37,149 nucleotides of DNA from Actinomycetes bacterium (GTDB taxonomy: Bacteria > Actinomycetota > Acidimicrobiia > Acidimicrobiales > RAAP-2): the NCBI GenBank assembly GCA_021826255.1, contig JAKBAZ010000002.1, positions 1 through 37,149 on the forward strand, given 5' to 3'. Shown one piece after another: positions 1-37,149 of this stretch. How positions within the stretch are numbered: position 1 is the stretch's first letter; every line of letters starts with the position of its first letter. The position numbers and the translations under genes are program-made. Below the pieces are notes generated by a model that ran no database searches, was not told the DNA's origin, and saw only the letters and a list, made by a program, of their open reading frames with translations.

Positions 1-349
1 ATCGTCGGTGTAGGGACGGTACGACGTGGGGGAGCAGGTAGGGCGCGAGCGTGGGGAACACCCCGAGTCGTAAGCTCCCCGCTTCGGGGTCCCTCGCCGC
101 TCGCGCGAGTTCGTGAATGCGCGTGGAGCCGGCGAGAACGTCGCGAGCCGCTTCCACGACTCGCTCACCCACCGCGGTCATGTGGATCGAACGGGGGGTG
201 CGCTCGACGAGTTCCACCCCGAGTTCCGTCTCCAACTTTTTGATCTGGGTCGACAAGGTCGGCTGGGAGACGAAGCAGGCGGCGGCGGCCTCACCGAAGT
301 GTCGATGGTCGGCCACCGCGACCAGGTACTCGAGGTCCCGGAGATTCAC
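1..349 (-). CDS. oxyR: LysR-family transcriptional regulator, OxyR-like, N-terminal part (continues off the window)
   Basis: Reverse-strand translation from GTG at 349: [53 protein letters not shown], a typical LysR HTH. GTGA overlap with the upstream ahpF stop. Confidence 0.85.
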   Translation of the reverse strand, partial: MNLRDLEYLVAVADHRHFGEAAAACFVSQPTLSTQIKKLETELGVELVERTPRSIHMTAVGERVVEAARDVLAGSTRIHELARAARDPEAGSLRLGVFPTLAPYLLPHVVPSLHRR

Positions 350-1923
350 GACGCGACGCTCGGCGCCCTTTCGGAGTCGAGTCTGATGAGGTAGTCGAAG
401 GTGGCGAGAGCCGCGTCGGCTCCCGAGCCGAGGGCGACCACAATCTGCTTGTACGGCGCCGTGGTGCAGTCACCGGCGGCGAAGACCCCCTCGAGAGAGG
501 TCGCTCCCCGGTCGTCGACGACCACCTCGCCGCGAGCACTGAGTTCGAGGGTCCCGGTCAGCCAGTCGGTGTTGGGCACCAGGCCGATCTGGACGAAGAC
601 CCCCCTCGCCTCGACCCGGTGCTCGAGACCGCTTTGTCGGTCGAGGTACACCAGTCCATCCATCCGGTCCTGGCCCGTGATGCGAAGAGTCTGCGCCCCG
701 GTGACGACGCGGACGTTGTCGCGGCGCGCGAGTGCTCGCTGGAGAACGTCGTCCGCGCGAAGCTGAGTGTCGTATTCGAGGAGAGTGACCGAGGAGCACA
801 GTCCGGCGAGATCGAGGGCGGCCTCGACGCCGGAGTTGCCGCCGCCCACCACCACCACGTCGTGGCCCTTAAAGAGTGGTCCGTCGCAGTGGGGGCAGAA
901 GGTGACTCCCTTGTTGAGGAGTTCGGTCTCGCCGGGAACGTTGAGGGTCCGCCAGCGAGCTCCGCTCGCGACGATCACGGAGCGCGCCTTCAGACGAGCC
1001 CCGCTACGTAGGTCGAGGGTGAAGAACGAGTCGTCTCGCCCGAGTCGCAGTACTCTCTCGCGCTCAATGATGTCGACGTCGTACTCGCGCGCGTGGCGTT
1101 CGAGATCGCGGGCGAGTTGGGGGCCTTCGGTGTGGGGAACCGAGATGAGGTTCTCGATGGCCATGGTGTCGAGCACCTGACCGCCGATTCGCTCACCCAC
1201 CATGGCGGTGCGCACACCCTTTCGAGCGGTGTAGACGGCCGCGGAGACTCCGGCCGGGCCGGCCCCGACGACCACGACGTCGTAGGGCTCGCGTCCGTCG
1301 AGTTCGGCGGCGTGGGCCGTGGCAGCGTCGAGGTCGAGCCGTTCGACGATGTCCGCGAGTGAACTGCGCCCGGTGAGGAAGGGCTCTCCGTTGACAAAGA
1401 CACTGGGCACCGCGAGGACTCCGCGCCCGTCGGCCTCCTCACGAAAGCTGGCGCCGTCAATGGCCACGTGGCGAACGCGGGGATTGAGCACGGCCATCAG
1501 ATTGAGGGCCTGGACGACCTCGGGGCAGTTCTGGCAGGACTGGGAGAAGAAGGTCTCCACGACCAAATCATCGGTCAGCGTCTCCACCGCTCGAGCCAGG
1601 GACTCTTCCACCACGGGCGGGTGTCCTCCGACGTGCAAGACGGCGAGAATCAGTGAGGTGAACTCGTGACCGAGCGGGAGACCGGCGAAGCGAATTCGTG
1701 GTTCGTCGCCGGGTTGGGCGACTGCGAACGACGGAGTCCACTCGTCGGCGCGCTCGACGACCTCGATCCAGGAACTCGTCTCGGCGAGTTCGCTCACCAG
1801 TTCGCGCATCTGCGCCGACGTCGGTGAATCGTCGAGAGACACGACGAGGTGCACCGGCCGGGTGAGGCGCGTGAAGTGGTCTCGGAGTTGAGCCAGGATC
1901 GAGGCGTCGAGCACGGCGATCAA
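346..1923 (-). CDS. ahpF: Alkyl hydroperoxide reductase subunit F (NADH-dependent, thioredoxin-reductase-like)
   Basis: 525 aa; N-terminal tandem Trx-like domain with CQNC, FAD motif [19 protein letters not shown], redox CPHC, NAD motif [21 protein letters not shown] start overlaps the ahpC stop. Confidence 0.93.
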
Positions 1924-2483
1924 ATCTTTCCGACGAGGTCCAGCGACGGGGCGAGGGTGGTCTCACCCTCTTCCCACTTGGCGGGGCACACCTCGCCCGG
2001 GTGGCTCCGGACGTACTGGGCGGCGCGAATCTTGCGGACGAGTTCACTGGCGTTTCGACCAATACCCTCGGCGGTCATCTCCACGATCTGGATGACGCCA
2101 TCGGGGTCGACGAGGAAGGTCGCGCGGTCGGCCAGACCCTCGTCTTCGCGCAGGACGCCGAAGTTCCGAGAGATGGTCTGGGTGGGGTCACCGATCATGG
2201 GGTAGGTGATCTTGCGGATCGTGTCGGAGGTGTCGTGCCACGCCTTGTGGGTGAAGTGGGTGTCCGTAGAGACCGAGTAGACCTCGACGTCGAGGGAGCG
2301 CAGTTCGCCGTAGTAGTCCGCCAGGTCGCCGAGTTCGGTCGGGCAGACGAAGGTGAAGTCCGCCGGGTAGAAGAAGACGACCGACCAGTGGCCCTTCAGG
2401 TCCTGGTCACTGACCGGAACGAAGGCTCCGTTGTGGTACGCGGTCGCGGTAAAGGGCGCAATCTCGGTGTTGATGAGGGACAC
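1920..2483 (-). CDS. ahpC: Alkyl hydroperoxide reductase subunit C / 2-Cys peroxiredoxin
   Basis: [60 protein letters not shown] with peroxidatic FVCPTE and resolving [16 protein letters not shown] start at 2483 is preceded by AGGAG 7 nt upstream, so the annotated ORF start at 2549 is probably too far upstream. Confidence 0.95.
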
Positions 2484-2493
2484 GAAGGCTCTC

Positions 2494-2515
2494 CTATCTC
2501 GTGGTTGTGAGATAG
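2494..2515 (-). promoter_or_regulatory. Inverted repeat CTATCTC-N8-GAGATAG directly abutting the ahpC Shine-Dalgarno (operator or mRNA hairpin)
   Basis: Direct reading: 7-bp perfect arms at 2494-2500 and 2509-2515; the downstream arm overlaps the AGGAG of ahpC. Confidence 0.5.
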
Positions 2516-2642
2516 ATACTGTAAATGGAAAAGCAGCAAATTCATTCATATTGATGATGAAAATTCTCGATGGCCTCGATAGGGCGCATCAATGAATCCC
2601 AGGGCCGGCGCCGAGCGTGGTGGAGCCGCTTAAGTTGAGCGC

Positions 2643-4055
2643 ATGACCAGTGTCACCCCCACTCCTCGCACACTCCGCCAACTTCGCGACTCGGGCTACG
2701 TGAGTCGTTCGGTACGAGAGGAGATGCGCAGCAATCTCGAGACTCGTCTCCGGGAGGGTCGTTCGCTCACCTCGGCGGTGCGCGGCTACGACGAGACCGT
2801 ACTGCCCCAACTCGAGACCGCCCTGCTCGCGGGCCACGACGTCATCTTGCTCGGTGAGCGGGGCCAGGCGAAGACCCGACTCATTCGAGCGCTCGTGGAC
2901 CTTCTTGACGAGTGGATTCCGGTCGTCGCGGGTTCGCCAGTTCGAGACGACCCTTGTCGACCTCTCTCGGCCTACGCCCACGACCTCATCGCTACCCACG
3001 GGGAGGACACCCCCATTGAGTGGATTCGCCGCGAGGAGCGCTTCGCCGAAAAGCTCGCGACCCCCGACACCTCTATGGCCGACCTCATTGGCGACATCGA
3101 CCCCATCAAGGTGGCCGGCGGACTGTACCTGGACGATCCTCGGGCCCTCTCCTTCGGTTTGGTGCCCAAGTCCCACCGGGGTATTTTCGCCATCAACGAG
3201 CTCCCCGACCTCGCTGAACGTATACAAGTGGGGCTGCTCAACGTTCTCGAGGAACGTGACGTGCAGATTCGTACCCACCTCGTGCGTCTTGAGGTGGACG
3301 TGGTCGTCGTGGCCACCGCCAACCCCGAGGACTACACCAACCGCGGTCGTCTCATCACTCCATTGAAAGACCGGTTCGGCTCGCAGATTCGTACCCACTA
3401 CCCCTTCGAGATTGAGACGGAGATCGCCATCATGCGTGACGAGGCTCACGCCGAGACCGCCGGCCTCGACCTCGTCGTGCCGTGGTTCATCGAGGACGTG
3501 ATCGCACGAACGTCGCACGTGGCTCGCCAAAGTCAGGCCGTGTCCCAGCGTTCCGGTGTGTCGGTCAGACTCTCCATCGCCAACTACGAGACAGTGGTGG
3601 CCTCGGCGACGCGACGGGCCCTTCGCCACGGTGAGTCGACGGTGGTTCCGCGGATCAGCGACCTCGGCGCGATGATCCAATCCACTCAAGGAAAAATCGA
3701 GTTCGACACGTTGGACGACGACGAGGCGGAGCGAGTGATTCCGGCCCTCATCGCCCTAGCGACACGTCAGAGTTTCGCCCAGCACGTGGTGCTCGAGCGA
3801 GCGGCCGACATCGTGGGTGAGTTCGACGGGGAGGTCGTGGTTCACGTCGGAGAGGATCTCCCGAGTAGTGACTACGCGAGAACACTCGACGCGATGCCGG
3901 CGTTACGCGAGGCCGCTGCGCGGGTGGCGAACTCGGAAGAACCAGGGGAGCTCGCCGCCGCCACGGAGTACGTTCTTGAGGGCCTCTTCGTTACGAAGCG
4001 ACTGGGTAAGGACACCTCGGGGCCGCTCGCCCAGTACCGAGCCCGGAGTCGCTAG
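2643..4055 (+). CDS. MoxR / Mg-chelatase subunit I-like AAA+ ATPase
   Basis: 470 aa; Walker A-like GERGQAKTRLIRAL, GDIDPIKV, Walker B-like GIFAINELPDLAERIQVGLLNVLEERDVQIR, sensor ATANPEDYTNRGR. Confidence 0.85.
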   Translation: MTSVTPTPRTLRQLRDSGYVSRSVREEMRSNLETRLREGRSLTSAVRGYDETVLPQLETALLAGHDVILLGERGQAKTRLIRALVDLLDEWIPVVAGSPVRDDPCRPLSAYAHDLIATHGEDTPIEWIRREERFAEKLATPDTSMADLIGDIDPIKVAGGLYLDDPRALSFGLVPKSHRGIFAINELPDLAERIQVGLLNVLEERDVQIRTHLVRLEVDVVVVATANPEDYTNRGRLITPLKDRFGSQIRTHYPFEIETEIAIMRDEAHAETAGLDLVVPWFIEDVIARTSHVARQSQAVSQRSGVSVRLSIANYETVVASATRRALRHGESTVVPRISDLGAMIQSTQGKIEFDTLDDDEAERVIPALIALATRQSFAQHVVLERAADIVGEFDGEVVVHVGEDLPSSDYARTLDAMPALREAAARVANSEEPGELAAATEYVLEGLFVTKRLGKDTSGPLAQYRARSR

Positions 4056-6025
4056 TGCCGTCGTCGTATCGCCGGCGGCGCTCGGAGGACGATATCGACG
4101 AGGATCTCGACGAGATTCTCGCCCAACTCTCTGAGGAGGTCCTCGAGCACGGTGACGTCTCTCGGGCGCTCGAGGACCTAGTGCGAGCGGGATTTACCGG
4201 GGTGGACGGGGAACGAGTGGAGGGTCTCGACGATCTACTCGAGCGAGTGCGGGCTCGACGGCTGGACCTCGAGAACTCGTCGAACAGCGCTGACCCTCTC
4301 GAACGGTACTCCCAGTGGCTCGAGCACGTGGAGCGACTCGAAGCGGAGGAACTGGAGCGATCGGTGCGCGACGCTCCCGAAGGCTCCGACACCGACGCTC
4401 GACGGCGAGCCGAGTCGAAGAATCTCGAGCGGGCGCTGTGGGGGTCTCGTTTCGCCGAACGTTTCGAGAGTGCGCGCCACTACGAGTTCAGTTCTTCCGA
4501 AGCCGCCACGGAGTTCGACCAACTCTCGAATGAGCTCACCCACGACCTCTTGTCGACGTACTTCGAGGCGGCGAAGGACGCGCTCACGAATCCGGATCCG
4601 GCGGCGATGGCTCGACTGAGAGAGATGATGAACGAGCTGTCCGATCTCCTTGAGCGTCGCCGCCGGGGTGACGACGTCGAGAAGGAGAGCGAGGAGTTTC
4701 TCCGGCGTAACCAGGACTTCTTCCCGGGGGCTCAGTCCCTCGACGACGTGGTACGCCAATTGGCCGAGCGCGCCGCCGCCGCGGAGGCCATGTTTCGGAG
4801 TCTGCCCGCGGGACAACAAGACGAGTTGCGTCAGCTCATGGGTCAGATCACCGACGACGCCGACTTCGGGTGGTCTCTTCATCGGTTGATGTCCAACCTT
4901 CGACACGAAACACCCGAGATCGATTGGTCGAGTTCGAGTCGAGCGCCGGGTGGTTCCAGCCTGGGTGAGGCCGTGGACACGACTCAAGCCCTCGCCCAAC
5001 TGCGCGAAATCGAGTCCTTCCTCGCCCGATCCGGTGCGGCCCTCGCCCTCCCCGAAGTCGACGTGGAACAGATTCGTCGACACCTCGGCGACGACGCCGC
5101 TCGTCACGTCGAACGGCTTCGCCACACCCTCTCGGGTCTTCGTTCTAGGGGTCTCATGGAGTCCGCCCACGGTGAACCGATTCTCACCCCTCGAGCCCTC
5201 ACGCGGATTGGGCGTCGGGCCCTGCGGGACCTCTTCGCCGACGCTGCACGCGTCACACTCAACGGGGGCCACCACTCACTCGAGCGCGACGTGAGGGGGG
5301 AGCGCCAAGAGACCTCTCGGGCCTTCGAGTCGGGGGACCTCGCCCACCTGCACGTGGGCGACACGTTGAGAAATGCGCTGCGGCGAGAGGGTCCCGGGTT
5401 GCCGTTACGGGTTGCTCCCGACGACTTCGTGGTTCACGAGGTCGAGGGTGAGCGGCGTAACGCGACGGTTTTCGCGATCGACCTCTCGCGCTCCATGGCG
5501 CTTCGAGGAAACCTCGGTCCGGCGAAGAAGATGCTCGTGGCCATGGTGGAACTCATCCGTCAGCGCTACCCCCGCGACTTTCTCGCGGTGATTGGCTTCT
5601 CCGCGACGGCCTTCGAGTTGCGACCCGACGAGCTGGTCACTCTGAGCATTGACGACTCCTACGGAACGAACCTCCAGCACGCCCTCGCCCTCGGACGCCA
5701 CCTGATGCGCGACCAACGCGGTGTGCGTCAGATAGTGGTCGTGACCGACGGGGAACCGACCGCTCACCTCGACGCCGACGGGACCCCCTTCTTTTCCTGG
5801 CCCCCGGTGCGCGAGACTCTCGAGCGCACGATGGCCGAGGTCGTGCGTTGTACTCGCGCGGGCATCGTGATCAACACCTTCGCCCTCGATATCGAGCGCA
5901 GCCAGTTCCCGTTCGTCGAACAGATCGCCCAGGTCAACTCCGGGCGAACCTTCTACACCTCGATCGATGATCTCGGCGCGTACGTTCTCGACGACTTCGT
6001 CTCTCGTCGACGGCGCGCGTCTTAG
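4055..6025 (+). CDS. VWA-domain protein, partner of the upstream MoxR ATPase
   Basis: 656 aa; C-terminal VWA with MIDAS FAIDLSRSM; GTG start overlaps the upstream stop (TAGTG). Confidence 0.85.
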   Translation: MPSSYRRRRSEDDIDEDLDEILAQLSEEVLEHGDVSRALEDLVRAGFTGVDGERVEGLDDLLERVRARRLDLENSSNSADPLERYSQWLEHVERLEAEELERSVRDAPEGSDTDARRRAESKNLERALWGSRFAERFESARHYEFSSSEAATEFDQLSNELTHDLLSTYFEAAKDALTNPDPAAMARLREMMNELSDLLERRRRGDDVEKESEEFLRRNQDFFPGAQSLDDVVRQLAERAAAAEAMFRSLPAGQQDELRQLMGQITDDADFGWSLHRLMSNLRHETPEIDWSSSSRAPGGSSLGEAVDTTQALAQLREIESFLARSGAALALPEVDVEQIRRHLGDDAARHVERLRHTLSGLRSRGLMESAHGEPILTPRALTRIGRRALRDLFADAARVTLNGGHHSLERDVRGERQETSRAFESGDLAHLHVGDTLRNALRREGPGLPLRVAPDDFVVHEVEGERRNATVFAIDLSRSMALRGNLGPAKKMLVAMVELIRQRYPRDFLAVIGFSATAFELRPDELVTLSIDDSYGTNLQHALALGRHLMRDQRGVRQIVVVTDGEPTAHLDADGTPFFSWPPVRETLERTMAEVVRCTRAGIVINTFALDIERSQFPFVEQIAQVNSGRTFYTSIDDLGAYVLDDFVSRRRRAS

Positions 6026-6062
6026 AAAGGATTTGCATTCTCCCGTCACGTCGGCCACAATG

Positions 6063-6080
6063 ACACCGGTGTAATTACAC
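6063..6080. promoter_or_regulatory. Two overlapping palindromes ACACCGGTGT / GTGTAATTACAC upstream of whiB
   Basis: Direct reading: ACACCGGTGTAATTACAC; lies just downstream of a sigma70-like TTGCAT-N17-CACAAT (6033-6061). Confidence 0.5.
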
Positions 6081-6115
6081 GGCTGATGGCAGCCAGAGAC
6101 CCCGGGGGAGACGGC

Positions 6116-6394
6116 GTGGACATCGTGGATCTGATGAGTGGCATGGAGGACCGGGGCTGGCAGGCTCGGGCGAACTGCATGGGAGTGGACCCCGACCTCT
6201 TCTTCCCTGAGCGGGGCGCCTCGACGCGCGAGGCGAAAGAGGTGTGTCGCGGGTGCGTAGTTCGCGAGGACTGCTTGGAGTACGCCCTCGATAACGGCGA
6301 GAAATTTGGTATCTGGGGTGGGATGAGTGAGCGTGAACGGCGTCGCTTGCGCCGAGCCCGAGCCATTGAGCGTCGGGCTCAAGCTGCGAGCTAA
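6116..6394 (+). CDS. WhiB-family [4Fe-4S] transcriptional regulator
   Basis: WQARANCMGVDPDLFFPE...EVCRGCVVREDCLEYAL...GIWGGMSERERRRLRR; C...C-x2-C-x5-C and the GIWGG turn. GTG 6116 with SD GGGGGAG preferred over ATG 6086. Confidence 0.92.
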   Translation: MDIVDLMSGMEDRGWQARANCMGVDPDLFFPERGASTREAKEVCRGCVVREDCLEYALDNGEKFGIWGGMSERERRRLRRARAIERRAQAAS

Positions 6395-6441
6395 GTCGAT
6401 TCCTCGAGACCCGAGGCGTACGAGCCCTGGGTGACGCTGTA

Positions 6442-7251
6442 CTACGCGAGTCGGCCCTCAATGGTGGTCGACTCCGAGAATCCGAGTTGTTCCCAGCGTT
6501 CCTCGGGGAGAGTGTGGAGGACCGCCCGGGGGGCGAGTCCGACGAGTTCAGCTCGCTCAATGCGAGAGAGTCCGACGCGCTGGGCGACGGTGTCGTAGAC
6601 CTCGAGGGGGCTCGCCATCGTCCAGTCCACGATGTTGCACGACACCTGGGTGAACTCTCCGACGGCGAGTCCGAGAGTGCGAAGTCCCGGTCGGCGAAGG
6701 TCCCGGGCCACGCTGCGCGTGTCGGACAGGGAGACGTCGCGCAACCAGATATTCCACGCGAGAAGAACGTCCCGCGCACCGACCGCGGACGACCCCCAGC
6801 GCGGGTTCGGCGACGGAGGTCCCCACTCGGGCGCGAGACTTCGGAACGCCTCACGACGAAGGGTGGGCAGTTCTCTCTGGCCACTCGCCAGTGGGCCGTA
6901 GAGGAACACCGGGACCCCTCGTTCCCCGAGCCATCGCGCGACTCGGTCCCTCTCCTCGATCGCGCGAGGGGCCTGTGAGGGCTCCAGGGCGACGAAGGGA
7001 ACGACGTCGAGAACCCCGAGACGGGGGTGAACTCCGTGGTGGCGAGTCAGGTCGACGAGTTCGAGGGTCGCGAGTGCGAGGGCGTGAACGTCCCGTCGAA
7101 GTTCATCGACGTGGTGGATGAGCGTGAAGACGCTGCGATGGTGGTGGGGGTCAGAGTGGCGATCTCTCAACGACTCGCCGGCCGCCACGTCGAGGGCGCG
7201 AAGAACCTCGGAGTCGCGTCCCTCGGAGATATTGATCACGCACTCGAGCAC
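6442..7251 (-). CDS. Glutamate formimidoyltransferase-like protein (FtcD N-terminal family)
   Basis: MLECVINISEGRD...DVAAGESLRDRHSDPHHHRSVFTLIH...HHGVHPRLGVLDVVPFVAL, typical of the family. Confidence 0.75.
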   Translation of the reverse strand: MLECVINISEGRDSEVLRALDVAAGESLRDRHSDPHHHRSVFTLIHHVDELRRDVHALALATLELVDLTRHHGVHPRLGVLDVVPFVALEPSQAPRAIEERDRVARWLGERGVPVFLYGPLASGQRELPTLRREAFRSLAPEWGPPSPNPRWGSSAVGARDVLLAWNIWLRDVSLSDTRSVARDLRRPGLRTLGLAVGEFTQVSCNIVDWTMASPLEVYDTVAQRVGLSRIERAELVGLAPRAVLHTLPEERWEQLGFSESTTIEGRLA

Positions 7252-7420
7252 GGGCTCACACTAGGGGGGGTTCTGTCGGGTTGTCGTCGGACCATCTGGT
7301 GCGACCCCCACCTTTCAGGCGATTCGAAGGACGAGAGTCTGGGCCGGGAGGTTCCTTCGACGACCCGCGGGGGGTGGGGTCTAGACTTACCACTCAATCC
7401 CCGTCCCTGGAGGAAAGTTC

Positions 7421-7699
7421 GTGAGCCACATTCCTAGCGCTGAGACGACCGTCGTCACCGACCCCGTGGGTCACGTCCAAGTCGTCTACCTCGGTCCGGT
7501 CGCGCCTCACTGGGAGTGTCGGATGGTGTTCGGGGACGAAGAGCAGATTCAGGGGTTCGTCGACCGTATCGACGCTCGCCTGCGATTTCTCCCCCCCCAC
7601 GATCCCCAGTTTCGTCGTAATCGCGAGCGGGTGAACCGGGACGCCGAGCGAGAGAATCTCCTCGTGGAGTGGAACCTGGGCTACGAAGAAGAGGCCTAG
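7421..7699 (+). CDS. Hypothetical protein, 92 aa
   Basis: GTG start with strong SD GGAGGAAAG; complete ORF; no family recognised. Confidence 0.6.
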   Translation: MSHIPSAETTVVTDPVGHVQVVYLGPVAPHWECRMVFGDEEQIQGFVDRIDARLRFLPPHDPQFRRNRERVNRDAERENLLVEWNLGYEEEA

Positions 7700-7725
7700 A
7701 CCCTTCGCCTTGTGTAGGCCCCTCG

Positions 7726-8856
7726 CTACGCCAGAGGCGAGGTGGAGACTCGCTGCCACCACCCGTCGGGGTCACTCAGTTCGTCGTCGCTCGGTAGGGC
7801 GTCGGCTCGGAGGAGGGCCCCGAGGGCGCCGTCGCCGTACGAGTCGATGACGTGGCGAGCCCAGTGAGCGGCACGTTCGTGGTGCTCGCCTTGAAGACTG
7901 GCCCCGAAGAGCGCGGCGGCCGCGTCTTCGCCCCGCGCGTCGCTCAAGCGTCGTCGGCGCCACGCTTCGACAATCGCGTCGTGGGGACCCGTGAGCGCTC
8001 CCGTCACGTCGGCCGCTACGGAGTCGCCCACCGCGAGTAGGGCGGCGACCGCCGCGTTGAGGGAACGCGTGGCGGTCGAATCCTCCGGTGTCGTCAGCCC
8101 CTCGAGGAGTCGTTCGGGGTGAGCCAGAATCTCACTGGCGTCGGCCGACCCCGAGAGTTCTTGGAGCCGAGAGACGATGTCGCCCTGAGTGCGAGCCGCT
8201 TCGCGAACGGTGTCGGCGAGGATAAAACGCAGAGCGTCACCGACTCCGGCCTGGGAGAGGATGAGCGCACTGAGCATCTCGTGGGCGAGGGCGAAGACCA
8301 TGACCTGATCGAGGTCGAGGGACCACTCCTCGCTGAAGCGCGCGACGTTATTCACGACGAGCCCCGGGGCGTAGGGGCGAGGGAGGGGCAGAGCGGCCAG
8401 CGAGAACGCCCGCTCGGAGTAGTGCCCGGCGACCGAACCGAGTTGAAAACCGACGAAGAGGGGCCCGAGCGTCTGGGCGAACTGAGCCATCATCGCCGAG
8501 GGGTCGTCGACTCCCGCGTTCTGGCCGAGTGGGGGAATCTCTTGAGTGAGGGCCACCATGGGTTGGAGCAGGGGGCGCCACTGGGTGAGGGCGCGCTCGG
8601 TGAGCTGGGAACGAGTGAGAGCGTCGACGGATTCGTCGAGGGGCTGGGCGACCCGCTGGGCCAGGTGACGCGCGACGAGGGGGGCGAGTTGCTCGAGACG
8701 TTGGCGTAGTGGAGGTTGGGCGTTCGGATCACCATCGTCCCCTCGGGCGATGGACATGGCCATCTGGGTGGCGTTGGTGAACCAGGCGTCGGGGCCCTGC
8801 TGGGACAGCATGCGCATGACGTCGTCGAACATGGGACCAAAGGGCATCTCGCTCAC
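7726..8856 (-). CDS. DUF2342 / Zincin_2-type putative zinc-dependent metalloprotease
   Basis: N-terminus PFGPMFDDVMRMLSQQGPDAWFTNATQMAMSIA and overall architecture match the actinobacterial family; expected HExxH site reads HEMLS. Confidence 0.7.
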   Translation of the reverse strand: MSEMPFGPMFDDVMRMLSQQGPDAWFTNATQMAMSIARGDDGDPNAQPPLRQRLEQLAPLVARHLAQRVAQPLDESVDALTRSQLTERALTQWRPLLQPMVALTQEIPPLGQNAGVDDPSAMMAQFAQTLGPLFVGFQLGSVAGHYSERAFSLAALPLPRPYAPGLVVNNVARFSEEWSLDLDQVMVFALAHEMLSALILSQAGVGDALRFILADTVREAARTQGDIVSRLQELSGSADASEILAHPERLLEGLTTPEDSTATRSLNAAVAALLAVGDSVAADVTGALTGPHDAIVEAWRRRRLSDARGEDAAAALFGASLQGEHHERAAHWARHVIDSYGDGALGALLRADALPSDDELSDPDGWWQRVSTSPLA

Positions 8857-8913
8857 CCCTCCAACCTAGGCCCCTCCGACTCGCCCCGGGTCCGGGCCCT
8901 AGCATGGGCACTC

Positions 8914-9918
8914 GTGGCCACGGACGTAGCACTCGATCTCGGTACGGCTCGCACCCGACTCGCCACCGATCAGCGGGGCGTCCTCATTGACGAACCGACG
9001 CTGGTGGCTCTTGACACGTCGAGCGGTGACGTTGTCGATATCGGAGACCAGGCCCTCGACCTCGTGGGCCGACTGCCTCGTCACGTGGTGGTCTTTCGCC
9101 CCCTCGCCCAGGGTACGACGGTCGACTTTGACGTCACCGCCCGCCTGATTTCGGGACTCTTTGACCGGGCCGGCATTTCGAAGCTCTCCCGCGCCCGGGT
9201 GATCATGAGCGTTCCGACGGTCGCGACCTCGATTGAGCGCCGGGCCCTGCGCCAAGCGGCCATTCGAGCGGGCGCGAAGGAGGTCACACTCATGGAGGCC
9301 CCCGTGGCGGCGGCGATTGGGCTCGGGATGCCGGTGCAGGAACCGGTGGGATCGGCCGTCGCCGTCTTGGGAGCCGGGGTGACCGAGGCCGCTCTGATCT
9401 CGCTCGGGGGTGTCGTCACCTCCGCCGCGCGCCGAATCGGCGGTGGGGACATCGAGCAGAACCTGGCCACCCTTCTTCGAGTTCGTCACAACGTGGTCGT
9501 CTCCCCGGCGGTGCTCGAGGAGATCAAGATCCACCTCGGATCGGCCAAGGGGCGGGTCCGGGGCCATCCGGTGGTCGTTCGAGCCCGACGGATCTCCGAC
9601 GGGCACCCCGTCGACTTCGAGATCGCCCCGGAGTTGGTGAACGCCGCCGTGACGGAAGTGGTCTCGGCGGCCGAGCGTCTCGTCCAGGAGTGTCTCGGTG
9701 ACGCCCCGCCCGACCTTTCCCAGGACGTGTCCACTCAAGGGGTATCGCTCGTGGGTGGGCACGCCCTGCTCGCCGACGTCGCCGAGTTAATCGAAACGGC
9801 GACCGGGGTCACGGTGCGTGTCGCCGAGGACCCCGGATTGGTGGTCGTTCGTGGACTCGCCATGTGCTTGGAGCAGATGTCGAACCTCCACGCACTCTTT
9901 CGCGAGATCGATCGCTAG
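8914..9918 (+). CDS. MreB-like actin-family protein with diverged nucleotide-binding motifs
   Basis: VALDLGTARTRLATDQRGVLIDEPTLVAL, VVVFRPLAQGTTVDFDVTARLI, RVIMSVPTVATSIERRALRQAAIRAGAKEVTLMEAPVAAAIGLGMPVQEPVGS, ISLGGVVTSAARRIGGGDIE. GTG 8914 is in frame. Confidence 0.82.
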   Translation: MATDVALDLGTARTRLATDQRGVLIDEPTLVALDTSSGDVVDIGDQALDLVGRLPRHVVVFRPLAQGTTVDFDVTARLISGLFDRAGISKLSRARVIMSVPTVATSIERRALRQAAIRAGAKEVTLMEAPVAAAIGLGMPVQEPVGSAVAVLGAGVTEAALISLGGVVTSAARRIGGGDIEQNLATLLRVRHNVVVSPAVLEEIKIHLGSAKGRVRGHPVVVRARRISDGHPVDFEIAPELVNAAVTEVVSAAERLVQECLGDAPPDLSQDVSTQGVSLVGGHALLADVAELIETATGVTVRVAEDPGLVVVRGLAMCLEQMSNLHALFREIDR

Positions 9919-10550
9919 TCGCTCTCCTCGACCCCGTGGGGGTTGAGTTGGTCGATGGCGGTGCGCACTTGCCAGTCGCGGTCGTCGCGGGATCGCTCGA
10001 GCGCCGCGTCGACCTCGGGTCCCTCGAAGGCGGCGAGGGCCACGACTGCCCGACGACGCACCGGGGCCTTGTCGTTGAGGGCCTCGATGATGGCGGGGAC
10101 AGCCCGCTCGTCTCCGAGTGCGCCGAGAGCGCCGAGGGCCGCTTCACGACACCGGGGATCGTCGTGGTCGCGCACGACTCGACAGAGAGCCTCGACGGAC
10201 TGGAGGTCAGTGAGTTCACCGAGCGCGAAACAGGCCGCTTCGCACACCAGGGGGTCGGCGTCGTCGAGGCTCGCGCGCACCCCATCCAGAACCCGCTCGT
10301 CGCTCGTTCCTCGAGCGATCCACTCGAGAGCGTCGCGGCGGGCCTCGGGCGAGTCATCTCCGAGCGCCTCTAACCACTCGTCACGCTGGAGGAGTTGGTG
10401 GTGGGCGAGAGCTCGTCGGGCCAAGACGCGATCTCGACTCTCCGTCGAGTGGAGAGCGCGCCGGGCTACCTCGAGGTCGACTCCGCCGAGGTGACGGGCC
10501 CGAAGAAGGGTGAGATGGAGAGCGCTCGCTAGCGTGGGGTCATTAGCCAC
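9915..10550 (-). CDS. HEAT-repeat protein
   Basis: Repeated helical units, e.g. DPLVCEAACFALGELTD, DPRCREAALGALGALGDERAVPAIIEALNDKAPVRRRAVVALAAF. Confidence 0.8.
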   Translation of the reverse strand: MANDPTLASALHLTLLRARHLGGVDLEVARRALHSTESRDRVLARRALAHHQLLQRDEWLEALGDDSPEARRDALEWIARGTSDERVLDGVRASLDDADPLVCEAACFALGELTDLQSVEALCRVVRDHDDPRCREAALGALGALGDERAVPAIIEALNDKAPVRRRAVVALAAFEGPEVDAALERSRDDRDWQVRTAIDQLNPHGVEESD

Positions 10551-10598
10551 ACCTCTATTTCACCATCTCGCTGGCGATCTCGACCGCTCGGCTGGAGT

Positions 10599-11669
10599 GT
10601 GCTCGTAGCACTCGCGCTGGCCGCACTGGTGGTCATTCTCGGACTCTGGCCCACGTCGCAGTACGCGATCACTCCGGGACAGGCCACTCTCGTGCCGCCC
10701 CTCGTCTCGGTGAGTGGGGCGAGCACGAGCCACCACCACTCGCGCATCTACCTCGTCGACGTCTACCTCGAACGCCTCTCCCTCTTGGCCGACGTCGTTG
10801 ATCACCTTCGCGGAGGAGCCATCCAGTTCGTTCCCGAGAGTGCGCTACTCAGTCCCGGGGTACCCGCGTCCCAGCTCGACGCCCAGGGATTCCTCCAGAT
10901 GTCTGACTCCCAGCAGGCGGCCACGGTCGCGGCCCTTCGCGCGCTCGGGTGGCATCCTGAAGTAAGTCCCGACGGCGCGGTCATCACCGAGGTCGCGAGT
11001 AACTCACCGGCCGCCTCGGCCGGGCTCGCGGTGGGTGATCTCGTGAGCGCGCTCGACGGAACTCACATCACGTCGGGCTGCGACCTGGTGCGCGCCCTCG
11101 CGCGAATTCACCCGGGCTCAGAGATAACGGCCACCGTCGACGCGGCGACGTTCTCGCCCACGGGGGTCTTGACCCGGACGGGAGAACGTCGGGTCACCCT
11201 CCATGCGGTGCGAGCGCCCGCGGGATTGACCTCGCCCTGCCCGGGCGTGAGCTCCCTCTCGGCCTACCTCGGCATCGGTATCGAAGACGGAGTTCGAGTC
11301 ACTAGTCCGGTGCGGGTGTCGGTCGACACCGCCAACATTGGAGGACCCTCGGCGGGCCTCGCCATGACCCTCTCGATCATGGATCGACTGTCGTCGACCC
11401 CCGTCGCGGGGTCCATTCCCATAGCCGCGACCGGGACCATCTCGCTCGACGGCGCGGTGGGAGAGGTGGGGGGCGTCGCCGAAAAGACGGTGGCGGTGGA
11501 ACGCGCCGGGGCGACCGTGTTCTTTGTCCCCACCGCCGAGGTGGCCCAGGCGGACGCGGTCGCCGGGCCCTCCCTACGGGTCGTGGGGGTGAGCAGTCTC
11601 GAGCAGGTACTCACCTATCTGCGTCACCTCGGAGCACCCCACCCGACGTCTGTCGAGACCCCCCGGTGA
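10599..11669 (+). CDS. YlbL-type PDZ-domain Lon-like (S16) serine protease; true start may be slightly upstream
   Basis: N-terminal TM segment, PDZ ITEVASNSPAASAGLAVGDLVSALDGTHI, Lon-type Ser in NIGGPSAGLAMTLSIMD and Lys in GGVAEKTVAVERAGA. Confidence 0.87.
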   Translation: MLVALALAALVVILGLWPTSQYAITPGQATLVPPLVSVSGASTSHHHSRIYLVDVYLERLSLLADVVDHLRGGAIQFVPESALLSPGVPASQLDAQGFLQMSDSQQAATVAALRALGWHPEVSPDGAVITEVASNSPAASAGLAVGDLVSALDGTHITSGCDLVRALARIHPGSEITATVDAATFSPTGVLTRTGERRVTLHAVRAPAGLTSPCPGVSSLSAYLGIGIEDGVRVTSPVRVSVDTANIGGPSAGLAMTLSIMDRLSSTPVAGSIPIAATGTISLDGAVGEVGGVAEKTVAVERAGATVFFVPTAEVAQADAVAGPSLRVVGVSSLEQVLTYLRHLGAPHPTSVETPR

Positions 11670-11709
11670 TACACCGTTTTTAGGGGGGCTGCGACCTAGG
11701 CTGGACGGG

Positions 11710-13404
11710 ATGGACGACCGCCGGATTCTCACCACCCGTAGTACTCCCCACGACGTGGTGCGCACGACGTTTTCCACTGTTCGTAAGGGATTTGACCCCC
11801 AGGAGGTCCGCGCCCACCTCGAGATGGTGGCTCGAGAGATCACCCAACTCGAAGCCCGACTGCGAGACACCCAGGAGCAGTTGAGTGACGCTCTTCACCG
11901 ACTGGCCAATCCGGTCATCGACGAGTCGACTCTCGTGGGCGCACTCGGCGCCCAGAGTGCGGCGATTCTGCGGTCGGCTCACGACGAGGCCGGACGCGTG
12001 ACCGCCGAGGCCCAAGAGCGCGTCGCCCAGATGTTCTCCGAGACTCAGCAACGGGCCGCCGCTCACCTGATGGAGGCCCAGGAACGAGCCAATCGCACCC
12101 TCAGTGAAGCCGAACGGGCCGCCGAAGTGACCGATATGGAGGCGCGTCAGGCCGCCGATCGGCTCATCGAAACGGCCAAGGTGAACGGCCAGACCCTCGT
12201 CGAACGGGGGCGCGAACAGGGGCGGGCCATCGTGGATCAGGCCAACGACGCTCGCCGCACCATCCTCTCCGACCTCGCGGTGAAGCGAAAGGCCCTTCAC
12301 CTCCAGATCGATCAGCTTCGGGCGGCCCGCGACTCCTTGGTGGAGTCGATGAACGGTCTTCGCGACAACGTCGAGCGCACGCTCGACACGCTGGTGTCCT
12401 CGGACGATCAGGCGCGCCAGGCCGCTATCGAAGTCTTACGGCTTCGCCCTCCGACGAAGGAGCCGACCGAAGAAGAGTTGCTGGCGGGCACCCCGCTTCG
12501 AAAAGTCGAGGAGCCCGAACTGGTGGCCGTCGAGGACCCGAGGACGTCGTCGGCGGTCCCCAGCGCGCCCGCCAGTCCCGCACCGGCGCCGGCGAGCCCC
12601 GCGAATGAGGACACCGAGTCGTTCGTCGAGGAGGACCCCTCGGGCACGGACGTGGTGAACGAGATCTTCGCTCGGCTTCGTAAAGCCACTCTCGAAGAAC
12701 GCGGGGCGAGCGAGACACCGCCCAAGCGACCGGCTGCGCCAGCCCGTCTCGAGACCCCGGTGGACGAACTCTTCGCTCGCCGGGATCGAGCGCTGAACGA
12801 GTCTCTGGCCGTTCTCGTGCGTAAGGTTAAGCGAGCCCTCCAGGACGACCAGAATGTGACCCTTGATCTCGTGCGCGATCTCTCGGGGGATCCGACGGCT
12901 CACCTCGAAGACGAGATGAGCCAGCGAGCGCGCTACTCCTCGGCGGCCCTCGACGCTCTGGTCGACGCGGCGGCGGCGGGGGTCCAGTTCGCTGTCGACG
13001 AGGGCGGCGTGGCGCCTCGCGAGATAACGAGCGCCGATCTCGACGAGTGCGTGCGCGACCTCGCCGTGACTGTCGTGGTCGCGTTGCGTAAGCGAATGGC
13101 GGCCGACGGCAACGAGCAGGCCAGCGAGCGGGTGAACGCGGCTTACCGGGAGTGGCGCGGCGCACGAATCGAGCGCCTCGCCACCGACGCTGGACGGCGG
13201 GCGTTCCACCTCGGGGTCATTCTCGCCTCGCGGGGTCACTCGGTGAGATTCCTCAACGCCCCTCACGACCCGCCCTGTGACGCGTGCGCCCTCGACGCCG
13301 CGACCCACCGCGAGGCGGGACAGAGCTTCCCGAGTGGGTCACTCCATCCTCCCGTTCACGCCGGATGCGCCTGCACGGTGATTCCGCTCGTCGAAAGGTC
13401 CTAG
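11710..13404 (+). CDS. DivIVA-domain coiled-coil protein with C-terminal MuF/SPP1-gp7-like Cys cluster
   Basis: N-term TPHDVVRTTFSTVRKGFDPQEVRAHLEMVAREI (DivIVA), long coiled coil, Ala/Pro linker, C-term PPCDACALDAATHREAGQSFPSGSLHPPVHAGCACTVIP. Confidence 0.8.
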   Translation: MDDRRILTTRSTPHDVVRTTFSTVRKGFDPQEVRAHLEMVAREITQLEARLRDTQEQLSDALHRLANPVIDESTLVGALGAQSAAILRSAHDEAGRVTAEAQERVAQMFSETQQRAAAHLMEAQERANRTLSEAERAAEVTDMEARQAADRLIETAKVNGQTLVERGREQGRAIVDQANDARRTILSDLAVKRKALHLQIDQLRAARDSLVESMNGLRDNVERTLDTLVSSDDQARQAAIEVLRLRPPTKEPTEEELLAGTPLRKVEEPELVAVEDPRTSSAVPSAPASPAPAPASPANEDTESFVEEDPSGTDVVNEIFARLRKATLEERGASETPPKRPAAPARLETPVDELFARRDRALNESLAVLVRKVKRALQDDQNVTLDLVRDLSGDPTAHLEDEMSQRARYSSAALDALVDAAAAGVQFAVDEGGVAPREITSADLDECVRDLAVTVVVALRKRMAADGNEQASERVNAAYREWRGARIERLATDAGRRAFHLGVILASRGHSVRFLNAPHDPPCDACALDAATHREAGQSFPSGSLHPPVHAGCACTVIPLVERS

Positions 13405-13413
13405 GCTGAGGGC

Positions 13414-16302
13414 GTGCGATCGCCCTCCGACGTCCCGTCCGCGCGCCGACTGAGTCGACCTTCGCGACGATTCTGGATCGGCCTCGTGGCCGTCGTTGTC
13501 GTCGTGTTTCTGTTCTCGCTGCGCAGTCTGGCGGTGCTCTGGACGGATCAGATGTGGTTCTCCCAGTCGGGCTTCGGCTCGGTCTTCACGGGCATTTTGT
13601 GGACCAAGGTGGGCCTCGCCCTCGTGTTCGGCGCCATCTTCGCCGTCATCATGTGGGTGAACCTCATTTTGGCCGACCGATTTGGAGCCCGGGACCTGAG
13701 TTTTGAACCCGACGACGAGTTGGTTCGTCGCTTCCAGAACTCGGTGCGGCCCCGCGCGGTGCTGGTCTACGGCGGGGTGTCCGTTCTTACGGGAGCGGTG
13801 GCCGGACTGAACGCCTCGGGTCAGTGGAACGTGTGGCTGCTCTATCGACACTCGCAGTCCTTTGGCGTCGTCGACCCGGTCTTTCACAAGGACGTGGGTT
13901 TCTACGTCTTTACCCTGCCGTTCTACTCCTTCGTGGTTACCTGGGGTCTCGTCGCGCTCTTTGTGACGTTGATCCTCACCACCCTCGCCCACTTTTTGAA
14001 TGGAGGAATTCGGGCCCGCTCGAGAGGCGTGTCGGTCGCCCCGCGGGTGAAGGCCCACTTGAGTGTGCTCGGGGCGTTCATCGCGCTCTTTAAGGCCGCG
14101 GGCTACGTCATCGCTCGTTGGCACCTCGTCACCTCTACTAACGGTTACGTCGAGGGGGCGGGCTACACCGACGTCCACGCTCGGATGCCCGCTCTCACGA
14201 TTCTCGTCGTCCTCTCGCTCACGTCGGCTGTCATCTTGCTCGCCAACGTGCGGATGCGTGGCTGGTCGCTGCCCGCGGTGGCCGTGGGTCTCTGGGCCTT
14301 TGTCGCCCTCGTGATCGGCGTGCTCTACCCGACGTTCCTCCAGACCCTGAAGGTTTCGCCGGCCCAGAGTTCCCTCGAGTCGCCCTACATTGCCCGTAAC
14401 ATCGCCGCGACGCGGCAGGCCTGGGGCCTCGACAATGTCGCGTACCACAGTTTCGCCGGATCCTCGAGTGTTCCGAACTCGGTCCTGAAGGCCGACGCGG
14501 CGACGCTCACGAACATTCGCCTCTGGGACCCCGATCCCCAAATCGCCCTCGCGACGACCATTCGGCGTCAATCCATTAGGTCGTACTACACCTTCTCGAC
14601 GCTCGGAGTCGATCGCTACCAAGTCAACGGGAAGTTGACCCCCGTGCTCATCGGAGCGCGAGAGATTTCGTCCTCCTCGCTACCCTCCGCGGGCTGGGTC
14701 AACACGCACCTGCAGTACACCCACGGGTACGGGGTGGCTCTCCTCGCCGCCAACCAGGTGGACTCCACCACGGGAAACCCGATCTACGACGTGGCTAACC
14801 TGCCCCCAGTCTCGAGCGCGGGACTACCCACGTTGACTCAACCGGGTATCTACTTCGGGGTCGGAGACTCGGGCTGGGTGGTCGCCAATACGAAGCAACC
14901 CGAGATTGACTACCAGTTGCCCGGGGGACAGAACGTCGAGACCCACTACGCCGGTTCTGGTGGCGTGAAGGTCGGGGGCTTCCTTAGCCGCCTGGCCCTC
15001 GCTCTTCGCCTCAGCGACTTCAACTTCCTTATTTCGAATCAGATCACTCCGTCATCGAGAGTGCTCTTCGTGCGCGACGTGACCGCGATGGCCGAAAAGG
15101 CCGCGCCGTTCCTGGCCTTTGACTCTCAGCCCTACGCCGTCATTGCTAACGGGCACGTGGACTTCGTGCTCGACGGCTACACCACTTCCTCGCAGTACCC
15201 CTACTCCCAGAACGCCAACTCCCTGGGGTTGAGTGCATCGGGTTTGCCCTACTCGTTTAACTACGTACGTAACTCGGTGAAGGTGGTGATCGACGCCTAC
15301 ACCGGCCAGATGACGTTCTACGTGATGGACCCGACCGATCCGATTATCCGGGCCTACGAGGTGGCGTTCCCGGGGATGTTCCATCCGCTCTCGGCGATGC
15401 CCGCGACGGTTCTCCAACACTTGCGCTACCCCCAGGACATCTTCTCGGCCCAGGCCACCGTGCTCGGGCGTTACCACATCACCGTCCCGACGGCCTTCTA
15501 CAACGCGTCGGACCAGTGGCAGATCTCGCCGACGACCGGGGCCGGCCCACCCAGTTCGACGCTCGCCCAAACGGCCGTCACGAACGCCAACAACATCGTG
15601 GTGGCGACCCAGAACGCCCCGATGTCACCGCTCTATCAGGTGGGGGCTCTGCCGGGAGTGAATCGCCAACAACTCCTCGAGTCCCTGGCCTTCGTTCCCG
15701 CGGGTAACTCCTCGACGGTGCAGCCCCTCTCGGCGTTCATCGAAGCGACCTCCGATCCCACCGACTACGGGAAGTTGAACGTGTACGTCACGCCGCGGGG
15801 CCAGCAGGTGACCGGCCCGGCGCAGGCCGATTCGGAGATCCAGCAGAACGCCTCGGTGAGCGCCAACATCACTCTGCTGGACCAGCACGGAAGCCAGGTG
15901 CTGTTGGGTAACGACGTCATGGTTCCCCTCGACCAGAGCATCCTCTACGTTCGGCCGCTCTACGTCACGTCGACCTCCAACCCCATGCCCCAGCTGCGCT
16001 TCGTCATCGCCGTCTTTAACCAGGACGTCGCTATCGAGCCAACTCTCTCTCAGGCCCTCGCGAAGGTCCTCGGACCGGCCGCCACCTCGGGGGGCTCGGG
16101 CTCGTCGGGGGGAACGACACCCCCTTCCGGTGGTTCGAAGGGGTCGGGATCGGCCGCCGCGACCAGCTACCTGGCGCAGGCCCAGAGTGACTACGCCGCG
16201 GCCCAGGCCGCGCTCGCGGCCGGGAACCTCGGGCTCTACCAGAGCGACGTGAACGCGATGAAGGCCGCTATCGCGAAGGCCCAAGCAGCCCTCGCGGGCT
16301 AA
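13414..16302 (+). CDS. UPF0182 family membrane protein
   Basis: 962 aa; N-terminal multi-TM region, LWTDQMWFSQSGFGSVFTGILWTK, QAWGLDNVAYHSF, low-complexity GSGSSGGTTPPSGG linker and Ala-rich tail characteristic of UPF0182. Confidence 0.93.
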   Translation: MRSPSDVPSARRLSRPSRRFWIGLVAVVVVVFLFSLRSLAVLWTDQMWFSQSGFGSVFTGILWTKVGLALVFGAIFAVIMWVNLILADRFGARDLSFEPDDELVRRFQNSVRPRAVLVYGGVSVLTGAVAGLNASGQWNVWLLYRHSQSFGVVDPVFHKDVGFYVFTLPFYSFVVTWGLVALFVTLILTTLAHFLNGGIRARSRGVSVAPRVKAHLSVLGAFIALFKAAGYVIARWHLVTSTNGYVEGAGYTDVHARMPALTILVVLSLTSAVILLANVRMRGWSLPAVAVGLWAFVALVIGVLYPTFLQTLKVSPAQSSLESPYIARNIAATRQAWGLDNVAYHSFAGSSSVPNSVLKADAATLTNIRLWDPDPQIALATTIRRQSIRSYYTFSTLGVDRYQVNGKLTPVLIGAREISSSSLPSAGWVNTHLQYTHGYGVALLAANQVDSTTGNPIYDVANLPPVSSAGLPTLTQPGIYFGVGDSGWVVANTKQPEIDYQLPGGQNVETHYAGSGGVKVGGFLSRLALALRLSDFNFLISNQITPSSRVLFVRDVTAMAEKAAPFLAFDSQPYAVIANGHVDFVLDGYTTSSQYPYSQNANSLGLSASGLPYSFNYVRNSVKVVIDAYTGQMTFYVMDPTDPIIRAYEVAFPGMFHPLSAMPATVLQHLRYPQDIFSAQATVLGRYHITVPTAFYNASDQWQISPTTGAGPPSSTLAQTAVTNANNIVVATQNAPMSPLYQVGALPGVNRQQLLESLAFVPAGNSSTVQPLSAFIEATSDPTDYGKLNVYVTPRGQQVTGPAQADSEIQQNASVSANITLLDQHGSQVLLGNDVMVPLDQSILYVRPLYVTSTSNPMPQLRFVIAVFNQDVAIEPTLSQALAKVLGPAATSGGSGSSGGTTPPSGGSKGSGSAAATSYLAQAQSDYAAAQAALAAGNLGLYQSDVNAMKAAIAKAQAALAG

Positions 16303-16341
16303 ATCGGGCACGCGTTCGCCCGCAACGAGAGAGGATTCATC

Positions 16342-17013
16342 GTGTCGAGACCGGAACTCGTGGTGTGTGACGTGAACGAGACTCTCGTGGACTTCGCGGG
16401 GCTTGGCCCCAGTTTTGAACTAGCCGGACTCTCACCGTTGTCGGTCCACTGGTGGTTCGCTACGGTGCTGCGAGATGGATTCGCGGTCAATCTGACCGGC
16501 GGATCGGTCAGCTTCGCCGAACTCGGCCGTCGGGCTCTGCGCGAAGTGGCCCACCTCTCGGGGGTGAGTATGAGTGACGCCGTCGCCGAGTCCGTAGTGG
16601 AGAGCCTGCCCCACCTGGGCGTCCACGCCGACGTGGAACCCGCCCTGCGAACCCTCCTCGGCGCGTCGATTCCGGTGGTCGCCCTGACGAACGGTGACCC
16701 CCGCGCCGCACGGGCGCTCCTTGAAGCGGCCGGAGTGCCGGTCGAGGAAATCGAGGTCGTGGGCGCATTGGACGCGGGGGGATGGAAACCGCGTCCGGAA
16801 CCCTATCGCCAGGTCGTCCACGACTACGGAGTCAACCCTCGCCGGACGGTCATGATCGCCGCCCACCCGTGGGACCTTCACGGCGCCGAACTCACCGGAC
16901 TCATGGGGGCCTACGTCGACCGGACCGGGGCGGGGTATCCCTCCTATATGGAGCCCCCCACCGCCACCGCGCGAGATCTTGTCGAACTCGTCGACGTGAT
17001 CGTGGAACTCTAA
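16342..17013 (+). CDS. HAD-superfamily hydrolase, haloacid dehalogenase type II-like
   Basis: VVCDVNETLVDF nucleophile motif, VALTNGDP, WKPRPEPYRQV, IAAHPWDLHGAELTGLMGAYVDRTG. Confidence 0.85.
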   Translation: MSRPELVVCDVNETLVDFAGLGPSFELAGLSPLSVHWWFATVLRDGFAVNLTGGSVSFAELGRRALREVAHLSGVSMSDAVAESVVESLPHLGVHADVEPALRTLLGASIPVVALTNGDPRAARALLEAAGVPVEEIEVVGALDAGGWKPRPEPYRQVVHDYGVNPRRTVMIAAHPWDLHGAELTGLMGAYVDRTGAGYPSYMEPPTATARDLVELVDVIVEL

Positions 17014-17014
17014 G

Positions 17015-17335
17015 TCAGACCTGTTCGATGATGACGGCGGTGCCGTAGGCAAGAACCTCTTGGAAGGTTCCGTTGATTTCGTTGGAGTCGTAACGCATCG
17101 CGACGACGGCGTTCGCACCCATGGCGGTCGCATTCTCGCCGAGTCGATCGACGGCTTCTTGGCGAGTTTCGGTGAGTTGGCGAGTAAGTCCGCGCAACTC
17201 TCCACCCCCGAGACTCTTCAGAGCGGCTCCGAACTGGGCGCCGATGTTGCGAGTACGCACCGTGATGCCGTTGACCTCGCCGAGAACTCGGGTAATGCGG
17301 TATCCGGGTACGTCGTTGGATGTGACGATCAGCAC
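17015..17335 (-). CDS. YbjQ / UPF0145 family protein
   Basis: VLIVTSNDVPGYRITRVLGEVNGITVRTRNIGAQFGAALKSLGGGEL...GANAVVAMRYDSNEI...VLAYGTAVII; GTG with SD GGAGG. Confidence 0.88.
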   Translation of the reverse strand: MLIVTSNDVPGYRITRVLGEVNGITVRTRNIGAQFGAALKSLGGGELRGLTRQLTETRQEAVDRLGENATAMGANAVVAMRYDSNEINGTFQEVLAYGTAVIIEQV

Positions 17336-17383
17336 GGGGCCTCCTCTGGTTACCCCCATCATGTCAGCGCCACCGCCCGAGCG

Positions 17384-17686
17384 CTACATCTCGATCATTT
17401 CGTGAATGACGAGGGTTCCCCCGTTGCTGACGTAGGGGTGCTTAGCGAGAACGGCTTTGGCCGCGTCCACGGACTCGGCCTGAATGACCATGTAACTCGT
17501 CACGTCGCTGCCCTTGGTCTCGTCGGACTTGGAGACCTGGCCCACCGGGTGGGTGGGTAGTCCCGGATCGATGATGGCGTCGCCCGTCGTCATCTTCCAG
17601 GCACCGAACGTGGCCTTGGCCACGGCCTTGACGATGGGGTTGGACGGAATGGCGGGACCGTGATAGGTCACGAGGTACTTTTCCAT
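17384..17686 (-). CDS. YciI-like / DGPF-type small protein
   Basis: MEKYLVTYHGPAIPSNPIVKAVAKATFGAWKMTTGDAIIDPGLPTHPVGQVSKS...SYMVIQAESVDAAKAVLAKHPYV; start taken at ATG 17686. Confidence 0.7.
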   Translation of the reverse strand: MEKYLVTYHGPAIPSNPIVKAVAKATFGAWKMTTGDAIIDPGLPTHPVGQVSKSDETKGSDVTSYMVIQAESVDAAKAVLAKHPYVSNGGTLVIHEMIEM

Positions 17687-17810
17687 GGCGGACTCCCTGT
17701 GTTGAGTTGGGCCCATGGTAGGAGGGGAGTTGTCGAGTTGTGAAGAAGTTTGGCGAGACTTGAGCGAATTGTCTCGAGGACCGGTCACCCCCTATACTGA
17801 GAAGTCCCAA

Positions 17811-17884
<74 letters not shown>

Positions 17885-18069
17885 CTAAGAGGTTGCTTCG
17901 AATGTGGCTGAATCCACTGGAGCGCGCCGTGAGAAGTACAAGCGCGACCACCGAAGTCGTCTGGACTTTCTCGATGCTGGAACAAGTCAGAGACGCCTCC
18001 TATCAAGGAAGTCACTCTTCAGTTTTCCCGCAGCAATTCCGTCTCCCGCAGTGTCACTACATTGGCAGG

Positions 18070-18504
18070 GTGGAACCTCGAGTGAGCCTCATCACGCTGG
18101 GCGTGTCTGATTTGGCGCGCGCTCGGGCGTTTTACGAGAAACTTGGGTGGCACGGTCAAGAGGTCGAAGAAACCGTGTTCTTTCAAGCAGGGGGCATGGC
18201 GCTAGTCCTTTGGGACTCCCGCAAACTCGCGGCTGATGCGGGCGTCAGCGAAAGAGTGGGCGACGCATTCGGCGGTATCACCCTGGCCCACAACGTACGG
18301 ACCGAGACGGAAGTCGACGAGATACTAGGGACCGCTGAGGCCGCGGGAGGAACGGTGACGAAACCGGCCGCAAGGACCTTCTACGGCGGCTACGCCGGCT
18401 ACTTCGCTGATCCGGATGGCCACGTATGGGAGATAGCCCATAACCCCGGCTTCGAGTTGACACCCGACGGCTCGCTCGTGCTGCCCGACTTTGGTGGCAG
18501 TTAA
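18070..18504 (+). CDS. VOC/glyoxalase family protein
   Basis: MEPRVSLITLGVSDLARARAFYEKLGWHG...GGYAGYFADPDGHVWEIAHNPGF; GTG 18070 in frame with the longer ORF. Confidence 0.88.
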   Translation: MEPRVSLITLGVSDLARARAFYEKLGWHGQEVEETVFFQAGGMALVLWDSRKLAADAGVSERVGDAFGGITLAHNVRTETEVDEILGTAEAAGGTVTKPAARTFYGGYAGYFADPDGHVWEIAHNPGFELTPDGSLVLPDFGGS

Positions 18505-18779
18505 CTGAGTGCAGAGCGAGAGGATCTGACCTTCTCCCGTCGTCGTCGGGAACCGGACTCGTACGGGGGGCTTTCTTAATGGTCAATAGTCGCACAGCCC
18601 CTGTGTCGAGCCAACCATGATCCATCGAAAGAAGAACGCGACGTCCTGACGACGCCCGGGAAGTTGAGTCGTAGTCGACGAACATCTCGCCGCTCGACAA
18701 CCCATGGTCAGGGTGCCGACCGCGGTGCCTTCGCGTAGTAGAGGCTCATACTCTCGGTAGTTCCACCTCGATAGTGTGT

Positions 18780-19382
18780 CTAGTCCAACAGTCGACTGAG
18801 TTGGCTCGCGTCCTGAAAGTGCAGGGTTGAGAATCCGAGAACTTCTGCTGCTCGAACGTTCTCCTCGCGATCGTCGATGAAGGTGACCTCAGAGGCGGAC
18901 GCTTTCATAAGGTCCAAGCACTCCCGAAAGATCTGAGGTGTCGGCTTCGCGACGCCGAGTCGCCCGCTGAACACTCGTGGTTCGAACACCTCGAGCCAAC
19001 TCATCGTGTCGAAGGCGTCCCCGAAGGGCGCCGGCGCATTAGACAGGAGTGCAAGTCGGTACCCCGCATCGTGAGCTCGAGAGACGAACTCCAGAGTTTG
19101 AGGGTTCGGGTGACTCCACATCGCGACGTCGTGGTCGTGGAGTTCATCAAGGTGGGCAGAGTCGAGTGACGTACCTAGCACTCGACTCCAGTACTCGCCC
19201 GTCGTGACGGCACCGAGATCGTAAGCGGGACGTTCGAGCCAGTATCGATCCCACAGGACGTTTCCCGTCAGGTACGTTGCCACTAACTCTTCGAGTCCCC
19301 GGCGCTCGTCGTCCGAGGGGGCGAGGCAGAGAACCTCCCCGTAGTCAAACAACAGCCACGGAGTGTGAGGAACTGAGGACAT
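18780..19382 (-). CDS. HAD-superfamily hydrolase, YihX-like
   Basis: LLFDYGEVLCLAP, ALLSNAPAPF, GVAKPTPQIFRECLDLM, VTFIDDREENVRAAEVLGFSTLHFQ. Confidence 0.87.
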   Translation of the reverse strand: MSSVPHTPWLLFDYGEVLCLAPSDDERRGLEELVATYLTGNVLWDRYWLERPAYDLGAVTTGEYWSRVLGTSLDSAHLDELHDHDVAMWSHPNPQTLEFVSRAHDAGYRLALLSNAPAPFGDAFDTMSWLEVFEPRVFSGRLGVAKPTPQIFRECLDLMKASASEVTFIDDREENVRAAEVLGFSTLHFQDASQLSRLLD

Positions 19383-19430
19383 TCGTTGATTCTACGAGCC
19401 TTGTCGGGAACTCCTCGGTAGGTTGGATGG

Positions 19431-20126
19431 ATGAACATCCTGCTGATTCCCGGACTGTGGCTCACCGGTGACGCGTGGCGCGATATCGAAGGACCCTTGA
19501 GATCTCGGGGCCACCACGTCGTTGCGCTCGATCTTCCCGGTCAAGGTGACGGAAATGTCGCGGCGACTCTGGACGATCAAGTGGACGCGGTCCTTCGGGT
19601 GATGGACACGGACCCGTCCCCGTGGGTCATTGTGGGGCACTCGGCGGGGAGCAAGCTCGGGTGGTTGTGCGTCGATCGCCGAGCTGGGTCGGTGGAGCGC
19701 CTCGTGTGCGTGGGAGGTTTTCCCGGGGGAGCTGGGGAACCGTACTTCGGCGACTTTGTTCCAGAGGAGGGCTGGGTCACCTTCCCGGGGTGGAGCACCT
19801 TCGAAGGACCCGACATCGTTGATCTCTCACCCGACATGCGCGCGCGACTCGAACGGTTGTTTCAACCGGTGTCCGCCCTCGTCACCCAACAGGTGATGAC
19901 GTTCCACGATCCCGCGCGCTACGACGTTCCCGTTACTGTCGTGTGTCCGGAGTTCTCCTCAGATCAGGCTCTCGAGTGGGTGGACGCCGGTTATTTACCC
20001 GACGTCTCCGCGCTTCGCGACATCACGTACGTGGATCTGGAGTCCGGGCATTGGCCCATGGTGAGTTGCCCTGAGCGCTTTGCTTCGTGTCTCCTTGAGA
20101 TTCTTGGTGCAGATTCGCAGTCCTAA
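19431..20126 (+). CDS. Alpha/beta hydrolase
   Basis: ILLIPGLWLTGDAW, VVALDLPGQGDG, nucleophile elbow VGHSAGSKLG, C-terminal ESGHWPMVSCPERFA. Confidence 0.87.
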   Translation: MNILLIPGLWLTGDAWRDIEGPLRSRGHHVVALDLPGQGDGNVAATLDDQVDAVLRVMDTDPSPWVIVGHSAGSKLGWLCVDRRAGSVERLVCVGGFPGGAGEPYFGDFVPEEGWVTFPGWSTFEGPDIVDLSPDMRARLERLFQPVSALVTQQVMTFHDPARYDVPVTVVCPEFSSDQALEWVDAGYLPDVSALRDITYVDLESGHWPMVSCPERFASCLLEILGADSQS

Positions 20127-20288
20127 CGTCGACGACGCTGGCGCGTGGCAGTGCGCTCGATTGGGTGTGACCCCACACTGTTGAACCCTGAGAAATCTGA
20201 GTAAGAACAACGTAACAATGTGCCGACTTTTCTTGTTGGTCACACGTCGTGCGAATGTCGCTCACCTCGGCCGACTCGACTGCCCTCC

Positions 20289-21377
20289 ATGACCACACAC
20301 ACCGACCACTCATCCACACCCACTGTTCGCCGGAACCGTCGCACGGGAATGATCTCCGCACTGATCGGCGGCGTCGTCCTTTCCGGCGTGGTTCCCGTCG
20401 GAGCCGCTTTGGCGTCGAGCACTCCCGTCGCCAGTCGGGCCGCCTCGACTCCTCTCTACCTTTTGTCCTCCGAGGGTTACGACTCGGCCATGTGCACCGC
20501 CTTCCAGAAGGCGACCGGCATTACGTGCAAGCTGTCGGACAACTCGACCGGTCCGACCCTGGCCCTCATCCAAGCCACCAAGGGAAACCCGCAGTGGGGT
20601 GTGGCGTGGACCGACGGCTCAGCTCCCTACGCCGCTCTCGACACTGAAGGTCTGCTGCTCAAGCACTTCGAGCCGACGACGGGCACCCTCACCCCCCTCG
20701 GCAAGACGTTGGTGCCGGCGGACAAGAGTTATATTCCGACCGGCCTCACCGTTTCGGGGGCCTTTATGTACAACACGACGGTGGTGAAGAATCCGCCGCG
20801 CACCTGGGCGGCGTTGTTGTCGCCCCAGTGGCGTGGTCAGGTGGAGATGAACAACCCGGCGGTCGACGGTCCGACCTACCCCATGTTGGCTGGTCTGTTC
20901 CAGTCCCTTGGTGGTGTCGCTCAGGGAGAAAAGTTCATGATGAAACTGAAGGCGAATGGCCTCAAAGTCTCGTCGAACAACGCGTTCCCCGACCTCCAAG
21001 CCGGCAAGGTCAAGATCGTGCTCGGACAGAACACTGACGGGATCGGCGCCTTCGATCAGGGTCAACACATCGGAGTCGTCTACCCCAGCCCTTCCCCCGA
21101 ACTACCGAGCACTCTCGCCATTGACGGGAAGGCGTCGTCGGCCGAGATCGCCGTGGCGAAGAAGTTTGCCGACTTCGTCTACAGCCCCGCGGGACAAGCG
21201 GTCATGCGAACGGGTGACCCGACCGGTGACTCCAACTTCTTCCCGATCATCAAGGGCACCGCGCCTCGCCCCCACGTTCCGTCCCCGACGATGGTCCCCT
21301 TTGAGTCCTACAACCCCTACACCTGGGGCGCCCTAGAGCCGAGTATCAATACCTGGTTCTCCTCCCACATCGCCTAG
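20289..21377 (+). CDS. Extracellular solute-binding protein of an ABC importer (ferric iron / phosphonate type)
   Basis: Signal peptide RRNRRTGMISALIGGVVLSGVVPVGAALAS, then SBP type-2-like LYLLSSEGYDSAMCTAFQKATGITC...FADFVYSPAGQAVM. ATG 20289 preferred over 20220. Confidence 0.8.
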   Translation: MTTHTDHSSTPTVRRNRRTGMISALIGGVVLSGVVPVGAALASSTPVASRAASTPLYLLSSEGYDSAMCTAFQKATGITCKLSDNSTGPTLALIQATKGNPQWGVAWTDGSAPYAALDTEGLLLKHFEPTTGTLTPLGKTLVPADKSYIPTGLTVSGAFMYNTTVVKNPPRTWAALLSPQWRGQVEMNNPAVDGPTYPMLAGLFQSLGGVAQGEKFMMKLKANGLKVSSNNAFPDLQAGKVKIVLGQNTDGIGAFDQGQHIGVVYPSPSPELPSTLAIDGKASSAEIAVAKKFADFVYSPAGQAVMRTGDPTGDSNFFPIIKGTAPRPHVPSPTMVPFESYNPYTWGALEPSINTWFSSHIA

Positions 21378-23143
21378 TGGCGAACCTCGGACGTCGCGAG
21401 GTTTCTCCAACACGACGGAGGTTCGAGTGGGCGTGGGCCGAGCGAGTGCTCGGCCGCGCCGCTCGACCCCTGCTGTGGGTGGTGTTGGCCCTGGTCTCAG
21501 TGGTCCCGACACTGAGTTTTCTCTCCTTGGCAATTTCGCCGAGACTCTTCTCCCAAGGGACGAGTTGGTTCACGTTCGCTCCCTTCCGCCAGGCGTTCTC
21601 CGGAATGGAGATGACGGGAATCAGGAATAGTCTGACCTTCGCCTCGCTCGCGGGCGTGATTGCGACGCTGGTGGCGGCGGGTCTCGCTCTCGCGGTGCAA
21701 CGCACGGACGTGTGGATTGCTCGGCTCATTCCCGGAGCGCTCTGGACGCTGCTGCTCGTTCCGACCTACATCGCCGCGGTGGGGTGGGAAGAAGTCCTGT
21801 CACCCAGCGGAGTTCTCGCGCGAATGGGCCTCGTGACGCCCGCGCTCAGTAACGCCCTGCTCGGACCGGTCGGAATTGTCTTCGTCCTCGCCATGAGTGG
21901 CGTACCGTTCGCGTACTTCGCCCTGGCCCCAGCGCTCTACGCCATGGGACGACGATACGAAGACGCCGCGCGTATTCACGGGGCGGGAGTGTGGCGCACC
22001 GTTCGCACCGTGGCGCCGATCATTCTGCCTGCCATCACGTCGGCCGTCATCATCGTCTTTGCCGAAGCCCTCGGGGACTTCGGTGTGGCCTCCACCATTG
22101 CGGCGAACGACAATATTCCGGTCGCGACGACCAACATCATGGCCGCCATCGCCACCTTTCCCACCAACTTTCCCCAAGCGGCGGCGGTGAGCTGGTTCCT
22201 CGTGGCGACCATCGGAACGGTGCTCGCACTTCAGAGCCGAGTGGTGAGAGGTCGCCACACGGCCGTGTTGTCGGGGCGTTCGCGTTTCGTGGGCAAGAGC
22301 CATCCTCACGGGGTGAGACGAGTGCTTCTGATCAGCGCCATTGTCGCGTTCTTTCTCCTCACCATTGGGATCCCGGCTCTGGGATCGGTCTTTTCCACTC
22401 TGTTGCCGCCTGGATCGGGTCTACATCTATCGCACCTCACCCTGAGCGCCTATAGCGCCCTCCTTCATCAGGGCCTAAGTGGACCCCTCTTCGTGTCGCT
22501 GCGAATGTCGGTCATCAACGCCACCGTGACGGTGGTACTCGCGACGGCCGTAGCGAAAGTCATCACGAGTCGGCGCCCCGGCGTGTTCGGACGATTGAGT
22601 GACGTGGTGCTCATCGCCTCGGTGGCCCTGCCGGGTTTGGTGGTGGCGGCGGGATTTCTGTTCATCTTCAACCTCCCCGTATTCTCTCGACTCGGTATCA
22701 ACCTTTACGGAACGATGACTCTCCTCGGCATGGGCTATCTCGCCATCGCTCTCCCCTCGAATTCACGAGTTCTCGTAGGCCCCGTCGCCCAACTCGACGG
22801 TTCGCTCGTGGAAGCGGGACGGTTGCACGGCGCTTCAGGTCCTGCTGCGTTTCGTCGCTGCGTCCTTCCCCTCCTCGCGCGTCCGCTGTTGTGGGCCTGG
22901 CTCCTCGCCTTCGCGGCCACCTTCTCTGAACTCCCCACGTCCGAAATGCTGGCGCCGATTGGTGTGCGCACGATGGCGACCGCGGTGTTGACGTCGTTTC
23001 AGAACGCCAACCTCGCTGCAGCGACGGCGCTGTCCGTCGTGCAGATGCTGGTGGTTCTCGCGGTCATCGGAGTCGCGCAGCTGGCCTTTCGTCTCCTCGC
23101 TCCGCCGGGGTGGCGTCACTTGGGAGGCCGCGACTTGCGCTAG
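21377..23143 (+). CDS. Duplicated-domain ABC transporter permease (iron-type)
   Basis: 588 aa, many TM helices; two EAA-type loops (YEDAARIHGAGVWRTVRTVAPIILPAI; LVEAGRLHGASGPAAFRRCVLPLLARPL). TAGTG overlap with the SBP stop. Confidence 0.85.
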   Translation: MANLGRREVSPTRRRFEWAWAERVLGRAARPLLWVVLALVSVVPTLSFLSLAISPRLFSQGTSWFTFAPFRQAFSGMEMTGIRNSLTFASLAGVIATLVAAGLALAVQRTDVWIARLIPGALWTLLLVPTYIAAVGWEEVLSPSGVLARMGLVTPALSNALLGPVGIVFVLAMSGVPFAYFALAPALYAMGRRYEDAARIHGAGVWRTVRTVAPIILPAITSAVIIVFAEALGDFGVASTIAANDNIPVATTNIMAAIATFPTNFPQAAAVSWFLVATIGTVLALQSRVVRGRHTAVLSGRSRFVGKSHPHGVRRVLLISAIVAFFLLTIGIPALGSVFSTLLPPGSGLHLSHLTLSAYSALLHQGLSGPLFVSLRMSVINATVTVVLATAVAKVITSRRPGVFGRLSDVVLIASVALPGLVVAAGFLFIFNLPVFSRLGINLYGTMTLLGMGYLAIALPSNSRVLVGPVAQLDGSLVEAGRLHGASGPAAFRRCVLPLLARPLLWAWLLAFAATFSELPTSEMLAPIGVRTMATAVLTSFQNANLAAATALSVVQMLVVLAVIGVAQLAFRLLAPPGWRHLGGRDLR

Positions 23144-23309
23144 CCAACCACCCATGCTGGATGAGTGCATGGCCAAAGCCCATGGCTCCGTCTGGCACCT
23201 GGCCTCGGAGCCCGACACTCCGCGCGTGAACCCCAGGGGGCGTAGGTTGGACGATGGCGCCAGTGTCGTCGCCTTCGAGGTGAGTCCTGCGCGTCAGTGA
23301 GGAGACGCC

Positions 23310-26300
23310 GTGGAGTTCGCGACATCGTGGGAGGAATGCGGTCAGCGGTCCGCTCGTCGGGCTGAGCAGTGGATGGACGACGTTCCTCGTGAACGGACCC
23401 GTCGCGAGGTTCGCGTGCGCACTCGGCTGGCCCGACTGATTGACGAACCCGACGCACTCGGACTGATCATCAGCGTCACCGACGACGTGGTTCGTACGCG
23501 ATCGCCCCGGGCCGCGGCGCGAAGTTTGCGCGATGCCGTGTCTCGAGGGGGACGAAGGGGTTTCTCGTGGGTCGACTGGCGTAGCTTGCAGGCGGTGAGT
23601 TACGCGGCGCACGTCGTTCCGCGCGTCGCCCAGGCGGCTGTGGTGTGGCGACTTCGGAACCTGACTCGAGAGGTCATCGGCACCACAGACGAACAGCGCC
23701 TCCGCCGAGTGGTCGAGCGCCGACGCGAGGAGGGTATTCGACTCAACATCAACGTGCTCGGAGAGGCGGTACTCGGACCTCGAGAGGCGGGTGGGCGAAT
23801 GGACCGCGCGGTGGCGATGATGCGTCGACCCTACGTGGACTACGTCTCGGTGAAGTTGTCGTCCTTGGTCGCTCACCTCGACTACTACGACCCGGACGGC
23901 TCGTCGGAACGTCTCGCGGACGCCCTGCGTCGTCTCCTGAGAGAAGCGAGCCACCAGGGCGTCTTCGTCAACGTCGACATGGAAGAGTTCCGTGATCTTC
24001 GGGTCACGATGAACGCCTTTCGCCGAGTCGTCCTCGAGCCCGAGATGAAACGGATGCCGGTGGGGATCGTCGTCCAGGCCTATCTACCCGAGGCTCACGA
24101 CCTCGTCGAGGAGATCGTGAGCCTCGCCACTCGGCGAGTGGCCGACGGCGGCACCGGGCTCAAGGTGCGCCTCGTCAAGGGCGCCAACCTCGCCATGGAG
24201 CACGTCGAGGCCGAACTCGCCGGACTGCACCCGCCGACCTATCCCACGAAGGCGGACGTGGACGCCAACTACCTCGCTCTCGTGACGTACGCCCTGAGCG
24301 CGGGACCAGTTCTACGGGTGGGAGTTGCCAGTCACAATCTGTATCACGTGGCCTTCGCGCTCGACGTCGCCGAGACGCTGCACGCCCGCGAGAGGCTCGA
24401 CATTGAGATGCTCGAAGGTATGGCGCCCGCCGAAGCTCGAGTCCTCGCCCGCTCGGCTCAATGTCCCGTTATTACCTACGCTCCCGTGACCGACCCGGGA
24501 GATTTCTCCGCCGCCATTGCCTACCTCGTGAGGCGTCTCGATGAGAACACCTCGCCGGACAACTACCTGAGTGCCGCCTTCTTCGTCGACACCGACTCCG
24601 AGAGAGCAACGACAACTCGGGCAGCCCAGCGAGAGCGTTTTCTCGCCGCCCTCGCCTCAATGTCATCGGTGAGTCGAGAGCGACGTCGCCGACCCCTGGG
24701 CGACGAAGGGCGTGAGTTCGCGAACAGTACTGATGGCGATGTGACGGACCCCCTCTTCGTCGAGCGACTGCGCGACGAACTCGCTACGTTCGAACCGACG
24801 CAGTTCGCGCGACGGGTGCTTCTTCCCGGTGACGTCGCCGGAGTGGATCCCTCGTCGGGGAGCGAGATCTACCGCTATCGCCGAGTACGCCTTGAGGAGG
24901 CCCACGACGTTCTCGACGCGCTCCGTCGCGCGCAGTCCTCGTGGGCCTCGCGCTCTTTCGAGGAGCGTTCGGCGGTACTCAACGCCTTCGCTCAACTCGC
25001 CGAGGAGGAGCGAGTGACGACGATGGCCGTGATGGCCCACGACACGGGAAAGACTCCGGGGGAGAGTAACGCCGAGGTCTCCGAGGCGGCCGACTTCGCA
25101 CGTGAGTACGCCCGTTACCGTGACGACGCTCAGCCCCTGGGAGTCATCACCGTGACGCCGCCCTGGAACTTCCCCTACGCCATTCCCGCGGGTGGTGTGC
25201 TCGCCGCCCTCGCCGCCGGCAATGCGGTGGTGTTGAAGCCGGCCCCCGAAGCTGTCTTGGTCGCCGCTCACCTGGCCGACCAGTTGTGGCGAAGTGGTGT
25301 TCCCCGCGACGTCTTCGCGTTCGTCCCCGCGGGCGACGACGAGGTCGGACAATCTCTCGTCGAAGGGGCCGACGGAGTCATCCTCACGGGGTCGCTCGCT
25401 AGTGCGGCGCTCTTTACGACGTGGCGCCCGCGACTGCACCTACTCGCCGAAACCAGCGGGAAGAACGCCATCGTTGTGAGCGCGCGGGCCGACATCGACG
25501 CTGCCGCCCGTGACATCGCGGCGTCGGCCTTCTCTCACGCCGGCCAAAAGTGTTCGGCGGGATCGCTGGCCGTAATTACTCGTGACGTAGCCCGCGACGA
25601 GGCGTTCTGGCGACAATTAGTCGACGCGGTGGAGTCCTACGAGGTGGGACGAGCCTACGAGCCCGGTTCCCACGTGGGACCGGTCATTCATCCGCCGAGT
25701 GGGGAACTCGCCCGGGCACTGGACGGTCTGGAGCCGGGCGAGGAGTGGGTTCTGAGGCCCCGGGCCCTTAACGAGGCTCGCACCCTATGGCGCCCCGGGA
25801 TTAAGCGGGGAACGACACCAGGATCGTGGAGCCACCTCACCGAGTGGTTCGGACCCGTTCTCGCGGTGATCGAGGTGGCGGACGTGGCTCACGCCCTCGA
25901 GGTTCAAAACGGCACCAGGTTCGGCCTCACCGCCGGACTTCACTCTCTTGACGCCGAGGAGATCTGCTGGTGGCTCGATCGAGTGAGGGCCGGCAATCTC
26001 TACGTCAATCGACCGATCACGGGGGCGGTCGTTCATCGTCAACCCTTCGGTGGATGGCGTGCGTCGGCGCTCGGAGTAGGTCCCCAGGCGGGCCAGCGCG
26101 GTTACGTGGGTGCTCTTCGACGCGGCGACCCCGTACGAGTGGCGTCGGATCTCGAGACACTGGTGGAGGGAGTACGAACGTGGATGAGCCGCGAGGGGCG
26201 AGAACTCCATGACACCGACTCCCTCGAGGGCGAGTGGAATCTCCATCGAGCTCAACCCTTTGATCTCGTCGTCGTTCGGGTCGAGGAGCCTTCAGGACTC

Positions 26301-26654
26301 CTCCTCGACTCCCTGGAGCTACTTCAACGCGAGATGGGGATTCCTCTTGAACTCTCCGCTTCGACTCCGCTCGATACCAACCTCGCTCTGCGCATCGAGG
26401 GCGTTGACGACATGCTCGAGCGAGTCGAGAGAGACTGGCGCGTGCGGTGGTTGTCGAGTGAGGAGCCCCCAACGGCGGCTCTCGCCGAGCGGGGTGTGGC
26501 GGTGGACGGTCGAGAGATTGAACGGGCGGGGGAGCGCGAAGCCCCCCGGTGGTGGAGATCCCAGAGCATCAGTATTACTCGACACCGTTACGGCAACGTT
26601 CACGCGGGACCCCAACTCGTCGTGGAGGGTTCGCGCGTCGCTCCTCGACGTTAG
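23310..26654 (+). CDS. putA: Bifunctional proline dehydrogenase / L-glutamate-gamma-semialdehyde dehydrogenase
   Basis: 1114 aa; PRODH half (LNINVLGEAVLG, YVSVKLSSL, VRLVKGANLAMEHVEAEL, YLPEAHDLV) and ALDH half (PWNFPYAIPAGGVLAALAAGNAVVLKPAPE, LLAETSGKNAIVV, HAGQKCSAGS). Confidence 0.93.
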   Translation: MEFATSWEECGQRSARRAEQWMDDVPRERTRREVRVRTRLARLIDEPDALGLIISVTDDVVRTRSPRAAARSLRDAVSRGGRRGFSWVDWRSLQAVSYAAHVVPRVAQAAVVWRLRNLTREVIGTTDEQRLRRVVERRREEGIRLNINVLGEAVLGPREAGGRMDRAVAMMRRPYVDYVSVKLSSLVAHLDYYDPDGSSERLADALRRLLREASHQGVFVNVDMEEFRDLRVTMNAFRRVVLEPEMKRMPVGIVVQAYLPEAHDLVEEIVSLATRRVADGGTGLKVRLVKGANLAMEHVEAELAGLHPPTYPTKADVDANYLALVTYALSAGPVLRVGVASHNLYHVAFALDVAETLHARERLDIEMLEGMAPAEARVLARSAQCPVITYAPVTDPGDFSAAIAYLVRRLDENTSPDNYLSAAFFVDTDSERATTTRAAQRERFLAALASMSSVSRERRRRPLGDEGREFANSTDGDVTDPLFVERLRDELATFEPTQFARRVLLPGDVAGVDPSSGSEIYRYRRVRLEEAHDVLDALRRAQSSWASRSFEERSAVLNAFAQLAEEERVTTMAVMAHDTGKTPGESNAEVSEAADFAREYARYRDDAQPLGVITVTPPWNFPYAIPAGGVLAALAAGNAVVLKPAPEAVLVAAHLADQLWRSGVPRDVFAFVPAGDDEVGQSLVEGADGVILTGSLASAALFTTWRPRLHLLAETSGKNAIVVSARADIDAAARDIAASAFSHAGQKCSAGSLAVITRDVARDEAFWRQLVDAVESYEVGRAYEPGSHVGPVIHPPSGELARALDGLEPGEEWVLRPRALNEARTLWRPGIKRGTTPGSWSHLTEWFGPVLAVIEVADVAHALEVQNGTRFGLTAGLHSLDAEEICWWLDRVRAGNLYVNRPITGAVVHRQPFGGWRASALGVGPQAGQRGYVGALRRGDPVRVASDLETLVEGVRTWMSREGRELHDTDSLEGEWNLHRAQPFDLVVVRVEEPSGLLLDSLELLQREMGIPLELSASTPLDTNLALRIEGVDDMLERVERDWRVRWLSSEEPPTAALAERGVAVDGREIERAGEREAPRWWRSQSISITRHRYGNVHAGPQLVVEGSRVAPRR

Positions 26655-27049
26655 GCCGTAAGTTCGGCGAGGAGTTCGCGGACCCGCCGATCGATGTCGT
26701 CTCGAATTTCGCGCACCTCGTCGGGACTCTTGCCCTTGGGGTCTTCTAGGGCCCAGTCGAGGTACCGCTTACCGGGAAAGATTGGGCAGGTGTCGCCACA
26801 GCCCATGGTGATCACGACGTCGGCCTCTTGAGCGATGTCGGCGTCGAGGACACGGGGCTGGCGGTCCGCGAGGTCCAGCCCGAGTTCGCGCATGGAGTTA
26901 AGGACGACGGGGTGAATCTCGTCGGCCGGCGCGGTGCCCGCGGAGAGAACTCGTACTCGTCCTTCGGCGTGGTGCTCGAGGAGGGCGGCGGCCATTTGGG
27001 ATCGCCCGGCGTTGTGTACGCAGACGAAGAGAACCACGGGGGTAGTCAC
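26651..27049 (-). CDS. arsC: Arsenate reductase, LMW-PTP/thioredoxin type
   Basis: VLFVCVHNAGRSQMAAALLEHH, GTAPADEIHPVVLNSMRELGLDL, VVITMGCGDTCPIFPGKRYLDWALEDP. Confidence 0.93.
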   Translation of the reverse strand: MTTPVVLFVCVHNAGRSQMAAALLEHHAEGRVRVLSAGTAPADEIHPVVLNSMRELGLDLADRQPRVLDADIAQEADVVITMGCGDTCPIFPGKRYLDWALEDPKGKSPDEVREIRDDIDRRVRELLAELTA

Positions 27050-27786
27050 GAGGAGTGTCCTTTCGATGAGGCGAGTAAGGGTCGGGGAGTGAGGAGGTGG
27101 AGTAGAAGGAGGGCCACAACGAGTCCTAGGAGTTGAGCCCCGATGAATCCCGGCGTTGACGAGGGTCGAATGCCCGCGAAGGAGTTGGTGAGGCTGCGCG
27201 CGAGAGTGACGGCGGGGTTCGCGAAGCTGGTCGACGAGGTAAAGAAGTACGCCCCGGTGATGTAGCCCCCGACGGCAACACCGGCCACGGCGACGGAGTG
27301 TCGCTCCATGGCAACGACCACGAGGAGTAGTCCGAGCGTGGCCACGATCTCACCCCCCCAGAGGTGGGGTGTCGCGCGCGAGGTGGTCGAGAGGCTCACG
27401 ACCGGGAGGGCGAACATGAGATTGGCGGCCATGGTCCCGAAAACTGCCCCGGTGAGTTGGGCGATGAGGTAGACCACGAGTCTCGAGCCCGAGAGGTCGC
27501 GACGAATCCACTTGAGCAGACTCACCACGGGGTTGAAGTGCGCCCCCGAGAGGGGTCCGAACGTCATGATGAGGGTGCCGAGCACCGCCCCGGTGGCAAT
27601 CGCGTTCTCCAGCAGATCGAGTCCCGTCTGCCCGGGCGAGAGTCGCGTGGCGGCGATGCCCGAACCCACGACCGCGGCGAGGAGGAAGAAGGTGCCGACG
27701 CCTTCGGCGAGAGCAGCGCGCCACGTCTCGACGGCGAGGTCGTGATCAGGAAGGCCGGGGGACGGGGTTGATATATTGATGGGCAT
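27046..27786 (-). CDS. MIP/aquaporin family channel, probable AqpS-like arsenite channel
   Basis: Two NPA motifs (GAHFNPVVSL, FANPAVTLARSL); ATGA overlap with arsC. Start ATG 27786 (or TTG 27789). Confidence 0.85.
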   Translation of the reverse strand: MPINISTPSPGLPDHDLAVETWRAALAEGVGTFFLLAAVVGSGIAATRLSPGQTGLDLLENAIATGAVLGTLIMTFGPLSGAHFNPVVSLLKWIRRDLSGSRLVVYLIAQLTGAVFGTMAANLMFALPVVSLSTTSRATPHLWGGEIVATLGLLLVVVAMERHSVAVAGVAVGGYITGAYFFTSSTSFANPAVTLARSLTNSFAGIRPSSTPGFIGAQLLGLVVALLLLHLLTPRPLLASSKGHSS

Positions 27787-27798
27787 CAATATATCAAC
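27767..27798. promoter_or_regulatory. ArsR-type operator: GTTGATATATTGATG-GG-CATCAATATATCAAC, 15-bp perfect arms
   Basis: Direct reading; lies between divergent aquaporin and arsR genes and overlaps the aquaporin start codon (CAT 27784-27786). Confidence 0.85.
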
Positions 27799-27827
27799 GT
27801 TTCTCGAGACATTCTGATGAGCCCCTC

Positions 27828-28199
27828 GTGACGGACCGAGTCGGACAACTCACCGTCCGTGAGGTGAGTGATGCCGAATGCACTCCCCACGAGCGAAGCA
27901 TTCCGCTCGGCGAGGAGGAGGCGTCCTCGTGGGCCCTACACTTCGCCCTCCTGGCCGACCCGGTGCGTCTGCGGTTGCTGAGCGCTCTGTGCGCGACGGA
28001 CGAGCCCATCTGCGCGTGCGACCTCGTGAGCCCCCTCGAGAGATCCCAGCCGACAGTCAGTCATCACCTCAAAGTTTTAAGTGACGGCGGGTTTGTTCGG
28101 AGTGAGCGACAGGGTCGTTGGATTCACTACGTCGCCACCGACGAAGGCCGCCGAGCCTTCGACATCATCGGTGGCGGGTCCGGATCTCGGATGCCGTGA
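27828..28199 (+). CDS. arsR: ArsR/SmtB family metalloregulator
   Basis: WALHFALLADPVRLRLLSALCATDEPICACDLVSPLERSQPTVSHHLKVLSDGGFVRSERQGRWIHYVA; CxC in the alpha3-type metal-binding position. Confidence 0.93.
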   Translation: MTDRVGQLTVREVSDAECTPHERSIPLGEEEASSWALHFALLADPVRLRLLSALCATDEPICACDLVSPLERSQPTVSHHLKVLSDGGFVRSERQGRWIHYVATDEGRRAFDIIGGGSGSRMP

Positions 28200-29371
28200 T
28201 GAGAGCGACTGAGCGCGTGAGTCTCGCCACTCTCGCTCGAGAGTGGGGTCGCCTCGGAGTGATCGGTGTGGGGGGACCCCCAGCTCACGTCGCTCTACTG
28301 CGCGATCTCTGCGTTCGACGCCGGGACTGGCTCAGCCCCGACCAGTTCGAGGACGCTCTCGCCACGGTGAATCTTCTCCCCGGTCCCGCGTCCACCCAAC
28401 TCGCGCTCTACTGCGCGTGGGTGGTTCGAGGAGTCGCCGGCGTGCTGGTGGGTGCGGCGTGCTTCGTGGGCCCCGGCACACTCCTCATCGTGGCGCTCGC
28501 CACGATCTTTCTCCAGAGTCATCCTCCCGTGGTCGTGATCGGGGCCGGGGCGGCGATGAGTGCCGTCGTGCCCGTGGTGGCGGCGCAGTCGGCTCGACTG
28601 CTCGTTCGGCCGAGTTGGACTCGAACTGTCGAGTCGGGTGGATCAAGGGGGCGCTGGGCAATCTACGTAGCGGCCGGTCTCGCGGGGACGCTCCTTCTCG
28701 GCCCGTGGTTAGTCGTCGTGATCCTGGGGACGGGACTCGTTGAACTCGTCGCGTCGTCGCCCTCGTCCCCCTCGACCCACCGCGGAACCGCAGTGGTCGG
28801 ACTCGCGACGAAGATGGTCGCTGTCGGCGTCGTCTCAGGACTGGGCGCGCTCGCTCTCGAGGCCTTCAAAGTGGGAGCGTTGTCCTACGGCGGGGGATTC
28901 GTCATTATCCCCTTGATGCAGCACGACACCGTCGTCGTTCACCACTGGATGACGGGGTGGCAGTTCTCGAATGCCGTGGCGTTGGGTCAATTGACCCCGG
29001 GGCCGGTGGTGCAGACGGTCGCCGTGGTCGGCTACGCCGCCGCGGGATACGTCGGAGCGGGTGTCGCCACCCTGATCGCCTTCACCCCGTCCGTCCTGTT
29101 CGTTCTGCTCGGCGGACCATCCTTTGAGCGTCTTCGACGGAGTAGTCGCGCACAACGTTTTCTCACCGGCTCGGGACCCGCCGCCATCGGGGCAATTGCC
29201 GGCTCCGCCCTGCTTCTCGCGTCTCCCCTCTCTCACCTCTGGCAGGTCGCACTCTCTCTCGGCGCCGTGATGTGGGTGATGGTGCTGGGTCGCTCTAGCG
29301 TGGTGAGTCTGCTCGGAGCCGCTCTGCTCGGAGTCGGGGCGGCGCTGCTCGGACTGCCCCTCGTCCACTAA
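28199..29371 (+). CDS. chrA: Chromate transporter, ChrA family (two-domain)
   Basis: LGVIGVGGPPAHVALLRD...LPGPASTQLALYCAW and second half FKVGALSYGGGFVIIPLMQHD...LGQLTPGPVVQTVAVVGYAAAG. ATGA overlap with the arsR stop. Confidence 0.9.
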   Translation: MRATERVSLATLAREWGRLGVIGVGGPPAHVALLRDLCVRRRDWLSPDQFEDALATVNLLPGPASTQLALYCAWVVRGVAGVLVGAACFVGPGTLLIVALATIFLQSHPPVVVIGAGAAMSAVVPVVAAQSARLLVRPSWTRTVESGGSRGRWAIYVAAGLAGTLLLGPWLVVVILGTGLVELVASSPSSPSTHRGTAVVGLATKMVAVGVVSGLGALALEAFKVGALSYGGGFVIIPLMQHDTVVVHHWMTGWQFSNAVALGQLTPGPVVQTVAVVGYAAAGYVGAGVATLIAFTPSVLFVLLGGPSFERLRRSSRAQRFLTGSGPAAIGAIAGSALLLASPLSHLWQVALSLGAVMWVMVLGRSSVVSLLGAALLGVGAALLGLPLVH

Positions 29372-29413
29372 GCGTCAGTCCTCGCGGACAATATTTCGGA
29401 CTCAGCCGACGCT
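29371..29413. terminator. Possible shared hairpin between convergent chrA and DUF1905 genes
   Basis: Nested complementary segments AGCGTC/GACGCT (29371-29376, 29408-29413) and AGTCC/GGACT (29377-29381, 29398-29402). Confidence 0.35.
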
Positions 29414-29686
29414 CAGGTGTAGTCGGACAACGTCGCCTAGTTCCGCGCCCTCGGCCCGTCGAAGGGCCACCTTGAGCGGCACCATGTAGTACTCGCCGCG
29501 GGGAAACAGAGCGGTCGACAGAGTGGTCGTACCGAGTCGGACTCGGGCGGGAATGACCCCCCACCCGTAGGTGAGTGTGGGGCCAAGTTCACGCAGGTCC
29601 TCGCTGACGTCGGGTGGGGTCACCACGAAGTAGTGAGGGGCGGGACCTCGCCACTCCACGACCTCGCCCTCCCATTCCCACTCCAC
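29402..29686 (-). CDS. DUF1905 domain protein
   Basis: MEWEWEGEVVEWRGPAPHYFVVTPPDVSEDLREL...GWGVIPARVRLGTTTLSTALFPRGEYYMVPLKVALRRAEG. Confidence 0.85.
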   Translation of the reverse strand: MEWEWEGEVVEWRGPAPHYFVVTPPDVSEDLRELGPTLTYGWGVIPARVRLGTTTLSTALFPRGEYYMVPLKVALRRAEGAELGDVVRLHLSVG

Positions 29687-29712
29687 GGGAAAAGTCTAGG
29701 TTCGAGCAGCCC

Positions 29713-31029
29713 TTAGGGGGCGACGAAGTCACCGTCCACGTGGACGACGTCTCGTCCAGCGCGAGCGAGAAGTGACGCCGCAATGGCCGAACGGTAGCCC
29801 GATTGGCAGTGCACCCACACGTCACCCGCGGGAATCTCGCTCAGTCGTTGGCTCAGTTCGTGAAGTGGGATGTGGAGACTGCCCGCTAGGTGGCCCGCCT
29901 CGTATTCGAGGCGTCGGCGAACATCTAGCACGACGGCGTCACTCGGTCGTTGATCAATGTCGGCGAACTCCACTCGCCGCAGAGTGGACACCTCGGGCGC
30001 CCACGTGGCCGGATCGCCCGGGGCCATCGCCTCAACTCGGTCAAGGCCGATTCTGACGAGCTCACGCTGAGCCTCGGCGACGTCCTCCACGCTTCCTCCC
30101 ACCAGGGTGAGAGGGGTTCCCCACGGGATCAACCACCCGAGGTAGGTGGCAAAACTACCGTCGAGTCCGATGGCGAGGGTCCCCGCGACGTGGGCCTGAG
30201 CGAACGCTCGCCGGTGTCGAAGATCCACGACCCACTCACCAGCGTCGAGACGCTGCTGGATCTCGTCACTGGAGGCGAGAGTGGGTGGCGTGAGGTCCAT
30301 CTCACCGGCCCCACGAAGATTGGTCGGACCCATGTGGGCGTAGTAGGCGGGAAAGGCGTCGAGTCCGCTCAGTATCTCTTTCACGTAACTCTCCTCGTCG
30401 AGGCTGAGTACGGGATTGATCTCCCGTTCGTGGCGCAAGGTCGACGAGAGACCCTCCGACTGAGTCGCCGAACAGAAACTTCCGAATCCGTGGGTGGGAT
30501 AGAGGGCGCTGTGCGCCGGGACCTCATTCACGAGACGGTGGGCCGAGGCGAACTGGTGTCGGGCCAGCGCGTCGGCGTGTTCGTGTCCGAGCAGGTCCGG
30601 ACGGCCGGTGGACCCGTAGAGGAGTGAACCCCCCGAGAAGACCCCGACCGTCTCGTCGGCGTCACTCACGACGTAGCTGAGATGAGTGAAGGTGTGGCCG
30701 GGAGTCGAAAGTACCTTCACGCGAAGATTCTCACCGACCTCAAGAACGTCGCCGTCGACCACGCCGTGGTGGCTCATGGTCACGGGGTCGAGACTATTGA
30801 GTACGTAGAGCGCCCCCGTGGCCTCGGCAAGAGCGGGACCGCCACTCACGTAGTCGTTGTGGATGTGGGTCTCAAAGACGTGGGTGAGAGTCAACGAGAG
30901 TGAGTCGAGTACGTGGAGAACGCGGTCGATGTCACGCTGGGGATCGATGACGAGGGCGACGCGGCCGTCGTGAACGAGGTAGGACCGATCACCGAGGCTG
31001 GGGGTGTCGAAGGTGATGACGTCGTACAT
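29713..31029 (-). CDS. MBL-fold persulfide dioxygenase-like protein fused to rhodanese domains
   Basis: HVFETHIHNDYVSGG, STPGHTFTHLSYVV, FSGGSLLYGSTGRPDLLG, then rhodanese WVHCQSGYRSAIAASLL; start ATG 31029. Confidence 0.88.
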   Translation of the reverse strand: MYDVITFDTPSLGDRSYLVHDGRVALVIDPQRDIDRVLHVLDSLSLTLTHVFETHIHNDYVSGGPALAEATGALYVLNSLDPVTMSHHGVVDGDVLEVGENLRVKVLSTPGHTFTHLSYVVSDADETVGVFSGGSLLYGSTGRPDLLGHEHADALARHQFASAHRLVNEVPAHSALYPTHGFGSFCSATQSEGLSSTLRHEREINPVLSLDEESYVKEILSGLDAFPAYYAHMGPTNLRGAGEMDLTPPTLASSDEIQQRLDAGEWVVDLRHRRAFAQAHVAGTLAIGLDGSFATYLGWLIPWGTPLTLVGGSVEDVAEAQRELVRIGLDRVEAMAPGDPATWAPEVSTLRRVEFADIDQRPSDAVVLDVRRRLEYEAGHLAGSLHIPLHELSQRLSEIPAGDVWVHCQSGYRSAIAASLLARAGRDVVHVDGDFVAP

Positions 31030-31355
31030 TAGGCGGCGTCCCGACGAACTCCGGTGACGAGCGGCAACCCCGCGTTCGACCACGCGCTGGTTCCCCCCGC
31101 CACGGAGCGGGCGTCGAAGCCGGCGTCGACGAGTCGGCGGGCCGCGCTGCGACTGCGATTACCACTGGCGCAGATGACGTACAGCGGTACGGTGCGCGAG
31201 AGTGAGTCGAGCGTGGCTTCGAGGTGGCCGAGCGGAATGAGCTGAGCCCCCGGAACGTGACCCGACTCGTACTCGTCGGGCTCACGAACGTCAATGACGT
31301 ACGCCCCGTCGGCGCGGGCGGCGGCGAAGGTGGCGATGGATACTTCGTGCACCAT
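31029..31355 (-). CDS. Single-domain rhodanese
   Basis: VSIATFAAARADGAYVIDVREPDEYESGHVPGAQLIPL...YVICASGNRSRSAARRLVDAGF; start ATG 31355. Confidence 0.9.
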   Translation of the reverse strand: MVHEVSIATFAAARADGAYVIDVREPDEYESGHVPGAQLIPLGHLEATLDSLSRTVPLYVICASGNRSRSAARRLVDAGFDARSVAGGTSAWSNAGLPLVTGVRRDAA

Positions 31356-31382
31356 GATGTGACCTCTCTCTCGTGAGGCCAG

Positions 31383-31400
31383 TATACCCCCAGGGGTATA
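31383..31400. promoter_or_regulatory. CsoR/CstR-type operator TATACCCC-CA-GGGGTATA
   Basis: 8-bp perfect arms, upstream of the rhodanese/persulfide-dioxygenase operon; matches the known ATACCCC..GGGGTAT style of CsoR-family sites. Confidence 0.82.
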
Positions 31401-31414
31401 AAAGTCAAGCGGAG

Positions 31415-32575
31415 CTATACCAGCGCCAGTCGGCGTCGGCGCGCCCACTCGGTGTGAGAGCAGGCCGGGTCTTCGGCAGTGACTCGACCGAAGCGAGCGA
31501 ACGCTCGCGCCCGAGAACCACCGCACAGTTGACGTTCCGGGCAACGTCCACACTCGCCCTCGAGGTCGCCGCGGCGCATGCGCACTAGATCGGGGTGGCG
31601 TTGGTAGATCTCGGTGAGATCGTCGTGGCGAACGTTGCCGAGCGAGACGGGAAGGAAACCGGACGCGTAGACCTCACCGTCGTGACCCACGAAGATAATG
31701 CCGCGGCCGTCCCCGGTCGCGAGGGAGTGGCTGGCGGTTTCGGGGCGTTCGGGCGCGGGGAACCGCAGAAGCTCAGTGCGCAGCGAGGCGTAGAAGGGAG
31801 AGGTCGCGGCTCGCTCGTCGCCTCGCGAGGGTGCGGCTCGTCGTTCGGCCTGAACCCGACGAAAGAAGGGCGCCTCCACGGTACGTACTGTCGTTCCTCG
31901 CTCAGTGACGTCTACGAGGAAGTGGCACACGTCCTCAGCGATGTCGGGTGTCACTTCGTCGAGTTCGGCCCCTCGACCCACGCCGATAAGGAAAAAGACC
32001 TCCCACGTGCGGATCTGGTGCTGATCGAGAAGGTGGGCGATACGAGCGAGCTCACTCGCGTTCTTGCGCATCACGGTGGTGTTGACTTGAACTCTAAATC
32101 CCATGGCGCTCAGGGTGTCCAGTGCGGCGAGCGTGCGCTCGAAGTGACCGGTGATACCCCGGATGGCGTCGTGGGTCGCTGGGTTGTCCCCGTCGAGGGA
32201 GATGGACACGGACCGAATTCCTTGAGCAAAGAGTCCGGCGAGACGTTCCGGGGAGAGTTCGTCGGTGACCGAAGGGGAGAGGGCGAAGCGAATGTGGCGC
32301 TCGCGACCGTAGGCGACGAGTTCATCGAGATCTCGCCGACGAAGACAGTCCCCGCCGGTCAAGATGACGAGCGGAGAGGGTGTGGACCACGAGGCGATGC
32401 GATCGAGAAGGCGGCAGCCCTCGTCAAAGGTCAGCTCGCCGGGGGCGGGTTCGGTCTGCGCGCTCGCGCGACAGTGCCGACAGGCCAAACCGCACGCCTT
32501 GGTGGTTTCCCAGAACACGAGGTGGGGAGCGGTGTCGTAGCGAGCGAGATGGAACTCCACGGAGCGTTCGGACAC
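31415..32575 (-). CDS. Radical SAM/SPASM protein (TIGR04053-like)
   Basis: WETTKACGLACRHCRASAQ (CxxxCxxC), VILTGGD, SPASM-type CGRCPERQLCGGSRARAFARFGRVTAEDPAC; GTG 32575 with AGGAGG SD. Confidence 0.85.
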   Translation of the reverse strand: MSERSVEFHLARYDTAPHLVFWETTKACGLACRHCRASAQTEPAPGELTFDEGCRLLDRIASWSTPSPLVILTGGDCLRRRDLDELVAYGRERHIRFALSPSVTDELSPERLAGLFAQGIRSVSISLDGDNPATHDAIRGITGHFERTLAALDTLSAMGFRVQVNTTVMRKNASELARIAHLLDQHQIRTWEVFFLIGVGRGAELDEVTPDIAEDVCHFLVDVTERGTTVRTVEAPFFRRVQAERRAAPSRGDERAATSPFYASLRTELLRFPAPERPETASHSLATGDGRGIIFVGHDGEVYASGFLPVSLGNVRHDDLTEIYQRHPDLVRMRRGDLEGECGRCPERQLCGGSRARAFARFGRVTAEDPACSHTEWARRRRLALV

Positions 32576-32669
32576 GACGCCTCCTTTACTAGGGCCGGGC
32601 AACTACCTCTGTCTTAGCGGGCGCAGGCGATGCCGGTCTAGGGACAAAAGTCCGACCGTGACTCTCCCG

Positions 32670-34733
32670 CTACCCGAGACACCGTGAGCGGAGGATGTCG
32701 AGTTCCTCCGGGTCGCCCACGGCGAAGAGTCGGTCGCCACCGGCGAACACCGTGTCCCCGCTCGGAGCGCGATTTCGGCCCTCTCGTTCGAGAGCGATGA
32801 GCAGGACTCCACTCGGCAGGTGTGCGTCGGAGAGGGCCGTACCAACCAGAGGCGAGTTCGTCGACACGACCGCGTCGAGAAATCCCCCCGAACCATCCAG
32901 AGATCGTGCCCGGTGCACTCGGTCGCTGATCTCGAAACGGTACGCCCTCACCACGTCGGAGATGGAGATGGTCCCAATGACTCGACGCTCATCATCGATG
33001 ACGGGGCTCCACGACAGCGGTGTGGCGGTGATGGACTCGAGAGCGACGTTGAGAGGCGTCACTCGTGACAGGGGCACCACAGTATTGACGACGAGGTCCT
33101 TCACCACACCCGACTTATCCGTCAAGCGCTCGCGCTCGATGGTTCCCGCGTAACGACCCTCGTCGTCAAGGACCGGCGCGAAGTGAACGCCCGCCCGGTC
33201 CATGACGTCCTCCGCCTCCTTCGTGCTCAGACTCTCCGCAATGACGCAACGGGGAGGGGCGAAGGCTTGAGCAACATTCATCCCCGTTAAGAGGGGCAAT
33301 CCCGTGAGCATGCGGTGAGCCGGAGACTCTTCGCGAGTGTGGAGCTGCGAACGGTAGATGGTGTGGTCGCCTCGGCGCACGACAAGGGTGGCAATTCCGA
33401 CCGCCATCATGCCGGGAACCGCCATGGTGAGAGTTCCGGTCATCTCGGCGACCATCAACATCATCGACAGGGGGGCCCGCGCGATGGAACCGAAGCAGGC
33501 CATCATTCCGACGATGACGAAGGGAGCGGGACTACTCGGCACACCGGCAAAGTGACCGTCCACGAGGCGCCACAACCCCGCCCCCACGAAGGCACCGATC
33601 ACCATGCCGGGGCCGAAGATCCCCCCCGAGCCCCCTGAACCGATGGAGAGGGTCGTCGCCAGAATGCGTACGAAGGGGAGTAACAGAACGATCCAGAGCG
33701 GCAGGGAGAGGACACTCGCCGTAAAAGCTTGCTGAATCCATCCGTAGCCGGTGCCGAGAGTCTCGGGCACTAACAACCCGAGCAGTCCCACCGCGACTCC
33801 GGCGAGACTGACGCGCACCCACGAAGGCAGGGGGAGTCGCGCCATCACTCCTTCAAGACCGTAGAAGGTCGAGGAGTAGGCCAGACCGACGAGCCCCGCG
33901 AGCACTCCGAGCAGTCCGAACCAACCGAGTTGAGCGGCGTTAGTGAGGTGGTACCCCCCGACGTACCCGAAGAGCGGCCCAAAACCTTGCCACGATCCGA
34001 AGATCCCGTAGCCCACCACCGACGCGATAAACGACGGTAGGAGGGCTTCGACTTCGAAGTCGTCCCGGTACATGATCTCGGCGGCGAGAAGAGCTCCACC
34101 GAGTGGCGCTCCAAAAATGGCCCCGATGCCTGAGCCCACGCCACTGGCGACGGCGACGCGAGCGTCACTCGGTGACAGGTCGAGAAGTCGGGCCAGGAAG
34201 GAGCCAAATCCGGCGGAGATCTGGCCGGTCGGGCCCTCGCGACCCCCTGATCCCCCCGATCCGATGGTAAGAGCGGAGGCCACGATCTTGACGGCGACGG
34301 TGCGCAAACGGATGCCGCGGGGGTTGTGATGAACGGCGGCGATAGCCGCGTCGGTGCCGTGACCCGAAGCGTCGGGGGCGAACCACGAGACGAGGAGAGC
34401 TCCGAAGAGGGCTCCTCCCCCGACGACGAGAGGAATAGCCCACGGTCGACTGAAGTGGGAGGACGCCACTCGCAAACCTTCATTAAAGGGCGTGGGTGGT
34501 CGATACCCCCCGAGGTCGACGAGCAAATACTGGTTGGCCCACAGCAGGCACCGGTAGAACACGACCGCCCCCGCACCCGAGATGAGACCGATGGTCGAAC
34601 CCAGAACTAGCCACTTTTGCGTGTAGCTCGCGTGGGCGAACCAGGATGACAGGCGTGCTCGCGCCGAGGCGACCCGCTCGTCTCGGCTCACTCGATGGAG
34701 GGCAGCTCTCACAGATTCCACTCGGGCGACCAC
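32670..34733 (-). CDS. ClC-family chloride channel/transporter with CBS pair and a probable TrkA-C domain
   Basis: GSGGSGGREGPTGQISAGFGSFLARLL, GSGGSGGIFGPGMVIGAFVGAGLWRLV, two CBS-like segments, C-terminal TrkA-C-like LPSGVLLIALEREGRNRAPSGDTVFAGGDRLFAVGDPEEL. Confidence 0.88.
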   Translation of the reverse strand: MVARVESVRAALHRVSRDERVASARARLSSWFAHASYTQKWLVLGSTIGLISGAGAVVFYRCLLWANQYLLVDLGGYRPPTPFNEGLRVASSHFSRPWAIPLVVGGGALFGALLVSWFAPDASGHGTDAAIAAVHHNPRGIRLRTVAVKIVASALTIGSGGSGGREGPTGQISAGFGSFLARLLDLSPSDARVAVASGVGSGIGAIFGAPLGGALLAAEIMYRDDFEVEALLPSFIASVVGYGIFGSWQGFGPLFGYVGGYHLTNAAQLGWFGLLGVLAGLVGLAYSSTFYGLEGVMARLPLPSWVRVSLAGVAVGLLGLLVPETLGTGYGWIQQAFTASVLSLPLWIVLLLPFVRILATTLSIGSGGSGGIFGPGMVIGAFVGAGLWRLVDGHFAGVPSSPAPFVIVGMMACFGSIARAPLSMMLMVAEMTGTLTMAVPGMMAVGIATLVVRRGDHTIYRSQLHTREESPAHRMLTGLPLLTGMNVAQAFAPPRCVIAESLSTKEAEDVMDRAGVHFAPVLDDEGRYAGTIERERLTDKSGVVKDLVVNTVVPLSRVTPLNVALESITATPLSWSPVIDDERRVIGTISISDVVRAYRFEISDRVHRARSLDGSGGFLDAVVSTNSPLVGTALSDAHLPSGVLLIALEREGRNRAPSGDTVFAGGDRLFAVGDPEELDILRSRCLG

Positions 34734-35185
34734 TGTGAGTCACGTGGTTCGCCACTCGCCGCACCGAGTTGACGAAGTGCCTCAATCAAAACGACTCGAT
34801 CCTCGGGGTTGATCGTTCTCGCCAGGTCCTCAATCTCTTCACGGCGCCGCTGCGTCACCGTAGCGATGAGTTCACGCGCCGACGTCGTCAGGGAAACTTC
34901 CACTTGGCGGCGGTCGGAGGGGTTCTGAACTCGTTCAATTAGTTTTTTGCGCTCCAAGCGGTCGCACATTCGTGTTGCGGTGGCCGGGGTGACGCCGAGA
35001 TGATGGGCGAGGGAGGCTACCGACTGGGGGCCCCGCGAAGCCACGAGAATCAGTGCTCGGTACTGAGGAAGCGTGACATCCTCTTCGATCCCGGCGAGAG
35101 ATCGAGCGGCGATAGCGACCAACGCACGACTGGCCGTGACGAGAGCCTCGACAAATTCGCCGAACTCGCTCCCGATTTCATTCAT
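34709..35185 (-). CDS. MarR-family transcriptional regulator
   Basis: LPQYRALILVASRGPQSVASLAHHLGVTPATATRMCDRLERKKLIERVQNPSDRRQVEVSLT; ATG 35185; 3' end overlaps the ClC start by 25 nt. Confidence 0.9.
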   Translation of the reverse strand: MNEIGSEFGEFVEALVTASRALVAIAARSLAGIEEDVTLPQYRALILVASRGPQSVASLAHHLGVTPATATRMCDRLERKKLIERVQNPSDRRQVEVSLTTSARELIATVTQRRREEIEDLARTINPEDRVVLIEALRQLGAASGEPRDSQWSPEWNL

Positions 35186-35251
35186 AGTGTAATAAGTGTA
35201 GTATCTAATTAATTCGTTGAAAACGATAATCCCTCGTGGCCGACGTATTAA

Positions 35252-35263
35252 GTGCATTTGCAC
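35252..35263. promoter_or_regulatory. Palindrome GTGCA-TT-TGCAC in the MarR divergent intergenic region
   Basis: Direct reading of agtgcatttgcacc. Confidence 0.35.
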
Positions 35264-35300
35264 CTAGTGCCCGTCCGGTCGTCCTTTCTACTCTTGTTCT

Positions 35301-35702
35301 ATGGACGTGTTGGAAACGACGGGAGTGGGAATGCGCCAGGTAGAGGTGTCCTTGGAGGCGCCCTACGAACTCGCCCGAGTGGTGCGACTGTTTCGGGGCC
35401 GACCGGAGTTGTGGTTGGAGACGGTGATCGCGATGGCGTGTGGCCAGACGTACCCCTACGCGGTTGTAGTGGGACCCCCGCGATTCGTCGAGCACGGCGC
35501 GGTCGTCGTGGAGGTGTCGTGGCGCCAACGAGCGACGGGTGGCTCCTTCACCTCCTTCACCGGACGAGTCAAGGTCGCCCCCCGGGACTCGAAGAGCATC
35601 GTGTCGCTCGTCGGCAGCGTCGAGGGCGGGTCGGCGGCTCGTGACGTCAACGACTTGAGTGCGATTCTGCGGTGGATTGTTCGCTCCGGACTCACCGCGT
35701 AG
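35301..35702 (+). CDS. Hypothetical protein, 133 aa (possibly SRPBCC/START-like, speculative)
   Basis: Complete ORF divergent from marR; amphipathic beta-rich stretches such as SFTSFTGRVKVAPRDSKSIVSLVGSVEGG. Confidence 0.6.
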   Translation: MDVLETTGVGMRQVEVSLEAPYELARVVRLFRGRPELWLETVIAMACGQTYPYAVVVGPPRFVEHGAVVVEVSWRQRATGGSFTSFTGRVKVAPRDSKSIVSLVGSVEGGSAARDVNDLSAILRWIVRSGLTA

Positions 35703-35912
35703 CAACTCCACCGGGTCGGCGCCGCGATCGGTATACCTCGAGCGAGTTGGCGGGTGGTTTGGCACTCGACCAGAAGCGGAGTGGGGCTGGATGTTCCTTG
35801 GTCGGATGTTTCGACCCCAACCTGCCATGGATCGCGCGCGAGTACGAGGCCTTTGTAACGCTACCGTTGACGTGAAGCGAACAACCTTTCGCCCGAGTAC
35901 TCAGGAGGCGCC

Positions 35913-36761
35913 GTGACCTCGACGTTCACCTTCTCGAATCAGACCATTCATCGACTCGGCTTCGGGGCGATGAGAATTACCGGTCCGGGGGTGTGGGGTT
36001 ACCCGCACGACCGTGACGGGGCGATAGCGGTCCTCAGGCGGGCCGTCGAGTTGGGAGTCGACTTCATTGACACGGCTGACGCCTACGGCCCCGAGGTCTC
36101 TGAGGAGTTGATTCGACACGCACTGCACCCCTACGGCGAGGTCCGGATTGCCACGAAGGCCGGACAGGTTCGTCCGGGTCCGGGTCGCTGGATTCCCTGT
36201 GGGCGCCCGGAGTATCTGCGCCAGCAGTGTGAGCTCTCGCTCCGGCGTCTCGGTCAAGAGTCGCTCGATCTGTTCCAACTCCACCGAGTGGACCCCACGG
36301 TACCGGCGGAGGAGCAGTTCGGGCTCCTGAGAGAGCTTCTGGACGAGGGCAAAGTGCGAGCCGTCGGCCTCTCCGAGGTGTCGGTCGACCTCATTCAACG
36401 AGCTGAAGAGATTGTTCCGCTCTCGAGCGTGCAAAATCTGTACAACGTGACTTCCCGCCACAGTGAGGAGGTTCTCGAGTACTGCGAGTCTCGGGGCCTC
36501 GGGTTCATTCCGTGGTACCCCATGGCGTCCGGGGAGTTGGCTCGCCCCGGAGGAGTGCTGGACTCGCTCGCGTCATCTCGGGGCGTGAGTGTGGCCCAAC
36601 TTTCTCTCGCCTGGCTACTTCACCGTTCACCCGTGGTGATTCCAATTCCGGGAACCTCTCGAGTCGATCACCTCGAGGAGAATATGGGAGCGACGACTCT
36701 CGTTTTGGACGACGAACTCCTCGCGACCCTCAACTCCCTCTCGCTTCCCTCGGTGAACTAG
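35913..36761 (+). CDS. Aldo/keto reductase
   Basis: [74 protein letters not shown]. Confidence 0.93.
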
Positions 36762-36851
36762 TTCGTCAACGGTGCTCGGGCACAGCCCGGGTGGCTGACC
36801 CTGAAGCGTCCTTCGACTCGAGATGGTTCGCCGACGGTTGAGAGACAGTGC

Positions 36852-37149
36852 CTACACCCCGGGGACGTTGATGATCCCCGACTTCACCGCGAGCGCCACT
36901 GCTTCAAGCTTCGAGTGAGCTCCGAGTTTGGTCAGCACTGCTTGGGAGTAGTTCCTCACGGTATTGATACTCAGAAAAAGGCGTTCGGCCATGGCGCGAC
37001 TCGAAAGGCCTTCGGACATTAAACGCAAGACTTCGAGTTCTCGCTCGCTCAAGGTGGAGTGCAGCGGGGCTGTGGCGTGGGGAAGGCGGGCGAGAACTCG
37101 AGTGAGTTGCTCGGGCGCAATGAGCACCTCTCCTCGGGCCACCTGACGT
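36852..37149 (-). CDS. LuxR/NarL-family HTH C-terminus (5' end outside the window)
   Basis: LSERELEVLRLMSEGLSSRAMAERLFLSINTVRNYSQAVLTKLGAHSKLEAVALAVKSGII; reading frame stays open to the window edge. Confidence 0.87.
   Translation of the reverse strand, partial: RQVARGEVLIAPEQLTRVLARLPHATAPLHSTLSERELEVLRLMSEGLSSRAMAERLFLSINTVRNYSQAVLTKLGAHSKLEAVALAVKSGIINVPGV

Follow-up and report, generated by a model that had tools for sequence, protein, structure and literature searches.

A resident actinobacterial gene joining a DivIVA-type scaffold to a phage MuF-like domain

DivIVA proteins are self-assembling scaffolds on curved membranes. In Mycobacterium the gene pair Rv3194c-Rv3193c encodes a PDZ-LonC protease and a UPF0182 protein. 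A Tn-seq screen in M. tuberculosis for genes that interact genetically with rv0954, a divisome gene, has the UPF0182 protein (Rv3193c) among its membrane-protein hits (PMC8093794), and in B. subtilis YlbL, a protease of the PDZ-LonC type, helps to remove the division inhibitor YneA (PMC6051672). MuF domains are found in phage minor head proteins such as SPP1 gp7 and in portal-MuF fusions, and their function is unknown even in phages (PMC5576092). SPP1 gp7 binds strongly to the portal oligomer gp6 and is dispensable, yet only about a quarter of virions lacking it are infectious (PMC6316719). MuF domains also occur in prophage-borne polymorphic toxins, whose toxin domains extend the protein C-terminal of the MuF domain (PMC5576092).

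The window analysed here is a stretch of 37,149 nucleotides from an Actinomycetes bacterium of the class Acidimicrobiia (contig JAKBAZ010000002.1). An earlier note, made from the sequence alone, had described in it a gene for a protein that starts as DivIVA, continues through an Ala/Glu coiled coil and an acidic/Pro linker, and ends like a phage MuF/SPP1 gp7 protein. The gene was read as described (Table 1), with no internal stop or frameshift; the residues quoted for the N-terminus and the last ~40 positions agreed exactly, and both coiled coil and linker were borne out, the linker being the least conserved part when two species of the genus were compared. Relatives carried the full-length fused frame, one from the same genus at 52% identity over residues 1-557 and one from another genus of the family at 41% over residues 5-558, each in one open frame, and a frameshift joining two genes is thereby excluded. 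The N-terminus passed the domain cut-offs for DivIVA, scoring 46.6 bits against PF05103 (cut-off 28, E=4.2e-12) and 26.4 against the NCBIfam DivI1A domain (cut-off 22), while its NCBIfam Wag31 score of 33.8 fell far under the cut-off of 260. With DivIVA/Wag31 proteins (PF05103) the product shares the DivIVA domain at its N-terminus and the coiled coil; unlike them it carries an additional MuF domain and is encoded with PDZ-LonC and UPF0182. The earlier observation is confirmed, and the gene joins a DivIVA-type scaffold to a domain whose other known carriers are the minor head proteins of phages (MuF/gp7). A second DivIVA-type frame, of 245 codons, lies elsewhere in the same genome.

Table 1. 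Positions in the window of the fusion gene, its parts and its conserved neighbours
Feature	Coordinates	Strand	Basis
Zincin-like metallopeptidase gene	7726..8856	-	PF10103; 42/80 loci
MreB-like gene	8716..9918	+	PF06723; 55/80 loci
HEAT-repeat protein gene	9915..10550	-	PF13646; 58/80 loci
PDZ-LonC protease gene (YlbL / Rv3194c type)	10599..11669	+	Pfam PDZ_2 + Lon_C; upstream in 71/80 loci
DivIVA-MuF fusion gene	11710..13404	+	564 aa/codons; single open frame; full-length relatives
DivIVA domain and first coiled coil	11743..12081	+	residues 12-124; PF05103; TIGR03544 at residues 12-44
Conserved Ala/Glu-rich coiled coil	12082..12444	+	residues ~125-245; column conservation, 41 relatives
Variable acidic/Pro-rich linker	12445..12759	+	residues ~246-350; low occupancy and conservation
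MuF-like domain	12760..13392	+	residues 351-561; PHROG 2662, hhalign, AlphaFold2, BFVD
Cys/His cluster C523, C526, H550, C553, C555	13276..13374	+	counts over 159 relatives
UPF0182 gene, directly downstream	13414..16302	+	PF03699, 820 bits; 79/80 loci

The C-terminal 207 residues of the window protein alone matched PHROG 2662 ('portal protein', E=7.2e-8), and the match lay at the profile's C-terminal end, which is taken to be where portal-MuF fusions carry MuF. This profile was matched by 38 of 40 relatives (best 1.9e-14), with head-morphogenesis and minor-head PHROGs additionally matched by other relatives of the set. Phage_Mu_F (PF04233) was matched at E<=0.1 by 19/40 relatives (best 7.4e-6); the window protein alone had no PF04233 match, and the curated cut-off was passed in 0/21 genomes searched. 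A scan of IMG/VR found 54 viral loci, the majority with proteins ending in C..C...PPxHPGCRC, and when the cellular and viral alignments were compared by hhalign the result was 99.6% (E=9.5e-25; full reversed control, 1.8%). Single-sequence tblastn against INPHARED phages gave no match, and a PDB search by sequence gave only chance helical and ribosomal matches. The likeness to MuF profiles that had been put forward therefore holds for PHROG 2662, for hhalign and for the BFVD fold matches described below, and fails for PF04233 with the window protein.

To this the predicted structure can be added. An AlphaFold2 model of residues 350-564 (pLDDT 93.3, pTM 0.90) consists of four long helices followed by a small beta part bearing the Cys cluster. 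Foldseek against BFVD returned 97 matches at E<=1e-3 (TM-score <=0.77 by query length); among the best 50 of these, the named matches were head morphogenesis, minor capsid, capsid morphogenesis/maturation and portal proteins, along with a zeta-toxin-domain protein, an ADP-ribosyltransferase and one 'Gp15'. For the MuF domain nothing was returned from the PDB by fold at E<=0.001, and no solved structure of the MuF fold was found in that search. On the strength of the model, the fusion C-terminus and phage MuF proteins are predicted to have a common fold. The domain is thus like phage MuF/SPP1 gp7 proteins and portal-MuF fusions (PF04233; PHROG 2662) in profile, in fold and in its CxxC...PPxHPxCxC ending.

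Conservation of this ending was assessed over 159 relatives from a family HMM search in which the motif was not required, although that HMM was derived from rows bearing the motif, so that very degenerate relatives may escape. The C-terminal cluster (CxxC...PPxHxxCxC) that had been pointed out has four Cys and the His in the window protein, and all four Cys were present in 138/159 relatives. His550 was found in 151/159, and C553 and C555 in all 154 relatives that reach that far. The four-Cys site was reduced or lost in the other 21, with one CxxC cysteine substituted in 16 and the protein ending before the cluster in 5 (G462, G413 and both G274 copies among them). The cluster is therefore not due to chance, and is usual but not essential; its reduction or loss in 21/159 suggests that function does not centre on it and that its role is probably structural. 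Such a losable element would probably bind metal rather than be catalytic, although metal binding, and zinc in particular, is inferred without metal data. Decaying Cys/His sites were seen in the distant relatives L236, L238, L239 and L242 (PPAEPSCGC, PPANLDCVC, SDETC and PPVRVGCAC).

The distribution of the domain was determined in 398 Actinomycetota genomes, 60 of them from the window's class and 338 from others. The domain was matched in 55/60 Acidimicrobiia, the class for which a phyletic profile of the fusion had been proposed, and in 18/338 other genomes of the phylum. These 18 came mainly from two further classes (6/19 and 11/34 genomes), the remaining one being a marginal match (G447). 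In an unrooted tree with 38 phage domains the cellular MuF domains formed one clan (SH-aLRT 98), and capture from phage to cell is the likely, though unproven, direction. No portal, terminase or capsid genes were seen among the tested neighbours in the window, in agreement with the earlier statement that no phage genes lie nearby; the conserved neighbours are cellular, and gp7-type membership was not met. With the same gene in the same place across three classes, the fusion is resident and vertically kept and is not a prophage remnant, as had been supposed for the chromosomal gene. Unlike in phage MuF/gp7 proteins, its MuF sits behind DivIVA and belongs to a separate, vertically kept cellular clan. 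The idea of a domesticated capsid-type domain on a scaffold protein is supported by the MuF homology, the predicted fold and this conserved residence, with localisation remaining an inference.

The gene neighbourhood was compared over 80 loci, where counts are subject to contig ends (Table 1). UPF0182 lay just downstream of the fusion in 20/20 distant loci read, with a median gap of about 23 nt (9 nt in the window), and was present in 24/24 checked genomes having a domain match. Computationally, these data demonstrate an operon-like order and deep co-inheritance of the fusion with UPF0182. Evolutionary distances of the MuF domain and UPF0182 were correlated (r=0.54, 0/2000 permutations as high), which may reflect species descent alone. 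The locus has both neighbours and their order in common with Rv3194c-Rv3193c, and differs in having an extra gene between them that is absent from most other Actinomycetota sampled. UPF0182 without the fusion is common in many other Actinomycetota, two genomes (G035, G055) have no fusion gene and PDZ-LonC directly beside UPF0182, and in G011 a variant with the DivIVA part only and no MuF domain stands between the two; the MuF domain is therefore not essential for UPF0182. By charge, hydropathy and an AlphaFold2 model (pLDDT 87), UPF0182 is predicted to have seven transmembrane helices, an inner N-terminus, short inner parts at about residues 1-21, 87-117, 192-215 and 277-285, and an outer domain of ~650 residues; by fold, nothing matched it in the PDB at E<=0.001. 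The PDZ-LonC neighbour has an N-terminal transmembrane helix. Genome G274 contains two UPF0182 loci (L240, L241), and a separate fusion gene lies ahead of each. The Pfam match of the MreB-like protein begins only at residue 69, which would mean either an upstream start codon or an N-terminal extension, and its gene overlaps the divergent zincin gene at the latter's start.

That three classes of Actinomycetota have retained this joined gene next to one and the same pair of membrane-protein genes suggests that an old phage part is at work in the cell envelope. We propose that the protein is a DivIVA-type scaffold in the cytoplasm and that its MuF domain, now domesticated, docks the envelope machinery of UPF0182 and PDZ-LonC where the membrane is curved or septal; our confidence in this reading is evenly divided, and the docking, the localisation and any part in division or growth are inferred, as is zinc. 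The DivIVA domain and coiled coil would bind the inner membrane face and self-assemble, an assignment of location that rests on DivIVA itself, and the flexible acidic/Pro linker would hold out the C-terminal MuF domain. A single capture from a phage portal/minor-head module is the most likely origin of this domain, which would then have been retained in Acidimicrobiia and in parts of two other actinobacterial classes. It would most likely serve as a docking module for the adjacently encoded seven-transmembrane UPF0182 protein and the membrane-anchored PDZ-LonC protease, and the scaffold may cluster this machinery at the division site or the poles. The steps from MuF homology to partner docking are inference by analogy. 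The MreB-like gene within the conserved cluster, the Tn-seq hit of Rv3193c with rv0954 and the action of YlbL on YneA count in favour of a link to division; against docking counts the predicted outside position of the large UPF0182 domain, which would leave only short inner loops within reach of the scaffold. A stronger version, in which MuF keeps its phage binding mode and docks a UPF0182 ring or pore as gp7 docks the portal ring, again rests on analogy and must be regarded as a long shot; if true, Acidimicrobiia and their relatives would own a membrane conduit that DivIVA positions and that a one-time phage head protein gates.

Both domains are known, and as far as the literature was searched their combination, its residence and the conserved gene order are new. 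Among open-licence PMC papers none was found containing both 'DivIVA' and 'MuF', or both 'DivIVA' and 'Acidimicrobiia'; the gathering cut-offs of the published MuF survey (PMC5576092) would largely miss the DivIVA-MuF family. The fusion resembles the MuF polymorphic toxins of that survey in that a bacterial chromosome encodes its MuF domain, but its MuF is C-terminal, it is not prophage-borne, and no toxin domain was found in the protein. It would be a further example of domestication, here of an old phage head domain within a scaffold of the cell envelope, and a stable cellular MuF with fixed partners would make a binding role testable outside virions. It also provides a handle on UPF0182, which is widespread, has no known function and is linked genetically to division in mycobacteria.

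Other roles for the domain were weighed against docking. It could act as a chromosome tether, the MuF domain binding DNA and DivIVA anchoring it at the pole or septum; this is possible but unlikely. Three basic residues, K374 (157/159), R375 (154/159) and R480 (151/159), belong to the best-conserved positions, and the portal-targeted protein, SPP1 gp7, is called DNA-binding in the title of reference 84 of PMC6316719, the title being all that supports this point. Set against these, the domain is acidic, with a median net charge of -11 (-7 for the helical part), and its closest conserved neighbours encode membrane proteins rather than segregation proteins.

We also think it improbable that the DivIVA coiled coil does the work and merely carries along a MuF domain in decay, with the C-terminus adding only bulk or stability. 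The five relatives that stop before the Cys cluster, the variant in G011 without the domain and the broken Cys sites of some distant relatives would fit such decay. Retention of the domain in 159 relatives of three classes, with K374, R375 and R480 nearly invariant, argues against it, as does a dN well below dS for the fusion gene in the window's genus, where dS is near saturation.

Genes for phage defence are usually subject to turnover and found within islands. A membrane-tethered decoy, in which MuF would compete with or jam the MuF or portal proteins of entering phages, could draw on the support that the homologous phage protein gives to the start of infection; a single copy in a fixed housekeeping position across classes is not the usual pattern of defence genes, the fusion protein had no PADLOC match, and we give this role very little credence.

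Disfavoured still more, and hardly credible, is convergence, by which only the CxxC...HxxCxC motif would be MuF-like and the rest an unrelated helical domain. The viral alignment set was chosen in part by the Cys motif, and hhalign was therefore repeated with the Cys part cut from both alignments. The result was still 90.7% (E=1.3e-6) over 152 collinear columns, against 0-1% for Cys-less reversed, eight column-permuted and DivIVA-coil controls. In favour of convergence, Cys-less single sequences mostly lost their PHROG match, only 2/10 retaining a weak one to phrog_2662, so that the case for remote homology in the helical part is made by profiles and fold. Matches of the family HMM on phage ORFs, however, cover model positions 22-232, and the fold matches span the whole domain. 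Taken together, the relatives, PHROGs, profile-profile alignment and predicted fold support the C-terminal ~210 residues as MuF-like as a whole domain; the similarity that had been claimed to phage MuF/SPP1 gp7 reaches past the Cys cluster.

A prophage remnant or recent insertion, which the location of 96% of MuF genes of bacterial genomes in prophages or remnants (PMC5576092) might bring to mind, is ruled out by the same gene in the same place across three classes. One PF04233 match, on contig 209 of genome G008 (L054, of the same order), was rejected as a family member, being a separate portal-like ORF; it has a degenerate MuF-like end and is probably prophage.
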